DNA of 64,000 nt from an uncultured Algimonas sp. (lineage in GTDB: Bacteria; Pseudomonadota; Alphaproteobacteria; Caulobacterales; Maricaulaceae). The notes under the pieces were generated by a model, which saw only the letters and a list, made by a program, of their open reading frames with translations, was not told where the DNA came from and did no database searches. Where the stretch lies: the NCBI RefSeq assembly GCF_947498175.1, contig NZ_CANMJB010000006.1, positions 62,001-126,000 on the forward strand, read 5' to 3'. Of the stretch, positions 1 through 64,000 are shown in pieces. Position numbers and translations under genes: made by a program. Within the stretch, counting starts at the first letter, position 1, and the number at the start of each line of letters is the position of its first letter.

Positions 1-177
1 GGCTATTTCTTCGCATGGATGAGCCACGGCTTCATCGAGCGCAACAAACCGGCGACATTCACCTATCCGCTCTGGTCGCTAGCCTCGGACTTCAAGATGC
101 TGTTCCATTTTCTGACCGGCACGATGGGACGCGAACTGGAGAAAGCGGGAGTCGATCAGCCGCGGACAGCCGAATAG
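1..177 (+). CDS. Mpo1-like (DUF962) membrane protein, C-terminal fragment
   Basis: The first 58 codons visible are the 3' end of a gene entering from the left edge, read in frame 1 to a TAG at 175-177. The peptide contains the SHGFIERNKPATFTYPLWSL type of segment that is characteristic of DUF962 proteins (related to yeast Mpo1/YGL010w), small membrane proteins with a conserved 'FxExNxPATFxxPLxSL' block. Yeast Mpo1 acts in alpha-oxidation of 2-hydroxy fatty acids; the bacterial role is not established. The 3' end overlaps the end of the convergent pyrC-like gene by 22 bp. The start lies outside the window. Confidence 0.75.
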   Translation, partial: GYFFAWMSHGFIERNKPATFTYPLWSLASDFKMLFHFLTGTMGRELEKAGVDQPRTAE

Positions 178-1430
178 GCGATCTCGCCGTTCTTGATCGT
201 ATGTCGGACGCGACCGGTCATGCGACGGCCATCGAATGGTGTGTTCTTCGACCGTGACAACAGCTTGTCAGAATCCAAGACCCAAGGGTCCGTTTCGCTG
301 AATACCACAATGTCGGCACGTTCTCCGACCGCCAACCGTCCGCCTTCCAGTCCGAGCAATTCGGCTGGCGCGCATGTTGCGGCCCTGAGGTACGGCATCA
401 GGCCGATCTCGCCTTCGGCGGCGAGTTTGAGGCCTACGGCTAGCATCAGTTCCAATCCGACGGCGCCGTTCGCCGCTTCGTCATAGGGCAGACGCTTTCG
501 GCCGGCGCTCTGCGGATCATGATCGGACACGACGATATCGATGCTGCCGTCCTCCACGGCCCGCAGAAGGGCTTGCCGGTCCCGTTCCTCGCGCAGCGGC
601 GGGTCGAGCTTGGCGAAGGTCCGGTAATCGCCGATATCGAGTTCGTTCAGCGCCAGATGGTTGATCGATACGGATGCCGCGACATCGATATCGCGTTGTT
701 TGGCGTTGCGAATGCTGTTCACCGTTTCGGCGCTGGAGACCAGATCGATCAGCAAACGGCCGCCGGTCAGTTCCGCCAGTGCCATGTCGCGTTCCGCCAT
801 GATGCGTTCGGATATGGCCGGGGCGGCGGGCAGGCCGAGCCGGGCCGATACGTCGGATTCATGCGCGCATGTACCCGCCGACAGGGACGGGGTGACCGGG
901 CTATTGCTGATCAACGCGTTGAACGTCGCCGAATAGGCCATCAGGCGCCGCATGATCTGAGCGTCCTCGATCGGGTCCGGGCCTGATGCAAACAGGACGG
1001 CGCCTGCATCGGACATGAGGCCGATTTCCGTCATGGTCCGACCGTCGAGATTCTTGGTCAAGGCCCCGGCGACATGCACATCGACAGGCAGGGCTTCCCC
1101 CTTGCGCAGAATGAAATCCACGAGCGAGAGATCGTCGATGACGGGTACGGTTTGAGGTTGGACCACGATCTGCGTCACGCCGCCGGCCAGCGCGGCGCGC
1201 GAAGCCGATGCCAGCGTCTCCAGGTTTTCCTGCCCGGGTTCGCCGGCCTTGACCCGTGCATCGATCAGTCCAGGTGCGCAGGTCAGGTCCCGTCCGTCGA
1301 TGACCTCGCCGCGCACGGGTGTCTCGCCTATCGCGGCGATCCGGCCATTCTCGATCAGGACATGGCCGGTTTCGTCGCGTCCGCTGGCGGGGTCCATGAT
1401 ACGGATGTCGGTGAGGGTCAGCATGCTCAT
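156..1430 (-). CDS. pyrC: dihydroorotase-like protein (PyrC/PyrX type)
   Basis: 424 residues, amidohydrolase superfamily, directly downstream of pyrB with an ATGA overlap (1427-1430), which fixes the start. The N-terminal 'PGLID' that precedes the metal site is present, but the HxH metal pair that should follow is replaced by R-V-K ([13 protein letters not shown]). The later family blocks ([23 protein letters not shown]) are intact. Related alphaproteobacterial proteins that follow pyrB have the same kind of substitution. In Pseudomonas the second, inactive dihydroorotase (PyrC'/PyrX) is a structural partner of aspartate carbamoyltransferase. Membership of de novo pyrimidine synthesis is clear from context; independent dihydroorotase activity is doubtful, and a second catalytic DHOase elsewhere in the genome would be expected. 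Confidence 0.85.
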
Positions 1431-2374
1431 CGAATGCCCTCCGCCAATCCGTGCAGGACCGCCATTCGCATGGCGACGCCTGCAGCGACCTGATGGGTGA
1501 TCAGGGATATCTCCGGATCGTCGGCCACGCCGGAACTGATTTCCACGCCGCGGTTCATCGGTCCCGGGTGCAGGACCACGGCTCCGTCCTTGGCGTGAGA
1601 CAGCTTTTCGCGGTCCAGACCGTAATAGTGGAAATATTCGCGTTTGGACGGGACGAAGGCGCCGCTCATCCGCTCCAGCTGCAATCGCAGCATCATCACC
1701 GCGTCGCAGCCTGCCAGACCCGCTTTCATGTCGTGGAAGACTTCGACGCCCCATTGGTCGGCATCGGTCGGGATCAAGGTCGGCGGACCGATGAAACGCA
1801 CCTCCGCCCCCAGCATATTGAGCAGTTGGACGTTGGAACGCGCGACCCGTGAATGCAGGATGTCGCCGCAGATCGCGAGACGGATCCCGCTGAAATCGCC
1901 GTCGAACGCCTGTCGCAGCGTCAGTGCATCCAGAAGCGCCTGCGTCGGATGGGCGTGCATGCCGTCGCCGGCATTGATGACGGAGCAGGACACTTTCTGC
2001 GCCAATAGCGACGGCGCGCCGGAACTGGGATGGCGCACGACCAGCAGGTCGGGGTTCATGGCGTTCAGCGTGGCCGCCGTGTCGAGCAGTGTTTCACCCT
2101 TTTTCACGGAAGAGCTGGCGACCTGCATATTGATGACATCCGCGCCGAGCCGTCGTCCGGCCAGCTCGAAGCTCTTCTCCGTGCGGGTGGAGTTCTCGAA
2201 GAAAAGATTGATGAGCGTCTTACCCGTCAGCACGTCGCGCGGGCCGTGTTTTTGAACGTCGAGATCTGCGTAGTGGGCGCCCAAGGCCAACAGGTTTTCT
2301 ATGTCAGCACGGTGGAAATCGGAAATATCGAGGCAATGCCTCTTGGTGAACTCATATCCCTCGAATGGAGTCAC
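1427..2374 (-). CDS. pyrB: aspartate carbamoyltransferase catalytic subunit
   Basis: 315 residues, the usual length for PyrB. It condenses carbamoyl phosphate and aspartate to N-carbamoyl-aspartate, the committed step of pyrimidine synthesis. The carbamoyl-phosphate loop [13 protein letters not shown] is at about residues 58-70 (S62-T63-R64-T65), followed by [12 protein letters not shown] and the C-terminal [11 protein letters not shown] block. Start is GTG at 2374. First gene of a two-gene unit with the dihydroorotase-like gene (4-nt overlap). No pyrI regulatory subunit is nearby. Three tandem 10-bp repeats lie just upstream (2423-2452) and could be regulatory. Confidence 0.95.
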
Positions 2375-2422
2375 GCGCCGCTCCGGGTCAAAACTTTGCG
2401 GGCCTTAGGGGAGGGACCGCGC

Positions 2423-2452
2423 CAGAGTCAATCAGAGTCAATCAAAGTCGAT
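2423..2452. repeat. three tandem 10-bp repeats upstream of pyrB
   Basis: CAGAGTCAAT occurs twice in a row, followed by a third unit CAAAGTCGAT, so each copy lies one helical turn from the next. The first two units contain GAGTC, a GANTC site of the CcrM class of methyltransferase found in many Alphaproteobacteria. The array fills most of the gap between the ruvX stop and the pyrB start. Function unknown; an operator is one possibility. Confidence 0.6.
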
Positions 2453-2904
2453 CATGCGCGCAGCCTGTCCAGAACGCCTTGCAGGATATAGCCTGCGGCC
2501 ATCGCATCGACCTTTTCCGCCCGTTTGGCGCGGCTGACATCGGCCTCGATCATGTCGCGCGTTACGGCCGCCGTGGACAGCCGCTCGTCCCAAAGGAAGA
2601 CGGGAATGTCTTCCAGACGCAGCAGATTGGTGCAGAAATCGCGCACGCTCTGCACGCGAGGCCCGGCGCTACCGTCCATGTTGAGCGGCAGTCCAACGAT
2701 CAGCGCTGTGCAATCATTGCCGTGATATTGCGCCAGCAACTGCGTTGCATCGGGCGTGAACTTCTTGCGCCGGATGGTCATCAGCGGGGTTGCGATCAAC
2801 CTCGTCCGGTCGGATATGGCCAGTCCGAGCGTCTTGGTGCCCGGGTCCAGGCCCAGCAGAGCGCCGGAAGTCTCGCCAAGGCTTTCAAGGTCGATCAAGG
2901 CCAT
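2452..2904 (-). CDS. ruvX: RuvX/YqgF family Holliday-junction resolvase-like nuclease
   Basis: 150 residues with an RNase H-like fold. The N-terminal LLGLDPGTKTLGLAISD supplies the first acidic residue, IVGLPLNMDGS the conserved middle block, LWDERLSTAAV the conserved glutamate and KVDAMAAGYILQ the C-terminal aspartate. Family members process the 5' end of pre-16S rRNA and were proposed as Holliday-junction resolvases. The 3' end abuts the pyrB leader repeats; the gene reads in the same direction as pyrBC, 77 bp upstream of pyrB. Confidence 0.9.
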   Translation of the reverse strand: MALIDLESLGETSGALLGLDPGTKTLGLAISDRTRLIATPLMTIRRKKFTPDATQLLAQYHGNDCTALIVGLPLNMDGSAGPRVQSVRDFCTNLLRLEDIPVFLWDERLSTAAVTRDMIEADVSRAKRAEKVDAMAAGYILQGVLDRLRA

Positions 2905-2943
2905 GGCGTGCGCCTACTCATACCGCTGAAGCGCTGCAAAGGC

Positions 2944-3579
2944 CTAGCCTCTCTCCGGATTGATGCCCTGATAGGTCGAGCGCACATAATCGCGAATGGC
3001 GTCATTGTCGGTCTCCAGATCACCAGTGAGCGGCCAGATGCGGTCAAGGGTCAGGACTTTGCGCCGTGCGTCCACGCCGACGATGAAAATAGGCACATCC
3101 GCTGCATATGCGATGCGCAGATAACCTTTGCGATATCCTGCTTTGGAACTTCGCGTCCCAGTTGGGGTGATGCCCAGATACATCTTGTCGCGACGGTTAA
3201 AAACGGCACTCGTTTGTTTGACGACGGCGCCTGCAGCGCGACGGTCGATCGGAATGCCGCCCAAAGCCTTAAACATGATCGAGAACGGCCAAACGAAAGC
3301 CTCCGCCTTCATCATCCAGTTCAGCCGTAGATTGGTTGACATCTGCATGCCGAGCGACAGGGGCAGGTCCCAGTTCGACGTATGAGGCGCGCCGACAATG
3401 ATGAGTTTGTCTTCCGCAGGCCATTCGCCCGCCAACCGCCATCCCATCAGCGCCAGAATCGTCTTGCCGATCCATCGGCTGATTGGGCCGCCTTGACGGG
3501 GATAGGATCCATGCGCCGAGGCTTCGGAGGGATCAGTACGCCCTGGGACAGGGTTATCATCATCGGGTAGGGCATCCAT
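2944..3579 (-). CDS. PlsC-type lysophospholipid acyltransferase family protein (paralogue A)
   Basis: Acyltransferase of the 1-acylglycerol-3-phosphate acyltransferase superfamily. The catalytic HX4D motif is present as APHTSNWD, followed by the LGGIPIDRR block. The normal motif III, PEGTR, reads PTGTR here, so the conserved glutamate is a threonine. The paralogue immediately upstream has the normal PPEGTR. An ATG at 3579 gives 211 residues; a TTG at 3615 would add 12. Same direction as the paralogue, 53 bp downstream of its stop, so probably one transcript. Likely membrane-associated phospholipid or lipid A-like acyl transfer; substrate unknown. Confidence 0.75.
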   Translation of the reverse strand: MDALPDDDNPVPGRTDPSEASAHGSYPRQGGPISRWIGKTILALMGWRLAGEWPAEDKLIIVGAPHTSNWDLPLSLGMQMSTNLRLNWMMKAEAFVWPFSIMFKALGGIPIDRRAAGAVVKQTSAVFNRRDKMYLGITPTGTRSSKAGYRKGYLRIAYAADVPIFIVGVDARRKVLTLDRIWPLTGDLETDNDAIRDYVRSTYQGINPERG

Positions 3580-3632
3580 GAGCGCTGCTAGACCTGAAAC
3601 GACGGCATCATTCAATTACGAATGCATCAGGA

Positions 3633-4229
3633 TCAGAATTGATTTTTCGGATTCACGCCCACCCAGGTCGAGTCAATGTAGTCCTTTATAGCCTTGGCAT
3701 CGGTCTCCGCATCTCCTGTCAGCGGAAATTCCCGGTCGAGCACGACGTGTTTGTTCGGTCCGTCGAAGGCGCAGATGAATACCGGGACATTGGCGGCATA
3801 GGCGACACGCAGAAAGCCGGTCTTGTAGCGATCCACCTTGCTGCGCGTGCCTTCGGGCGGGAAACCGATGCAGATCCGTTCGTTTTCCCTGAATATCTTG
3901 ACCAACTGACGAACGACATTGCTGCCCTTGGACCGATCCACCGGATAGCCGCCCAGTCCGCGAAAGATTGGCCCCATCGGCCAGAAGAACCATTCCTGCT
4001 TGATGAGGAACGTATATTTGAACCCGCTGGCCAGCATGGCGAGCGAGGCCGCGATCGCGTCCCAGTTCGAAGTGTGCGGCACCCCGATGATGACGAATTT
4101 CGGGGCGTCCGGCATCCGGCCTTTCAGCTCCCACCCGATCAGCTTCAACCCGAACGAGCCGAACCAGCGCGTGAACGCATTGCCTCCGCGCGGCGAGACG
4201 GAGGACATGTGTGGATTGTCGTAACGCAT
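3633..4229 (-). CDS. PlsC-type lysophospholipid acyltransferase family protein (paralogue B)
   Basis: 198 residues from the ATG at 4229 (MRYDNPHMSS). Contains VPHTSNWD (HX4D catalytic motif), GLGGYPVDRSK and FPPEGTRSK (complete motif III), then the VAYAANVPVFI and PLTGDAETDAKAI blocks that are shared nearly word for word with the adjacent paralogue, so the two are a tandem duplication. It is divergent from gatC with about 120 bp between the starts. Expected to transfer an acyl chain to a lysophospholipid-like acceptor at the inner membrane; the acceptor cannot be read from sequence. Confidence 0.8.
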   Translation of the reverse strand: MRYDNPHMSSVSPRGGNAFTRWFGSFGLKLIGWELKGRMPDAPKFVIIGVPHTSNWDAIAASLAMLASGFKYTFLIKQEWFFWPMGPIFRGLGGYPVDRSKGSNVVRQLVKIFRENERICIGFPPEGTRSKVDRYKTGFLRVAYAANVPVFICAFDGPNKHVVLDREFPLTGDAETDAKAIKDYIDSTWVGVNPKNQF

Positions 4230-4348
4230 GACGATATGCCCGTTAGCGAGGCGTCGTCGCTGTTTCAATGCGTTTGAGGCGGACGCATGCTTGCGAGGGC
4301 ATCCCGCCATTGGTAACGGGCCGCCTGTTTGGAAAATCGGAGGGCCAA

Positions 4349-4651
4349 GTGGCCGAACCCAAGAACGGCGTCAGCGCCGACGACGTCAGAAAGATCGCGA
4401 GACTCTCCCGGCTTCATGTCGAGGATGAGCAGTGCGGGAGCATCGCGGAAGACCTGAACGGTATTCTGGCCTGGATCGAGCAACTGGACGAAGTCGATTG
4501 CGAGGACGTCGTCCCGATGACGTCCGCCGTCGCCATGGACGCGCCGATGCGTCAAGACACAGTGACATCCGGCAATATCCGCGACAGGATATTGGCCAAC
4601 GCTCCCAAGACGGAAGACGGTTTTTTCGTCGTTCCGCGGTCCGTGGAGTAA
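4349..4651 (+). CDS. gatC: Asp/Glu-tRNA(Asn/Gln) amidotransferase subunit C
   Basis: 100 residues. GatC wraps around GatA and stabilises the amidotransferase that converts Glu-tRNA(Gln) and/or Asp-tRNA(Asn). The family start [14 protein letters not shown] follows the first few residues, and the C-terminal '[11 protein letters not shown]' is typical. The GTG at 4349 was chosen because GGAGG lies 5 nt upstream and it gives the normal length; the longer ATG frame from 4268 would add 27 atypical residues. First gene of gatC-gatA-gatB, with a 4-nt gap to gatA. Confidence 0.93.
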
Positions 4652-4655
4652 CGCG

Positions 4656-6122
4656 ATGACCGACCTGACCAAACTGACGCTCGCAAGCGCGCTCGACGGC
4701 ATGAAGGCGCGCGAGTTTTCCTCCATGGAACTGACCGACGCCCACATAGGAGCTTGCGAAGCGGCGTCCGGGCTGAACGCTTTCATAACGCCGACTTTCG
4801 ACCTGGCCCGCGACCAGGCGAAGGCGTCGGACGAACGCCGCGTTTCCGGTACGATCGGCAAACTCGAAGGTGCGCCTTTGGGCATGAAAGATCTGTTCTG
4901 CACCGAAGGCGTCCGCACGACGGCAGCGTCGAAAATTCTTGGAGACTTCACCCCGCCTTACGAATCGACTGTGTCTGCCAATATGAAGGCGGACGGGATG
5001 GTCATGCTGGGCAAGCTCAACCTCGATCAGTTCGCCATGGGCTCGGCCAACGAGACCTCCTGCTTCGGCCCCGTCATCAACCCGTGGCGCAATGGAGAAG
5101 ATCTGGTTCCGGGTGGATCGTCCGGCGGTTCGGCGGCGGCCGTCGCTGCAGACCTTTGCCTCGGCGCGACCGCGACCGATACGGGCGGCTCCATTCGCCA
5201 ACCTGCGGGCTTCACGGGCACGGTCGGAATCAAGCCGACCTATGGCCGCTGTTCGCGCTACGGTATCGTGGCGTTCGCCAGCTCGCTGGATCAGGCCGGA
5301 CCGATCGCCAAGACGGTCGAGGACGCCGCGATCCTGCTGGAGAGCATGGCCGGCTACGATCCCAAGGACAGCACCTCGATCAACGAACCCGTGCCGGACT
5401 GGCGCGGAGCGGTCGGACAGAGCGTCAAGGGCCTGCGCGTCGGCGTGCCGCGCGAGTACACGATGGATGGCATCCCGAAGGAAATCGACGCCGTGTGGGC
5501 CGAAGGCGTGGAATGGATGCGCGAAGCGGGCGCGGAGATCGTGGACGTCTCCCTGCCGCACACGAAATATGCCTTGCCTGTCTACTATGTCGTCGCGCCG
5601 GCGGAAGCCTCGTCCAACCTCGCGCGGTATGACGGCATGCGTTACGGTTTGCGGGTGGAGGGCGAGAACCTCGCCGACACCTATGAGCGCACCCGCACGG
5701 AAGGCTTCGGCGACGAGGTCCGCCGGCGCGTCATGATCGGGACTTACGTGTTGAGTGCGGGCTATTACGATGCCTATTACCTTCGCGCGCAGAAAGTGCG
5801 GACGAAGATCGCCGACGATTTCCGCCAGGCGTGGGAAAGCTGCGACGTGCTACTGACCCCCACCGCGCCGTCGGCGGCGTTTCCGGTGGGCCGGAAGATC
5901 AACGATCCGATCCAGATGTACCTCAACGACGTCTTCACCGTGACGGCGAACCTCGCCGGGCTGCCAGGGATCTCGGTGCCTGCGGCGTTGGACGGCAACG
6001 GCCTGCCGCTGGGCCTGCAGATCATCGGCCGCGCGCTGGACGAAAGCACGGTGTTCAAGGCAGCCGGAGCGCTGGAAAAGGCCGCCGGATTCGATGCCAA
6101 ACCCGACAAGTGGTGGAGCTAG
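4656..6122 (+). CDS. gatA: Asp/Glu-tRNA(Asn/Gln) amidotransferase subunit A
   Basis: 488 residues, amidase-signature family. It hydrolyses glutamine to supply ammonia to GatB. The Ser-cisSer-Lys triad is readable: Lys78 in GMKDLF, Ser155 in PGGSSGGS, and nucleophile Ser179 in [10 protein letters not shown], with the same 24-residue spacing between the two serines as known GatA. The gene sits between gatC (4-nt gap) and gatB (3-nt gap), forming a complete gatCAB unit. Confidence 0.97.
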
Positions 6123-6125
6123 ACC

Positions 6126-7607
6126 ATGACCTTCATCGCCCCCCGCGTTGCGGATGAAAAAGACTGGCTCCAGGGCGAGACAGGCCCTTGGGAGCTAATC
6201 ATCGGGCTGGAAGTCCATGCGCAGGTCGCCTCCATCGCCAAACTGTTCTCCGGCGCACCGACCGCGTTCGGGGCGGAGCCGAATACGCAAGTTGCGCTTG
6301 TCGACGCCGGTCTGCCCGGCATGCTGCCTGTCGTGAACAAGTATTGTGTGGAGCAGGCGGTTCGCACCGGGCTGGGCCTGAACGCGCAGATCAACAAGTT
6401 CTCCCGCTTCGATCGCAAGAACTATTTCTACGTGGACCTGCCGCAGGGCTACCAGATCAGCCAGTTCGAGCATCCGGTCGTCGGTGAAGGCGAGATCGAG
6501 ATCGTGCCGGAAGGCGGCGAGCCTGTGACCGTCGGGATCGAGCGGTTGCACCTGGAGCAGGATGCCGGGAAATCCATTCACGATCTGTCGCCGGATGAGA
6601 CCTATGTCGATCTGAACCGGTCGGGCGTTGCCCTTATGGAAATCGTCTCCAAGCCCGACATGCGCTCAGCCGCGGAAGCGTCGGCCTATGTCGACGCACT
6701 GCGCCAGATCGTGCGCGCGCTGGGAACCTGCGACGGCGATATGGAGAAAGGCAACCTGCGCGCCGACGTCAATGTCTCGGTCCGTAAACCGGGCGGCGAG
6801 CTCGGCACGCGCTGCGAGATCAAGAACGTCAACTCCTTGCGTTTCATCCGTCAAGCCATCGGCTATGAAGCCCGCCGCCACATCGAGATCCTCGAAGCGG
6901 GCGGCGAGATCGATCAGGAGACGCGTCTCTACGATACGGTCAAGGGCGAGACGCGGACGATGCGCTCCAAGGAGGATGCGCACGACTATCGCTATTTCCC
7001 CGATCCGGATCTGCTGCCGCTTGAGCTGTCGGACGACTTCATCGACCGTATCAAGGCCGATTTGCCGGAACTGCCAGCCGCACGGAAAGCCCGCTTCGTA
7101 GAGCAATTCAGACTGCCGGACTATGATGCCGGCGTGCTGACATCGGACAAGGCGACAGGCGACTATTTCGAAATCGTGGCGCAGAAGCGCGATCCGAAAT
7201 CGGCATCCAATTGGATGATGGGCGAGCTATTCGGACGCCTCAATGCAGACGAAATCGGTATCGAGGACAGTCCCGTGTCCGCGGACGCGCTGGGCGGCCT
7301 GATCGACCGGATCGCGGACAAGACGATTTCCGGCAAGATCGCCAAGGATGTGTTCTCAAAGATGTTCGAGGGCGAAGGAACGGCGGACGAGATCATCGAG
7401 CGTGACGGCCTGAAGCAGGTCACCGACATGGGCGCGATCGAAGCCATGGTGGACGAGGTCATCGCCGCGAACCGGGACCAGGCCGAGAAGGCGAAGGACA
7501 ATCCAAAACTTGTCGGGTTCTTCGTGGGCCAAGTCATGAAAAAGAGCCAGGGCAAAGCCAACCCGCAAGCGGTCAACGAATTGCTACGCAGCAAACTCGG
7601 ACTTTAG
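6126..7607 (+). CDS. gatB: Asp/Glu-tRNA(Asn/Gln) amidotransferase subunit B
   Basis: 493 residues. GatB binds the misacylated tRNA, phosphorylates the side chain and adds the ammonia delivered from GatA. Starts with the family block [13 protein letters not shown], then [38 protein letters not shown] and [12 protein letters not shown]; the C-terminal YqeY-like tail ends in [13 protein letters not shown]. Last gene of gatCAB; a small membrane-protein gene starts 6 nt after its stop and may be co-transcribed. Confidence 0.97.
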
Positions 7608-7612
7608 GTCAA

Positions 7613-7843
7613 ATGGCTGACGGTATGACGGGCTTGAGGGTCTTCCGGATTGCTACGGCATGGGTGACGTTTGCGCTGGTCGCTTTCGTCCTGTGGATTT
7701 CAAGCGGTGCCATGCCAGGTCGGATCATCGCGGCAGGAGTCCTGCTGTTCGGATTGGGGCAATGGTTCGTTTTGGGCCGTCTCGGCCATCAGATGGCGGC
7801 TAAGGATGCGACGCGACTGGAACGGACCGACGCGAGCGGCTAA
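7613..7843 (+). CDS. small two-helix membrane protein of unknown function
   Basis: 76 residues, not recognised. Two hydrophobic segments (about residues 12-31 and 36-54) are separated by a short polar turn, and the tail is charged (HQMAAKDATRLERTDASG). It begins 5 nt after gatB and ends 9 nt before the nitroreductase, so it is likely translated from the same message. No function is assigned. Confidence 0.6.
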   Translation: MADGMTGLRVFRIATAWVTFALVAFVLWISSGAMPGRIIAAGVLLFGLGQWFVLGRLGHQMAAKDATRLERTDASG

Positions 7844-7852
7844 CCTGTCGTC

Positions 7853-8542
7853 ATGCCTTTGACGACCGATCCCGCCCCATCCGTGTCCGACGCTCTGCGC
7901 ACCCGAATCACGGTTCGCGCTTTCCTGGACAAGCCAGTGCCTGAAGCCATTTCGAAGTCTATTCTGGAAACGGCTATGCGGAGTCCTTCGGGTGGCAATC
8001 TGCAGCCTTGGAACCTTCACGTGATGCAGGGCGAAACGTTGGAGCGCTTCACCTCGCTCGCCACGGCGCGCACCTTGCGGGGCGATCGGGAAGACCCGAC
8101 CTACCGCGCCTACCCGTCACCATTATGGGAGCCGCACCGTTCCTGGCGCTACAAGCTGGGCGAGGACATGTATGCATTGCTCGGCATTCCGCGTGAGGAC
8201 AAACCGGCCCGGTTGCGCTGGCTTGCCGAGAACGCCCGTTTCTTCGGGGCGCCGGTCGGCTTGATCATCACCGGCGATAAACGCCTCGAAATGCCACAGC
8301 ATATGGATATCGGAATCCTGTTGCAGTCGATCATGTTGCTGGCGCGCGAACGGGGACTGCATACGGCACCGCAGGGCTGGTGGCGCAATTGGAGCAGTGT
8401 TTGCCATGACGTGCTCGATATAGAGCCGGGTCAGCATGTCCTTGTCGGCATGGCATTGGGTTACGCCGACCCAGAGGCTTCGGTGAACGATCTGCGTTCG
8501 GATCGCGCACCGCTGTCCGATGTCGCGAAATTCTACGGCTGA
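7853..8542 (+). CDS. nitroreductase family flavoprotein
   Basis: 229 residues with the FMN-binding nitroreductase fold. R-x-T-V-R-A-F near residue 20, the SPSGGNLQPW block (about residues 45-54), and the C-terminal GMALGYADPEASVNDLRSDR segment are typical of NAD(P)H-dependent nitroreductases/oxidoreductases. The natural substrate cannot be deduced. Last gene of the plus-strand run beginning with gatC, followed by 288 bp without a gene. Confidence 0.88.
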   Translation: MPLTTDPAPSVSDALRTRITVRAFLDKPVPEAISKSILETAMRSPSGGNLQPWNLHVMQGETLERFTSLATARTLRGDREDPTYRAYPSPLWEPHRSWRYKLGEDMYALLGIPREDKPARLRWLAENARFFGAPVGLIITGDKRLEMPQHMDIGILLQSIMLLARERGLHTAPQGWWRNWSSVCHDVLDIEPGQHVLVGMALGYADPEASVNDLRSDRAPLSDVAKFYG

Positions 8543-8830
8543 CTGGACGTTTCGCGAAGTTTTTCGTCACCGAAAGATGAATATTCATACTTGTCGATAT
8601 ATGTGAACGGTGAAGTATAGACTTAAGCGAGCAATTCCATACACGAGTTCGTCTTCATGTTAACCAACTTACAATGCTTCGTAACAAGTATAAACCGATA
8701 TTAATCGGAAGCGAATTTACGAGTTGTTAGCCCCGTCACCCAAAAGTTGTTTCCATCGAGGACGTCCGGTCAACAGGACGCCGCGGTTCCAGGTCCGTCG
8801 GACCGGGTGAGTGGATTAACGGAGGGCGCA
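8543..8830. other. 288-bp intergenic region, AT-rich, with small hairpins
   Basis: No open frame of note. The centre (about 8570-8735) is much richer in A and T than the flanks. A 5-bp hairpin CCGAT-ATTA-ATCGG lies at 8695-8708, and GGTCC-GTC-GGACC lies about 30-40 bp before the downstream gene. A GTTAACC at about 8659 resembles half of a CtrA box but the second half is missing. Probably the promoter and a structured leader of the Sel1-like gene. Confidence 0.4.
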
Positions 8831-9121
8831 ATGGCCTATACGATGATGGAAGTGAAAGAAGCGTCTGATGCGGTCGTGGCAACCGCAACCAAGGACGATC
8901 TGTTCAAGCTTGGACTGATCTATTCCACGGATGTGGAGGACCGCGGTCCGGATTATGTCGAGGCTCATAAGTGGTTCAGTCTCGCGGCGATGATGGGTTC
9001 CGATCCGGCCAAAGCCTACCGTGACGAGTTGAAGCTGGAAATGTCGTCGGCCGATCTTACGCTCGCTCAGAAAGCGGCGCGTGGCTGGCTGAGCGAGAAC
9101 CGCGAGAGCCTCGCCGCCTGA
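8831..9121 (+). CDS. Sel1-repeat-like protein
   Basis: 96 residues from an ATG preceded by GGAGGG (8821-8826). The central segment LFKLGLIYSTDVE...VEAHKWFSLAAMMGSDPAKAYRDEL is a Sel1-like helical hairpin, followed by LTLAQKAARGWL. Short single-Sel1 proteins of this shape are common in Alphaproteobacteria; no signal peptide or membrane segment is present, so a cytoplasmic protein-binding role is likely. Specific function unknown. The start was chosen by the ribosome-binding site; the open frame extends 28 codons further upstream. Confidence 0.75.
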   Translation: MAYTMMEVKEASDAVVATATKDDLFKLGLIYSTDVEDRGPDYVEAHKWFSLAAMMGSDPAKAYRDELKLEMSSADLTLAQKAARGWLSENRESLAA

Positions 9122-9171
9122 TCCCGATCGGGGTATTGCGTCCGGGTTGCGTGAAGTCCCCTCAAGCCGTC

Positions 9172-10047
9172 TTACGGCGTGATGACCGTGGTGCCGTTCC
9201 CGCCATTGGCGCCGAACTGATAGCTGAGATTGAAATCGATCGGCAGGGCATTCCGGAAATTCTGCACGAAACGGCCGACCTCGGCAATGGTGCTGGCCGG
9301 AACGAAGACGATGTCGCCGCGCCGAAGCTGGACATTGTCGTTATAGACCGAAATATTGCGCAGACCGTCGCGCAAATTCACCGTGCGCAACATCATTCCG
9401 CCGTTTGGCGCACGCCTCAGGACGGCGATCTCGCGGCTTTGAGCGGTCGGTCGGAGACCGCCTGCCATGAAGATCGCTTCCAGCGCACCGATCCGGTCGC
9501 TGAGTGTGTAGGTGCCAGCCTGTCCGACCTCGCCGCCGACATATATCTGTTCCGGCGCATAGGCCCTTGGGGTCACCGATATGCGCGGATCGCGCAGTTG
9601 CTTGCCGAGCTCGATCATGAGCGCATTCTGGAGATCGGTGAATGTGCGACCGGCGGCCATGATGGGCGGACTCATCGGCATGACGACCCGTCCGTCAGGA
9701 CCGACGGTCAATGTGCGGGACAGCTCCGGCGCCGAACCGACGACGATGTCGAGCTGGTCGCCCGGCACAAGCCGGTATTCAGGCTCCCATTCCATCCATT
9801 GTTGAAACTGGCCCAAAGCCGGGATGACCGTGGCTCCCGACGCACTGGGGAAACCCGAATGGCCGTAACGCCCCATACTGCGAGCCTGGTAAACCGGCGC
9901 TCGATACGGGCTTGGCGCTGCATGAAGGGTATGCGAGCCGCCATAGCGGGATTGAGCCCAACCTTCGGATGAAACGGACAAGGCCAACAGGCACAAGACA
10001 GCATAGATTGGGAGCCGTCTTGCGCTGCATCTGTGTTGAATTGCCAT
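9172..10047 (-). CDS. hfsD: outer-membrane polysaccharide export protein (Wza/HfsD-like)
   Basis: 291 residues from the ATG at 10047; a TTG at 10074 would add 9. The N-terminus is a hydrophobic export signal ending in GWAQS, with no obvious lipobox cysteine. The Poly_export domain starts at the YRLVPGDQLDI block and continues through PDGRVVMPM and LRDPRISVTP; an SLBB-like segment begins at IYVGGEVGQAGTYTL. These proteins form the outer-membrane channel for exopolysaccharide. It is divergent from the chain-length protein gene (HfsA-like), across a promoter region holding a TTAACAA-N14-TTGTTAA inverted repeat. The hfsD name rests on family plus gene order. Confidence 0.8.
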   Translation of the reverse strand: MAIQHRCSARRLPIYAVLCLLALSVSSEGWAQSRYGGSHTLHAAPSPYRAPVYQARSMGRYGHSGFPSASGATVIPALGQFQQWMEWEPEYRLVPGDQLDIVVGSAPELSRTLTVGPDGRVVMPMSPPIMAAGRTFTDLQNALMIELGKQLRDPRISVTPRAYAPEQIYVGGEVGQAGTYTLSDRIGALEAIFMAGGLRPTAQSREIAVLRRAPNGGMMLRTVNLRDGLRNISVYNDNVQLRRGDIVFVPASTIAEVGRFVQNFRNALPIDFNLSYQFGANGGNGTTVITP

Positions 10048-10083
10048 AACGGTGTGCCGGACGGAAAACTTCAAAGACGATAG

Positions 10084-10111
10084 TTAACAAGAATGGATAA
10101 GGAATTGTTAA
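10084..10111. promoter_or_regulatory. inverted repeat TTAACAA-N14-TTGTTAA between hfsD-like and hfsA-like genes
   Basis: A perfect 7-bp inverted repeat in the 95-bp divergent intergenic region, in AT-rich sequence. The arms are separated by 14 bp, so the repeat centres are about two helical turns apart, as in sites for dimeric or paired regulators. TTAA cores are also found in CtrA boxes, but the spacing does not fit TTAA-N7-TTAA. It would be positioned to control both export genes. Confidence 0.45.
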
Positions 10112-10142
10112 ATCGCCCACGGCATAAGCCGTAGGACGCTCC

Positions 10143-12056
10143 ATGCCGGAGTGCGCGGTGAGGGCTGGCAGGATGCTCAAGTTCGGACGGAGAAGGGTGA
10201 GGCGTGGCATGGCTCCGGCCGTGACGCATGGCGACCCGCTCCCGATTTACGAGCCGGATATCCCACACGCCCCCATTTCATCTGTCCCGATACAGGCGAG
10301 ACGGTCCGAGACGCCGCCACACGGCGATGACGGCTATCCGAACGCAGTACCACCGATTAGGCTTGGTCGAATGTTCGGGTCGCTCATGCGGCAAATGCTC
10401 TGGGTCGTTCCATTGACGGCGGTCGGTATCGTTGCCGCTTGGTTTCTGACAGCGGACATCAAGCGCACCTACGCTGGACTGGGTACGATCATGGTCCAGC
10501 TTGGCGATGAATATGTCTACCAGCCGGCCGCCGGGTCTCAGGGCCAATCCAGTCTGATGCAGACCCCCGACACAATCACTTTAAACGAAGTGGCGATCAT
10601 GAAGAACCCGATCGTGATCGATACGGTTATCGCAGAGCTGTCGGAAGCGCCGGGCGGCCTTGCCGCTTTCGACAGGGACGCCGCCCGGAAACTGGCGCAA
10701 CATCCGGATGGATCCATGGCCCACCAACTGGCCTATATGGAACTGCGGAAGAAAATGGATGAGAACTTCGATGTCGCCATCCGGCCGCGTTCGTCCATCA
10801 TCGATGCTTCGTTCGAACACCGGGATCCGCAAATGGCGGTCGCGACCATGAACCGGTTGATCGACGCCTATATGGATTACCGGCGCGCCTTGTTCGTGGA
10901 CGGCGCGAGCGAAATCGTTTCGGAACGGCGGCAGGATGCCGAAGGACAGCTCCGGCTCAATGAGAGGCGCATGGCGTCTTTCCTCGCAAAGAACGGCATA
11001 TCGGACTTTCGGTCCGAGCAAGAAGGCGCCAGCGAAAGAACCGAGGATTTGCGGGCTTCGCTCAATGCCCTGCAGGCGCAGAGGGTCGAAACCGAACGTT
11101 CGCTTGCCAGTGTCGAAGGCCAGCTTCGACAGACGCCCGCCACAATCGACCTCTATGTCGATGATCGCGCGTCGAACCGGATCGCCCAGGCGGAATTGGA
11201 ACTCAAGCAGCTATTGGCGAAATATCTGCCGAACTCCGATCCGGTTCGCCAGAAGCAATTCGAGATCGAACAGCTCAGGTCCCTACAGCAGACAGGCGAT
11301 GGCCGTGCGTCGGGAGGACGGCGGATCGGCCCCAACCCCGTTCACCAAGATCTTTTGAAATCGAGGAACACGCTTGCATCCGCGGCCGACAGCCTGCGCG
11401 AACGCGAAGCCGTGGTGCAGCGTCAATTACAAGCCGCCGACGGAAAGCTGCGCCAGATGCGGTCCCTTTCACCGTCCTATAGCGATATCCAGCGCGAGTG
11501 GGACACGCTCAACACACGGGTTAGCACGTATCTCAACAAGGAACAGGACGCGCTGATCAAACAGCAGCAATCCGAGAATGCAGCAGAGAATGTGCGCGTC
11601 ATTTCCAAGGCGACCTATCCAGTCAAAGGCCGCAACATTCGGATGATGATATTTGTCGGGGCCTCCGCCGCATGGGGTTTCACCCTGTTCATGTTGGCGC
11701 TGTTCAAGGTTTATCTAGACCCGCGTCTATACGAGACACCGGTCGAACAATCCCATGTCCGCCAGAACGGGGTATGGACCAGTCAGCCTCCCGTCGTACA
11801 AAACCTGTCACATTCGTCCCAATACCATGAGGTCGAGCGGCCCAACGCGATATTGAAGTCCTCCGATGACAGATTGCATGACGGCACTGTGCGTGACACC
11901 GCACATTCCGGTCCGGTGGAATGGACCGAAGACGTGCTGCGGCCTGAAGTTTCCCCTGTCGCCTATCCGGATCAAGGACATGCATTCGCCGACGGACATG
12001 CCGGATATGGTGCGGGCAACCCTTATCGCGACGGAGCCATTGGCCGCGCGATCTAG
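10143..12056 (+). CDS. hfsA: polysaccharide co-polymerase / chain-length determinant (Wzz, HfsA-like)
   Basis: 637 residues. A membrane helix at about 81-100 (WVVPLTAVGIVAAWFLT) is followed by a long periplasmic region rich in coiled coil (about 260-490, with Arg/Glu/Gln heptads such as ERRQDAEGQLRLNERR). A second helix is at about 503-523 and a variable proline- and histidine-rich tail follows. No Walker motifs or tyrosine-kinase domain are present. This is the layout of Wzz/PCP proteins that set chain length and link polymerisation to export. Internal ATGs at 10173 and 10209 are alternative starts. Its end overlaps the convergent glycosyltransferase gene by 4 bp. Confidence 0.8.
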   Translation: MPECAVRAGRMLKFGRRRVRRGMAPAVTHGDPLPIYEPDIPHAPISSVPIQARRSETPPHGDDGYPNAVPPIRLGRMFGSLMRQMLWVVPLTAVGIVAAWFLTADIKRTYAGLGTIMVQLGDEYVYQPAAGSQGQSSLMQTPDTITLNEVAIMKNPIVIDTVIAELSEAPGGLAAFDRDAARKLAQHPDGSMAHQLAYMELRKKMDENFDVAIRPRSSIIDASFEHRDPQMAVATMNRLIDAYMDYRRALFVDGASEIVSERRQDAEGQLRLNERRMASFLAKNGISDFRSEQEGASERTEDLRASLNALQAQRVETERSLASVEGQLRQTPATIDLYVDDRASNRIAQAELELKQLLAKYLPNSDPVRQKQFEIEQLRSLQQTGDGRASGGRRIGPNPVHQDLLKSRNTLASAADSLREREAVVQRQLQAADGKLRQMRSLSPSYSDIQREWDTLNTRVSTYLNKEQDALIKQQQSENAAENVRVISKATYPVKGRNIRMMIFVGASAAWGFTLFMLALFKVYLDPRLYETPVEQSHVRQNGVWTSQPPVVQNLSHSSQYHEVERPNAILKSSDDRLHDGTVRDTAHSGPVEWTEDVLRPEVSPVAYPDQGHAFADGHAGYGAGNPYRDGAIGRAI

Positions 12057-12976
12057 CGCGCGCTGCGACCGTAGAATCTGGGGCTCAACCCATCCCACCA
12101 GAAGACTTTGCCAATCCCTTGGGCCAAGCGGCCCAGCTGGCCGACATGGCTCGGACGGCCGGCCAGCCTGAGACATAGCCAAGCGACGCCGTGAACGAAA
12201 GACTGCACACTGCCGACCGCCATCCACTTCATGACGGCCGGAGCGCCGAACAGACCCTTTCCTGCTGCCAACCGGGAGGGTGTCTGCCCATAGGCGAAAT
12301 GGCGTGTCCATAAATATTTCAGCGTCGTTCGATGTGTTGGCACATGTTCCATCGCCTGCGCCTCCGCGCACCAAGCCGCGCGACCGCCCTGGCGCAAGAT
12401 CGCGGCGAACAATGCGTCGTCCTCTCCGCCGGTTTCATTCAGAGCCGGGTCGAAGACCGGATAGGGCAAGGTCAATCCGCGCATGTCGAAAAGACACCCG
12501 CCCGTCCCCTGGACCTGTTCGATCAATCGGCTTTCCCCATCGATCTGGCGTGAGAACAGAGGTGCCAGCCAATCCGCGAGACGGTTTGCATCCTGTGGCA
12601 ATACGGCTCGGATAGGCGCGAACGTCAGACTGGCTCCGAGCGCCTGGCTCGTCGCCAGCATGGCATCGACGAAGCCAGGCATGACTTCCATATCGTCGTC
12701 GAGGAAGAGCACACAAGGCGAGCGGACCAGATCCATCGCGGCGTTCCGCGCGTTGGACACACCGGGTTCGGGAGCGACCGTATATTCGAAGTGCAGCGCA
12801 GCGGTTGCGGCGATGCGTTCGACAATCGCTTCGGCGGAGCGTTCCCTGTCATTGTCCGCAACGATCACGGCTATGTCGCTCCGGCCTTCGACGTCCGAAA
12901 CGATGCTGTCGAGTAGGACAGCAAGACCTTGAGGGCGCTTGTAGGTCGGGATGACGATGCTGAGACCAGGTATCAT
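12053..12976 (-). CDS. family 2 glycosyltransferase
   Basis: 307 residues of GT-A type. LSIVIPTYKRPQGLAVLL at the N-terminus, VIVADNDRERS as the nucleotide-binding strand, VLFLDDDMEV as the DXD-like metal site (about residues 93-97) and GGEDDALFAAIL as the acceptor-side ED motif. The start overlaps the end of the deacetylase gene (ATGA), so it is translationally coupled. It lies at the 3' end of the E-F-G-H-like run and is an extra transferase relative to the Caulobacter hfsEFGH order. Donor sugar unknown. Confidence 0.88.
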   Translation of the reverse strand: MIPGLSIVIPTYKRPQGLAVLLDSIVSDVEGRSDIAVIVADNDRERSAEAIVERIAATAALHFEYTVAPEPGVSNARNAAMDLVRSPCVLFLDDDMEVMPGFVDAMLATSQALGASLTFAPIRAVLPQDANRLADWLAPLFSRQIDGESRLIEQVQGTGGCLFDMRGLTLPYPVFDPALNETGGEDDALFAAILRQGGRAAWCAEAQAMEHVPTHRTTLKYLWTRHFAYGQTPSRLAAGKGLFGAPAVMKWMAVGSVQSFVHGVAWLCLRLAGRPSHVGQLGRLAQGIGKVFWWDGLSPRFYGRSAR

Positions 12977-13725
12977 GGGATCGTTTTCCGCACACCGTCC
13001 TTGATCGGGCTGACATCGAGCGAAAGCGCAGCGATAAGGTCGACGATCTGGCCGAGTTCGTCAGGCGTGCAGCCATAATCCGACGGATTCTCGCGAACGT
13101 CGTGACCAAAGAGGATCAGCCACCGTTTTTCCCGGGCTGCGTCTTTTATCAAGTCGAGCGTCGTATTCAGTTCCGCAGAGTAGAGCCGGCCTGCCGGGGC
13201 AAGACCGAGATCGACTTCTCCACCGTGCGGATGATGAATGCCACGCGCTAATCTGAAACGGCCATTCACCGCGCGTTTGAGAGACGGCGTCACTTCGCCG
13301 TAAGGATAGGCGAACGTCTCGGCTTCCGGCAGACCTATGCTTTCGAATGCGGATCTGTTGCGCTCGATGTCGTCGATGAAAGTTTCTAGTCCCACTCGCA
13401 TGCCGTCTAGGTGACTATAGGTGTGGTCGGCGATTTCATGGCCTTGTCTGTGTGCGTCCAGCAACTCGTCTTCGCTCATGTGCAGACCCAGATGATTGGT
13501 TGTGCCGCACAGCCCCATCGATGCATAGATCGTCGCGCGCCAGCCTTTGTCCTCGATCATGGGAAGGGCATTTTCGGCCACGGACTGGGGACAGTCGTCG
13601 AATGACAGGCTGACCAATCCGCGCGACAGACAGGGACGGACCGTGCGCCTGTAAGTGTGACGGGACAGGCGGCGCCGTAGCCTCGACGCGATATCGCGGC
13701 CCGGAGTATGGATCGTCTCGATCAC
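12973..13725 (-). CDS. hfsH: polysaccharide deacetylase (NodB fold, HfsH-like)
   Basis: 250 residues with the carbohydrate esterase 4/NodB fold. Motif 1 is SFDD (Asp43-Asp44) and motif 2 is HTYSH (His101, His105, the metal ligands); FAYPYGE corresponds to motif 3 and ILFGHDV near the C-terminus supplies the late histidine. Such enzymes remove acetyl groups from N-acetyl-hexosamine residues; in Caulobacter HfsH this is needed for a cohesive, adhesive holdfast. No signal peptide is visible, in keeping with a cytoplasmic HfsH. ATGA overlaps on both sides couple it to the flanking glycosyltransferases. Confidence 0.85.
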   Translation of the reverse strand: MIETIHTPGRDIASRLRRRLSRHTYRRTVRPCLSRGLVSLSFDDCPQSVAENALPMIEDKGWRATIYASMGLCGTTNHLGLHMSEDELLDAHRQGHEIADHTYSHLDGMRVGLETFIDDIERNRSAFESIGLPEAETFAYPYGEVTPSLKRAVNGRFRLARGIHHPHGGEVDLGLAPAGRLYSAELNTTLDLIKDAAREKRWLILFGHDVRENPSDYGCTPDELGQIVDLIAALSLDVSPIKDGVRKTIP

Positions 13726-14615
13726 AGCATGGCCTCGGCATAATGTGAAGCGCGCCAGAGTTTGAGGGCAAATATCCTGGCGCGCATCGGCGTAGCGCGG
13801 CTGAGAACAAGGCGTCGTAAGGCAGGACGGAAGATTTCATGCCCCGGTATGGATTCTAGGCGTTTGACGATCCGGTACAAAGGAAATCTGCGAGCCAGCG
13901 CCGGCTGCGTATCGACGAAACGCCTGTAATTACCCCCGGACATCGCAAAACGGTCCAGTAGCGTTTCCGCTGTTTCCAGTCCAAGGTGAACGGCTGGGTT
14001 GTCGACATGACAAAGCCGGTGGGTTCGGGCGACCCTGGCCGCCCACTCACTGTCTTCCCAACCCCATCCTTCGAAAGCCGGATCGAAGGGCTGCGCCTGA
14101 AGAACCGATTTCCTGATGCACAAATTCGACGAGGCGACATGTTGCGCGCCTTTGCGTTCCCTGACTTCAGCACTCATGCAATCGGAGGATCGGGATAGCG
14201 CATGGTGAAGTTGGGTCCGACGGTCATGCGGCCTTGGTTCCAAGGTGAACCCCCCAAAGACGATATCGCAATCGCCTTTCTGTGACCTATCCAGATAGGT
14301 TTGCAGAAAATGCAAGTGGTCGATGCGCATGTCTGCGTCCAGAAACAGAACCCAATCCGCCGTCGAGGATGCTTGCAAGGCGTTTCGCGTCGCGGAGCGC
14401 CCTCTGTTCATGCGGGACGTTATTAAGCGCACCGGAAAGGGGAAAGGCTCAACGACCTTGCTGACGCGGCGCGTCAGACCGTCGTCATCCGTACCGTCAT
14501 CCATGAGCAGGAGCTCGACCGATCCGTCCTCGATCCGCTGTCGAGCGAGCGACTCCAGCAAGATCGACGGATCGTCCCGGTGAAACGGGACGAGAATTGA
14601 CAGGATGGGCGTCAC
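13722..14615 (-). CDS. hfsG: family 2 glycosyltransferase (HfsG-like position)
   Basis: 297 residues if started at the GTG at 14615, which overlaps the flippase stop as GTGA, matching the 4-nt overlaps throughout this operon. From that start the protein begins directly with the GT2 strand LSILVPFHRDDPS. LLLMDDGTDDDG and VLFLDADMRID (DXD) form the nucleotide-sugar site and GWGWEDSEWAARV is the acceptor-side ED motif. The symbol hfsG is given from position between flippase and deacetylase, as in Caulobacter; sugar specificity is not readable. A longer open frame reaches 14705 but would overlap the flippase gene by about 90 bp. Confidence 0.75.
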   Translation of the reverse strand: MTPILSILVPFHRDDPSILLESLARQRIEDGSVELLLMDDGTDDDGLTRRVSKVVEPFPFPVRLITSRMNRGRSATRNALQASSTADWVLFLDADMRIDHLHFLQTYLDRSQKGDCDIVFGGFTLEPRPHDRRTQLHHALSRSSDCMSAEVRERKGAQHVASSNLCIRKSVLQAQPFDPAFEGWGWEDSEWAARVARTHRLCHVDNPAVHLGLETAETLLDRFAMSGGNYRRFVDTQPALARRFPLYRIVKRLESIPGHEIFRPALRRLVLSRATPMRARIFALKLWRASHYAEAML

Positions 14616-16078
14616 TTTGCCGGCTCTGCTAGATTCCGGCGGCGATAACAGCGGCCGGCTTGACCTATAAGCCTTTGGCATCCCGCCGCGTCGATCATCA
14701 AACACACAGTGATATAGGTAAATGCGCCGACCAATGCTTTCACAATCAAGCTGAACGCACCGGGTTCAAGATTGTCAGACGGCAGCGTCAGAATGGCGAC
14801 CGTCATGATCCCGCAGGCCAACAAGACCTCCAGCGCCTCACGAACGGGCAAAGGCAGGGGATAGTGACGCCGCGAAACCGCCACAGATAGAATAAGGGCG
14901 GCGGCATATCCGGCCAATGTCGCTGCGACGGCGCCCATCAACCCGAAATCCGGGATAAGCAGGATGTTCAAGCCGATGTTCAAGACCAACGGCGGGACCA
15001 TGACCCATATGATTTCACGTGTTTTCCCGGACAGCATGAATGCTCTTTGGACATAATATGTGACGACGCCGTTGATCAGTCCGGCAATCGCTATGAGCGG
15101 CATGACGGTTACGGCTTCCGCTCGCACACCTTCGCCCAGTATGAAGCCTGCATCTTCGGCGACAAGCGCGATTCCGATCGCGGCTGGCATCGTCACCCAA
15201 AGCAATGTGGACCCATAGCTGCGCATAATAGGCTGGGATTTGTCGAAACCGCCTTTTTCGTAAGCCGTCACGGCTGCCGGTGTCATGGCCATGGATATCC
15301 AGATGAACAGCATGTCCAGCGGACGGTTGGCCAGATTATATCCAGCATTGTACTGGCCGGCCGGGGCGTCGCCCATCATGGCGGCGATGATGTACACGTC
15401 CGACGTGTTCAGGGCATATCCCAGGACCAGGCTGAAACAGATCGGAAAACCGTAAGCGGCATAGCGCTTCGCCTTGTCGGCCTGGAAGCGCCCGCCTGCC
15501 TGCCGTTTCAGCATGAATGGCAAATCCACGGCCAGTCCCAAGCATAGTCCGATCGCGATGCCGAGAAAGGGTCCGGCTTCGCGCAACGGTGTGAACAGGA
15601 CGAGCGCGATCCCTGCGGAAAAGGACAGCAGAGTTTGAACGGAGTAGGTCAGGCTGTAGCGTGCGACGCGGTGCGAGGCCCGGTGTGCTTCCATGCCGAT
15701 GTTGAACACGACTTGAAGACCAGCGGAGCCTATCGCGAACCCCAGGGCCGTTTTCATGGGCGTGGCCAGTGGCAGTGCGAAGAGAAGCGCCAGAAACGCC
15801 ATCACCATGCCGCAGCCCGAAACGGCGGCCATCACATATAGGGTCCGTAGATGGGATGCCAGGTCGCCTTGTCTTTCAGCTCTCGCCTGGAACCGCGCCA
15901 TGGATGCCTCCAGCCAGGTGAAGGCGGCCATATGGACGAATTGGAGCGTAATCATCGCAACGGCGTAGCGACCGAATTCCTCAGGGCTCAGCAACCGTGT
16001 CAGAAGGACGATCAGTCCGAAGCTGACCACCACATTCGCCAGATTGACCGGGAGATAGGCCAGAAGGGTACGGCCCAT
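14612..16078 (-). CDS. hfsF: polysaccharide flippase (Wzx/MATE-like, HfsF-like)
   Basis: 488 residues with about 12-14 hydrophobic helices and the start MGRTLLAYLPVNLANVVVSFGLIVLLTR-type of Wzx/oligosaccharide flippases (residues about 1-30). The ATG at 16078 is 2 nt after the stop of the priming transferase gene; the open frame further upstream is antisense-like and Arg/His-rich, so it was excluded. It would turn lipid-linked repeat units from the cytoplasmic to the periplasmic face. Second gene in the order priming transferase - flippase - GT - deacetylase. Confidence 0.85.
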   Translation of the reverse strand: MGRTLLAYLPVNLANVVVSFGLIVLLTRLLSPEEFGRYAVAMITLQFVHMAAFTWLEASMARFQARAERQGDLASHLRTLYVMAAVSGCGMVMAFLALLFALPLATPMKTALGFAIGSAGLQVVFNIGMEAHRASHRVARYSLTYSVQTLLSFSAGIALVLFTPLREAGPFLGIAIGLCLGLAVDLPFMLKRQAGGRFQADKAKRYAAYGFPICFSLVLGYALNTSDVYIIAAMMGDAPAGQYNAGYNLANRPLDMLFIWISMAMTPAAVTAYEKGGFDKSQPIMRSYGSTLLWVTMPAAIGIALVAEDAGFILGEGVRAEAVTVMPLIAIAGLINGVVTYYVQRAFMLSGKTREIIWVMVPPLVLNIGLNILLIPDFGLMGAVAATLAGYAAALILSVAVSRRHYPLPLPVREALEVLLACGIMTVAILTLPSDNLEPGAFSLIVKALVGAFTYITVCLMIDAAGCQRLIGQAGRCYRRRNLAEPAK

Positions 16079-16080
16079 CT

Positions 16081-17649
16081 TCACCGCACGGTCCCGCGGT
16101 CGCCCAGCAGGACCGGAATCGTCCTGGCCATGATGATGATGTCCCAGATGATATTCGCGCGTTCGATATATTCGATGTCCAACTGCACCCGGCGTTGCAC
16201 GTCGTAGCCATTGCGCAAGGGGCCGCGCGACCCGTTGATCTGCGCCCATCCCGTCATTCCGGGTTTCATCTTGTGGCGGTGCGCATATTCCTCGACCAGT
16301 TCCATGCTGTCGCGACCTGCGGTCTTCATGCCAACGGCATGCGGGCGAGGTCCGACCAAACTCATCTCTCCCTTGATCACGTTGATGAGTTGGGGAAGTT
16401 CGTCGATCGAGGTCTTGCGGATCAAACGGCCGATCCGCGTGATGCGCGGATCGTCGGCTTCGGTTTGGCGTTCGGCCTTGAGGTCGCAACGATCGCTGCG
16501 CATCGTGCGGAATTTAAGGACATCGAAAATGCGGTTGTTGAAGCCATGCCGCGGCTGTCGGAACAGAACCGGGCCTGGACTGTCGATGCGGATTATCAAT
16601 GCCAGGATAGCCATGGGCATAGCAAGGATCGTGAGCGCAGCAGAGGCCAAGATAATGTCGCTCAAGCGCTTGAGCGCCGTATGCCGTCCTGATTTCGGAT
16701 TCCCCGTTACATCTTTGAGGGAGATTTCGGCGATTTCGGAAAGGCGCTGTTTGACATGGTCGAGGTTCTCGAATGCGTCCGAAACATAGGCGATGCGGTT
16801 CGGCAGAAGCCTGACCTTTTCCACGAAATCCTTCTTGCGCGCTGCGGCGGCGCTCGGAAGGGTAACGACAATGCGGTTGACATAAGGCAGCCCTTCCCAT
16901 TGCAGCAGATCCCCGATCTTGCCGACAACCGGTACGCCGTGAATATCGATCGGGGCGCGGGCGAGTCTTTCGTCGAAAATGGCGACGATGTTGAGTTCTT
17001 TTGTCTTCGCATTCTCCTCGATGATACGTTGTGCGCTTTCCGTGGCACCGAGCATGACCACAGTTGGAGCGAGACGTCCTGTCAGGTGAAGACGTTTCAA
17101 TCGTACGGCATAGAGGGCATGCAGTATCATGAGCGCGCCGACGGCATAGAGTCCGGACCGAGCGAGCGAATCCGGCTGGAAGCTGGCGGGTCGCAGAATC
17201 AAGGCCGCCGCCAGCCAGACACCGAGTGCAGCGAGGGCGGCGACGAAGACGGTTCTGAGATGCATGCCGGGCGTCTCAGTCGGCTTGAAGCGGTAGGCGT
17301 GCGCAAATTTCATAAGGGAAACGAAGATGCCCGCGCCCATGATCGCGGCCGCGGCAGGCGCCAGCACGGCTTGATCATTGGCCCCGATATAATGATGCCA
17401 TGCGCTCAACGCGATGATTCCGGCGACCGCGAGAACGTCGATGGATTGCAAGGCGAACCGCGCGGCATTGATGTTGACCTGCAAGCGGGGGACGATGAGA
17501 CCGTCTATATCGAGGCGTTTGCGACGGCGGTCGACGGCCGGGACTATCTCCGTATCATCGGATCTGGCCACGCGTCTTTCATCGCCGCGCCTAGCACGCC
17601 CGGCTTGCCCGCTGTCGTTCACAGCATATCTGTTGTGTGTCTCCGGCAT
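16081..17649 (-). CDS. hfsE: undecaprenyl-phosphate sugar phosphotransferase (WcaJ/HfsE-like)
   Basis: 522 residues. Four or five N-terminal membrane helices (about 65-190), a CoA-binding-like cytoplasmic middle domain (VVMLGATESAQRIIEE), one more helix (about 335-355) and the C-terminal bacterial sugar-transferase domain with the RIDSPGPVLFRQPRHG, KFRTM, TSIDELPQLINV and GPRPHA blocks. It starts exopolysaccharide synthesis by placing a sugar-1-phosphate on undecaprenyl phosphate. First gene of the minus-strand cluster; about 150 bp upstream lies tRNA-Ser. Confidence 0.88.
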   Translation of the reverse strand: MPETHNRYAVNDSGQAGRARRGDERRVARSDDTEIVPAVDRRRKRLDIDGLIVPRLQVNINAARFALQSIDVLAVAGIIALSAWHHYIGANDQAVLAPAAAAIMGAGIFVSLMKFAHAYRFKPTETPGMHLRTVFVAALAALGVWLAAALILRPASFQPDSLARSGLYAVGALMILHALYAVRLKRLHLTGRLAPTVVMLGATESAQRIIEENAKTKELNIVAIFDERLARAPIDIHGVPVVGKIGDLLQWEGLPYVNRIVVTLPSAAAARKKDFVEKVRLLPNRIAYVSDAFENLDHVKQRLSEIAEISLKDVTGNPKSGRHTALKRLSDIILASAALTILAMPMAILALIIRIDSPGPVLFRQPRHGFNNRIFDVLKFRTMRSDRCDLKAERQTEADDPRITRIGRLIRKTSIDELPQLINVIKGEMSLVGPRPHAVGMKTAGRDSMELVEEYAHRHKMKPGMTGWAQINGSRGPLRNGYDVQRRVQLDIEYIERANIIWDIIIMARTIPVLLGDRGTVR

Positions 17650-17797
17650 TCGCCCCGCTCATTCAGCTACGGGGCAATTACGTGCCGGGCGCAAACATAC
17701 GGTAAACGCAGGCGATAGTTTGTCGAAAATGTATTTCTGCGGAAGAAACCGCGAGTAACGCTTGCGGGGCCAACTCCGCATCGCTAGACGCGCCGAC

Positions 17798-17888
17798 GGA
17801 GACGTGGCCGAGTGGTCGAAGGCGCTCCCCTGCTAAGGGAGTATGGGTCAAAAGCCCATCGAGGGTTCGAATCCCTTCGTCTCCGCCA
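17798..17888 (+). tRNA. tRNA-Ser (GCU anticodon)
   Basis: Folds as a class II tRNA with a long variable arm. Acceptor GGAGACG (17798-17804) pairs with CGTCTCC (17878-17884), followed by discriminator G and an encoded CCA (17886-17888). The anticodon stem CTCCC/GGGAG encloses the loop CTGCTAA, so the anticodon is GCU (reads AGC/AGU). T-arm GAGGGTTCGAATCCCTT is standard. Confidence 0.96.
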
Positions 17889-17912
17889 CTTTCCCCATCC
17901 GAGCCTGCGGGC

Positions 17913-18551
17913 TTAGTGCGCGGCCGACAGTCCCGCGCAGCGACGGAGACCGGCGAACTGATTGATTTTGGCCGTATGAGTATCGGGCAGCCCGATGAGA
18001 CCTAGGCTTTTGAGATCGTTCAAACGACGGCTGACGGTTTCGCGCGACAGACCGAGGTAATCCGCAATGTCGAGCCGCGACATGGGCAAGCGGACTTCGA
18101 TGCCATCGTCTTCGCTACGTCTTGCCTTGCGTTCGGCCAGCATGACGAGAAACGCGGCGACGCGGGCTTCGGATGACGTCTTTGTCAGTGTCATCATGAG
18201 ATTTTGAGCGTCTTCGATCTTGCGCCAGCTATGATTGAGGATCCGTGTGCGAAGATCGGAATCCGTTTCCAAAGCGGCGATGGAGACGCTTTGTATGCCG
18301 GCACTGGTCACGGTGATGGCACCGTCCATGTGCTCGCCATTCGGAGACAGACCGAAGAACTCGCCTTCCGTGCAAAATCCGGTGATCTGCCTCTGACTAT
18401 CTTCGAGCATGCGGAACGTCATGACGACGCCGCTATTGACGCGAAAGATCCGCGTTGCGGTGTCGCCTTGATGATAGACCGGTGTCTTGTCCGGATAGAC
18501 CCTGACGGTTCCGAGCTTGTCGACTTCCTGTGGCATGTCCTGTGTTCCCAT
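17913..18551 (-). CDS. fixK: FixK-like Crp/Fnr family transcription regulator
   Basis: 212 residues from the ATG at 18551 (GGGAAGGG just upstream); a GTG at 18569 is an alternative. The cyclic-nucleotide-binding-like beta barrel is at about 20-130 and the winged HTH RLDIADYLGLSRETVSRRL at the C-terminus. The ETVSR recognition helix is the E-SR type used by FNR/FixK for TTGAT-like half sites. The N-terminal cysteine cluster of oxygen-sensing FNR is absent, so it is FixK-like and relies on FixLJ for its oxygen signal. A FixJ-type site lies 59-66 bp upstream of the ATG. Confidence 0.88.
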   Translation of the reverse strand: MGTQDMPQEVDKLGTVRVYPDKTPVYHQGDTATRIFRVNSGVVMTFRMLEDSQRQITGFCTEGEFFGLSPNGEHMDGAITVTSAGIQSVSIAALETDSDLRTRILNHSWRKIEDAQNLMMTLTKTSSEARVAAFLVMLAERKARRSEDDGIEVRLPMSRLDIADYLGLSRETVSRRLNDLKSLGLIGLPDTHTAKINQFAGLRRCAGLSAAH

Positions 18552-18609
18552 CCCTTCCCGTGATGACACAGAGGTAAGAGGGGGAGCCGCAATAGGGGAG
18601 TTCGGTAAA

Positions 18610-18617
18610 CTACGTAC
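18610..18617 (-). promoter_or_regulatory. putative FixJ binding site GTACGTAG upstream of fixK
   Basis: On the minus strand this reads GTACGTAG, matching the GTAMGTAG consensus reported for Sinorhizobium meliloti FixJ. It lies in the 72-bp gap between fixJ and fixK. A related GCGTAG element is found a few bases upstream on the same strand (18624-18629). Binding is inferred. Confidence 0.55.
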
Positions 18618-18623
18618 GTAAAA

Positions 18624-19223
18624 CTACGCAGGGCGTCCAAGCATGAGCCTGACGAGGTCGGCAACGGACTTGATGCCGAGCTTCGACATCAGGCGAGCAC
18701 GATGTGTTTCGACCGTCCTGACCGATACGCCGAGTTCATGCGCGATCACCTTGTTGGGCCGTCCTTTGGACAGATGCAGAGCAACCTCGCGCTCGCGCGG
18801 CGTCAAAGGTGATAGGGCATCGCCGGCCGGGTCCGGATTCGGCTCATCGCTGCTCGCATGGTTGCTCTGCAACCGTTCGATCGCCGACAGGATGCGCCGC
18901 GCGACAAAGGGTTTTTCGACGAAATCGTCTGCGCCCGACTGCATGGCTTTGACCGCCAGAGGAATGTCGCCGTGACCGCTGATCATGATAACCGGCATTC
19001 TGCCAGACCGCCCCCTTACGTCGGTCAGGGTCTCCAGACCGTCACGGCCCGGCATCCTGACATCCAGTATGAGGACTGTATCGTCCAATGACGGCGCAGC
19101 CGCGATATAGGCATCGCCTGACACGAATGTCTCGACATCGTACCCGCTCGTTTCGAGCAGGAAACGCAGCGATGTCCTGACCTGGTCGTCATCGTCGACG
19201 ATATGCACGCTATGATGCGTCAT
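18624..19223 (-). CDS. fixJ: FixJ-type response regulator
   Basis: 199 residues. Receiver domain: acidic pocket VDDDD (about 9-13), phosphoacceptor Asp54 in LILDVRMPG, conserved Thr/Ser and Lys in ISGHGD and EKPF. A short linker leads to a LuxR/FixJ-type HTH (LTPREREVALHLSKGRPNK, then VSVRTVETHRARLMSKLGI). It activates fixK when phosphorylated by FixL. The ATG at 19223 overlaps the fixL 3' end by 14 bp, as is usual for fixLJ pairs. Confidence 0.93.
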   Translation of the reverse strand: MTHHSVHIVDDDDQVRTSLRFLLETSGYDVETFVSGDAYIAAAPSLDDTVLILDVRMPGRDGLETLTDVRGRSGRMPVIMISGHGDIPLAVKAMQSGADDFVEKPFVARRILSAIERLQSNHASSDEPNPDPAGDALSPLTPREREVALHLSKGRPNKVIAHELGVSVRTVETHRARLMSKLGIKSVADLVRLMLGRPA

Positions 19224-20355
19224 GAACGTCTGTTCTCGCGTGCGGCAAGGTGAAGCTGAAAGTCGCGCCGCCCTCTGCATTGGCAGTCGCCCAGATGCGC
19301 CCTCCATGCGCTCTGACAATGGAACGGCTGATGGAGAGGCCGACTCCGAGCCCAGTGGATTTCGTCGAGGTGAAAGCCGTGAAGAGATTTGCGATTGCTT
19401 CCTCTTCCAGACCCGATCCATTATCCGAGATGCTGATACGGATCATATCGGCATGGTCTTTGTCGTTACGCGCGTCGATCATCAGGCGCTTCGTCTCGCT
19501 ATCCGTCATCGCTTCGCATGCGTTGCGGATCAGATTGACGAAGACCTGCTGGATCTGAACGGCGTCGCCATGCACATAGCGCGACGGCGCCGCGATGCGG
19601 CGGACGATTTCGAGTTCCGTTTCCCTGTATTTGGACAGGCTCAGCATCAGCGAGGCATCGATGACATCGTCCAGATCCACAGTTTCGAGGATGACGTCGC
19701 CACGTTCGATGAACGTCCGCATTCGCGCGATGATGTCCGCCGCGCGATTGTTCTGTTGCAGCGCATAATCGAGCATGTCGGCCATCCGCTCGTCATTGCT
19801 CTCTGCCTGAGCGGACAGGATCTTGGCGGTTTCAATGTAGTTGGCCGTCGCGGCGAGGGGCTGGTTGATTTCATGCGCGATCGCCGTGCCCATTTCGTTC
19901 ATGGCGGCAACGCGGGACAGATGGAAGTGGCGCAATTGCAAGGCGTCGAAGGCGGCCTGCGTCTCGCGCTCCTCGGTCAGGTCGCGAACGATTCCAACGA
20001 AGAGTGTGGACCCGTTCCGGCCCATCTCTCCAACGGCCAGATGCATCGGAAAGACTTCGCCATTGTTGCGGCGGCCTTCGACCTCGCGTCCGATGCCGAT
20101 GATGCGGGTTTCGCCAGTTTCAAGATGATGACGGATATAGTCGTCATGTTCCGAACGGTAGGGTTCGGGCATGAGTATTGCGATGTTCTGACCGATGAGA
20201 TCGTCCGCGCGGTAGCCGAAAATGTCTTCCCCGGCAGGGTTTATCAAGCGGATCATGCCATCGGAATCGATGATGATGGCCGCGTCGACCAGAGTGTTCA
20301 TGACGGCGTTCAACCCGGATGTCGGCAGGCTGGAGGTCATCTCTTCCATATCCAT
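19210..20355 (-). CDS. fixL: FixL oxygen-sensing haem PAS histidine kinase
   Basis: 381 residues, soluble (no membrane helix). The PAS domain (about 15-125) carries the haem-FixL signature: proximal histidine His70 in RSEHDDYI and distal arginine Arg90 in RIIGIGR, with the same 20-residue spacing as His200/Arg220 of Bradyrhizobium FixL. FPMHLAVGEM follows. The H-box is AIAHEINQPLAA with His161, then the N-box NLIRNACEAM and G-boxes DNGSGLEEE and GLGVGLSISRSIV. Oxygen bound to haem should shut the kinase off. It is divergent from the receiver gene across a 103-bp region with a FixK-like palindrome. Confidence 0.94.
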   Translation of the reverse strand: MDMEEMTSSLPTSGLNAVMNTLVDAAIIIDSDGMIRLINPAGEDIFGYRADDLIGQNIAILMPEPYRSEHDDYIRHHLETGETRIIGIGREVEGRRNNGEVFPMHLAVGEMGRNGSTLFVGIVRDLTEERETQAAFDALQLRHFHLSRVAAMNEMGTAIAHEINQPLAATANYIETAKILSAQAESNDERMADMLDYALQQNNRAADIIARMRTFIERGDVILETVDLDDVIDASLMLSLSKYRETELEIVRRIAAPSRYVHGDAVQIQQVFVNLIRNACEAMTDSETKRLMIDARNDKDHADMIRISISDNGSGLEEEAIANLFTAFTSTKSTGLGVGLSISRSIVRAHGGRIWATANAEGGATFSFTLPHARTDVHDAS

Positions 20356-20388
20356 GCGCGCCCTATCGGCGCATCATATCCACGACAC

Positions 20389-20402
20389 GTGATGCATGTC
20401 AC
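20389..20402. promoter_or_regulatory. FNR/FixK-like palindrome GTGAT-GCAT-GTCAC
   Basis: A 5-4-5 palindrome with the architecture of the FNR/FixK box (TTGAT-N4-ATCAA) but with outer G/C bases. It sits between fixL and the divergent receiver gene, 33 bp before fixL and 56 bp before the receiver gene. The same pattern recurs upstream of ccoN and of the cupin-hemN operon, and with one mismatch before ccoG. Confidence 0.6.
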
Positions 20403-20458
20403 AATCGAATTCCGATATGGGGCATATCGAAACGGGACTTGCAAGGTCCTAAAACCCT

Positions 20459-20842
20459 ATGTCGCTCACTGCTGCCCAGCCCATAGTCTATATGATCGAC
20501 CGCCAGTCGGCGGCGATGGCCTCGATGCGCCCGTTGTTAGAGGCCAGCGGCCATCCTGTCATGCAGGTCGAGGACGCAGACAGCTTCTCTCATGATGTCC
20601 TGTCGCGGCGGACCGTCCGGACATGCGATGCGTTGATCCTGGATTTGGATGCAGGCGAGCCCGATCTGTATCGGTTGCTCAACCTCGTCATGCATAAGCG
20701 CAATCGTCCCAAAATCGTTCTTATGGCCGGATCGGACGCGCCGATCGGCGATATGGACAGTTTCACGCAGGATCGTCTGCATGTTCTTCGCCATCCTGCC
20801 ACGCCGAGTCAGTTGATGGATGTCCTGGATGCGGACTCGTGA
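20459..20842 (+). CDS. orphan receiver-like protein (FixT-like candidate)
   Basis: 127 residues, one CheY-like domain and no output domain. The phosphoacceptor strand is kept as ALILDLDAG, but the acidic pocket is reduced to YMIDRQS and the conserved Lys-Pro is replaced by RHP (VLRHPATPSQL), so phosphotransfer is doubtful. A single receiver gene divergent from fixL behind a FixK-like box resembles FixT, the feedback inhibitor of FixL kinase in Caulobacter. The FixT described there carries a cysteine-bound Fe-S cluster; this protein has only one cysteine (in RTCDAL). Its stop overlaps the GTG of the next gene. Could also be a degenerate regulator unrelated to FixT. Confidence 0.6.
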   Translation: MSLTAAQPIVYMIDRQSAAMASMRPLLEASGHPVMQVEDADSFSHDVLSRRTVRTCDALILDLDAGEPDLYRLLNLVMHKRNRPKIVLMAGSDAPIGDMDSFTQDRLHVLRHPATPSQLMDVLDADS

Positions 20843-21078
20843 GTTCGGGAGCGCTCGGTGCGGGACTGATCGTGGCGAGTTTGGTCTTGCCGCACATACC
20901 GAGCACCGAAGGCTCCAACTTCATCGAAGCGAGGCTGTGCGCCTCCGGACGGACGATCCGGATCCCGTTGCCAGGTGGTGGAGACCCGGAACCGGAAGCG
21001 CCCATGCCGTGTCATGCGGTGTGTTCGCGTGACGATCAGGATCCTGTGGAACGCCATAAACCCAAGTCGCTTCCTTAA
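20839..21078 (+). CDS. small cysteine-containing protein with N-terminal hydrophobic segment
   Basis: 79 residues, not recognised. The GTG start overlaps the receiver stop as GTGA, so it is translationally coupled. Residues 5-18 are hydrophobic (ALGAGLIVASLVLP), a possible export signal or anchor, followed by a C-A-S-G-R-T-I-R-I-P-L strand and a MPCHAVCSRDD motif: three cysteines and a histidine that could bind metal. It converges on ccoS with 2 bp between the stops. Position suggests co-regulation with microaerobic genes; function unknown. Confidence 0.6.
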   Translation: MSSGALGAGLIVASLVLPHIPSTEGSNFIEARLCASGRTIRIPLPGGGDPEPEAPMPCHAVCSRDDQDPVERHKPKSLP

Positions 21079-21080
21079 GA

Positions 21081-21233
21081 TCAGAGCAACGGAAAATCGT
21101 CGTCTTCGAGCATGCGCTCTGCATCGCCCGATGTGTCGTCGAACTGTCCTGACTTAAGCGCCCAGACGAACGTCGCGAGCGCGGATGCACCCAATATCAG
21201 TGCGATCGGAATAAGCCATAATAGGGACGTCAT
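21081..21233 (-). CDS. ccoS: cbb3-type cytochrome oxidase assembly protein CcoS
   Basis: 50 residues, found by reading the region directly. MTSLLWLIPIALILGASAL is a single membrane helix followed by TFVWALKSGQFDD, the CcoS signature, and an acidic tail (RMLEDDDFPLL). CcoS is needed for cofactor insertion into cbb3 oxidase, with CcoI. The ATG overlaps the ccoI stop (ATGA at 21230-21233). Last gene of ccoNOQPGHIS. Confidence 0.93.
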   Translation of the reverse strand: MTSLLWLIPIALILGASALATFVWALKSGQFDDTSGDAERMLEDDDFPLL

Positions 21234-23428
21234 GGGGCGGCGGCCGGGGTCGCGAAAAACCGGCCGGGATGGTCCGGACCTTCGTAGCTTTCACCAACGC
21301 GGTGCATTCTGAGCGCGTTGAGAATGACGATCAAGGAAGACCCGGACATGGCAATCGCCGCAATGAGAGGCGTGACATGACCCGTGACGGCCAAGGGCAC
21401 CGCCAGCATGTTGTAGATGATGGCAAACCCGAAATTCTGCATCACTTTCTTCTTGGCGGCTCTTGCCACTTCGATGGCAAAGGGCAGGCCCGAAAGTGTA
21501 TCGCCTTGCAAGACGATGTCGGAAGCCGATCTTGATATTTCCGTTCCGCTAGCCAGGGCGGCGGATGCATCTGCGTGAGCCAGGGCGGGCGCATCGTTTA
21601 TGCCGTCACCGACCATCAGCACAGGCGTCTGCTCTGCCTGCAATTCGGATATACGGGTCAACTTCTCTTCGGGGCGCATTCTGCCGCGATGGTGATCGAT
21701 ACCGACCTGCTGGGCAATGTCCGCAACTGTCTGCAAGGCATCGCCTGATAATATCGAGGTCCGCAAACCCATGTCGTGAAGAGCTTCGACAGTCGAACGC
21801 GCTTCGGGTCTGACGGGATCGTGCATCTCGATACGAAAAGCGGGCGTGTGGTCGACTTTCGCCCAGAGACCGGCCTCGTCCTGCATATTGGAGTCCACGA
21901 AGCGCGCCTGTCCGAGCCTGACATTGTGGCCATCGATCTGGCCGAGGATACCGCGACCGGCTGTTTCCTCAACGTCGGCCACATCGGCGGCTCCGGCGAA
22001 TGTATGTAGCGCTTTCGACGCCGGATGAATGGATTGCCGCGCCAGGGCCGCAACCAAACCCAACGTATGTTCGGGTATCGCAGAGACATCGGCCGTGACC
22101 TGTCCCTGCGTCAGTGTGCCCGTTTTGTCGAAGACGACATGGCGGACCGTCGAAAGCCGCTCCAATGCGTCGCCGGAGCGGATCAGGACGCCCTTGGCAA
22201 ACAGGCGGCCTACGGCCACCACTTGCACAGCTGGAACAGCCAAGCCCAAAGCGCAAGGACAGGTGATGATGAGAACGGCGATGGCATTGATGATCGCTGT
22301 TCGCGGCGTTCCTCCGAAGAGTATCCATCCTAGGAAAGTCAGGAGGGCGAGCGTGTGGACGACCGGGACATAGGCGCGTGCCGCGCGATCGGCGAGCCGC
22401 ACATAACGGGCTTGGACCTGCTGTCCGGCTTCGACCATGGCGGCGATGTCGGCAAGGAAGGAGTCCTCGCTCGCCTTCCTGATTTCGATCGTGATCGGCG
22501 CGCCCTCATTGATCGTTCCGGAATAGACGGCATCTCCCGGTTTGACTGACTGAAGAGCCGTTTCGCCCGTAATCAGCGCCGTATCTAGTTGAGTCGTGCC
22601 GGACAGGATGACGCCATCAGCCGGCAAACGGTCGCCGGATGCGACCATGACGACATCACCCGGAACCAGCTCGGTCGCCGGCACGACTACATAGTTTCCA
22701 TCGTCACCGAGGCAATGAGCGTTGCGGACTTGCAGCGAGGCCAGCTGTCGCGCGGCCAAACCCGTTCGCGCTCTCAGCCGCGCATCCAGGAACCGCCCGA
22801 TAAGCAGGAGAAAAATCAGCATCAGGGCGGCATCGAAATATGTATGCGGGTGTTCATGCCAGGTTTCCCAGACACTCAATCCGCACGCCAGCAAGATCGC
22901 AAGCGATATGGGAACGTCCATATTGGTGTTGCGGGACTTCAAGGCTGTCCAAGCCGACTTGAAGAAAGGGCGACCTGAAAAAAGAGCGATGGGCAAGGCG
23001 ATGGCGGCGGACAGCCAATGCAAGAGCGACTTCGTCGCCGCGCTCATCTCTCCGCTGCCCGACCAGACTGCGACGGATAGCATCATCACGTTCATGAAAC
23101 CGAATGCGGCAACCGCCATGGCAAGGAGAAGAGACCGAGTGTGCGCGCTGTCCCGGTCTTCCAAGTCGTCAGGGATATAGGGTCCGGCTGTGAACCCCAT
23201 TCGTTCAAGCTGTCTAGCGAAACCATCGGCTTGGCCGGCATGCCCGTCCCAAGAAAGGTGAAGCCGCGACGTCGAGAGATTCATCCGCGCTTCGCGAACG
23301 TCGGGCAGGGCTTTCAGTCCGGTTTCGATCTTGGCCAGACAGCCGCCGCACCGCGCCCCGCCGATGACAAGATCGATCGATGCGTTCTCACCGGACTGCC
23401 GGACGAAAGAGGAGAGGGCGGCAGTCAC
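21230..23428 (-). CDS. ccoI: copper-translocating P1B-type ATPase CcoI/FixI
   Basis: 732 residues when started at the GTG at 23428, which overlaps the ccoH stop as GTGA. An N-terminal heavy-metal-associated domain holds the metal pair C27-x-x-C30 (GARCGGCLAK). About eight membrane helices; the transport motif CPC is in IITCPCALGL; phosphorylation site DKTGTLT; hinge GDGINDAPAL. It exports copper for the CuB centre of cbb3 oxidase. Flanked by ccoH and ccoS in the standard GHIS order. A longer open frame from 23497 would overlap ccoH by about 70 bp and is unlikely. Confidence 0.95.
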   Translation of the reverse strand: MTAALSSFVRQSGENASIDLVIGGARCGGCLAKIETGLKALPDVREARMNLSTSRLHLSWDGHAGQADGFARQLERMGFTAGPYIPDDLEDRDSAHTRSLLLAMAVAAFGFMNVMMLSVAVWSGSGEMSAATKSLLHWLSAAIALPIALFSGRPFFKSAWTALKSRNTNMDVPISLAILLACGLSVWETWHEHPHTYFDAALMLIFLLLIGRFLDARLRARTGLAARQLASLQVRNAHCLGDDGNYVVVPATELVPGDVVMVASGDRLPADGVILSGTTQLDTALITGETALQSVKPGDAVYSGTINEGAPITIEIRKASEDSFLADIAAMVEAGQQVQARYVRLADRAARAYVPVVHTLALLTFLGWILFGGTPRTAIINAIAVLIITCPCALGLAVPAVQVVAVGRLFAKGVLIRSGDALERLSTVRHVVFDKTGTLTQGQVTADVSAIPEHTLGLVAALARQSIHPASKALHTFAGAADVADVEETAGRGILGQIDGHNVRLGQARFVDSNMQDEAGLWAKVDHTPAFRIEMHDPVRPEARSTVEALHDMGLRTSILSGDALQTVADIAQQVGIDHHRGRMRPEEKLTRISELQAEQTPVLMVGDGINDAPALAHADASAALASGTEISRSASDIVLQGDTLSGLPFAIEVARAAKKKVMQNFGFAIIYNMLAVPLAVTGHVTPLIAAIAMSGSSLIVILNALRMHRVGESYEGPDHPGRFFATPAAAP

Positions 23429-23934
23429 CGCAGATCGAGATCGTAGGTGAAGTGAAAGCGGTCGTCGCCGCTTACGGCGTCCGCAAGCAGTGTCCACTGT
23501 CCGTGAAGTCCGGACAGGTCCGCCCGGGCAGCCCCATTTCCATCGACTTCGAAATTGAGAGGCTGGTCCAAAGTGGAATCGACCGGATGGCGAAGTCGCC
23601 CGCTGTAAACCAGACCATACAGGGTTTGCCCACGCGGCCCCGTGACTTTCACGATCAAGGCATGGTCAGCCGTTTCGCCAGTGACGTTCACGGCCGCCTT
23701 CCAGCCCAAAGAAGACTGTTCGGCGCGTTCGGCCAACGTCTTGTTGTAATCGATGCCTTGACGATAGGACCTTTCGACATCTTCTCCGCGGAACGATATC
23801 ACGGCCAGCGTGGTGAAAACGATGCTCGACACGATGATGATGCCGAAGAAGCCAACCAGTATTGCAAGGACGTGGCGGCCTGTCAGCTCTCGTCCAGATC
23901 GGCTTTCCTCATCGTGCAAAGCTTCACTCGCCAT
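23425..23934 (-). CDS. ccoH: cbb3 oxidase assembly protein CcoH/FixH
   Basis: 169 residues. A single N-terminal membrane helix (about 22-46, HVLAILVGFFGIIIVSSIVF) is followed by the RGEDVERSYRQGIDYNKTLAE block and a periplasmic beta domain, the FixH pattern. It takes part in late assembly of the cbb3 complex. Lies between ccoG (9-bp gap) and ccoI (GTGA overlap). Confidence 0.92.
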   Translation of the reverse strand: MASEALHDEESRSGRELTGRHVLAILVGFFGIIIVSSIVFTTLAVISFRGEDVERSYRQGIDYNKTLAERAEQSSLGWKAAVNVTGETADHALIVKVTGPRGQTLYGLVYSGRLRHPVDSTLDQPLNFEVDGNGAARADLSGLHGQWTLLADAVSGDDRFHFTYDLDLR

Positions 23935-23943
23935 GACCGCCTC

Positions 23944-25431
23944 CTACTCTCCTGCGACGAAAACGGTCGGACGGTTCGCCGTCGTATCGCTATCGGCATC
24001 TTCCAATTCGAAGACAAATTCTGCGCGCCCGTCCAGCATGTCCAGATCATCTTCTATGACGATGACCCGGAAATCGATGGTTTCGTCGGCGGGCACTTGT
24101 AGGGACAATCCGGTTTGACCAGCAACTTTGACAATGGGACTTGGCAGACCGACGGCGCTGAGCTTCAATGTGCGTTCGGCCGTAGCTTTGTTCATGACTT
24201 TGATCGTGTAGCCGTTCTGGACGCTTCCGTCCGACATTCGGACGAAGTTCGGTTGCCGGTCCCGGACGACGTTCAAGTCCAAAGTCGTTCGAGCCAACAA
24301 GGCGTAAAGCATCGTGAATCCGACAGCTGCGAAAACGGCGGCATAGATGACCGTTCGGGAGCGAATGAGCCGATAGCGCGATTTGTCGCCCTGCATTCGA
24401 CGCACGACGTTCGCGTCCGTGTCGTAGGCGATCAGATTGGGCGGCCGGTCGACCTTGGCCATGATCCCGTTGCAGGCATCGATGCATAGCGCGCACCCGA
24501 TGCATTCCAATTGCAATCCGTCGCGAATGTCTATGCCGACCGGGCATACGGCGACGCATTGGCGGCAGTCGATGCAGTCGCCTCGGCCTTCCCACGTCGC
24601 GCCTTTCTTGTGCGGGCCGCGCGGTTCGCCCCTGTCGTAGCGATAGGTGACGTTGAGCGCCTCTTCGTCGATCAGCGCGGCCTGGATGCGCGGCCATGGA
24701 CACATATAGGTGCACACTTGTTCGCGCATGAAACCGGCCAAGGAATAGGTCGTAAAGGTCAGGATCGCAGCGAAGACATAGGATGTCATCGGCGCATGGC
24801 CGAGAAAAAAATCCCGGGCGATGGTTGGTGCATCATGGAAGTAGAGGATCCATGCCCCGCCGGTGAACAGGGCGATCAGCAGCCAGACGGCATGTTTGGC
24901 GACCTTCTTGTAGACTTTGGACAAGGTCCAAGGCGCCCGGTCGAGCTTGATCCGCGCATTGCGATCGCCCTCGAAGAACCGTTCGACATATATGAACAAA
25001 TCCGTCCAGATCGTCTGGGGGCAGGCATAACCGCACCAGACACGACCGAAAAGCGACGTCACTAGGAAAAGCCCAAGCGCAGCCAGGATGAGCAATCCGG
25101 TGATGAAATAGATTTCCTGCGGCCAGATCTCGATGAAGAAGAAATAAAACCGGGCGTTTTCGAAGTCCACGAGGACGGCTTGATCCGGCTGACCCGGACC
25201 CCGGTCCCATCTGACCCAAGGCAGAATGTAATAGATGCCGAGTAGAACGATGAGCGCAATCCATTTGAGATTTCGGAAAAACCCGTGCGCCAGTTTCGGG
25301 TAGATCTGTTCGCGGCTTTTATAAAGACTGACCGGTGTGGACGGTGTCGGGCTCGGTGCCCGGGACCGCATCACGCCCGGAGCGGCCTCGCGGCGCGGTT
25401 CCGGATTGGTTTTATCGATCAGAGTCGTCAT
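23944..25431 (-). CDS. ccoG: cbb3 oxidase accessory ferredoxin-like protein CcoG/FixG/RdxA
   Basis: 495 residues with about five membrane helices, a bacterial-ferredoxin type region carrying CIDCRQCVAVCPVGIDIR and CIGCALCIDACNGIM (two 4Fe-4S clusters), and a C-terminal Ig-like periplasmic domain. GRVWCGYACPQTIW and VCTYMCPWPRIQ are the conserved cysteine segments in the membrane part. CcoG acts in copper reduction/delivery for cbb3 biogenesis. It starts 60 bp after ccoP, and a degenerate FixK-like palindrome lies in that gap, so it may have its own promoter. Confidence 0.95.
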   Translation of the reverse strand: MTTLIDKTNPEPRREAAPGVMRSRAPSPTPSTPVSLYKSREQIYPKLAHGFFRNLKWIALIVLLGIYYILPWVRWDRGPGQPDQAVLVDFENARFYFFFIEIWPQEIYFITGLLILAALGLFLVTSLFGRVWCGYACPQTIWTDLFIYVERFFEGDRNARIKLDRAPWTLSKVYKKVAKHAVWLLIALFTGGAWILYFHDAPTIARDFFLGHAPMTSYVFAAILTFTTYSLAGFMREQVCTYMCPWPRIQAALIDEEALNVTYRYDRGEPRGPHKKGATWEGRGDCIDCRQCVAVCPVGIDIRDGLQLECIGCALCIDACNGIMAKVDRPPNLIAYDTDANVVRRMQGDKSRYRLIRSRTVIYAAVFAAVGFTMLYALLARTTLDLNVVRDRQPNFVRMSDGSVQNGYTIKVMNKATAERTLKLSAVGLPSPIVKVAGQTGLSLQVPADETIDFRVIVIEDDLDMLDGRAEFVFELEDADSDTTANRPTVFVAGE

Positions 25432-25467
25432 CGGGTGCCGGATTTAGGGCAGGGGCTCCCTATCGAT

Positions 25468-25481
25468 GTGTCCTGCGTCAC
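25468..25481. promoter_or_regulatory. degenerate FixK-like palindrome GTGTC-CTGC-GTCAC
   Basis: One mismatch from the GTGAC-N4-GTCAC pattern seen upstream of ccoN and the cupin-hemN genes. It sits in the ccoP-ccoG gap, centred about 43 bp before the ccoG ATG. Might give ccoGHIS its own control; weaker evidence than the three full sites. Confidence 0.35.
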
Positions 25482-25491
25482 AGGCCGCGGG

Positions 25492-26529
25492 CTAGGGCTG
25501 CATTCCCGGCTTTTGGGGGTCGGCGCCGCTCGGTTGCGGCGCAGACGGTTCGCCGCCGCCCAGCGCGTGGACGTAGACCGCCAAGGCTGTAATGGTTTCA
25601 GGATCAAGACGCTCATGCCAGTTGGGCATGACGCCTTGACGGCCACCATAAAGCGTTTCCACGATATCCTCGCGTTCTCCGCCATACAGCCATTCGGCAT
25701 CCGTGAGGTTCGGTGCGCCCTGGCTGCGATCTCCCATTGCGTCCGCGCCGTGGCAGGATGCGCAATTGTCGGCGAAAAGCGCGCGACCGCGACCGCTTGC
25801 GTCCGGATCGACACCGCGGCCGGAAAAGGCCAGCAGATATTCCGTCAGGTCGCGGATCTGGTCGCGGTCCAGCAACCCGTCTCGGCCGAAAGCCTGCATG
25901 AGATTGAACCGCGTATCTTCGTGTGCCGCGCGGATGCCGACTTCGAGTGTATGCCGGATATCTTCGAACGACCCGCCCCAGATCCAGACATCGTCGTTCA
26001 GATTTGGATAGCCTTTGAAGCCTTGGCCGCCTGCGCCGTGGCAGGTCGCGCAGTTATCTCCAAAGGCGGACTTGCCGGCGGCCATGGCGAAGCGGAACAA
26101 CTCCGGGTCGCCAGTGATGTATTCGAGGTTCGCGTCCGCGAGACGGTCGGCCAATAGTGCCCGTTCCATGCGGAGTTCGGCGATCTCCACGGAGACATCC
26201 TCGCGATCGGACTTGTCGAGTATGCCGTCGAAATAGCTGTCGATCAAAGGTATGGATGGCATCAGCAGCATGTAGACGGCCGAAAAGGCGATCGTGGCGT
26301 AGAAGATGCCGAGCCACCAACGCGGCATGGGCGTATTCAGCTCCTCGATCCCATCCCAGCTATGACCGGTCGTATATTGTCCCGTCGGTTCGTCGAAGCG
26401 TGGGTCGTGACCGCCATGCGCGTCATTGGGCAGCGTTGGCTCTAGGTTTGGATCGACTCCGCGCTCCACCATCTTCTTCGCACCATCGCCAGCGTCGGGC
26501 TGGGATGGCGTTTTGTTTTCATCGCTCAT
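25492..26529 (-). CDS. ccoP: cbb3-type cytochrome c oxidase subunit III (dihaem)
   Basis: 345 residues. One membrane helix at about 71-93 (WWLGIFYATIAFSAVYMLL) after the conserved DGIEELNTPMPRWW block, then two cytochrome c domains with CATCH (160-164) and CASCH (256-260). It passes electrons from soluble cytochrome c to CcoO/CcoN. The start overlaps the ccoQ end by 11 bp. Confidence 0.96.
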   Translation of the reverse strand: MSDENKTPSQPDAGDGAKKMVERGVDPNLEPTLPNDAHGGHDPRFDEPTGQYTTGHSWDGIEELNTPMPRWWLGIFYATIAFSAVYMLLMPSIPLIDSYFDGILDKSDREDVSVEIAELRMERALLADRLADANLEYITGDPELFRFAMAAGKSAFGDNCATCHGAGGQGFKGYPNLNDDVWIWGGSFEDIRHTLEVGIRAAHEDTRFNLMQAFGRDGLLDRDQIRDLTEYLLAFSGRGVDPDASGRGRALFADNCASCHGADAMGDRSQGAPNLTDAEWLYGGEREDIVETLYGGRQGVMPNWHERLDPETITALAVYVHALGGGEPSAPQPSGADPQKPGMQP

Positions 26530-26710
26530 TATGTGTCTCCCCGTCGCTCAGCTCGGGATTGTCGTCGGTTTCAAGGGGCAGGTGCGCAGCCCGGTCGAAC
26601 CGGGCCTTGTTCTTGGGCCAGAGGGCGTAGAAAATCGCTCCGATGAACACGGCCGTGAACGCGACCGTCCCCCCGACCTTGATGATATGCGCGATCTGAT
26701 CGTAACTCAT
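26519..26710 (-). CDS. ccoQ: cbb3-type oxidase subunit IV (CcoQ)
   Basis: 63 residues with one membrane helix (about 13-30) followed by YALWPKNKARFDRAAHLPLETDD, the usual CcoQ tail. It stabilises the CcoP-CcoNO interaction. Lies between ccoO (6-bp gap) and ccoP (11-bp overlap). Confidence 0.9.
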   Translation of the reverse strand: MSYDQIAHIIKVGGTVAFTAVFIGAIFYALWPKNKARFDRAAHLPLETDDNPELSDGETHNER

Positions 26711-26716
26711 GGGCCG

Positions 26717-27454
26717 CTACCTCAGATTTTCGTCGAGATCGGCTTCGAACTCGTTGAAGTCCACGAGCGTGCCGAGCATTTGCAGATAGGCGATCAGCGC
26801 GTCCATCTCGGTCACCTTGTCGGCGTCGCCGTCGAAGTCCCGGATGACTGCGTTCGGATAGCGCGCGACGAAACCGTCATAGTCGTCCGCGAACTCGTCG
26901 AGCTGAGTCGTCACGTCGGATTTGGCCGACGCGATCATCTCGTCCGTGTAAGGCACGCCCAACGTGGCGTTGACGGCCAGATGTCGAGCGATGTCATCAT
27001 ATTCCAGTTCGGCTTCGGCGAGGAACTTGTAGGGCGGCATTATGGATTCCGGAACGACGGATCGCGGGTCGATCAAATGGGTCTTGTGCCACTCGTCGGA
27101 ATACTTGCCGCCCACCCGGGCCAGATCGGGTCCGGTTCGCTTCGACCCCCATTGGAAAGGCCGATCATACATGGACTCTGCGGCCAGGCTGTAATGCCCG
27201 TAGCGTTCGACCTCGTCGCGCAAGGGGCGGACCATCTGCGAATGACAGACGTAGCAGCCTTCACGGATGTAGATGTTGCGACCTGCCAGCTCCAGCGGCG
27301 TGTAGGGCCGCATGCCTTCGACTTCCTCGATCGTGGAGTCGATGTAGAAGAGCGGTGCGATCTCCACCAGTCCTCCGACCGATACGACACCGATGATGCC
27401 GAGCAGGAGCGGGAAGGACTTTTTCTCGAGATATTTGTGAATCTTGTAGAACAT
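26717..27454 (-). CDS. ccoO: cbb3-type cytochrome c oxidase subunit II (monohaem)
   Basis: 245 residues. N-terminal membrane anchor (about 15-38), then the haem c site CYVCH (67-71) inside the conserved [18 protein letters not shown] block, and [15 protein letters not shown] further on. Membrane-bound cytochrome c subunit of the high-affinity oxidase. The start follows ccoN by 5 bp. Confidence 0.96.
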
Positions 27455-27459
27455 CGATC

Positions 27460-29175
27460 TTACTCCGCCGGAGCGAGGGTTGGCGGGACGGGCGAGACCG
27501 CAGGCGGCACCGGTTTCAAGCTGCCATCGTCACGCAGCGACACGGCATTGCCGCGACCCAGGATGGTCATGCGGATGTTGTAGGCCATGATGAATGTGCC
27601 GAGCAGGAACATCAGACCGCCGATCGTCCGGATGACGTAGAAGACATGCAAAGGACTGACAGTCTCGATGAAGCTGTATTCGAGGAACCCGAGTTCGGTG
27701 TAGGCGCGCCAATTGAGACCCTGGCTGATCCCAGCGCCCCACATGGCGGTGATGTAGAAGACGATGCCGAGCGTCGCGAGCCAGAAGTGCCATTCGACCA
27801 GTCGCGTGGAGTAGAGCTCGCGTTTCTTCCACAGCCACGGAACCAGGCAGTAGAGTGCGCCGAAGGTCACGAAGCCGTTCCAGCCCAGCGCCCCGGAGTG
27901 GACATGGCCGATGCCCCAATCCGTGTAGTGCGACAGCGCATTGACGTAGCGCACAGAGAGGAGGGGGCCTTCGAATGTCGCCATGCCGTAGAAGGCCACG
28001 GACACGACCAGCATGCGCAGCACAGGGTCTGTACGAAGCTTGTCCCATGCGCCCTGCAAGGTCATCAGGCCGTTGATCATGCCGCCCCAGCTCGGCATCC
28101 ACAGCATCAGCGAGAACACCATGCCCAAGGTCTGTGTCCATTGCGGCAAGGCCGTATAGTGAAGATGGTGCGGACCGGCCCAGATGTAGATGAAGATCAC
28201 GGCCCAGAAGTGGACGATGGAAAGCTTGTAGCTCCATACGGGACGGTTCGCCCGCTTCGGGATGAAGTAGTACATGATTGCGAGGAAGCCGGCAGTCAGG
28301 AAGAAGCCGACCGCATTGTGGCCGTACCACCACTGCGTCATGGCATCCTGCACACCTGCATAGACCCCGTAGGATTTGGCACTTGTGATGGCGACCGGCA
28401 AAGCCAGGTTGTTGACCACGTGCAGGATCGCGACCGTGACGATGAAGGCCAGATAGAACCAGTTGGCCACATAGATGTGCGGCTCCTTGCGCCGCGCGAG
28501 CGTCATCAGGAAGACGAGCAGATAGGCGACCCAGACGATGGTCAGCCAGAGGTCGACATACCATTCCGGCTCGGCATACTCTTTTCCACCCGTCACGCCC
28601 ATGAGATAGCCGGTCGCGGCCAGCACGATGAAGAGCTGGTAGCCCCAGAACACGAACCAGGGCCAATAACCGCCAGCCAACCGCACACGGGACGTTCTTT
28701 GAACGACGTAGAAACTGGTCGCGATCAGTGCATTGCCGCCAAAGGCAAAAATCACGGCCGATGTGTGAAGAGGCCTTAGGCGCCCGAAATTGGTCCAGGC
28801 CCCTTCGAAGTAGAAGATTTCAGGCCAAGCCAGTTGGGCCGCAATGACGACGCCGACGGTCATTCCGGCGATGCCCCAGAACGTTGTTGCGACAACCCCG
28901 TATTTGACGATCGTATCGGCGTACCGAGAATGATCGATGACCGGGGTTTCCGACCCCATGCGCCCGACGATATAGATGATGCCGCCGATCAAGGCGGCGA
29001 GCATGATCCCTGCCTGCGCTTTCATCTGAACACCGCCGAACGTGCCGTAGCCAGGACCGGTCGCCGCGAACATCGCCCAGATCGCGACCGGTATCAGGAT
29101 GAAGAGCATCGGCCACATGGACCCATCCGTCTTGAGGTGCGGATTGGTGGGTGCGGTTGTCTCAAGGGTGCTCAT
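27460..29175 (-). CDS. ccoN: cbb3-type cytochrome c oxidase subunit I
   Basis: 571 residues from the ATG at 29175 (GAAGAG upstream); a TTG two codons earlier is less likely. About 12-14 membrane helices with the haem and CuB histidines: [29 protein letters not shown] and [15 protein letters not shown], then [12 protein letters not shown]. Haem-copper oxygen-reducing subunit of the high-affinity cbb3 oxidase. First gene of ccoNOQP-GHIS. The 146-bp upstream region holds a FixK-like palindrome (29312-29325). Confidence 0.97.
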
Positions 29176-29311
29176 TGGCAACTCTTCTGCGTCGGTCTGT
29201 TATCTGCGCGCGGGCGCATTGCGGTATGCCGGGTCAGTCCAAGTTTTCGACAAGGGGATTCGCGGACCCGCCCCGGCTCCTGCGTGATGAATTCTTTCGT
29301 GGTGCAGCGAA

Positions 29312-29325
29312 GTGACAGAGGTCAC
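29312..29325. promoter_or_regulatory. FNR/FixK-like palindrome GTGAC-AGAG-GTCAC upstream of ccoN
   Basis: Perfect 5-4-5 inverted repeat 137-150 bp before the ccoN start, touching the hemN stop. Same architecture as the boxes at 20389 and 31678. The distance would fit a promoter with a roughly 95-nt leader if the activator sits near -41. Confidence 0.6.
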
Positions 29326-30680
29326 ACAGCCGCCGAGAACCGGGCCGGTCGTTGTTTCAGGTAATCGTCCAGACGCGACGCCAGCGTACGGACGAAGGGC
29401 CGCCCCGTCTCCGTCACCCGGAAGCCCGTCTCGACCGCTTCGAACAGTCCGTCTTCATCGCGATGTGCGATCATGGCGGCTTTCGCGAGAACGCCATCGG
29501 CATGGGCGCCGTGGTCTTGGCGAAGTCGCGTGGCGTCCAGCGCGAACCCGCACATGAGTTGCTCGATCGCAGAAGCTGTCGCGCGGTCACGCGCCGAGAT
29601 GGTGGCACCGCGTTCGATGGGTAGCCGCCCGTCTTCCAAGGTCCGGTCATAGGCTTGCACGGTCTTGACGTTTTGGGCGTAGCCCTGCGCGAACTGGCTG
29701 ATCGATGATGTGCCGAGGCCGATCAGGGTCTTGCATGGGTCTGCCGTATAGCCCTGGAAGTTCCGGCGCAGGCGCCCTTTCGAGAGCGCCACGCAAAGTG
29801 CATCCGCCGGCTTGGCGAAATGGTCGATGCCGATTGCGGCGTAGCCGGAGCGTTGGAGGGCCGCCGCGGCGATCCGCGATTGCCGGAAACGGCTGAGCGC
29901 ACCAGGCAGGGAGGCTTCGTCAATCATCGTCTGGTGCCGCTTGATCCATGGGACATGCGCATAACCGAACAGAGCGACGCGGTCCGGGCTCAGCGAAACA
30001 ACCTGTTCGATCGTTCGCCGCACCGTGTCATCGGTCTGGAAAGGCAGACCGTATAGCGCATCGATGTTGACGGATTCCACGCCCCCATGCCGTAACGCGT
30101 CGATGATCTCGCGCGTCTTGGCGAAGCTCTGGGGTCTGTTGATGGCGGACTGAACGCGCGCATCGAAATCCTGCACGCCGAGGCTCGCCCGTGTCACGCC
30201 GAAGGCACAGAAGCTTTCCACATCTTCGGCGATCATGTCCGTCGGGTCGAATTCGAGGCTGATCTCCGCATCCGGTTCGATCTCGAAGGCTGCATCCAGA
30301 GTGGAGCGGAGCCGGCGAAGATCCTGTGGCCGCAAGAGGCTGGGCGACCCGCCGCCCAGATGCAGTTGGCGGACGAGCTGGCGCCGTCCGATCGTGTCGC
30401 TCACAAGCGCGATCTCGCGGTACAGGCTATCCAGATAGCGGCGGACCGGATCGTAGCGCTTCACATGCTGTGTATGGCAGCCGCAGAACCAGCAGAGCCT
30501 GTCGCAGAACGGGACATGGATATAGAGCGAGACCGCTTCATCCGCAGGCAGTGCCGACATCCAGCTGGAGACGTTTTGGGAATTCACCGCATCCGTGAAA
30601 TTGGGCGCTGTCGGATAGCTGGTATAGCGCGGCACGGGGGCGGAATAATCGAGGATCAACTCGGCCGGAAAGGTAGTCAT
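29322..30680 (-). CDS. hemN: oxygen-independent coproporphyrinogen III oxidase
   Basis: 452 residues, radical SAM enzyme. The cluster motif CDRLCWFCGC (C-x3-C-x2-C-x-C) follows the HVPF segment at about residue 55, then LHLGGGSPSLL (SAM contact) and the HemN_C domain. It decarboxylates coproporphyrinogen III without oxygen, supplying haem for cbb3 oxidase when oxygen is low. Start is 9 bp after the cupin-like gene, so the two are probably co-transcribed from the promoter at about 31.7 kb. Confidence 0.95.
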   Translation of the reverse strand: MTTFPAELILDYSAPVPRYTSYPTAPNFTDAVNSQNVSSWMSALPADEAVSLYIHVPFCDRLCWFCGCHTQHVKRYDPVRRYLDSLYREIALVSDTIGRRQLVRQLHLGGGSPSLLRPQDLRRLRSTLDAAFEIEPDAEISLEFDPTDMIAEDVESFCAFGVTRASLGVQDFDARVQSAINRPQSFAKTREIIDALRHGGVESVNIDALYGLPFQTDDTVRRTIEQVVSLSPDRVALFGYAHVPWIKRHQTMIDEASLPGALSRFRQSRIAAAALQRSGYAAIGIDHFAKPADALCVALSKGRLRRNFQGYTADPCKTLIGLGTSSISQFAQGYAQNVKTVQAYDRTLEDGRLPIERGATISARDRATASAIEQLMCGFALDATRLRQDHGAHADGVLAKAAMIAHRDEDGLFEAVETGFRVTETGRPFVRTLASRLDDYLKQRPARFSAAV

Positions 30681-30689
30681 GTCGGAACT

Positions 30690-31625
30690 CTAGAAGTTGC
30701 GAATATAAGCGGGTACGGGGGCCAGGATCGACGGCTTGCCGGGATCCAGCCTGAATCGGACGAAGTCGTCGCGGATGTGTGCCCGATGCGCGCCCAATTT
30801 GCGTAGTGCATGGCCGCATATCGCGCGGGTGTAGCGGCTTGCTCGCCCAGCCCCGGCCCAACTCGGCGAGCCGCCGAGATGGCGCCGTACCAGGCCGTTG
30901 AAATACATGGCGCCATTGCGCACCGCGCTCTCGCGCGTCGTGCATTCCATCACCATGGATATGCAGTAGCCTTGGTTTTCAACCCGATGCGGCGACGTAT
31001 GGGGCCAGCAGACCAGCGTGTCGTCGGGCAGGTCGAACACTTGTGCCGCTTGATCATACTCCGGCCGATAAGGCACATCCTGATCACGTTCCCCTAGAAC
31101 GATGGCTTCATAGGCTTCGTCCGGCAGGAACGCCTCCGTCCTTGGATAGACGAAGACGCGTTTGTGACCGCGGACGTGCCACAGAAGGGTTTGGGTCGGA
31201 TCACAATGATAAGGAACCTTGGCGGCCGGAGAGGAAATCAGAATTCCGCCCCGCCGATTGTATTGGCGGACTTTTTGTCCAGTCCGTTCGCACAGATCGG
31301 AATAGCATCGATCGAGAAGCGGGCTGTAGGCCGGGTCCAGGTTCATGGCTTCACGGATATTGATCCAGATTGCGCCGGATTTTGCGATCTCGACCAAATC
31401 TGATCCTGTCGTTTGTCCGGGGTCGACCGTGCAGTGCCGATCCGGAAATTCGGGGTCGTACATCATTGTGCAGACATCGATCAGATGTCTTGGATGCCGG
31501 TCCAGAAGCGTAGCGAGGGCGTCGTCGGAAAATAGTCCCGACGCCGCGAGCGTGTGTGGAAATGTCTGGACCCTGGACCCGTAATCCTGCCGGTCACGAT
31601 CCGACCAATGACCCAAGATGTTCAT
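30690..31625 (-). CDS. cupin-like / JmjC-type protein co-transcribed with hemN
   Basis: 311 residues. A double-stranded beta-helix core is suggested by the spaced facial triad His140-x-Asp142 (PYHCDPTQTLLWHVRG) and His213 (TSPHRVEN), with the HVRGHKRVFVYP strand seen in cupin_8/JmjC proteins. This resembles 2-oxoglutarate-Fe(II) oxygenases, though catalysis is inferred. It lies directly before hemN (9-bp gap), and its own upstream region holds a perfect FixK-like box 53 bp from the start. An oxygen-consuming enzyme family in an oxygen-limited operon is unexpected. No further function is assigned. Confidence 0.7.
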   Translation of the reverse strand: MNILGHWSDRDRQDYGSRVQTFPHTLAASGLFSDDALATLLDRHPRHLIDVCTMMYDPEFPDRHCTVDPGQTTGSDLVEIAKSGAIWINIREAMNLDPAYSPLLDRCYSDLCERTGQKVRQYNRRGGILISSPAAKVPYHCDPTQTLLWHVRGHKRVFVYPRTEAFLPDEAYEAIVLGERDQDVPYRPEYDQAAQVFDLPDDTLVCWPHTSPHRVENQGYCISMVMECTTRESAVRNGAMYFNGLVRRHLGGSPSWAGAGRASRYTRAICGHALRKLGAHRAHIRDDFVRFRLDPGKPSILAPVPAYIRNF

Positions 31626-31677
31626 GCCGAAACTCCGATTGCAACGGAGCCTCTGTCAGCAAACCGGTCTTGGCAGG

Positions 31678-31691
31678 GTGACGCCGGTCAC
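31678..31691. promoter_or_regulatory. FNR/FixK-like palindrome GTGAC-GCCG-GTCAC upstream of cupin-hemN
   Basis: Perfect 5-4-5 inverted repeat centred about 60 bp before the cupin-like start and about 92 bp before a divergent 23-codon frame. Third full copy of the pattern in the window, all next to microaerobic genes. Confidence 0.6.
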
Positions 31692-31776
31692 AATCGCGAT
31701 GGCGGATGTTAGGCATGATCCGGATAATCGTATCGCGTGGCTAGTGCTGACGTTAAATCGGTGCTATAACGCGTCC

Positions 31777-31848
31777 ATGATCGAAACGTTCAAAAACATC
31801 ATCTTGGCGGTTCTGGTCTTCTTCCTTGCCTTGCTGCTGGGACTTTAG
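31777..31848 (+). CDS. possible 23-residue membrane peptide
   Basis: The frame MIETFKNIILAVLVFFLALLLG ends in L and a TAG. After a short charged start it is entirely hydrophobic, long enough for one membrane helix. TATAAC lies 6 bp before the ATG, so transcription would begin at or next to the start codon and the message could be leaderless; no Shine-Dalgarno is visible. It faces away from the cupin-hemN operon across the FixK-like box. May be chance; conservation would decide. Confidence 0.3.
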   Translation: MIETFKNIILAVLVFFLALLLGL

Positions 31849-31891
31849 ACCCGACCCGACCTATGGCGGAGCCGCTTTGCCGCCGGCCGAC

Positions 31892-32734
31892 CTAGCCTTC
31901 GCGCCGTGTCAGAAAAGCGAGGCGTTCGAACAGGTGGACGTCCTGTTCGTTCTTCAACAATGCTCCGTGAAGAGGCGGGATCATTTTCTTGCTGTCCGTC
32001 TCCCGCAAGGTCTCCGGATCGATGTCCTCGACCAGTAGGAGCTTCAACCAGTCCAGCAGTTCCGACGTGGACGGCTTCTTCTTGAGGCCAGGCATGGCGC
32101 GGACTTCGAAAAAACGCTTCAAGGCTGCCGACAGAAGACGCGGTTTGAGGTCCGGGAAATGGACCTCGACGATGTCCGCCATGGTGTCCTCGTCTGGAAA
32201 CCGGATATAGTGGAAAAAGCATCGGCGCAGAAACGCATCGGGTAGATCCTTTTCATTGTTCGACGTGATTATTATGATCGGACGTTGCTCTGCACTGATC
32301 GTTTCACCGGTCTCGTAGACATGGAAACTCATCTTATCGAGTTCGTGCAGGAGGTCGTTCGGAAATTCGATATCGGCCTTGTCGATTTCATCGATCAGCA
32401 GGATCGGTCGCCGGTCACTTTCAAACGCGTCCCAAATCTTGCCCTTCTTGATGTAGTTGAAGATGTCATGGACGCGATCGTCGCCCAGTTGGCTGTCACG
32501 CAAGCGCGCCACGGCGTCATATTCATAGAGCCCCTGCTGGGCCTTTGTCGTGGACTTGATGTTCCATTCCAGCAAAGGCGCGTTCAGGCCTTTTGCGATC
32601 TCATGGGCGAGAACGGTTTTGCCCGTCCCCGGTTCGCCCTTGATGAGAAGCGGCCGTTCGAGCGTAATGGCGGCATTGACCGCCATCATCAGGTCTTTCG
32701 TGGCGACATAGTCCTTTGTGCCTTCGAATCGCAT
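31892..32734 (-). CDS. MoxR-family AAA+ ATPase
   Basis: 280 residues from the ATG at 32734. Walker A is GEPGTGKT (33-40), Walker B LLIDEIDKAD, sensor 1 IITSNNEKDLPDAFLRRCFF with the arginine finger. MoxR ATPases usually act as chaperones with a VWA-domain partner encoded next door; no VWA gene is found in this window. It is convergent with the small frame at 31777 and divergent from dksA. Substrate unknown. Confidence 0.88.
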   Translation of the reverse strand: MRFEGTKDYVATKDLMMAVNAAITLERPLLIKGEPGTGKTVLAHEIAKGLNAPLLEWNIKSTTKAQQGLYEYDAVARLRDSQLGDDRVHDIFNYIKKGKIWDAFESDRRPILLIDEIDKADIEFPNDLLHELDKMSFHVYETGETISAEQRPIIIITSNNEKDLPDAFLRRCFFHYIRFPDEDTMADIVEVHFPDLKPRLLSAALKRFFEVRAMPGLKKKPSTSELLDWLKLLLVEDIDPETLRETDSKKMIPPLHGALLKNEQDVHLFERLAFLTRREG

Positions 32735-33014
32735 GGAAACTCGCTTTAAGTTGGGATTGTCTGCAACATGTTGTGAGGATCGCGACGCCCGATGCAAGAG
32801 CCCATCGCTGACTTTATCAGGCTTGCGAGGAACCTCGAAAAATTATTCAGGCCTATGTGAGCCCGGGACTTGAGCTTGCGTAAAATTTCGACATACCGCG
32901 CATCACCGGACATCGTCCGGAGAATCGCTCTCATGGGATGGAGCGCGAGGGACCGATAGAGGTGCAGAGCCCACGGTCCCGCTACATCAACGTTCGTTTG
33001 TTCGGGGAACGACC

Positions 33015-33446
33015 ATGGCCAAATCCAAGAAAACCTCTTCCGTTGTTCCGGCCAATTACGTGCCAAGCGACGACGAAGCTTTCATGAACGACAGGATGCG
33101 CGAATTCTTCCGTCGACGCCTTATCGAATGGCGCGAAGAAATCGGTGTCCAGACCCGCGATACGGTCGAATATCTTCAAGGGGAACGGGTGAATCATCCC
33201 GACCCGACCGATATCGCGACCTATAATGCGGATCGTCAACTCGAACTCCGCACCAAGGACCGCCTCCGCAAACTGGTCCGCAAGATCGATAAGGCGCTCG
33301 CACGCATTGAAGACGGCACTTACGGCTATTGCGAAGAGACGGGCGATCCGATCGGGGCGGGACGTCTCGTGGCTCGCCCTATCGCGACCCTGTCGATCGA
33401 AGCGCAGGAATTGCACGAGCGCAGCGAACAGATGCGCGCCGGCTGA
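33015..33446 (+). CDS. dksA: RNA polymerase-binding transcription factor DksA
   Basis: 143 residues. The coiled coil (about 30-108, with ATYNADRQLELRTKDRLRKL) inserts into the secondary channel of RNA polymerase and works with ppGpp. The C-terminal zinc-finger region YGYCEETGDPIGAGRLVARPIATLSIEAQ keeps one cysteine of the usual four; the other positions are Thr/Ser, as in many alphaproteobacterial DksA proteins, so zinc binding is unlikely. The 280-bp upstream region (32735-33014) holds no open gene and should carry the divergent dksA and moxR promoters. Confidence 0.93.
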   Translation: MAKSKKTSSVVPANYVPSDDEAFMNDRMREFFRRRLIEWREEIGVQTRDTVEYLQGERVNHPDPTDIATYNADRQLELRTKDRLRKLVRKIDKALARIEDGTYGYCEETGDPIGAGRLVARPIATLSIEAQELHERSEQMRAG

Positions 33447-33465
33447 TCCAGTCGGCAGCGCTGCC

Positions 33466-35328
33466 TTAAAGCCCGTTCTCGATATAGGCATCAACACGCT
33501 GTTCGAGCACATCAAGCGGGACGGGACCGCTTGTCAGAACGACATCGTGAAATTCCCGGATGTCGAAGTCGTCGGCCATCTCCGAACGCGCTTTCTCGCG
33601 CAGCTCCAAGATCTTCAATTTCCCGATCATGTAGGCCGTGGCCTGGCCCGGCATGACGATATACCGCTCGATGGCCTTGATGATGTCGCCTTCGGGGTTG
33701 GGCGTGTTCTCCTTCAAATAGTCGATCGCGTCCTCGCGCGTCCACTTCTTGTGATGCAGTCCTGTATCGACGACGAGCCGGGCTGCCCGCCAGAGTTCCA
33801 TGGCGAGGCGGCCGAAGTCGGAATAAGGATCTTCATAGAAGCCCATCTCTTTCGGAAGATACTCCGAATACAGACCCCAACCCTCGCTATAGGGTGTGTA
33901 GCGGCCGTATTTGCGGAAGGTCGGTACGTTATCGAGTTCCTGCGAAATGGCGATCTGCATATGATGGCCGGGAACGCCTTCATGATAGGCCAACGCTTCC
34001 ATCTGGTAGATCGGCATCGAGTTCATGTCGTATAGATTGGCGTAATAGTAGCCGGGTCTGGATCCGTCCGCCGCAGGCGCGTTGTAGAACGCCTTGCCCG
34101 CGCTGCGTTCACGGAACGCTTCGACGGGCCGAACCTCTAGCGCGGCTTCCGGGCGTCGGAGGAAGACTTCGTCCAGACGTTCGTCCATCGTGTCGATAAG
34201 CGCAGTCGCCTCTCGGAGGTAGCGGTCCTTGCCTTCATCCGTCGTCGGATAGTAGAACTGCGGATCGGTGCGCATAAACTCGAAGAAAGCATCCAGGTCT
34301 CCGTCGAAATCCACGGCTTGCATGATGTCTCGCATCTCGCCGTGAATTCGGTCCACCTCCCTTAACCCGATGTCGTGGATCTCATCGGCCGAGAGATCCG
34401 TGGTCGTCATCAGGCGCAGTCGGTAGGCATAGTAATCTCCGCCGTCCGGCAGTTTCCAGACGCCGTCATCCGTACCGGCTTCGGCCTGTTGGCGCTGCAG
34501 CTCGGCTTTCAGGCGCTCATAGGCCGGGCCGACATGTTCATCCATGGCGTCGATGGCGTCCGAGAAAAGCTCTTCCTGAACTTCGTCCGGCAGATCGAGC
34601 GCATCGACCTTGGACCTGAAATCCTCAAGGATCAGGTTCAAATCTCCCCCCGCTTCGAAGGGCGCGCCGGTCAATATGTTGTCCACGTCGCGTATGACAT
34701 GCGCATAGACGAACTTGGGGGGTGAAATACCCATCCCGAAACTCTCTTTCGAACGTTCGGTCACGGCATCGAGTTTGGCGGGAATTCGGGTCAGACGCGC
34801 GACATAGGCGCGAGCGTCCGCTTCCGAGTCGATCCGGTGCTGGTTCAGCAGAAAGGTCGGGATGCCGGAATGCGTCCCGAACATCTGATTGAACGGATAG
34901 CCGTGATTGTACCAGCGGGCGCCTTCCAACAGGGTTTCGGCATTGCGGACATAGAGATTGTGCGAAAGCGCCGCGTCCTCGTCCAGGGCGGAAACATCGA
35001 CCTCTTCGGTCAGGAACGCCAGATCGGATCGTGTGCGGTCCATTCGTTCCAGCCAGGCTTCCTTCGTCTCGTCGTTCCATTCCTCGTTCCGGTCCTTGCG
35101 GCCCAGTCTTGCCAGGAATTCCGGGCGGTCCATCGCGTCCTCATCGAATCGGCGTTCGAACCAGGCATTGAGAATTTCGGACTCGGATTGTTCGGCCGCT
35201 GTTTCGACCGGCTGGTCAGCCGGTGCCGTCTGCGGCGCGGTTTCAATAGTTGCGGTTTCCGGGGTATCTGCCTGGGAGCATGCACCCAGCAATAGCAATG
35301 TAACGGCGAGCGGACGCAGATAGGTCAT
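33466..35328 (-). CDS. DUF885 family lipoprotein (putative metalloprotease), copy 2
   Basis: 620 residues. N-terminal lipoprotein signal with lipobox LLGAC, then a Thr/Pro/Ala/Glu-rich linker (about 22-45). The DUF885 core carries AYHEGVPGHHMQIA, whose HE...GHH resembles a zinc protease site, followed by YSEGWGLYSEYL and VVDTGLHHKKW. It starts inside the end of the upstream paralogue (ATGA at 35325-35328). The two proteins share almost all motifs and form a tandem duplication. Probably a periplasmic or outer-membrane peptidase; substrate unknown. Confidence 0.82.
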   Translation of the reverse strand: MTYLRPLAVTLLLLGACSQADTPETATIETAPQTAPADQPVETAAEQSESEILNAWFERRFDEDAMDRPEFLARLGRKDRNEEWNDETKEAWLERMDRTRSDLAFLTEEVDVSALDEDAALSHNLYVRNAETLLEGARWYNHGYPFNQMFGTHSGIPTFLLNQHRIDSEADARAYVARLTRIPAKLDAVTERSKESFGMGISPPKFVYAHVIRDVDNILTGAPFEAGGDLNLILEDFRSKVDALDLPDEVQEELFSDAIDAMDEHVGPAYERLKAELQRQQAEAGTDDGVWKLPDGGDYYAYRLRLMTTTDLSADEIHDIGLREVDRIHGEMRDIMQAVDFDGDLDAFFEFMRTDPQFYYPTTDEGKDRYLREATALIDTMDERLDEVFLRRPEAALEVRPVEAFRERSAGKAFYNAPAADGSRPGYYYANLYDMNSMPIYQMEALAYHEGVPGHHMQIAISQELDNVPTFRKYGRYTPYSEGWGLYSEYLPKEMGFYEDPYSDFGRLAMELWRAARLVVDTGLHHKKWTREDAIDYLKENTPNPEGDIIKAIERYIVMPGQATAYMIGKLKILELREKARSEMADDFDIREFHDVVLTSGPVPLDVLEQRVDAYIENGL

Positions 35329-37166
35329 GAGCTTTCCTTGGTTTGATCGATGTAGCGCTCGACATTGCGCTCCAGAATGTCAAGCGGGACGGACCCGTTG
35401 GCAATGACGACGTCGTGAAATTGCCGGATGTCGAACGCGTCTCCCAATTCGGTTTCGGCTCGTTCGCGCAATTCGACGATCTTCAACTTGCCGATCATGT
35501 AGGCCGTGGCCTGACCGGGCCAGACGATGTAGCGATCGATCTCGGCGCGAACATCGCCTTCGGGATTGGGAATGTTCTCCAGATAATATTGCACCGCCGT
35601 TTCTCGGTCCCATTTTTTGGCGTGGAGACCCGTATCCACGACGAGACGCGCCGCCCGGAAGATTTCCATGCCGAGCTGACCGAACTCCTTGTAGGGATCG
35701 GTATATAGACCAAGCTCCTTCGGAATTTCCTCTGCATAGAGCGCCCAGCCTTCGATGAAGGCCGTATGTCCGCCGAGCCTGCGGAACTCCGGAACGCCGT
35801 CCAGTTCCTGCGCAATGGCGATCTGCATGTGATGACCGGGAATGCCTTCGTGATAGGCCAGGGCCTGTTGCAGGAATTTCGGCTGGTCGGCCATGTCCTT
35901 CAGATTGATATAGTAGGTGCCGGGCCGAGAGCCATCCAGCGCCGGCGCGTCGTAGAACGCACCGAAGGCCGTGGCTTCGCGGAAGGGTTCGACACGTTTC
36001 ACTATCATGTCGGCTTCGGGTTTCGTCAGGAAGAGGCCATCCAGCCGACCGCGCATTTCGTCGATGATCGAGGTCGCATCCGCAACGTAGGCGCTGCGGC
36101 CTGTATCGTCATTTGCATAGGTGAAGCGCGGGTCGGTCCGCAAAAACGTGTAGAAGTCCTGCAAGCTGCCGTCGAAACCGACGCGCTCCATGATTTCGCG
36201 CATCCGGGTCTGGATGCGGTCGACCTCTCTCAAGCCGATGTCGTGGATCTCGTCGGGCGTCAGGTCCGTCGTCGTATAATGCCTCAGGCGCGCGGCATAA
36301 TAGTCGTCTGCCTGCGGAAGTTTCCAAGCCCCGTCATCATCGGTTGCTTTTTCGGCATGGCGTTCGAACATCGACAGAAGCGATCGATAGGCCGGTTCGA
36401 CCGACTCCAACAGAGCTGTGCTGGCAGCCGTGACCAGGTCCGCTTTCTGCGAGGCGTTCAGATTCGTTTCGTTCAGTTTGCTCTTGAAGTCCTTCAACAG
36501 AGGGCTGTCTTCGCCGTCTGTGAAGGGAGCGCCAGCGATGATGTTGCGCGAGGGCTCCGCGATCTTTTCATAGACGAACCGGGGAAGCATGACCCCATTG
36601 TCGGCTTGAGCTTCTGCGCGCATTTCGGCTTGTCCGAAATAATCGTCGAAGGCTTCGAGACGCGCAATGTAATCTCTTGCATCTTGTTCGGTTGCAATGT
36701 CGTGGAAGTTGATGAGAAAGCTGGGCAGGCTTGAATGCGGTCCGCTCATGTGCTGGAAAACGTAGTCGTTTCCGGACACTGCATGCGTGGCCAGCCAATC
36801 TTCCTGCTGCACTTCGAATAGGCGGTAGGACAACGCAGCGTCCTCATCCAGCCTGTCGACATCGAAGCTGCGCTTCATTTCGGCGAGCCAGCTCCGGCGC
36901 AAGGCGGCTTCCTCGTCCAAGGCGCTCTGGCTGATATCGTCGAGCCGATCGCGATTGACGCGCTTGCCCAGATAGGTCTGGGTCATGGGCGATCTGGCGA
37001 GCTCTTCATCGTACCGGGCGGCGAACCAGTCGTTTAGCCGGTCCGACTCCTGCGTGACGATCTCCGCACGCGATGTGTCGATTTGCACGTCTCCGGGACG
37101 GCAGGCCGGCAGCGCGGCCGAGCAGACCAGAAAACCGGCTATGGCCATGACCTGTAGGTGTTTCAT
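35325..37166 (-). CDS. DUF885 family lipoprotein (putative metalloprotease), copy 1
   Basis: 613 residues. N-terminal signal with lipobox ALPAC (Cys22). Core motifs AYHEGIPGHHMQIA, FIEGWALYAEEIP and VVDTGLHAKKW match those of the downstream copy. Upstream copy of a two-gene unit; the intergenic region to cckA (divergent) is 82 bp. Putative exported zinc-dependent peptidase by family resemblance; not experimentally defined. Confidence 0.82.
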   Translation of the reverse strand: MKHLQVMAIAGFLVCSAALPACRPGDVQIDTSRAEIVTQESDRLNDWFAARYDEELARSPMTQTYLGKRVNRDRLDDISQSALDEEAALRRSWLAEMKRSFDVDRLDEDAALSYRLFEVQQEDWLATHAVSGNDYVFQHMSGPHSSLPSFLINFHDIATEQDARDYIARLEAFDDYFGQAEMRAEAQADNGVMLPRFVYEKIAEPSRNIIAGAPFTDGEDSPLLKDFKSKLNETNLNASQKADLVTAASTALLESVEPAYRSLLSMFERHAEKATDDDGAWKLPQADDYYAARLRHYTTTDLTPDEIHDIGLREVDRIQTRMREIMERVGFDGSLQDFYTFLRTDPRFTYANDDTGRSAYVADATSIIDEMRGRLDGLFLTKPEADMIVKRVEPFREATAFGAFYDAPALDGSRPGTYYINLKDMADQPKFLQQALAYHEGIPGHHMQIAIAQELDGVPEFRRLGGHTAFIEGWALYAEEIPKELGLYTDPYKEFGQLGMEIFRAARLVVDTGLHAKKWDRETAVQYYLENIPNPEGDVRAEIDRYIVWPGQATAYMIGKLKIVELRERAETELGDAFDIRQFHDVVIANGSVPLDILERNVERYIDQTKESS

Positions 37167-37248
37167 CGCAAATCCGCTTCAAGAGTTCGGGTAGTTTTCA
37201 GAGAAAGTCCGAAACTCTCGCGGCAATGTCAAATAAGGGGTAGAGCGT

Positions 37249-39759
37249 TTGCGCATGAACGAAGCGATTCCGTCATCTCCGAGTTCCGGTCCGGTCGGCC
37301 GCATGGCCGGCTGGTCGGGATTGGTCATACTCATCCTGCTCGTCATAATCGGCAGCATCTGGGCCGCCCTGGCATGGACCGGCCTGCAACCCGGTCCGCA
37401 GATCCTGGTCGCGGGCGTGATCGCCTTGGCTGTCCTGTTGGCAGCGGGACTGTTGATAACCATGAGGGCCGGCAGTCGGGAAGACCGCCGCGCCGCTCAC
37501 CGCGACTCTCTTTACAGCGAGGCATTCTTCCTGTCGGGACGACCGCAACTGATCACGCGAAACGGCGAACCGGCCCATGCCAACCGCGCCTACCTGGATA
37601 TTGCCCGGACACTGGCTGTGGACGTGTTGCCCGACACATTGCCGTCCGTGGACCGGCTGTTCTCGACAACCGGCAAGGACGGATCGGCGGCCATCTTCCG
37701 ATTGCACAACATTCCGCCCACCCAATCCGAAGCCGAAGAAGAGATCAATCTGGTCATGCCGAACGGCACGCTGTCGCGGTTTCGCATATCCGTGAAACGG
37801 ATCGGAGCGCAGCCCGGCCTGGACCTCTGGCAGATCGACGAGATCGCGGGCATGGAAAGTCACGGCGCGTCTTTGGCGAACGCACCCATCGGTCTGTTCT
37901 CCCTGACGCGCGACGGCCGTGTGATATCCATAAACACGACGATGCAACGCTGGTTGGGCGGCCCCGACGCCGTGGCGCCGACGCATATCAACGAATTCAT
38001 CGAAGACCCGCTGCTTCTGCTCGATGCCGACGCCGTCCATGGCAAAACGGTTCGTGCCGATACGCGGCTGATCACCCGCAAGGGCGTCGTCACGCCGATC
38101 GTGATGATCGCCAGGTGGAACGCCGTCGAGGCAGGCGATCTGGTCGCTTCCGTCGCCCTGCACGGCCACACGTCGCGACCTGGCGGCCAGCGCCAGACGG
38201 AGCTTTCCCAAGCCGCCGGATCCGACAAACAGCATGCGCCGGCCTTCGCCTCCGTCCCGTTCGGCGTCCTGCAGGTCGACGGGGCCAATATCGGCACAGC
38301 GAAAATCACCTATACCAACAAGGCATTCCGCACTCTCTGGGGCGGCGGCGACCCGATCGGTCAACCGTTCGCCTCTCTGTTCGACGGCCATACCGTGCGC
38401 AAGACCTTGGCGGGGAAGTCAGTGGCCGACATGGGCGACATGGGCGCGATCGACGTGCGTCTGACCGGCGCCGGCAAGGTGCCTGTCGCCCTCTATATCG
38501 TTCCCGATCCGGTGCTGCCGGAGCGGCTATGGGCCTATCTCGTCGATATCAGCACGCGCAAATCGCTGGAAGAACAGGTCCGGCAGAGCCAGAAGATGCA
38601 GGCCGTCGGGCAACTGACCGCCGGCGTGGCGCACGATTTCAACAACCTGCTGACGGCGATCCGCCTCAACACCGACGAATTGCTGCAACGACACCCGGTC
38701 GGCGATCCATCCTATCCCGAGCTGCAGAACATCAATGCGACGGGCGCACGCGCCGCGGCGCTGGTCAAGAAACTGCTCGCCTTCTCACGACAACAGACCC
38801 GCCGCGCCGAGCGCATCGACATATCGGAAGTTCTGTCCGACATGTATCTCACCCTGAAGCAGACGCTAGGCGGCCAGGCGCAGCTGGAACTCAGCCACGC
38901 CCGCGACTTGCCGCCGGTCATGATGGACCGGTCGCAATTTGACAACGTCGTCATGAACCTGTGCGTGAATGCGCGCGACGCCATGGAAGCACAAGGCGGT
39001 GGCCGGATCACGATCGAGTCCGAACGCCTCTCCCGGCATTCCGTGACCGATCTCGGTTTGCAGTCGGCTCTCATGGATTTTCCGTCCGACGACATCGTGC
39101 TGATTTCCGTTTCGGATACGGGCACCGGCATGACGGAGGCGGTCAAGGCCAAGATATTCGAGCCCTTCTTCACGACCAAGGATCAAGGCAAGGGCACAGG
39201 TCTGGGGCTGGCGACGGTTTACGGCATCATCCAGCAATCGGGCGGGCATCTCGAAGTGGACAGCGAACTTGGGCGCGGAACGACATTCAACATATATCTG
39301 CCCGCCGCCCCCGAGCTGACGCAGCAGGACATCATCGACAAGGCGCCCGCACCCGCCGAACGCAAACCGGCCGACCTGGCCGGGCAGGGCAACATCCTGT
39401 TCGTCGAAGACGAAGCCGCCGTGCGCGTGATCGCGGCCAAGAGCTTGCGCAAACGCGGCTACAACGTGGTCGAGGCCGAGGACGGCGAGGAAGCGCTGGA
39501 GCTTCTGGAGGGTGCATCGGAGCCGTTCGACCTGCTTCTTTCCGACGTGGTCATGCCGGGGCTCGACGGCCCTGGCTTGCTCAAGCAGGGACGCGAGATG
39601 TTGGGCGATGCGCGGATCGTCTTCATTTCCGGCTATGCGGAAGAGAAGTTCTCGGACTTGCTGGCCGAGGAGCCCGACGTCACGTTCCTGCCCAAACCGT
39701 TCACGCTCGCCGAGCTGGCAGAGAAGGTGAAATCCGAGATCGGCGAGGCCGTCGGTTGA
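37249..39759 (+). CDS. cckA: cell-cycle hybrid histidine kinase CckA
   Basis: 836 residues. Two N-terminal membrane helices (about 24-44 and 52-71), two PAS-like regions (about 85-200 and 205-435), HisKA with His462 (GVAHDFNNLLTAI), HATPase with VMNLCVNARDAME, SDTGTGM and GKGTGLGLATVYGI, and a C-terminal receiver with Asp766 (LLLSDVVMPG) and Lys in LPKPF. This is the layout of CckA, which feeds the ChpT-CtrA phosphorelay controlling division and polarity. A TTG at 37249 lies 8 nt after AAGGGG; the ATG at 37255 is the alternative start. Confidence 0.92.
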   Translation: MRMNEAIPSSPSSGPVGRMAGWSGLVILILLVIIGSIWAALAWTGLQPGPQILVAGVIALAVLLAAGLLITMRAGSREDRRAAHRDSLYSEAFFLSGRPQLITRNGEPAHANRAYLDIARTLAVDVLPDTLPSVDRLFSTTGKDGSAAIFRLHNIPPTQSEAEEEINLVMPNGTLSRFRISVKRIGAQPGLDLWQIDEIAGMESHGASLANAPIGLFSLTRDGRVISINTTMQRWLGGPDAVAPTHINEFIEDPLLLLDADAVHGKTVRADTRLITRKGVVTPIVMIARWNAVEAGDLVASVALHGHTSRPGGQRQTELSQAAGSDKQHAPAFASVPFGVLQVDGANIGTAKITYTNKAFRTLWGGGDPIGQPFASLFDGHTVRKTLAGKSVADMGDMGAIDVRLTGAGKVPVALYIVPDPVLPERLWAYLVDISTRKSLEEQVRQSQKMQAVGQLTAGVAHDFNNLLTAIRLNTDELLQRHPVGDPSYPELQNINATGARAAALVKKLLAFSRQQTRRAERIDISEVLSDMYLTLKQTLGGQAQLELSHARDLPPVMMDRSQFDNVVMNLCVNARDAMEAQGGGRITIESERLSRHSVTDLGLQSALMDFPSDDIVLISVSDTGTGMTEAVKAKIFEPFFTTKDQGKGTGLGLATVYGIIQQSGGHLEVDSELGRGTTFNIYLPAAPELTQQDIIDKAPAPAERKPADLAGQGNILFVEDEAAVRVIAAKSLRKRGYNVVEAEDGEEALELLEGASEPFDLLLSDVVMPGLDGPGLLKQGREMLGDARIVFISGYAEEKFSDLLAEEPDVTFLPKPFTLAELAEKVKSEIGEAVG

Positions 39760-40074
39760 GCGCCTGCGACAGATCGCCCTGCTGGCTGGCACGGCGCAGA
39801 TCGGTGTCTATCTCGCTTCTTGTCACCCTTCCGAGCTTGCCGGCTGCGACAATGTGTACTTGGCACATCATGATCTGCCATCCAGACCGCACTTTGGATG
39901 GTCGGCACAATATGTTGTGCTAGGGTGACTGCAAGAAGTGTTCTTTTTTTGTTCTTTTCACTTGCGGGATGAGAACAAAGATGAAACAGAGTGACCACAC
40001 GGCAGTCCATTAGAAGCCGTTTCTTTCATGGGGGACCGAAGGGCTCCGGAAACCCCGCGATCGGAGTAGTTCTC
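39760..40074. other. recA upstream region
   Basis: 315 bp without a gene. Holds a 6-bp hairpin GCACAA-TATG-TTGTGC (39905-39920), an SOS box (39940-39954) and an imperfect CCATCC/GGATGG inverted repeat at about 39880-39903. The rest looks like recA promoter and leader. A GGAG lies 9 nt before the recA ATG. Confidence 0.6.
39940..39954. promoter_or_regulatory. LexA SOS box (GTTC-N7-GTTC) before recA
   Basis: GTTC-TTTTTTT-GTTC, an exact match to the alphaproteobacterial LexA recognition site GTTCN7GTTC. It lies 121 bp before the recA start, which implies DNA-damage control of recA. Confidence 0.85.
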
Positions 40075-41181
40075 ATGGCGAGAAACACCACCCCCCTCAA
40101 GGTCGTCGAAAAGGCGACCGATAAGAACAGATCAGCCGCCCTGGATGCGGCTTTGTCCCAAATCGACCGGAGCTTCGGCAAAGGCTCGGTCATGAAGTTG
40201 GGCGATAAGACGTCCATGGATGTCGAAAGCGTCTCCACCGGTTCGCTTGGTCTGGACATCGCGCTCGGCATCGGCGGCCTGCCCAAGGGCCGGATCATCG
40301 AGATCTACGGGCCGGAGTCGTCCGGCAAGACCACGCTGACGCTCCATGCCATCGCCGAATGCCAGAAGGCGGGCGGCGTTGCGGCCTTCATCGACGCCGA
40401 ACACGCGCTCGACCCGGTCTATGCAGGCAAGCTGGGCGTGGACGTCAACGAATTGCTGATCGCGCAGCCCGACACGGGCGAGCAAAGCCTGGAGATCGCC
40501 GACACGCTGGTTCGTTCCGGCGCTGTCGATATCCTCGTCATCGATTCTGTCGCGGCCCTGACGCCGCGTGCCGAACTGGAAGGCGACATGGGCGACTCCC
40601 TGCCAGGTTTGCAGGCCCGTCTCATGAGCCAGGCGCTGCGTAAGTTGACCGGGTCGATTTCCAAATCGGGCTGCATGGTGATCTTCATCAACCAGATCCG
40701 CATGAAGATCGGGGTGATGTATGGTTCGCCTGAGACCACGACGGGGGGCAATGCGCTGAAATTCTACAGCTCCGTCCGTCTCGATATCCGCCGCATCGGT
40801 GCGATCAAGAACCGCGACGAGGTCGTCGGCAACCAGACGCGCGTCAAGGTCGTCAAGAACAAGGTCGCGCCGCCCTTCCGCCAGGTCGAATTCGACATCA
40901 TGTACGGCGAAGGCATTTCCAAGACCGGTGAACTGATCGACATGGGCGTGCTGGCCGATGTGATCCAGAAATCCGGCTCATGGTATTCCTATGGCGACGA
41001 ACGGATCGGTCAGGGGCGCGAGAACGTGCGCAAGTTCCTGATCGAGAATCCGGACATGATGGCGGAGATCGAACAGAAGATCTTGCGTGAAAAGGGTTTG
41101 CTGGATGACGAGCTGCTGATGCCGACCGACGAACAGGTTGAAGACAACGGTTCGGAACCCCAATTGGGGCTCGGCGCCTAA
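40075..41181 (+). CDS. recA: recombinase RecA
   Basis: 368 residues. Walker [10 protein letters not shown] (79-87), Walker [11 protein letters not shown], loop L1/L2 regions including [14 protein letters not shown] and [15 protein letters not shown], and a C-terminal acidic tail. Drives strand exchange in recombination and LexA self-cleavage in the SOS response. The start [10 protein letters not shown] at 40075 was chosen over the open frame from 39991 because of the preceding GGAG and normal length. An SOS box lies upstream and a strong terminator follows. Confidence 0.97.
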
Positions 41182-41234
41182 GCCGGCACTGTCGATTGCA
41201 GTTCAGGCTGGATACATGTCCGGCTTGGTAATCG

Positions 41235-41269
41235 GGACGCGGACTGCGAGAGCAGTCCGCGTCCTTTTT
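41235..41269 (+). terminator. intrinsic terminator of recA
   Basis: A 13-bp perfect stem, GGACGCGGACTGC (41235-41247) with GCAGTCCGCGTCC (41252-41264), closed by a GAGA tetraloop and followed by TTTTT. Located 54 bp after the recA stop. Confidence 0.92.
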
Positions 41270-41569
41270 CGACTCGCTTGTTCCGCATATCCGTCCAGCG
41301 GAAAGGCCAGTCGATTTCGTCCGGGGGTTCGGATAACACGCACGGTCCGTCCACCGTGTGCCGGATCCCCGGGCACCCGAAAGCTTTCGTCTCTGACGCC
41401 TGGACGGCAGGCAGGGATGAGAACTTCGACTGCGGTAATTTAACGTGCGTTATAAAAGCGGGTTCCAGTCCTAGGCAGTGACTTCGGACACATTTTGCAC
41501 AAAGGCGGTTCGCCACCCGATTGCACTCCCGGCTTGGAACCGCGGTCCGGCCTGCCTATAGGGCCGCGC
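41270..41569. other. 300-bp region between recA terminator and alaS
   Basis: No convincing gene. Contains CACGGT-CCGTCC-ACCGTG, a 6-bp hairpin (about 41341-41358), and a perfect 12-bp palindrome CGAAAGCTTTCG (41378-41389). A TTATAAAA at about 41450 could be part of the alaS promoter. A small RNA is possible but not shown. Confidence 0.4.
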
Positions 41570-44206
41570 ATGACATCGCTTGCAGACATTCGGTCCCAGT
41601 TTCTCGGCTATTTCGGCCGCAACGGGCATGCCGTGCTGCCCTCGGCACCGCTGGTGCCGGACAATGATCCGACCCTGCTTTTCGTCAATGCCGGAATGGT
41701 CCCGTTCAAGGACAGCTTCACCGGCGCCCGTACGCCGGAGAGCCCAAGGGCCGCGACCTCGCAAAAGTGCGTCCGCGCGGGCGGCAAGCACAACGATCTG
41801 GACAATGTCGGCTATACGGCGCGTCATCATACGTTTTTCGAGATGCTTGGGAATTTCAGCTTCGGCGACTATTTCAAGGACCGCGCGATCAGTCAGGCTT
41901 GGGATTTGGTGACGAAGGAATTCGGCCTGCCGCAGGACAAGCTCCTGGTCACGATCTACCATACGGATGATGCCGCCTTCGATCTCTGGAAGAAGATTGC
42001 AGGTCTGCCCGACGACCGGATCATCCGGATCGCCACGGACGACAATTTCTGGGCGATGGGCGATACCGGTCCTTGCGGGCCAAGCAGCGAAATCTTCTTC
42101 GATCATGGTCCTGGGATCCCCGGCGGCCCGCCCGGATCGCCAGATGAAGACGGCGACCGTTTCATCGAGATCTGGAACCTCGTCTTCATGCAGTTCGAAC
42201 GCCACGCGGACGGACGCCGGACCGATCTGCCCAAACCGTCCATCGATACGGGCATGGGTTTGGAGCGCATCGCCGCCATCATGCAGGGCGAACACGACAA
42301 TTACGACATCGACCTGTTCAGAACCCTGATCGGGGCGTCCGTCGATCTGACGGGCGTGAAGGCGGAAGGCGAGGCGAAGTTCAGCCACCGTGTCATCGCC
42401 GACCATTTGCGGTCCTGCTCCTTTCTTCTGGCCGACGGAGTCAGCCCGTCCAATGAAGGGCGCGGCTATGTGTTGCGACGCATCATGCGGCGCGCCATGC
42501 GCCATGCTCATCTGCTCGGTGCGCCAGAGCCCCTGATGCACAGGCTCGTTCCGACGTTGGTCGCACAAATGGGCGATGCGTTCGGCGAGCTGAGGCGCGC
42601 CCAAGCCAGCATCGAAGCTACGTTCCAGCAGGAAGAGGAGCGTTTCCGCCGCACGCTTGGCCGCGGCATGGGGCTTCTGGACGATGCGACGGCCCGCCTG
42701 TCCGAAGGTGACGAACTGTCCGGTGAAACGGCCTTCAAGCTCTACGACACTTACGGGTTTCCGCTCGACTTGACGCAGGATGCACTGCGGGGTCGCGGAA
42801 TCGGCGTGGATACCGATGGGTTCGAAACGGCGATGAAGAAACAGCGGGCGCAAAGCCAGGCCGATGGTGGCAATTTCGGAAGCTCCGATGCAGACGATAT
42901 TTTCAAGGCTCTGCGCGAAGAGGCCGGTCCGACCGCTTTCACCGGCTATGACCGTTTGTCCGAGACGCATGAAATTGTCGCCCTGATGCAGGATAACCGG
43001 CGGATCGACCGTGCCGTGTCCGGTCCGGTCATGTTCCTGACGCGCGAAACGCCCTTCTATGCGGAAAGCGGCGGGCAGGCCGGGGATCATGGCGTGGCCG
43101 ACTTCGACAATGGCGCGCGCGTCGAAATCAGCGACGTTCAAAAGAAAGCCGGCGATCTGCACGTTCACATCGGAACGCTGACCGGCGAGATTTCCGTCGG
43201 CGACAGTGCGGTGATCTCCGTCGATGTGGATTGGCGCGAAAAGACCAAGCGCAATCATTCTGCCACACACATCATGCACGAAGCGCTGCGCCGCGTGCTG
43301 GGCGATCATGTCACCCAGAAAGGCCAGATGGTCGATGCCGACCGTATTCGCTTCGATATCAGCCATGGGGGCGCGATCACACGCGAAGAGCTGGCCAAGG
43401 TCGAAGACGAAGTGAATGCGGTGATCCAGCAGAACGCGCCGGCGAAAATCCAACTCATGGCGCCGGATGCCGCGATCGAGGCGGGCGCCATGGCGCTGTT
43501 CGGCGAGAAATATGGCGACGAAGTCCGGGTCCTGTCTTTGGGCACCGATCCAGACGGCACGGACTATTCCGTCGAATTGTGCGGTGGAACGCATGTTGAG
43601 CGGACAGGCGATATCGCCTTGTTCAAGATCCTGTCCGAAGGTGCCGTCGCGGCGGGCATCCGCCGTGTCGAAGCCGTCACGGGCGAAGCGGCGCGCCGCT
43701 ATCTGGAAGAGCAGGCCGGACTGGCCCGTGCCGCCGCCGATCGGCTCAAGGCCAAACCGGAGGACATACCGGAGCGCATCCAAGCGCTGTTGGCCGAGCG
43801 AAAGCAGCTGGAAAAGGATCTGGGCGAAGCGCGCAAGCAATTGGCGCTCGGCGGGAATGGCGGCGCAGCCGCGGGCCCTGAAGAGATTGGCGGCGTGCCC
43901 TTCGTCGGCCGCGTATTGGACGGCATTGGCGGCAAGGAATTGCGGCCCATGCTGAACGAACAGATCGACAAATTGGGAACGGGCGTGGTGGCATTCGTTG
44001 CGCGCGACGAGGGCAAGGTCGCAGTGGCGGTCGCCGTATCGGACGACCTCACCGGCGATTATTCAGCTGTCGATCTGGTCAATGCCGGCGCGGCGGAAGT
44101 CGGCGGTCGCGGGGGTGGCAAGCCGGGCATGGCGCAGGCCGGAGGCAGCCAGCCGGACAAAGCCGACGCCGCTCTGGATGCGATCAGAGCTGTGTTGGAA
44201 GGCTAA
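41570..44206 (+). CDS. alaS: alanyl-tRNA synthetase
   Basis: 878 residues, class II synthetase. N-terminal catalytic domain with RSQFLGYF and the [24 protein letters not shown] and [12 protein letters not shown] blocks. Editing domain zinc ligands in [12 protein letters not shown] and [12 protein letters not shown]. The C-Ala domain ends in [15 protein letters not shown]. The ATG at 41570 gives the usual [11 protein letters not shown] start; the frame further upstream is not typical. Its stop lies 2 bp from the convergent phhA stop. Confidence 0.97.
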
Positions 44207-44208
44207 GG

Positions 44209-45084
44209 CTATTCGGCCGCGTCGGCGGCCCGCATCCGCGCATATTCCTGCGTGCCATGGGCGATGACGGTGTCGGCATCCGTCAAGTCCGTCAGGCCGA
44301 ACGTGGTCGCATCCGCGGCCAGCCGTTCGTAAAGCGGTCCGAAATCCTGCTGCGTGGCGCTCAGCAATTGTTCAAAGCTGTCGATCACGAAATAGAGCTG
44401 CTGGAAATCGTCGATACGGTAGTCCGTGCGCATGACGCGTTCCAGATCGAAGGCGATCCGGTTCGGACTGTCGCTTTCCAGCGAAAAGGGTGTCTCGCCG
44501 GCCGAGCTGACGATGCCGGCCCCGTAGATCCGCAAACCTTCGGGTTTTCTGATCAGGCCGAACTCGACGGTGTACCAGTAAAGCCGTGCCAGTTCCTTCA
44601 GCCGCCCGAGCGAGTCCGCTCGCTGCCCCCCTTGGCCATAGGCCTGCATGTAGTCGGCGAAAGTGGGCAGGGTCAGCATCGGCACATGGCCGAAAATGTC
44701 GTGGAATATGTCGGGTTCTTCCAGATAGTCCAGCTGGTCGGGTTTCCGGATGAACCGTCCGGACGGAAAGCGGCGATTGGCCAGATGGTCGAAGAAGACG
44801 TCGTCCGGCACGAGGTGAGGGACCATGACGACCTCCCAACCGGTCAGATCCTTCAGTTTCGGATTGATGACGTCGAGATCGGGAATGCCGCCGGAGCCGA
44901 GATCCAAGAGCCCGAGCCCCGTGTGGAATTCCTCGACCGCACGGTCCTTGAGGATGTCGATCTGCCGCGCATAGAGCGTGTCCCAGACCTTGTGCTCCTC
45001 ATCGGTATAGCGGTCCCACATCTGCCGGATGGTGAAATCCGCTGCCGGTGTCTGCGCGTCGATTACGGGATCCGATATGGCCAT
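44209..45084 (-). CDS. phhA: phenylalanine 4-hydroxylase
   Basis: 291 residues, tetrahydropterin-dependent aromatic amino acid hydroxylase. The iron ligands are visible: His128 and His133 in FHDIFGHVPML and Glu174 in YTVEFGLI. The SSAGETPFSLES block further on is also conserved. Converts phenylalanine to tyrosine. The start at 45084 follows GGAGAG by 5 nt. Divergent from the M48 protease gene with a 233-bp gap (45085-45317) in which no gene is seen. Confidence 0.95.
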   Translation of the reverse strand: MAISDPVIDAQTPAADFTIRQMWDRYTDEEHKVWDTLYARQIDILKDRAVEEFHTGLGLLDLGSGGIPDLDVINPKLKDLTGWEVVMVPHLVPDDVFFDHLANRRFPSGRFIRKPDQLDYLEEPDIFHDIFGHVPMLTLPTFADYMQAYGQGGQRADSLGRLKELARLYWYTVEFGLIRKPEGLRIYGAGIVSSAGETPFSLESDSPNRIAFDLERVMRTDYRIDDFQQLYFVIDSFEQLLSATQQDFGPLYERLAADATTFGLTDLTDADTVIAHGTQEYARMRAADAAE

Positions 45085-45317
45085 GCTTCTCTCCTGAACT
45101 GCGGTAACGTTAACGCACCATCCCGGAATGTGTTGTGCAATTTCTTGCGGAGCCCGCTTCATTCAGAGCGGTTTCGTGCCCGACTCCGGCCATAACACGC
45201 GAAACGCTTTCCCTCCATGTCATCGGGTCCAGGGCGGGAACGGAACGATAAGGATGACAGGATCGTTTAATATCAGACCCGACGTCCTGCCTTCATGTCC
45301 TGCCGGAGAGCCCGACC

Positions 45318-46262
45318 ATGTGTACCACCCATCAGACACCCGCAAACGAAGCCGTCGCGGCCGCCGATCCGCAGCTGATGTTCCGCCGCAAATTCCTCAA
45401 ATATGCCGGTGTCGCCGGTGCGGCGACGGCTGCGGGTGGATTGGCGTCCTGTACGACGAATCCCGTCACGGGCCGGTCCCAGCTTCTGGCCTTCGCCCCT
45501 AGCGAGGCCGATCTGGCGCGAGCCGCACAGCAGAGTTGGAACGAAGTCCGCCGACAGACGCCGACGACGAACGATCCGCGTTATGCTGGACGTTTGCGCA
45601 ATATCGGTTCGCGCGTCTCGCGCGGTGCCGGCCAGGCCAATCGCAATTGGGACTATGCCGTATTCGACCAGAACACGAAGAACGCTTTCGTGCTGCCCGG
45701 CAACCGGGTCGGGTTCTTCAAAGGCATGATGGATTTCACCGACAATGACGATCAGATCGCAGCCATCATGGGCCACGAGGTTGGCCACGTGACAGGCGCT
45801 CACGCACGCGAGCGCTACAGCCAGATGATGCTGGGACAGCTCGCCATCGCGGGCGGCACGATGCTGGCCGGATCGCAACTGCAAAGACGTTGCCGTCAAG
45901 CTCGGTCCCAGCGTGAACGTAACGACTGCATGCGGAGTGCCGGTCGCAACACCCAATATCTGCAAGCCGCGCTCGGCATGGGCTTCCAGCTCGGCGTCGT
46001 GTTGCCATATGGCCGCCGTCAGGAACTCGAATCCGACCAGCTCGGCGCGCGTTACATGGCGCGAGCGGGTTACGATCCGTATCAGGCCGTCCGCCTGTGG
46101 GAGAAGATGGGCGCGGAAAGCGGCGGATCGCGCGGTCCGGAATTCCTGGCCACGCACCCGACGCCGGAACGGCGCGCGCGAGAACTGTCAGACTACATCA
46201 CGGCGCAGCAGAAGCTCGGCAGCCGCGGCTTCCAACAGCTCGATATTCCTGCCGACGCGTAA
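45318..46262 (+). CDS. M48 family metalloprotease, putative Tat lipoprotein
   Basis: 314 residues. The zinc site HEVGH (153-157) and the downstream glutamate in ELESDQLGARYMA define the M48 family; VLPGNRVGFFKGMMDF precedes it as in Oma1/BepA-like proteins. The N-terminus combines a twin-arginine-like FRRKFLKYAG with a hydrophobic run and lipobox GLASC (Cys45), suggesting Tat export and lipidation. Role in outer-membrane protein quality control is likely by family. A start at the ATG at 45378 (MFRRKFLK) is an alternative. Confidence 0.88.
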   Translation: MCTTHQTPANEAVAAADPQLMFRRKFLKYAGVAGAATAAGGLASCTTNPVTGRSQLLAFAPSEADLARAAQQSWNEVRRQTPTTNDPRYAGRLRNIGSRVSRGAGQANRNWDYAVFDQNTKNAFVLPGNRVGFFKGMMDFTDNDDQIAAIMGHEVGHVTGAHARERYSQMMLGQLAIAGGTMLAGSQLQRRCRQARSQRERNDCMRSAGRNTQYLQAALGMGFQLGVVLPYGRRQELESDQLGARYMARAGYDPYQAVRLWEKMGAESGGSRGPEFLATHPTPERRARELSDYITAQQKLGSRGFQQLDIPADA

Positions 46263-46305
46263 GACCTGCACGGCGATTTCCGCGTATTCGTGGCTTGAAG
46301 CGTGA

Positions 46306-46328
46306 GCGACCCTTGTCTAAAGGGTCGC
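46306..46328 (+). terminator. hairpin between M48 protease gene and tRNA-His (no U-tract)
   Basis: GCGACCCTT (46306-46314) pairs with AAGGGTCGC (46320-46328) across a GTCTA loop. There is no T-run after it, so termination is uncertain; it could instead be a processing signal 13 bp before the tRNA. Confidence 0.4.
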
Positions 46329-46341
46329 CTCGCATCGGTAT

Positions 46342-46418
46342 GCCGCCTTAGCTCAGTTGGTTAGAGCGCCTGCTTGTGGAGCAGGAGGTCCTTGGTTCGA
46401 GACCAAGAGGCGGTACCA
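46342..46418 (+). tRNA. tRNA-His (GUG anticodon), lacking G-1 and C73
   Basis: Acceptor GCCGCCT pairs with AGGCGGT as G1·U72 wobble plus six normal pairs; discriminator A73 and an encoded CCA end the gene. Anticodon stem CCTGC/GCAGG encloses TTGTGGA, so the anticodon is GUG. The base before position 1 is T, so the usual extra G-1:C73 pair is absent. This unusual form is known from a subset of Alphaproteobacteria, where HisRS has co-evolved. Confidence 0.95.
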
Positions 46419-46512
46419 TCCCCACTGAAATTCCATGTGACGATCGTGCCCGGGTAAGGCCCGATTAACCCTGTCCGACTAGCTTGCCACTTCCGACTTC
46501 AAGGAGATTGGC

Positions 46513-47619
46513 GTGTCGCTGGGCCCGGTGCCGACCGAAATGATCGAGACGGCGATTTCCGGACCGACGACCGAGGCGCGGGCGCTCGCCACGCAGGCCA
46601 TCGGCCGCATGGTCCGCGACCTTCCGCTCACAGATTCCGAGCGGCGCCTGTCCAGCCATATATTCGACGCTTTGTCACGCGATGTGACCGAAGAGGTCCG
46701 GCGTGCCTTGGCCGTCACGCTGAGACTGTCCCCGAACCTGCCACGCGACGTGGCCAACCGCCTGATCAACGATGTCGACAGCATCGCAGTCCCGATCCTG
46801 TCGTCCTCGCCGGTCGTGACGGATGACGACCTGATCGCGGCGTTGGAATCCCGTGCCGGTAGAAAGGCCCAAGCCGTCGCCAGCCGCAACAGGCTGTCGC
46901 GCAAGGTCAGCCATGCCGTCATCGATCTGGGGGACAAAGCTGCGGTCGCCACTCTGGCCGCAAACGATTCCGCCTTGATATCCAAGGACGATGCCGCGCG
47001 TATGGTTGCGTTTGCCGAGACTGACGACCTCATCCGCGAAGCCGCATTGCGGCGGCAGGACATGCCGCAGGATCTGGCGGTCCGGTTGATCGACCAACAG
47101 GTCGGCCGCGTCGACGAAGCCTTGCGCCCAGACACGTCCGATCATGCGCGGATCGCGCGACATACCGGCGAACGCAGCAAGGCGCGATGGGCGGTGTCCG
47201 ACTGGTCGGCCAATGCGCTGCAGGCCTATGTCGCCGCACTGTCCGAATCGGGTGGTCTGACCGAAACGATCATCGGACGGGCGGCCGGTCAGGGGGATTG
47301 GCGTTTCGTGCAATTGGCCTTGGCCGTGCGCGCCGGCATATCACCGACCAAAGCCGGGCTGATGGTCATGGATGCGCGCAGTTTCGCGCTCGACGCCTTG
47401 TTGCGACAAGCCGGGCTCGGCGAGGCGTCCAGCATGCTGATCGCGGCGAGTGCGGACGCGTTCCGCGATCTCGAACGCAGTGGGGCGGCCGTGTCGCGCG
47501 AGCGTTTCCAGCGCCTTATGGCCGAACGTATCGCCAGCCATCCGGCGTCCGACATTTTCGGCGAGATCTGGGAGGACTGGCTTGATGCAGGCCTGGGGCC
47601 GCAACAGCTTCCAGCATAG
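46513..47619 (+). CDS. DUF2336 domain protein
   Basis: 368 residues from a GTG with AAGGAG 6 nt upstream. All-helical, HEAT-like composition, with VTEEVRRALAVTLRLSPNLPRDVANRLINDVDSIAVPIL, the DUF2336 signature region (about 57-97; described here in two halves, RALAVTLRLSPNLP and DVDSIAVPIL). DUF2336 proteins are common in Alphaproteobacteria and have no settled function. Its stop is 2 bp from the convergent NAD kinase stop. No membrane helix or signal peptide is seen. Confidence 0.82.
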   Translation: MSLGPVPTEMIETAISGPTTEARALATQAIGRMVRDLPLTDSERRLSSHIFDALSRDVTEEVRRALAVTLRLSPNLPRDVANRLINDVDSIAVPILSSSPVVTDDDLIAALESRAGRKAQAVASRNRLSRKVSHAVIDLGDKAAVATLAANDSALISKDDAARMVAFAETDDLIREAALRRQDMPQDLAVRLIDQQVGRVDEALRPDTSDHARIARHTGERSKARWAVSDWSANALQAYVAALSESGGLTETIIGRAAGQGDWRFVQLALAVRAGISPTKAGLMVMDARSFALDALLRQAGLGEASSMLIAASADAFRDLERSGAAVSRERFQRLMAERIASHPASDIFGEIWEDWLDAGLGPQQLPA

Positions 47620-47621
47620 CG

Positions 47622-48386
47622 TCAGGTCGCGAACTGCTCACGCAGGATGCGTTCGTCCAGACCGTGATCCGAATCGAACAGCAAGGTCAGCTTGGTCTCG
47701 TGGTCCTGCTCGATCTCGACGCTGTGGACATGGCGGATTTCCTGATTGTCGGCGGCGGCGGAGACCGGACGCAATTCGGGGTCGATGATCTCGAACCGGA
47801 CGCGCGCCGCATTGGGCAGCAAGGCTCCGCGCCAACGGCGAGGGCGGAAGGAGCTGATCGGCGTGAGGGCGAGGATGTCCGCGCCCAGCGGCAGAACGGG
47901 GCCATGCGCCGAGAGGTTGTAGGCCGTGGATCCGGCCGGTGTCGCCACCAGAACACCGTCCGCGATCAGGCGATCGAGCCGGGTCAACCCGTCCACCGCG
48001 ATGCCGATATGCGCTGCCTGCTGCGTCTGCCGGAACAGAGAGACTTCGTTGAAGGCGAGTTCCGATATGCTGCCGCCTTTCGCGACGGCCTCCATGCGCA
48101 AAGGGGACACGGTCGCGCTCTTGGCCTGCTGGATGCGGTTGGGCAGGTCGTCCATTTCTATCCGGTTCATCAGGAAGCCGACCGTGCCGCGGTTCATGCC
48201 GAAGACGGGCAGGCCGCGGCGGATCAGGGACATGTTGCGGCGCAACGTCTTGAGCATGAAGCCGTCGCCGCCGATAGGCACGATCACGTCGGCGTCTCCG
48301 GCGTCGTGATTGCCGTACAACCCGACGAACCCGTCCATCAACGTCTTGGCGCCGGGCTTTTGACTGGCCGTGAAGGCAATTTTCAT
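47622..48386 (-). CDS. nadK: NAD kinase
   Basis: 254 residues, PpnK family. The ATP/NAD site GGDG is at 39-42 (VPIGGDGFML), then FGMNRGTVGFLMN, DGVLVATPAGSTAYNLSAHGP and LTPISSFRPR. Phosphorylates NAD to NADP. The ATG at 48386 gives the family-typical MKIAFTASQK start. The 85-bp gap to the divergent envelope-protein gene is the likely shared promoter. Confidence 0.95.
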   Translation of the reverse strand: MKIAFTASQKPGAKTLMDGFVGLYGNHDAGDADVIVPIGGDGFMLKTLRRNMSLIRRGLPVFGMNRGTVGFLMNRIEMDDLPNRIQQAKSATVSPLRMEAVAKGGSISELAFNEVSLFRQTQQAAHIGIAVDGLTRLDRLIADGVLVATPAGSTAYNLSAHGPVLPLGADILALTPISSFRPRRWRGALLPNAARVRFEIIDPELRPVSAAADNQEIRHVHSVEIEQDHETKLTLLFDSDHGLDERILREQFAT

Positions 48387-48471
48387 GAGGGTCTTCGCCT
48401 GTCCAGATCCGCGCGCATTCTTAGCGCTATAGCATTTGACCCGGGCGAGGCGAGGCGAATATGGGGCCTGA

Positions 48472-49275
48472 GTGGGTGGATGGAGAAAACGTCTTGGATT
48501 GAGTGCCCTCATCCTGGTTCAGGCCGGTCACGCCTGGGCCTCGGCCTGGAACCCCGTCCCTTGGGGAGGCGAGTTGATCACCGGCTATATCTTCGCCGAG
48601 GCGTCGGAAGCGATCGACGACCAAGGCGACCGGTTCGGCCTCGACATCTACAGCAAGCGCATCGTTCAGACTTACGGCAATCTCGGACTGACTTCGCGTC
48701 TGGCCTTGATCGGAACGTTCGACTGGCAAGATACGCAAATCGATCAACCCGGTCTGGCCATCGCCTTTTCCGAACCGTCGTCTGTTTCGGCCGGTCTGCA
48801 ATACCAGCTCAGCCGCCGTGAAGGCCACGCCGTCGCCCTGTCGGCCAGTTATGTCAGCAGCATCGATCTGCCGGAGGAGCTATTGACCCTCGAAAACCGC
48901 GAATCCGCGTTGGAGTTGCGAGGTCTGTGGGGCGAAAGCCGGACGATATATGGCCGGAATGCCTTTGCGGAACTCCAGCTGGCAGGGCGGATGACACTGG
49001 CGGGGCGCCATGCCGGGACGAGCGCACAGCTAACGGTCGGCGCCGATCCGTTCTCTCGCACCCAGCTGCTCGCCAAACTTCGCCATACGAACATCGAACC
49101 GGGTGAATATGCGGGTTTCGACATCGGTCGCCAGAGCCGTTGGGAAATGGAAGCCAGCGGGGTCTACCGCATTCGGAAGCAGGACTTCATCGAACTGGGC
49201 TACACCTCGGTCGTCGGCGGCCGGAGCGCCGTTTTAGAAGGCGGCTGGAAAATCGGTTATTGGCGGAAGTTCTAG
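48472..49275 (+). CDS. exported envelope protein, possible beta-barrel
   Basis: 267 residues, not recognised. A GTG start at 48472 yields a signal peptide (RKRLGLSALILVQAGHAWASA) with cleavage after ASA at about residue 24. The mature part alternates hydrophobic and polar residues in short strands (for example FAELQLAGRMTLAGRHAG, SAQLTVGADPF) and ends in WRKF with a C-terminal phenylalanine, a common outer-membrane barrel signal. It overlaps the end of the convergent cytochrome gene by 4 bp. Role unknown. Confidence 0.65.
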   Translation: MGGWRKRLGLSALILVQAGHAWASAWNPVPWGGELITGYIFAEASEAIDDQGDRFGLDIYSKRIVQTYGNLGLTSRLALIGTFDWQDTQIDQPGLAIAFSEPSSVSAGLQYQLSRREGHAVALSASYVSSIDLPEELLTLENRESALELRGLWGESRTIYGRNAFAELQLAGRMTLAGRHAGTSAQLTVGADPFSRTQLLAKLRHTNIEPGEYAGFDIGRQSRWEMEASGVYRIRKQDFIELGYTSVVGGRSAVLEGGWKIGYWRKF

Positions 49276-49700
49276 CCGCCCGTCTCGGCGCGCAGATATT
49301 CCAGCAAGGCGTCGCGGTCGGCTTCCTTGCGCAGTCCGGCGAAGCTCATCCGGTTTCCGGGAATGTAGTCGCGCGGGTTCTCGATGTAGGCGGACAGGGT
49401 TTCGTCCGACCATACGATCTCCGACCCGGCCATCGCGTTGGAATAGTTGAAATCCTCCCGCGTTCCGGCCGTCCGACCGTATATGCCCCACAGGTTCGGA
49501 CCGACCTTGTGCCGCTCGCCTTGGCCGAGCGTGTGACAGGCGCGGCAGCGCTTGTAGAGGATCGCCCCGCGCTCCAGGTTCGTCATGTCCGTGACCGCGG
49601 GCGGTATGGTCGTATGCGGATCGGCGGCGCCGCCATCGTCACCGCCACCGCAAGCGGTCAGGAAGATGGCCGATATGACTGTGAAAGCATGGCGTGGCAT
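49272..49700 (-). CDS. monohaem cytochrome c lipoprotein
   Basis: 142 residues from the ATG at 49700. Lipoprotein signal ISAIFLTAC followed by a GGGDDGG linker. Class I cytochrome c: ILYKRCRACHTLGQGERHKVGPNLWG holds the haem site CRACH, and PGNRMSFAGL the distal methionine ligand; DALLEYLR is the closing helix. It resembles membrane-anchored cytochrome c2/c552-type electron carriers that could feed terminal oxidases. It is divergent from the acyl-CoA dehydrogenase gene across 120 bp. Confidence 0.88.
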   Translation of the reverse strand: MPRHAFTVISAIFLTACGGGDDGGAADPHTTIPPAVTDMTNLERGAILYKRCRACHTLGQGERHKVGPNLWGIYGRTAGTREDFNYSNAMAGSEIVWSDETLSAYIENPRDYIPGNRMSFAGLRKEADRDALLEYLRAETGG

Positions 49701-49820
49701 GACGGCTTCCTTAGTCCTGCGCCCGAAGCGTCGGCAAGTGCGGATGCGGCGAAATATTCCTACACATCGACATGGCCGACATGGCATAAGCGGGATGCAA
49801 TTCTCGCAAAGGATTATTCG

Positions 49821-51557
49821 ATGAGCTTCACCCCGCCCGTCAATGCGATCGGCTACCTCCTGCGTCACGGCGTCAGGCTGGACGACATCAACAGCCAAGG
49901 TGAGTTCGAGGAAGCGTCCCCCGATCTGCTGGATGCGATTCTGGGCGGTGCCGCCGACTTCGCGCGGGACGTGATCGCGCCCACCAATTGGGACGGGGAC
50001 CAGCATCCGGCCACACTGAAAGACGGCGACGTCACCGCGTCGCCCGGCTTCAAGGACGCCTATGCGCAATTCGTCGAAGGCGGTTGGCAGACCGTCTCAC
50101 TGCCAAGCGAGATCGGCGGCATGGGCTTGCCCAGCGCGGTCAGCGTCGCGACCAACGAAATGATCTACGCCGCCAACATGGCGTTGGGCCTGTGTCCGAT
50201 GCTGACCAGTTCGGCGATCAAGGCGATCGAGACCCACGCGTCCGAAACGCTCAAGGACACCTATCTGCCCAAGATGCTGGCTGGGGAATGGACCGGCGCC
50301 ATGTGCCTGACCGAGCCGCAGGCCGGATCGGATCTGGGGCCGGTGCGAACCAAGGCGGAAGACAGGGGCGACGGCACCTATGCGATCACCGGCCAGAAGA
50401 TCTACATCACCTGGGGCGATCATGACTGCGCGGACAACATCGTGCATCTGGTTCTCGCGCGCCTGCCCGACAGTCCGGAAGGCTCGCGCGGAATATCGCT
50501 CTTCCTCTGCCCCAAATATCTCGTGGGCGACGATGGTTCGCTCGGAGAGCGCAATGATTTCAGGGCGATAGGGCTAGAACATAAACTGGGCATCCATGGC
50601 AGCCCGACTTGCGTCATGGAGTTCGACGGCGCGACCGGTTATCTGGTCGGCGAGGTCGACCGGGGGCTCGCGTCCATGTTCGTCATGATGAACGAGGCGC
50701 GCCTGTTCGTCGGCGTGCAGGGCGTCGCCATCGGCGAACGCGCCTATCAGGCGGCGCTGCACTATGCGCATGAGCGCGTGCAGGGCGTGCCGCCGGGCCA
50801 TGAACCCGGTGCGCCCATCATCGACCATCCCGATGTGCGGCGCATGCTGATCGACATGAAGGCCAAGCTGATGGGCGCGCGGACGATCTGTTTCGCGACC
50901 GCCGAAGCGGCCGATCTGGGGGACCTTGCGCGCGAAGGCCTGCTGACGCCGATCGCAAAGGCGTTCGGGTCGGACACGGGCGTGGATGTCGCCAGCATCG
51001 CGGTGCAGGTCCATGGCGGCATGGGGTTCGTGGAGGAAACCGGCGCGGCGCAGCATTACCGGGACTCGCGCATCGCACCGATCTACGAAGGTACGAACGG
51101 CATCCAGGCGATCGACTTGATCGGGCGCAAATTGCGCCGCGACGGCGGCGAGGCCATGCGCGCGCTCATCTCGGATCTGCGCGAAGCGGTCACGTCGGTG
51201 AAGGATGCATCCGGCCGCGACGATGTCGATCTGTCGGTCTGCGCGGCCGCGGTGGAACGCGGACTGGAAACATTGGCGACCGCGACCGACATCGTGCTGA
51301 ACGCGACCGAAGTGGATGCGCTTGGCGTTGCGACGACCTATCTAGAACTGTGCGGCAAGATCGTCGGCGGATCGCTGCTGGCGAAGGCCGTCGCGCGCGG
51401 GCTGTTGGCTGGCGACCCGCAATCGGCGGCCATGGCCAGTCTCGCCCGCTATCATGCGCTGCGCATCATGCCGACGGCGGACGGATTGCTCGAATCGATC
51501 CGGGCCGGGGCGGATGCGGTTTACGACTTTCCGCGCGACCAGCTGGCGGACCTGTAG
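49821..51557 (+). CDS. long acyl-CoA dehydrogenase (DmdC/FadE-like)
   Basis: 578 residues, the long acyl-CoA dehydrogenase form with a C-terminal extension. FAD and substrate motifs: MCLTEPQAGSDLG, YITWGDHD, VQVHGGMGFVEETGAAQHYRDSRI and the catalytic glutamate block IYEGTNGIQAIDL. Family members include DmdC (3-methylmercaptopropionyl-CoA dehydrogenase) and medium-chain enzymes; the substrate is not readable. The ATG at 49821 gives MSFTPPVNAI; the open frame upstream to 49140 overlaps other genes and was not used. Its stop overlaps the panB GTG by 1 nt. Confidence 0.9.
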   Translation: MSFTPPVNAIGYLLRHGVRLDDINSQGEFEEASPDLLDAILGGAADFARDVIAPTNWDGDQHPATLKDGDVTASPGFKDAYAQFVEGGWQTVSLPSEIGGMGLPSAVSVATNEMIYAANMALGLCPMLTSSAIKAIETHASETLKDTYLPKMLAGEWTGAMCLTEPQAGSDLGPVRTKAEDRGDGTYAITGQKIYITWGDHDCADNIVHLVLARLPDSPEGSRGISLFLCPKYLVGDDGSLGERNDFRAIGLEHKLGIHGSPTCVMEFDGATGYLVGEVDRGLASMFVMMNEARLFVGVQGVAIGERAYQAALHYAHERVQGVPPGHEPGAPIIDHPDVRRMLIDMKAKLMGARTICFATAEAADLGDLAREGLLTPIAKAFGSDTGVDVASIAVQVHGGMGFVEETGAAQHYRDSRIAPIYEGTNGIQAIDLIGRKLRRDGGEAMRALISDLREAVTSVKDASGRDDVDLSVCAAAVERGLETLATATDIVLNATEVDALGVATTYLELCGKIVGGSLLAKAVARGLLAGDPQSAAMASLARYHALRIMPTADGLLESIRAGADAVYDFPRDQLADL

Positions 51558-52414
51558 TGTCGGCCCGGCCCCAGGATCTGCCGCAACGTCCGCATTCACG
51601 GCCGATCAAGCGGACCCGACGCCTGACGGCGCCGCAGATCACGGCGCGAAAGGGCGCCGATCCGATCGTCTGCCTCACCGCCTATGACGCGCCGACGGCG
51701 GAAATCCTCGATCCGCATTGCGACCTGATCCTGGTCGGCGATTCGGTCGGGATGGTCGTGCATGGCTTGCCGAGCACGGTCGGAGTGACGATGGAGATGA
51801 TGATCCTGCACGGCCAGGCGGTCATGCGCGGGTCGCGCTCGGCACTGGTCGTGGTGGACCTGCCGTTCGGGTCCTATGAAGGGACGCCGGACCAGGCCTT
51901 TGCGTCGGCCTCGCGCGTCATGATGGAAACGGGCTGCCAGGCCGTGAAGATCGAGTCCGGTTCCTACGCGGCCGAGACCATCGCCTATCTGGTCGAACGC
52001 GGCATTCCGGTCATGAGCCATGTCGGCTTGCGCCCCCAGAGCATGCATGTGCTGGGCGGTTTCCGCGCGCGGGGCCGGACGCAGGTCGTCGCGGACGAAA
52101 TCCTTCGCAATGCCGCAGCTGCCGCCGAGGCCGGCTCCTTTGCGGTCGTGGTGGAAGGTGTCTCGGCCGATATCGCCGACCGCGTCACGAAAGCGGTGGA
52201 TATTCCGACCATCGGCATCGGGGCGTCGGCGGGCTGCGACGGACAGATCCTCGTGACCCCGGACATGCTCGGCCTGTTCGAACGCGTGCCGAAGTTCGTG
52301 CACAAGTTCGGCCGGATGCGCGACATGGTCGACGAGGCGGTCGGGGCCTATGCGGACGATGTCCATGCCCGGCGTTTCCCGCGCGAGGAAAACCTCTACG
52401 TCTTCAAGGATTAG
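51557..52414 (+). CDS. panB: 3-methyl-2-oxobutanoate hydroxymethyltransferase
   Basis: 285 residues starting at the GTG at 51557 (overlapping the upstream TAG stop as TAGTG). Family blocks: TAYDAPTAEILD, LVGDSVGMVVHG, VVDLPFGSYE, KIESG, HVGLRPQS, VVVEGVSADIADRVTK, and IGIGASAGCDGQILV. It makes ketopantoate for pantothenate and CoA synthesis. No panC is adjacent. Coupled to the acyl-CoA dehydrogenase gene by the 1-nt overlap, an apparent link between CoA supply and acyl-CoA use. Confidence 0.95.
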   Translation: MSARPQDLPQRPHSRPIKRTRRLTAPQITARKGADPIVCLTAYDAPTAEILDPHCDLILVGDSVGMVVHGLPSTVGVTMEMMILHGQAVMRGSRSALVVVDLPFGSYEGTPDQAFASASRVMMETGCQAVKIESGSYAAETIAYLVERGIPVMSHVGLRPQSMHVLGGFRARGRTQVVADEILRNAAAAAEAGSFAVVVEGVSADIADRVTKAVDIPTIGIGASAGCDGQILVTPDMLGLFERVPKFVHKFGRMRDMVDEAVGAYADDVHARRFPREENLYVFKD

Positions 52415-52747
52415 GGTTTGTTTGATTGCCTGGCCTTGAGCTCGTCATCGTCCCCGGCAATGAATGGCGGGGACAGGTCTTCTTTCCATCTGTTCTTCCG
52501 GCCTCATACCGGGTTCGACCCGGGATCCGTCTCCCATCCGGTGCGGCCGGTTTGAGGGTCGTATGATGCATTCCAGACCAAATCCGCCAGGAGGCATTCT
52601 TGGTGACCACGCCCGTCGCACTCTGACCGAAACGTCATGCCGTTTGCGGTTGCGGGTGCGCGGACGGAAAGTTAGAGCGAGCCCCAGACCGGACCAGCCC
52701 TATCTAACGAAGGCGGCGGTGAAGGGTGGCACTAGACTGGAATATTC
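52415..52747. other. 333-bp intergenic region with two palindromes
   Basis: No gene is supported. GTCCCCG and CGGGGAC form a 7-bp stem with an 11-nt loop (about 52451-52475), possibly ending panB transcription. CCGGGT-TCG-ACCCGG (52509-52523) is a 6-bp palindrome of the kind dispersed in alphaproteobacterial intergenic DNA. The last about 100 bp should hold the promoter of the YfgM-bamB-der unit. Confidence 0.45.
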
Positions 52748-53482
52748 ATGGTCGATTTCATTTCCGAAGTCGAAGAGGAACTTCGCAAGGACGACTTTCA
52801 ACGTTTCCTGCGCCGCTTCGGACCGCTCATCATCGGCATTCTCGTCGCGATCGTCGCCGCCGTGGCCTATGTCGAATGGCGCGAGATCAGCACGGACCGC
52901 ACGGCGCGCGCCGCCTCGCTCGACTATCTCGAAGCCGACCGCCTGTTGCAGGACGGACAAGCCGATGCGGCCCGCAGCGCCTTCTTGTCGCTCGCGGACG
53001 TCGCGCCGAACGGATATGCCGGCCTGTCCCTCATGCGCGCGGCGATCATCGCGTCCGAACAGGGCAACGAAGCCGAGGCCGTTCGTCTGTACGACTCCGC
53101 CGCGGACCGGTTCGACCTGGAGCGTCATGCGCAGCTCGCTGCGCTCAAGGCCGCCTACATCGTCGCCAATCGCGGCGATTGGAGCGATGTCGAACAGCGC
53201 GCGTCGAGTTTGGCCCAGGAAGGCGCGCCCTATGAATTCCTCGCCCGCGAACTGCTCGCCACGGCGGCCTTGAACCAGGGCGATACGGAACGGGCCCGGA
53301 GCGAGTTCGCCTATCTGGATACCGTGCCGGGCGTGCCGAACACGATATCCCGCCGGGCGGAACAGGCGTTGGTCCTGATGAATACGGACCGCACCACTGA
53401 CGAAACACCCATCTTGCCCGCGCCTGCCGACACGGCCCCACAGCCCGACGCGGCGGAGCTTGAAGAGGCGAGGAAAGAATGA
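52748..53482 (+). CDS. YfgM-like membrane-anchored TPR protein
   Basis: 244 residues. Short cytoplasmic start (SEVEEELRKDDFQRFLRRFGP), one membrane helix (about 26-43, PLIIGILVAIVAAVAYVEW), and a helical TPR-like periplasmic domain (about 55-200), then an acidic, proline-rich tail. This matches the YfgM/TPR_21 family, which partners with SecYEG and periplasmic chaperones in E. coli. ATGA overlap with bamB, and der next, the same gene neighbourhood as E. coli yfgM-bamB-der. Confidence 0.85.
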   Translation: MVDFISEVEEELRKDDFQRFLRRFGPLIIGILVAIVAAVAYVEWREISTDRTARAASLDYLEADRLLQDGQADAARSAFLSLADVAPNGYAGLSLMRAAIIASEQGNEAEAVRLYDSAADRFDLERHAQLAALKAAYIVANRGDWSDVEQRASSLAQEGAPYEFLARELLATAALNQGDTERARSEFAYLDTVPGVPNTISRRAEQALVLMNTDRTTDETPILPAPADTAPQPDAAELEEARKE

Positions 53483-54927
53483 CGATGAATTTCGGATCCC
53501 ATTTGAAACAGGCCGGCGTCGCCGCGGCGGCGGTCCTGCTGCTTGGCGGGTGTGCGACGTTGGACAGGCTCAACCCGTTTGACGGCGGCGACGGCCCGGA
53601 CCAAGGCGATGTCGCCGGCGCGGACGAGCGCATCTCGATCCTGGAGCTCAACGACACGCTGAGCGTTGGCGGTGCGGTCACACCGGACCAGATCGTTCTG
53701 CCGCCGGCCTATGTGAACACGGACTGGCCGCAGGTCGGCGGCAACGTTTCGCACGTGGTGCAGCATACGGGCGCATCCGGCCCGCTGGAGCGCATCTGGT
53801 CGCGCGATGTCGGCGACGGTTCTGATCGCAAGGGCTTCATCGCCGCACCGCCCGTGATCGCGAACGGCGTCATCTACGTCAAGGATTCCGGCAATACGGT
53901 CCGTGCCTTCAGCGAGACGAGCGGCGACCGGCTCTGGGAATACGAAGTCAAGATCACGGAGAGCGAGCGCACGCGCACGCGTAGCAGGTCCATCATCGAC
54001 CGCATTCGCGATCCGCGATCCATCTTCGAAGGCTCCAGCCGTGACAGGGACGGTGTCGGGGGCGGTGTCGCCTTCGACGACGGCGTTCTCTACGTGACCT
54101 CCGGCTTGGGCGTGCTGACGGCGCTCGACGCGACGACGGGCCAGGAATTGTGGCGCAAGGGCATCCGCGTCCCGATTCATTCCGCCCCGACCGTCGCGAA
54201 TGGCCGCGTTTTCGCCGTTACCGACGACAACGAGATCATGGCCTTCGATGCGCGCGACAAGGGTGCGGTGCTGTGGACCTATCAGGGCATCGTCGAAACC
54301 GCACGCATGTTGACGGTTCCGGCCCCCGCCGTGATGAACGACGTCGTGATCGCGCCGTTCTCCTCCGGCGAACTCGTTGCGCTGCGGGTGCAGAATGGCG
54401 GCGTGCTGTGGCAGGACGCGTTGGCCTCGTCCACGCGGCTGACGCCTCTGGCCGCGCTGAACGACATCGCCTTCGGTCCGGCCATCGCGGATGGCTACGT
54501 CGTCGCGACGGCACAGTCGGGGGTGATGACGGCCTTCGATTTCCGCACCGGGCAGCGGGTCTGGACCCAGCCGGCCGGCTCCATCGGCATGCCGTGGATC
54601 GCGGGCGATTTCATCTTCACCGTCACGACGGACGGCAAACTGGCGGCCCTGTCCAAGATCGACGGTTCCGTTGTCTGGATCCGCCAGCTGGAGACCTTCC
54701 GCAAGCCCGAGAAACGCAAGGACCGCATCGTCTGGTCCGGACCGGTCCTGGCGGGCGAACGCCTCGTCATCGCGTCGAGCCGAGGCCAGTTGCTGATCGT
54801 CAGCCCGTATGACGGATCGATCCTCGGCGAACGCGACATCGGCAAGGCCGTCATGGTGCCGCCCATCATCGCCAATCAGACCGTCTACCTGCTCAACAAC
54901 GACGCCAAGCTGATCGCGCTGCGGTGA
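53479..54927 (+). CDS. bamB: outer-membrane assembly lipoprotein BamB
   Basis: 482 residues. Lipoprotein signal with lipobox LLLGGC, then a PQQ-like eight-bladed beta-propeller with repeated GxxxALDxxTGxxLW units (for example LTALDATTGQELWRK, IMAFDARDKGAVLW, MTAFDFRTGQRVW). BamB is an accessory subunit of the BAM complex. Overlaps the YfgM-like gene (ATGA) and der (GTGA). Confidence 0.9.
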   Translation: MTMNFGSHLKQAGVAAAAVLLLGGCATLDRLNPFDGGDGPDQGDVAGADERISILELNDTLSVGGAVTPDQIVLPPAYVNTDWPQVGGNVSHVVQHTGASGPLERIWSRDVGDGSDRKGFIAAPPVIANGVIYVKDSGNTVRAFSETSGDRLWEYEVKITESERTRTRSRSIIDRIRDPRSIFEGSSRDRDGVGGGVAFDDGVLYVTSGLGVLTALDATTGQELWRKGIRVPIHSAPTVANGRVFAVTDDNEIMAFDARDKGAVLWTYQGIVETARMLTVPAPAVMNDVVIAPFSSGELVALRVQNGGVLWQDALASSTRLTPLAALNDIAFGPAIADGYVVATAQSGVMTAFDFRTGQRVWTQPAGSIGMPWIAGDFIFTVTTDGKLAALSKIDGSVVWIRQLETFRKPEKRKDRIVWSGPVLAGERLVIASSRGQLLIVSPYDGSILGERDIGKAVMVPPIIANQTVYLLNNDAKLIALR

Positions 54928-56372
54928 CGGAAGACCGAGCGCCGGAGACCGAGGCGGACGGCGCAGCTGAACCGGACCGCATCCGCGCGCCCCGGATAGC
55001 CGTCGTCGGCCGCCCCAACGTCGGCAAATCCACCTTGTTCAACCGCATGGCGGGCAAGAAGCTCGCCATCGTGGACGACACGCCCGGCGTCACGCGCGAC
55101 GTGCGCGAGGCCAAGTCCAAGCTGCGCGGCGATGCTCTGACCCTGCTCGACACGGCCGGGTACGAAGACGCCAAGGGCGACAAGCTCGAAGCCCGGATGC
55201 GCGCCGGCACCGAAGGCGCGGTGATGGATGCCGACCTCGTGCTGTTCGTCTACGATGCGCGGGCTGGGGTGACGTCGCTCGACCGAACCTTCGCCGAGTT
55301 CGTGCGGCGCAGCGGCAAGCCGACCGTGCTGGTCGCCAACAAGGTCGAAAGCAGCGCGGCGGATGCCGGCGTGACCGACGGCTGGTCGCTGGGCATGGGC
55401 GACCCGATCGAGGTGTCGGCTGAACACAATATCGGCATGGTCGACCTGGACGACGCGGTGGAAATGGCGCTGCGCGGGATCGACCTGACCGAAAAGGACG
55501 AGACCGATACATCCGAGGCGCCCGTGCGCATCGCCATCGTCGGCCGTCCGAATGCCGGCAAATCGACGCTCATCAACACGCTGATCGGCAAGGACCGGTT
55601 GCTGACGGGTCCGGAAGCGGGCGTGACGCGCGACAGCATCACGATCGACCATGACTGGCAAGGCCGACGCGTCCAGTTCCACGACACGGCCGGACTGCGC
55701 AAGAAGGCCAAGGTGCAGGAAAAGCTCGAAAAGCTGTCCGTGTCGGACACCATCCGGGCGCTGCGTTTCGCCCAGGTCGTCGTCCTGCTGATGGATGCGA
55801 CCTCGCCCTTCGACAAACAGGATTTGCAACTCGCCTCGCTGGTCGAACGGGAAGGGCGCGCCATGGTGATCGGCGTGACCAAATGGGATCTGGTGGAGAA
55901 CAAGAGTGAGGCGTCCAAGGCGCTGCGCGAAATGGCCGGGCGCCTGCTGCCTCAGTTCGGCGGCGTTCCGGTCGTCATGTTCTCCGGCCTGACCGGAAAA
56001 AGCGTGGATCGCCTGCTGCCCGCCATCGAGCGCGTCCATCACGATTGGTCGGCCAAGATGAAGACGTCCGAGCTGAACGACTGGCTGTCGGAAAAGGTCG
56101 CCAAGCATACACCGCCCGCCGTGGCGGGCCGCCGGGTGAAGCCGAAATACATCAGCCAGACCAAGACCCGGCCGCCGACCTTCGTGCTGAAATGCTCCCG
56201 CGCCGATCGCTTGCCGGAAAGCTATAAACGTTATCTTGTCAATGGCTTGCGCGAAGACTTTGATCTGCCCGGTATCCCGATCCGCCTGATCGTCAAGGCC
56301 GACGAAAACCCCTATCACGAAAAGAACCGGACGGGCCGGGTGCGCCGTACGCCCAACAACAAGCGCGACTGA
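54924..56372 (+). CDS. der: ribosome biogenesis GTPase Der (EngA)
   Basis: 482 residues with two consecutive GTPase domains: G1 motifs GRPNVGKST (about residues 29-37) and GRPNAGKST (about 208-216), DTAGYED and DTAGLRKKA as G3, NKVES and TKWDL as G4, and a KH-like C-terminal domain ending in GRVRRTPNNKRD. Required for 50S subunit maturation. The GTG at 54924 overlaps the bamB stop as GTGA. Confidence 0.96.
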   Translation: MTEDRAPETEADGAAEPDRIRAPRIAVVGRPNVGKSTLFNRMAGKKLAIVDDTPGVTRDVREAKSKLRGDALTLLDTAGYEDAKGDKLEARMRAGTEGAVMDADLVLFVYDARAGVTSLDRTFAEFVRRSGKPTVLVANKVESSAADAGVTDGWSLGMGDPIEVSAEHNIGMVDLDDAVEMALRGIDLTEKDETDTSEAPVRIAIVGRPNAGKSTLINTLIGKDRLLTGPEAGVTRDSITIDHDWQGRRVQFHDTAGLRKKAKVQEKLEKLSVSDTIRALRFAQVVVLLMDATSPFDKQDLQLASLVEREGRAMVIGVTKWDLVENKSEASKALREMAGRLLPQFGGVPVVMFSGLTGKSVDRLLPAIERVHHDWSAKMKTSELNDWLSEKVAKHTPPAVAGRRVKPKYISQTKTRPPTFVLKCSRADRLPESYKRYLVNGLREDFDLPGIPIRLIVKADENPYHEKNRTGRVRRTPNNKRD

Positions 56373-56393
56373 CAAGAGGGTGAGGGGCCGACC

Positions 56394-57398
56394 ATGACAG
56401 ATTTCAACGCCTATGCCGCCATGGAGCCGGACGGAGAGCTGGTGCCGTTTTCCTACGACCCCGGCCCGATCGGGCCGGATGAGGTCGAGATCCGGATCAC
56501 GGCTTGCGGCGTGTGCCATTCCGACCTGTCGATGATCAACAATGACTGGCGGTCGAGCCGCTATCCGCTCGTGCCGGGACACGAAATCATCGGAGAGGTC
56601 GTCGATACCGGCTCGGCCGTGACCCATATCGAAGCCGGTTGCCTGGTCGGCGTCGGTTGGACGTCCCATAGCTGCCTGCATTGCCCGCCCTGCCTTTCTG
56701 GACGGCAACAGCGCTGTCGGACGGGCACGACGACCATTGCCGGTCATGGCGGCTTCGCCGACAGGATCCGGGTCCAGCATGTCTGGGCGGTCCCTCTGCC
56801 CGACGGGATCGATACGCAATCGGCCGGTCCGCTCTTCTGCGGCGGCATCACCGTCTTCGCGCCCTTCGTGGATTTCGACCTGAAGCCGACGGACCGGATC
56901 GGGGTGATCGGGATCGGCGGCCTGGGACATCTGGCGGTCCAGTTCGCGCGGGCCTGGGGCTGCGAGGTGACGGCCTTTACCTCGTCCCTGGACAAGGAGG
57001 ACGAGCTGCGCCGCCTGGGCGCATCGCGCATCGTTAATAGCCGCGACGACGCGGCGGTCAAGGCCGAAGCCGGGCGGTTCGACTTCATCCTCTCGACCGT
57101 GAATGTCAGCCTGAACTGGCCGCTCTATCTTCGGGCGCTGAAGGCGGAAGGCAAACTCATCACCGTCGGCGTCGTGGCCGAACCGATGAACATTCCGGCG
57201 GGCCTGCTGATCGGCGGCCAGCGCGTCGTGTCGGGCTCCGACACCGGCCCGCCCGACAGGGTCGCGACCATGCTGGAATTCTGCGCGCGTCACGATATCA
57301 AGCCGATGATCGAAACGTTTCCGATGGCGGAGTGCAACGCGGCGCTGGAGCGGCTGGAATCAGGCCAGGCCCGCTACCGGATCGTGCTGGAGAACTAG
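56394..57398 (+). CDS. zinc-dependent alcohol dehydrogenase (CAD/YahK-like)
   Basis: 334 residues, MDR superfamily. Catalytic zinc ligands: Cys in CGVCHSDLS and His in VPGHEIIGEV; structural-zinc cysteines in SCLHCPPCLSGRQQRC; NAD(P) fold IGVIGIGGLGHLAVQFAR; late binding GGQRVVSGSDTGPPD. Closest in layout to YahK/cinnamyl-alcohol-dehydrogenase-type NADP aldehyde reductases. It follows der by 21 bp and might be read from the same message. Substrate unknown. Confidence 0.88.
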   Translation: MTDFNAYAAMEPDGELVPFSYDPGPIGPDEVEIRITACGVCHSDLSMINNDWRSSRYPLVPGHEIIGEVVDTGSAVTHIEAGCLVGVGWTSHSCLHCPPCLSGRQQRCRTGTTTIAGHGGFADRIRVQHVWAVPLPDGIDTQSAGPLFCGGITVFAPFVDFDLKPTDRIGVIGIGGLGHLAVQFARAWGCEVTAFTSSLDKEDELRRLGASRIVNSRDDAAVKAEAGRFDFILSTVNVSLNWPLYLRALKAEGKLITVGVVAEPMNIPAGLLIGGQRVVSGSDTGPPDRVATMLEFCARHDIKPMIETFPMAECNAALERLESGQARYRIVLEN

Positions 57399-57421
57399 CG
57401 GCGAGCATGAGATTTCCGCCT

Positions 57422-57440
57422 AGGTCCACTTGATCGGCCT
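57422..57440. repeat. degenerate palindromic element (copy 1)
   Basis: AGGTCCACTTGATCGGCCT, an imperfect inverted repeat around the core CTTGA, shared with three further elements in the next 200 bp. Confidence 0.45.
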
Positions 57441-57486
57441 CCACATGTGCTGCCGTTCTAACACACGGACATTTTGGGGGGCTTGG

Positions 57487-57507
57487 CTCGCCGATCGAGT
57501 CGGCGAG
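57487..57507. repeat. palindromic element (copy 2)
   Basis: CTCGCCGA-TCGAG-TCGGCGAG, a perfect 8-bp stem with a 5-nt loop. Nearly identical to the element at 57622-57642, including flanking bases. Confidence 0.7.
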
Positions 57508-57556
57508 AGCCGTGGCTTTGGGTTTTGGGTATAAACTCCGAACGTCCTATCCGCTC

Positions 57557-57575
57557 AGGCCGGCTTGACCGGCCT
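57557..57575. repeat. palindromic element (copy 3)
   Basis: AGGCCGG-CTTGA-CCGGCCT, a perfect 7-bp stem. On the opposite strand the loop is TCAAG, the same as copy 4. Confidence 0.65.
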
Positions 57576-57621
57576 GTCCATCTCCTGCCTTCGCGTCTGG
57601 CCGAAACGGATGGGTGATGGG

Positions 57622-57642
57622 CTCGCCGATCAAGTCGGCGAG
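57622..57642. repeat. palindromic element (copy 4)
   Basis: CTCGCCGA-TCAAG-TCGGCGAG, a perfect 8-bp stem just before the S9 peptidase stop. Same arms as copy 2; only the middle loop base differs (A for G). May act in transcription termination. Confidence 0.7.
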
Positions 57643-57665
57643 AGCGGAGGCTTATTGAACATTCT

Positions 57666-59597
57666 CTATTTCAGATGCTCGTCCAAAAACGCCACATAGG
57701 CGTTCGACGCCGTGATGCGGTTTTCCCGCTTGCGGAAGCCGTGGCCTTCGTCCGGGAACAGGACGTACTCCACCGGCACGCCGTTGGCGCGGACGGCTTC
57801 GACCAGTTCGTCGGACTCCACCTGCAGCACGCGCGGATCGTTGGCGCCTTGGACGACGAGCAGCGGCTTGACGATGTTCTCGGCATGGAAGAGCGGGGAG
57901 ATGGCGCGGTGACGCACGGCGTCCGTCGCCGGGTCGCCCATTTCGTCGTAGAGCGCTTCGCGGAAAGACTCCCACCAGGGCGGAATGGACTCCAGCGTGC
58001 GCACCCAGTTGGTGACGCCGAAGATGTTGATGCCCGCGTCAAAGACTTCCGGCTCGAACGCCAGCGCCGCCGCGACCATGTAGCCGCCATAGGACCCGCC
58101 GATCACGCCGATCCGGTCTTCGTCGACCCAATCCATCTCGGCCAGCCAGTCGCGCGACGCCACCACGTCCTTCAGATCCACGTCGCCGTGGCGCTTGTCG
58201 TCCATGTGGAAGAAGGTCTTGCCGTAGCCGGAGCTGCCGCGATTGTTGATCGCATAGACGGCGTAGCCATGGTTGACGAGGTGCTGGATCGTCGGATTGT
58301 AGCCGAGACGGCTCTGCCCGCCCGGCCCGCCGTGCACCCAGACCAAGGCCGGAGCCGGGTCCGCGGCCGAAGCCGTCTTGGGACGGTACAGGATGCCGGG
58401 AATGTCCAGCCCGTCATAGCTGGCGAAGCGCACGACCTGTCCGTCCACCAGCATGTCGGCGTCGATTTCGGGATTCAGCGCATCGGTCAGCGCCATCTGC
58501 TCGCCCGTCGCGATGTCGGCGACATGGATGTTGGACGGGGACCGGTCGCCGTTCAGGATGAAGGCGATGCGGCTCTCGTCCTCGTTGAAGCGCACGTTGC
58601 GGACTTCGCCCGCCGGCAGGTCGTTCAGCATCACGACGCGGCCGGTGCGCGTATCGGTCAGTTCCAGTTCGGACGACGCATCGGCGTTGATGATGGAGAT
58701 GCTGTAGCGCCCGGACGGGGATTCGCCGAAATAGTTGACGTCCCAATCCGCGGAGAAAGCATCTTCCCTGTCGCCCGTGGCGAGGTCGTAGCTGACCGCG
58801 CGGGAGAACTCGCCGCTTTCATTGGTGGAGTAGTAGAGCGTGCGGTTGTCGGCGGAGAAGCCATAGGCGGAATGGGCGATGTTGCCTTCGTGCGGCGTGA
58901 CCAGCTTCGGCTCCGGTCCGCCGGAGAAGCGGTCCACGACATAGACATCCGAATCCGCCGAGGTGCGGTTCTTGGTCAGGGCGATGAATCGCCCGTCGCC
59001 GCTGACCGCATCGACCTGGTAGCCGTCGTTCTGGTAGATGAGGGATCGGCCATAACCGTCTGTTTGATAACGATAGACGTCGAAATGCTTGCCGTCGCGC
59101 TCGTTGGTCATGACGTAGAAGCTGTTCCCGTCGTCCGCCCAGCCGCCGAAGGCCGCCTTGACGTCGTCGCCCGGCGTCAGGTCGCGCACCGCGCCGTCCA
59201 GTTCGCGCACATAGACGTGGTTCAGCTCGTCGCCGCCCTGGTCGCTGGTGTAGAGCAGGCGTTCGTCCTCCGGGAACCAGGACAGGGCGCTGACGGCGTT
59301 GTCGGTCGAGCTCGTCAGCGCCGTCTTCTCGCCCGTCTCGGGATCGAGGCGGTAGGCGTTGAACACGCCGGACAGATCGGAGGTGACGAGCAGGTCGCCG
59401 CTGGTCGGACCGAACGTGTGACCGGCCCCGCTGGGCAGGCCGTAGCTGGTGGTGGCGAAGAAGCTTTCCGCCGAATAGCGGGGCATCTCCATTGTCTGCA
59501 CGGCCGGGGCGGGGGCCTGCAGGGCGGGCGCCGTCGCGCAGCCCGTCATGAGCCCGATGGCCATCAGGCTCGCGCCCGTCGCTAGAATTCTCTTCAT
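57666..59597 (-). CDS. S9 family prolyl oligopeptidase-type lipoprotein peptidase
   Basis: 643 residues from the ATG at 59597, preceded by GGAGGAG. Lipoprotein signal with LMTGC. An N-terminal beta-propeller (about 40-375, TolB-like repeats) is followed by an alpha/beta hydrolase domain: [11 protein letters not shown], nucleophile block [13 protein letters not shown], aspartate in [11 protein letters not shown] and histidine in [12 protein letters not shown]. Cleaves peptides in the periplasm. Followed downstream by the palindrome cluster. The upstream SDR gene (stop at 59641) reads in the same direction, 43 bp away. Confidence 0.9.
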
Positions 59598-59640
59598 GAT
59601 GATCTCCTCCTCACGCAAAGCCTAGCAGGAGATGCGCGAC

Positions 59641-60369
59641 CTATTCAATTCCCGCCCAGTCGCGAAACGACACCAGCGTGCCGTGTTCCGCGTAATCCGG
59701 GGCAAGCATCTCCACGACCAGGGGCGCGACATCGGCCGGGCGGGGCAGGGCGCTGCGGTCCTCGCCCGGCACGGCCTTGGCGCGCATCTGCGTGTCCACC
59801 CCGCCCGGATTGAGCAGGTTGACGCGGATCTTGGTGATGTTGGCGATCTCCTCGGCCCAGCTGCGCACGAACACTTCCATCCCGGCCTTGGACGCGGCGT
59901 AGGCGCCCCAATAGGCGCGGGGGTTGCGGGCGACGGACGTGGTGACGAAGACGGCGCGGCCCGCCGGGCTCTGCCGCAAGAGCGGGTCGAGCGAGCGGAC
60001 CAGCCGGTAGGGCGCGGTCATGTTGACGTCGAGGATCCGCATCCAGTCCTTGGGCGTGACGTGATTGGCGGGCGTGATGTCGCCCAGCACGCCTGCATTG
60101 CAGAGTAGGCCGTCCAACCGGCCGTAGCGCTCGTGCAGCAACCCGCCGAGCCGGTCGATCTGGTCGAAATCGCGCAGATCCATCGGCACGAGCGAGCAGG
60201 TGCCGCCCGCAGCCTTGATCTCGTCGTCCAGATCTTCCAGCCCGCCCTGCGTCCGGGCCAGCGCGACGACGTGCGATCCAGCCGTGGCGAGCGCCTTCGC
60301 AGCGGCGTAGCCAATGCCGCGCGACGCCCCGGTAACGAGGGTGATGCGGCCTTCGAGGGGTCTGGACAT
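59641..60369 (-). CDS. short-chain dehydrogenase/reductase
   Basis: 242 residues, classical SDR. Cofactor motif TGASRGIG (13-20), CNAGVLG, catalytic Ser145, Tyr157 and Lys161 (YAASK). A YciK-like short-chain dehydrogenase is the nearest shape, but the substrate is unknown. It starts 7 bp after purF and ends 43 bp before the S9 peptidase start, and so is the last gene of the radA-cvpA-purF run on the minus strand. Confidence 0.9.
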   Translation of the reverse strand: MSRPLEGRITLVTGASRGIGYAAAKALATAGSHVVALARTQGGLEDLDDEIKAAGGTCSLVPMDLRDFDQIDRLGGLLHERYGRLDGLLCNAGVLGDITPANHVTPKDWMRILDVNMTAPYRLVRSLDPLLRQSPAGRAVFVTTSVARNPRAYWGAYAASKAGMEVFVRSWAEEIANITKIRVNLLNPGGVDTQMRAKAVPGEDRSALPRPADVAPLVVEMLAPDYAEHGTLVSFRDWAGIE

Positions 60370-60376
60370 GTCGGGT

Positions 60377-61861
60377 CTAAGCCACTTCCACCAGGAAGGA
60401 GAGCTGCTTGCCGCCGCCCGCGCGTTCGCGGTCCCGGTCGATCAACGGCGTCGGATAGCAGCCGGTGAAGCAATGGTCGGTATATTGCGGGGCGGCGTCT
60501 TCGCGGTACTCTTCGCCCATCGCCCAGTACAGCCCCTCGATGGAGAGGAAGCCGAGACTGTCCACTTCCAGCATGTGGGTCATCTCCTCGAGCGAATAGT
60601 TCGCCGCGATCAGCTTGTCCTTGGACGGCATGTCGATGCCGTAATGGTCGGGGTACCGGATCGGCGGCGAGGCGGAGCGGAAATGGACCTCCTTGGCGCC
60701 CGCCGCCTTGATCATGCGCACGATCTTGGTCGAGGTCGTGCCGCGCACGATGCTGTCGTCCACCAGCAGCACGCGCTTGCCCTCGATCATGGCCCGGTTG
60801 GCGGAATGTTTCAGCCGCACGCCCATGTCGCGCATGCCCTGGGTGGGCTGGATGAAGGTCCGGCCGACATAATGGTTGCGGATAATGCCGAGCTCGAACG
60901 GGATGCCGGTCTGCTGCGCGAAGCCCAGCGCGGCCGGAACGCCGCTGTCGGGCACGGGAATGATGACGTCCACGTCGGCGGGCGTTTCCTCGGCCAATCT
61001 CTGCCCCATGCGCTTGCGCACTTCATAGACGCTCTTGCCGCCGACCACGCTGTCGGGGCGGGCGAAATAGACGAATTCGAAGATGCAAGGCCGGCGCTCG
61101 GCATTGGGAAAGGCGGTAAAGCTGCGGATCCCGTCCTCGTTGATGACGACGACCTCGCCCGGATCGACCTCGCGGATGAACTCCGCGCCGACCATGTCGA
61201 AGGCGCAGGTCTCGGACGCCAGCACGTAGCTGTCGCCGATCCGGCCGATCAGCAGCGGGCGGATGCCGAACCGGTCGCGCGCCCCGACCATGCAGTCCTT
61301 GGTCATGCCGACGAAGGCGTAGCCGCCGTCCACTTGGCGGATGGCGGAGACGAACCGGTCGGTGAAGGTCTTGCCGCCCGACCGCGCGACGAGATGGATC
61401 ACCACTTCCGTGTCCGAGGTGCTTTGAAACAGCGCGCCCTTTTCGACCAGCGCATCCTTGAGCGTGTAGGCGTTGGTCAGATGGCCGTTATGGGCTAGCG
61501 CGAAGCCGCCGCTGCTGAGTTCGGAATAGAGCGGCTGGACGTCGCGCAGCACGGGCTGTCCGGCCGTGGAATAGCGGTTGTGGCCGATGGCGATGTGACC
61601 GGGCAATCGCTCCGACGGGTCGGCCCCGGTGAAGCTGTCGCCGACCAGGCCGAGATGGCGTTCCGTGTGGAACAGCGTGCCGTCCGTCGTGGCGATGCCG
61701 CAGGCTTCCTGCCCGCGATGCTGCAGCGCGTGCAGGCCCAGCGCGGTCAGGCTGGCGGCCTTTTCGACGCCGAACGCGCCGAAGACGCCGCATTCCTCCC
61801 GGATCCTGTCGTCCTCAACGTCGCAGGCCGGGTTCGCGGGAGTGGGGGCGGCGTCGGTCAT
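60377..61861 (-). CDS. purF: amidophosphoribosyltransferase
   Basis: 494 residues. N-terminal nucleophile glutaminase: a short propeptide precedes Cys24 (REECGVFGAF), with HALQHRGQEACGI and GHNRYSTAG; the phosphoribosyltransferase domain has VIIPVPDSGVPAA and the PRPP loop VLLVDDSIVRGTTS. First committed step of purine synthesis. The ATG overlaps the cvpA stop (ATGA), the standard cvpA-purF pairing. Confidence 0.96.
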   Translation of the reverse strand: MTDAAPTPANPACDVEDDRIREECGVFGAFGVEKAASLTALGLHALQHRGQEACGIATTDGTLFHTERHLGLVGDSFTGADPSERLPGHIAIGHNRYSTAGQPVLRDVQPLYSELSSGGFALAHNGHLTNAYTLKDALVEKGALFQSTSDTEVVIHLVARSGGKTFTDRFVSAIRQVDGGYAFVGMTKDCMVGARDRFGIRPLLIGRIGDSYVLASETCAFDMVGAEFIREVDPGEVVVINEDGIRSFTAFPNAERRPCIFEFVYFARPDSVVGGKSVYEVRKRMGQRLAEETPADVDVIIPVPDSGVPAALGFAQQTGIPFELGIIRNHYVGRTFIQPTQGMRDMGVRLKHSANRAMIEGKRVLLVDDSIVRGTTSTKIVRMIKAAGAKEVHFRSASPPIRYPDHYGIDMPSKDKLIAANYSLEEMTHMLEVDSLGFLSIEGLYWAMGEEYREDAAPQYTDHCFTGCYPTPLIDRDRERAGGGKQLSFLVEVA

Positions 61862-62574
61862 GACCGGATCTCCTCGGCGATCCCATCCAGATCGCCATCC
61901 TTGATGCGCTGCGCATATGAGCGCATATCGGCAAAAGGCAAGGCCCGAACCCAATCGCCGATGCGCTCGAGCAGTGGATAGAAGGTCGAATCCACGAACA
62001 GGCCCGGCAGTTCGTCTGGATCGGCCTCGAGTTGCTCGCGCATGGATTCGGGCATTCGGGCGACCACGTCGGGTGGAAACGCGCCCGGATTGTCGGCGAT
62101 ATAGTCGTTGAATTCCTGCGCATCCTGCGAGGCGCGGTAATCCGCCGACCAGAACATGACGAACAGGGCGGCGATCAGCAGACCGCGGGCCACGCCGAAC
62201 GCCCCGCCGAGCAACCTGTCGATGAAGCCGGGGCTGTCGCCGCCGACCGACCGGCCCAGCCGCGACAGGATCATGGCGATCACGATATAGCTCAGCAGGC
62301 CCGTGCCGAGAATCAGGACGCCGTCGGCGAGCTCCGGCGGCGAGATCATGCCCCGCACCGCGAAGCGGAACTGACCGTAGACGAACAGGGTCAGGGCGGC
62401 CGAGACCACCAGCGCCAGGATGGAAACGATTTCGCGCAGGAAACCACGGGCGAACGCATACAGGCCGGAGATCAGCAGCAGGACGAGAACGGCCGTGTCG
62501 AAGCCGTTGAAACTGTAGGGCCCGATGGAGAGCTGCGCCGCATCGATGGCCGAAAGCAGTGAAAGCATGGGCAT
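61858..62574 (-). CDS. cvpA: CvpA family membrane protein
   Basis: 238 residues with four predicted membrane helices (about 26-45, 48-70, 80-103, 127-145) and the conserved ARGFLREIVSILALVVS segment, then a long acidic C-terminal region. Required in some bacteria for colicin V production and biofilm or stress resistance; function not defined. An internal ATG at 62568 is an alternative start. It overlaps purF and follows radA by 25 bp. Confidence 0.88.
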   Translation of the reverse strand: MPMLSLLSAIDAAQLSIGPYSFNGFDTAVLVLLLISGLYAFARGFLREIVSILALVVSAALTLFVYGQFRFAVRGMISPPELADGVLILGTGLLSYIVIAMILSRLGRSVGGDSPGFIDRLLGGAFGVARGLLIAALFVMFWSADYRASQDAQEFNDYIADNPGAFPPDVVARMPESMREQLEADPDELPGLFVDSTFYPLLERIGDWVRALPFADMRSYAQRIKDGDLDGIAEEIRS

Positions 62575-62599
62575 CCTGTCGCCGGCCGGACAAAGATGA

Positions 62600-64000
62600 T
62601 CAGGCGGCCCAGCTCTCCGGCGTGTCCGGTCCGCGCTCTGCGGCGGCTTCTACACGCCTGACGAGGTCGCGCAAAGAGCGGATCGCGATGACGGGCAGGG
62701 CGGCATTGTCGTTGCGTTCGTCGCGGCCCGGCGATGCCGCGGCGAGGGCGCGTTCGAAACCGAGCTTGGCGGACTCTTTCAGGCGGGCGTCGGCGCGGCT
62801 GACGGGGCGGACTTCGCCCGACAGGCTGATCTCGCCGAACACGACCAGGTCGGACGGCAGGGAGACGTCGAAGGCGGAACTGGCGATGGCCGCGGCCACG
62901 GCCAGGTCGGCGGCCGGCTCGTTGATGCGCAGGCCGCCCGCCACGTTCAGATAGACGTCCTTGCCCGCGAAACTGAGCCCGCAGCGCGCTTCCAGCACGG
63001 CCAGCACCATGGCCAGCCGCCCGCTGTCCCAGCCGACCACGGCGCGGCGCGGCGTGCCGAAGGCGGCCGGCGCGACCAGCGCCTGGATCTCGGTCAGGAC
63101 GGGGCGCGAGCCTTCCAGCCCCGCGAATACAGCGGAGCCTTCGGACGCGTCGCCGCGCCCGTCCAGGAACAGCGCCGACGGGTTCAGCACTTCGGCCAGA
63201 CCCGAATCGCGCATCTCGAACACGCCGATCTCGTCGGTCGGGCCGAAGCGGTTCTTGTGCGCGCGCAGGATGCGGAACTGATGGGCGCGTTCGCCTTCGA
63301 AATAGAGCACGGCATCGACCATGTGCTCGACCACGCGCGGTCCGGCAATCTGGCCGTCCTTGGTGACGTGGCCCACGAGAATCACGGTCGCGCCGGACTT
63401 CTTGGCGAAGCGCACCAGCTCCTGCGCGCACGCCCGGACCTGCGCGACCGTGCCGGGCGCGGCGCCCAGCTGGTCGGTCCAGAGCGTCTGGATGGAATCG
63501 ATGACGACGACATCGGGCTTGGTCGCCATCAACCCGTCGATGATCACCCCGAGCGAGGTTTCGCTGGCCAGGTTGACCGGCTGGTCCGACACGCCGAGCC
63601 GCTTGGCGCGGCGCTGGACCTGCCCGACCGATTCCTCGCCGGAAATGTAGGCGACGCGCTTGCCCTGCTTGGCCAGCGCGCCGACCGTCTGCAGCAGCAG
63701 CGTCGATTTGCCGATCCCCGGATCGCCGCCGACCAACAGCGCGGAGCCCGGCACCAGCCCGCCGCCCGTCACCCGGTCCAGCTCCCCGGTCCCGGTGATC
63801 AGCCGCGGCACGTCGCGCGTTTGCGCGCCCAGATCCACGAATTCCATGCCCCGCCCCTTGCGGCGCTTATGGGCGGGCGCGGCGTTCTGCGACTTCGCCT
63901 CCTCAACCAGCGTGTTCCATTCCCCGCACGCATCGCATCGCCCGGCCCACTTGCCGTGGACGGACCCGCAGGACTGGCAGACGAAGACGGAAGTCGGCTT
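62600..64000 (-). CDS. radA: DNA repair protein RadA, cut at the window end
   Basis: 467 residues are visible; only the first few residues are missing beyond position 64000. N-terminal C4 zinc finger CQSCG...CDACG (read from the last 150 bp), RecA-like core with Walker A GGDPGIGKST, SGEES, and KNRFG motif (HKNRFGPTDEIG), then a Lon-protease-like C-terminal domain without a protease function. It processes recombination intermediates and extends D-loops. First visible gene of the radA-cvpA-purF-SDR run. Confidence 0.95.
   Translation of the reverse strand, partial: KPTSVFVCQSCGSVHGKWAGRCDACGEWNTLVEEAKSQNAAPAHKRRKGRGMEFVDLGAQTRDVPRLITGTGELDRVTGGGLVPGSALLVGGDPGIGKSTLLLQTVGALAKQGKRVAYISGEESVGQVQRRAKRLGVSDQPVNLASETSLGVIIDGLMATKPDVVVIDSIQTLWTDQLGAAPGTVAQVRACAQELVRFAKKSGATVILVGHVTKDGQIAGPRVVEHMVDAVLYFEGERAHQFRILRAHKNRFGPTDEIGVFEMRDSGLAEVLNPSALFLDGRGDASEGSAVFAGLEGSRPVLTEIQALVAPAAFGTPRRAVVGWDSGRLAMVLAVLEARCGLSFAGKDVYLNVAGGLRINEPAADLAVAAAIASSAFDVSLPSDLVVFGEISLSGEVRPVSRADARLKESAKLGFERALAAASPGRDERNDNAALPVIAIRSLRDLVRRVEAAAERGPDTPESWAA

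Follow-up and report, generated by a model that had tools for sequence, protein, structure and literature searches.

A FixK regulon probably re-keyed from TTGA to GTGA boxes in one small alphaproteobacterial clade

The FixK and FnrN regulons of the Alphaproteobacteria are described as comprising a FixLJ-FixK cluster, a cbb3 oxidase, hemN, FixIH, and receiver genes, controlled through a 14-bp palindrome with an N4 center and the motif TTGA-N6-TCAA (PMC4999443; PMC2908626). Published surveys treat this box as essentially invariant in the class, and the account given for 65 proteins from 43 genomes presents the DNA-contacting residues as highly conserved, without group-specific change (PMC4999443). 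The locus that we describe here shares the gene content and the palindrome architecture of these regulons, whereas its boxes are of the GTGA type and its FixK carries an arginine at the position of CRP R180. The rule that R180 pairs with a G at the third motif position is already known from CRP, HcpR, and other regulators, and was published for HcpR (PMC1274295). In the delta-proteobacteria, HcpR follows this same rule, R180 being associated with GTGA and S or P with TTGAC-N4-GTCAA, and its box switches between related genera, as observed here (PMC1274295; PMC545781). HcpR controls hybrid-cluster-protein genes, whereas the regulator switched here, from TTGA to GTGA, is FixK. In the small bacterial group considered here, a DNA-reading residue of FixK and the corresponding base of its boxes seem to have changed together, so that a small circuit appears re-keyed. 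Caulobacter FixT is a lone receiver under FixLJ that has a four-cysteine Fe-S motif (PMC7078487); the lone receiver of our locus has a single cysteine and shares a putative FixK box with fixL.

The window, that is, the whole 64-kb stretch of DNA analyzed, contains the fix/cco/hem locus detailed in table 1. The receiver-like protein is conserved in G163, G103, G193, and R. antarcticum, and orthologues of the cupin-like protein were found in G103, G209, G228, and G193. G163 and G103 are the two same-genus genomes that keep the cluster.

Table 1. Genes and putative FixK boxes of the fix/cco/hem locus (positions in the window).
Feature	Coordinates	Strand	Basis or context
fixK, CRP/FNR-family regulator	17913..18569	-	Pfam matches; closest solved structure FixK2 (4i2o, E 2e-20)
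fixK recognition-helix codons, LSRETVSR	18027..18050	-	R at CRP R180 position, codon 18042-18044
fixJ, response regulator	18624..19223	-	Best NCBIfam model FixJ, score below its cut-off; start MTHHSVH picked by eye (mechanical ORF starts at 19421)
fixL, PAS histidine kinase	19210..20355	-	PAS domain similar to solved haem-PAS structures of FixL (1dp6, E 1.2e-35)
Box 1, GTGATGCATGTCAC	20389..20402		Between divergent fixL and receiver genes; exact pattern match
Single receiver-like protein, divergent, FixT-like by position	20459..20842	+	Response_reg E 0.024, below Pfam cut-off
fixI-type copper P-type ATPase	21230..23497	-	Profile matches
fixH	23425..23934	-	Profile match
ccoG (fixG)	23944..25431	-	Profile match
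Box 4, imperfect (one mismatch), GTGACGCAGGACAC	25468..25481	-	36 bp upstream of ccoG
ccoP	25492..26529	-	Profile match
ccoO	26717..27454	-	Orthologues syntenic in relatives
ccoN	27460..29175	-	TIGR00780 over cut-off; ATG start conserved (mechanical ORF starts with TTG at 29181)
Box 2, GTGACAGAGGTCAC	29312..29325		136 bp upstream of ccoN ATG; exact pattern match
hemN, oxygen-independent coproporphyrinogen III oxidase	29322..30680	-	TIGR00538 over cut-off
Cupin-like protein, just upstream of hemN	30690..31625	-	Cupin_8 match sub-threshold, E 0.0089
Box 3, GTGACGCCGGTCAC	31678..31691		52 bp upstream of cupin-hemN pair; exact pattern match

FixK matches PF13545, PF00325, and PF00027, all over cut-off, corresponding to a CRP-type helix-turn-helix and a cyclic-nucleotide-type N-terminal domain. 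With two cysteines in the whole protein, it is therefore without the four-cysteine cluster of FNR, as in the definition of PMC2908626, which is based on the absence of these Fe-S cysteines. Its gene lies directly after fixL-fixJ, and the protein forms one clade (98/100) with FixK of six same-family genomes. Its best model is NF050806, the Caulobacter FixK equivalog, but at 106 bits it stays below the cut-off of 300 set for this single-genus model. The recognition helix of CRP has the form R180-E181-xx-G184-R185; in Escherichia coli it reads RETVGR and the box is TGTGA-N6-TCACA. FixK has the R, E, and R of positions 180, 181, and 185 but a serine instead of the glycine at 184, and FNR/CRP swap experiments reportedly needed position 184 as well. 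It shares with E. coli CRP the equivalents of R180 and E181 and the GTGA half site, and differs from it by its location in a fixLJ cluster, by having FixK2 as its closest structure, and by the outer T before GTGA, which is not conserved here (9 of 24 half sites). The aligned helices of FixK2 and FNR read tletvsr and tvetisr. The initial annotation had stated that FixK keeps the E-SR helix; this is correct as far as it goes, but it overlooked the arginine at the R180 position, which is the likely cause of the change of box, and left that change unexplained.

Among 62 FixK-like proteins, taken from fetched loci and representing a part of all homologue matches, position 180 is I, T, V, F, or L in 58 and R in four. 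These four R-type proteins form a single clade (98/99) nested within the FixK clade of the family itself (98/100). A search of the order and class for independent origins of the R type found none within this set of 62. The R-type FixK, with its matched changes of helix residue and box base, arose in one evolutionary event.

Three perfect 14-bp palindromes and a fourth with one mismatch, all of them intergenic, had been reported in the initial annotation. The three perfect sites (boxes 1 to 3) are present where they were placed, and no further exact match to GTGAYNNNNGTCAC occurs in the window. Dinucleotide shuffles contain on average 0.27 sites of the pattern GTGAY-N4-RTCAC, and none of 400 reaches the three observed; a pattern scan for TTGAY-N4-RTCAA found no site in the window. 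Box 1 lies 33 bp ahead of fixL, a spacing also found in G163 and G103, where the sites align, and 56 bp ahead of the receiver gene. Box 3 has a counterpart in G103 at the same 52 bp. Box 2 overlaps the final four bases of hemN, including the stop codon, and is thus not strictly intergenic. Box 4 carries its mismatch as described. As the one-mismatch pattern is at chance level in the window (eight places, the three perfect ones included, versus 7.08 expected), box 4 is unsupported by count alone. Its support comes from its conservation at the same place and spacing in both same-genus genomes keeping the cluster: G163 and G103 have TGTGACGSAGGACACA 35-36 bp upstream of ccoG, in flanking DNA that is otherwise poorly conserved; in G103 the site itself falls within the 3' end of ccoP. 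Box 4 is a conserved island in the three same-genus genomes with the cluster. The reported sites, the three perfect palindromes and the imperfect fourth, are confirmed.

Comparison of homologous promoters, which had been proposed as a check, revealed that box type follows residue type. Upstream of ccoN, a GTGA box is present in the three R-type genomes having this gene (the window's genome, G163, and G103) and a TTGA box in all six same-family genomes with an I-type FixK, in agreement with the pairing of R180 with an outer G in CRP/FNR regulators. Elsewhere in the class, 64 ccoN promoters were compared: TTGA boxes occur in 32 of them and GTGA boxes in none. The receiver promoter has GTGA in 3/3 R-type genomes and TTGA in both I-type genomes where the gene was found; the cupin promoter has GTGA at 52 bp in 2/2 R-type genomes and TTGA at 56 bp in one of three I-type genomes. 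Of the 24 R-type half sites examined, 22 have C as their fifth base, as do most of the I-type ones listed; between the two types of boxes, the outer base alone changes. These data uphold both the assignment of the sites to a FixK-type regulon and the view of the GTGA half site as a lineage-specific change. Since all R-type proteins descend from one event, the agreement between residue and box counts once in evolution. The fourth R-type genome, G093 (FRETVSR), gives no support: it has no ccoN match with an E value of 1e-60 or better, and of its 12 GTGA places 11 fall within predicted genes.

Taken together, the sequence comparisons make it very probable that the FixK regulon of this genus has been re-keyed. 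According to this model, FixL-FixJ would respond to low oxygen as in relatives and raise FixK, which would activate its target promoters by binding the 14-bp palindrome. With R at the R180 position (RETVSR, not IETVSR), FixK would therefore read GTGAC half sites rather than the usual TTGAC or TTGAT, the arginine probably contacting the G. The boxes at fixL/receiver, ccoNOP, ccoG-fixHI, and cupin-hemN all carry the matching G/C outer bases. Standard FNR/FixK motif scans would consequently miss the low-oxygen regulon in genomes of such a clade. Close relatives with both box types at the same promoters offer a natural experiment on the joint change of a regulator and its sites.

The GTGA boxes might instead be bound by another CRP-type regulator with a GTGA-reading helix, FixK having no role there. 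GTGA-N6-TCAC is indeed the classic CRP core, and five of the six I-type relatives (G173, G193, G228, G222, and G073) encode CRP-type paralogues with RETVSR or RETISR helices. However, eight CRP-family regulators of the window's genome exceed the Pfam cut-off, with six weaker HTH matches lying below it, and among these eight E at position 181 is unique to FixK; V stands there in the remaining seven, none of which has R at position 180. G163 has just one such regulator besides FixK, with the helix VVHISR. As the boxes also occupy fix-cluster promoters where relatives carry FixK-type TTGA boxes, we regard a different regulator as very unlikely. Fortuitous matches, operators for regulators of another family, or hairpins in RNA would fit the near-chance genome-wide frequency of the motif and the operator-like site discussed below, but they are hardly credible for the fix/cco/hem boxes, which hold their place and spacing in relatives while their surroundings diverge and have TTGA counterparts at orthologous I-type promoters.

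It is also very unlikely that the specificity of FixK was relaxed rather than switched, T and G both being read and the boxes having drifted to G in GC-rich genomes. In favor of relaxation, base composition would promote such a drift (61% GC in the window versus 46-52% in the I-type loci), position 184 retains its serine, and G163 has 34 TTGA palindromes (control, 3), which re-keying leaves unexplained. Conversely, both outer bases are changed in 8/8 perfect R-type boxes of the fixL/receiver, ccoN, and cupin promoters, no mixed TTGA/GTGA box occurs at these promoters in the three R-type genomes, the changed residue of FixK is the very one tied to the outer base, and the G163 loci have GTGA boxes at only 54-56% GC. 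Within the re-keying model, one tentative scenario is that FixK took a vacant channel. In relatives, the GTGA box would be read by the separate RETVSR/RETISR paralogues, which none of the four genomes with an R-type FixK has; their loss may have freed GTGA, allowing R180 and the core promoters to switch without cross-talk. If so, an entire regulon would have been re-keyed in nature through little more than one residue.

The motif had been put forward as a means of finding further oxygen-responsive genes by a full-genome scan. As a stand-alone predictor it fails: the GTGAY form occurs at 16 places versus about 12.0 expected from the window composition, which is not clearly an enrichment, and several of these fall within genes such as dnaB and mdh. 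Eight of the 16 are of the form GTGAC-N4-GTCAC, which is enriched (about 2.4 expected); TTGA boxes are at chance level in this genome (6 versus about 8.5). Target prediction must therefore add the GTGAC form, intergenic placement, and conservation. The blaI/lepA site (C5:69046), one of the 16, was rejected as a FixK target although it is conserved in G103 and G163; it adjoins the gene of a Penicillinase_R-type repressor and is most plausibly an operator for BlaI. In G103, a similar palindrome, GTGACATATGTCAC, stands in two tandem copies ahead of another BlaI-family gene. The zapA/6S RNA site (C3:192099) was also discarded, no gene obviously running from it.

Of the unnamed genes expected in the regulon, the receiver and cupin genes have conserved boxes, whereas the sites at ompW, uspA, and the DUF4212-actP operon have, apart from one TTGA box, no such counterpart in those relatives in which the respective gene was located and the DNA ahead of it read. 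The ompW gene, with a GTGAC box 99 bp upstream in the window's genome, was found in 4/9 relatives, with no box within 350 bp except in G193 (TTGA, 197 bp). The uspA gene has a GTGAC box 120 bp upstream, and its orthologue, found in one of nine relatives (G103), has none. Both genes are described as being under FNR-type regulation in other Alphaproteobacteria (PMC2908626); ompW and uspA are candidates for further FixK targets. In G163, GTGACCGCTGTCAC lies about 58 bp ahead of another gene of the Usp family.

The gene fixK lies directly downstream of fixL-fixJ, and its product has the recognition helix LSRETVSR, where FixK2 reads tletvsr and FNR tvetisr in the same columns. The arginine adjoining the conserved glutamate occupies the position of CRP R180. 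Among 62 FixK-like proteins taken from searches at order, family, and class level, this position holds I (32 proteins), T (12), V (9), R (4), F (3), or L (2). The arginine-bearing (R-type) FixK proteins, from the genome of the window, the same-genus genomes G163 and G103, and G093, form a single clade (support 98/99; tree of 69 rows) nested in that of the family's FixK proteins (98/100). As 14 more genomes of the genus gave no FixK match at 1e-25, the switch is sampled in three genomes only. In the genome of the window (2.85 Mb, 26 contigs), eight CRP-family HTH proteins pass the Pfam cut-off, with six weaker matches below it; of these eight, FixK alone carries E at 181 and the remaining seven carry V.

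At the compared promoters, box type follows the FixK residue type. The ccoN box is of the GTGA form in the genome of the window, G163, and G103, and of the usual TTGA form in the same-family genomes with I-type FixK (I at that position) G209, G222, G228, G073, G193, and G173, the last sharing FixK and ccoN box with Robiginitomaculum antarcticum (L031) and being counted once with it. Similarly, the receiver box is GTGA, 50–56 bp upstream, in the same three R-type genomes and TTGA, 52–55 bp upstream, in G193 and R. antarcticum; no receiver was found between fixJ and fixK in G209, G222, G228, and G073. In 3/3 R-type genomes, the fixL box has a spacing of 33 bp and an imperfect TGTGACGSAGGACACA lies 35–36 bp upstream of ccoG. 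The cupin-hemN box is GTGA at 52 bp in the genome of the window and G103, and TTGA at 56 bp in G209. No cupin box was found within 350 bp in G228 or G193 (the nearest in G228 is about 389 bp away), and no cupin gene within 13.5 kb beyond ccoN in G163. Among 80 CcoG loci fetched, in which R. antarcticum is the closest named relative (72% identity), 14 lack ccoN and in two it starts at the locus edge; the other 64, R. antarcticum included, offer at least 150 bp of sequence ahead of ccoN. Within 350 bp upstream of ccoN, 32 of the 64 carry TTGA-N6-TCAA and 32 neither box; GTGA-N6-TCAC occurs in 0/64.

The rule behind this match is already known: PMC1274295 reports that, throughout the CRP/FNR regulators, R180 corresponds to a G in the half site and E181 to an A, and that the same TTGAC/GTGA switch occurs inside HcpR; the first mention is in PMC545781. 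Finding the rule at work in FixK, where several promoters have changed in concert, seems to be a new variant. In published comparisons, 65 FixK/FnrN-type proteins have DNA-contacting residues without group-specific change (PMC4999443), and the targets of FNR, FixK, and DNR are virtually identical, GTGAC being a single row of a Rhodobacter site table (PMC2908626). Among the open-licence papers listed in literature searches, none describes a GTGA-reading FixK in its title. From sequence, we infer a regulatory function for the predicted boxes and FixK.

The three perfect palindromes from which the initial annotation proposed a FixK regulon lie at the positions it gave in the window, which spans C6:62001-126000, and that observation holds. 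Shuffles of the window gave a mean of 0.27 and reached three in 0/400; symmetric variants with outer base T, A, or C had no match in the window. Genome-wide, 16 matches to GTGAYNNNNRTCAC were found, and none to the reversed control; about 12 are expected from the scaled-up shuffle mean, so there is no clear enrichment for the motif as written. Its subset GTGAC-N4-GTCAC occurs at eight places versus about 2.4 (Poisson P ~0.003, by hand, presuming that genome and window share composition). Seven of these eight are outside genes or at a gene edge (ccoN; cupin-hemN; ompW/truB; uspA/astA; FUSC/DUF4212-actP; blaI/lepA; zapA-6S/iclR), and one is within a predicted outer-membrane protein gene. The fixL/receiver site has the form GTGAT...GTCAC.

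TTGA palindromes TTGAYNNNNRTCAA number 6 in the genome of the window (control 2), 4 in G103 (1), 9 in G093 (6), and 18–41 in the six I-type genomes. G163 fits poorly, with 34 (control 3), none of them in the 102 kb of its sequence examined. Despite these, just two CRP-family HTH proteins were found in G163, neither with a TTGA-type helix. In G093 (L143), R-type FixK and FixJ are retained with no ccoN match in the genome; 11/12 GTGA places there are inside predicted genes.

CRP-family proteins other than FixK with RETVSR or RETISR helices occur in 5/6 I-type genomes (G173, G193, G228, G222, and G073) and in none of the four R-type genomes. As a possible reason for the switch, this pattern is compatible with GTGA having become free, without demonstrating it. 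G103 retains two more E181-type proteins, IETVSR and FETVSR.

Several neighboring genes and look-alike palindromes were also noted (table). The receiver gene is divergent from fixL, with a predicted FixK box common to both; its position suggests a FixT-like feedback inhibitor, although it has one cysteine and Caulobacter FixT a four-cysteine motif. Orthologs of the cupin-like protein occur in G103, G209, G228, and G193, and some adjoin ccoN. The GTGACA-N2-YGTCAC-like palindromes lie upstream of BlaI-family repressor genes with an M56 peptidase gene and lepA as neighbors, and are likely BlaI operators imitating the FixK pattern.

Coordinates of the features in the window and in fetched loci (L)
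Feature	Position	Strand	Remark
fixK	window 17913-18569
Receiver-like gene	window 20459-20842	+	Lone; too divergent for Pfam cut-off
Cupin-like gene	window 30690-31625	-	Conserved, directly before hemN; Cupin_8 match sub-threshold
Possible peptide MIETFKNIILAVLVFFLALLLGL	window 31777-31848	+	23 residues, hydrophobic, read by eye; between cupin promoter and following gene
BlaI-associated palindrome	L011:1501-1514
BlaI-associated palindrome	L158:1501-1514
BlaI-associated palindrome	L216:1553-1566
BlaI-associated palindrome	L205:1588-1624		Twice, in tandem
6S RNA (Rfam RF00013)	L004:1182-1340		After zapA
GTGAC-N4-GTCAC	L004:1501-1514		Follows 6S RNA
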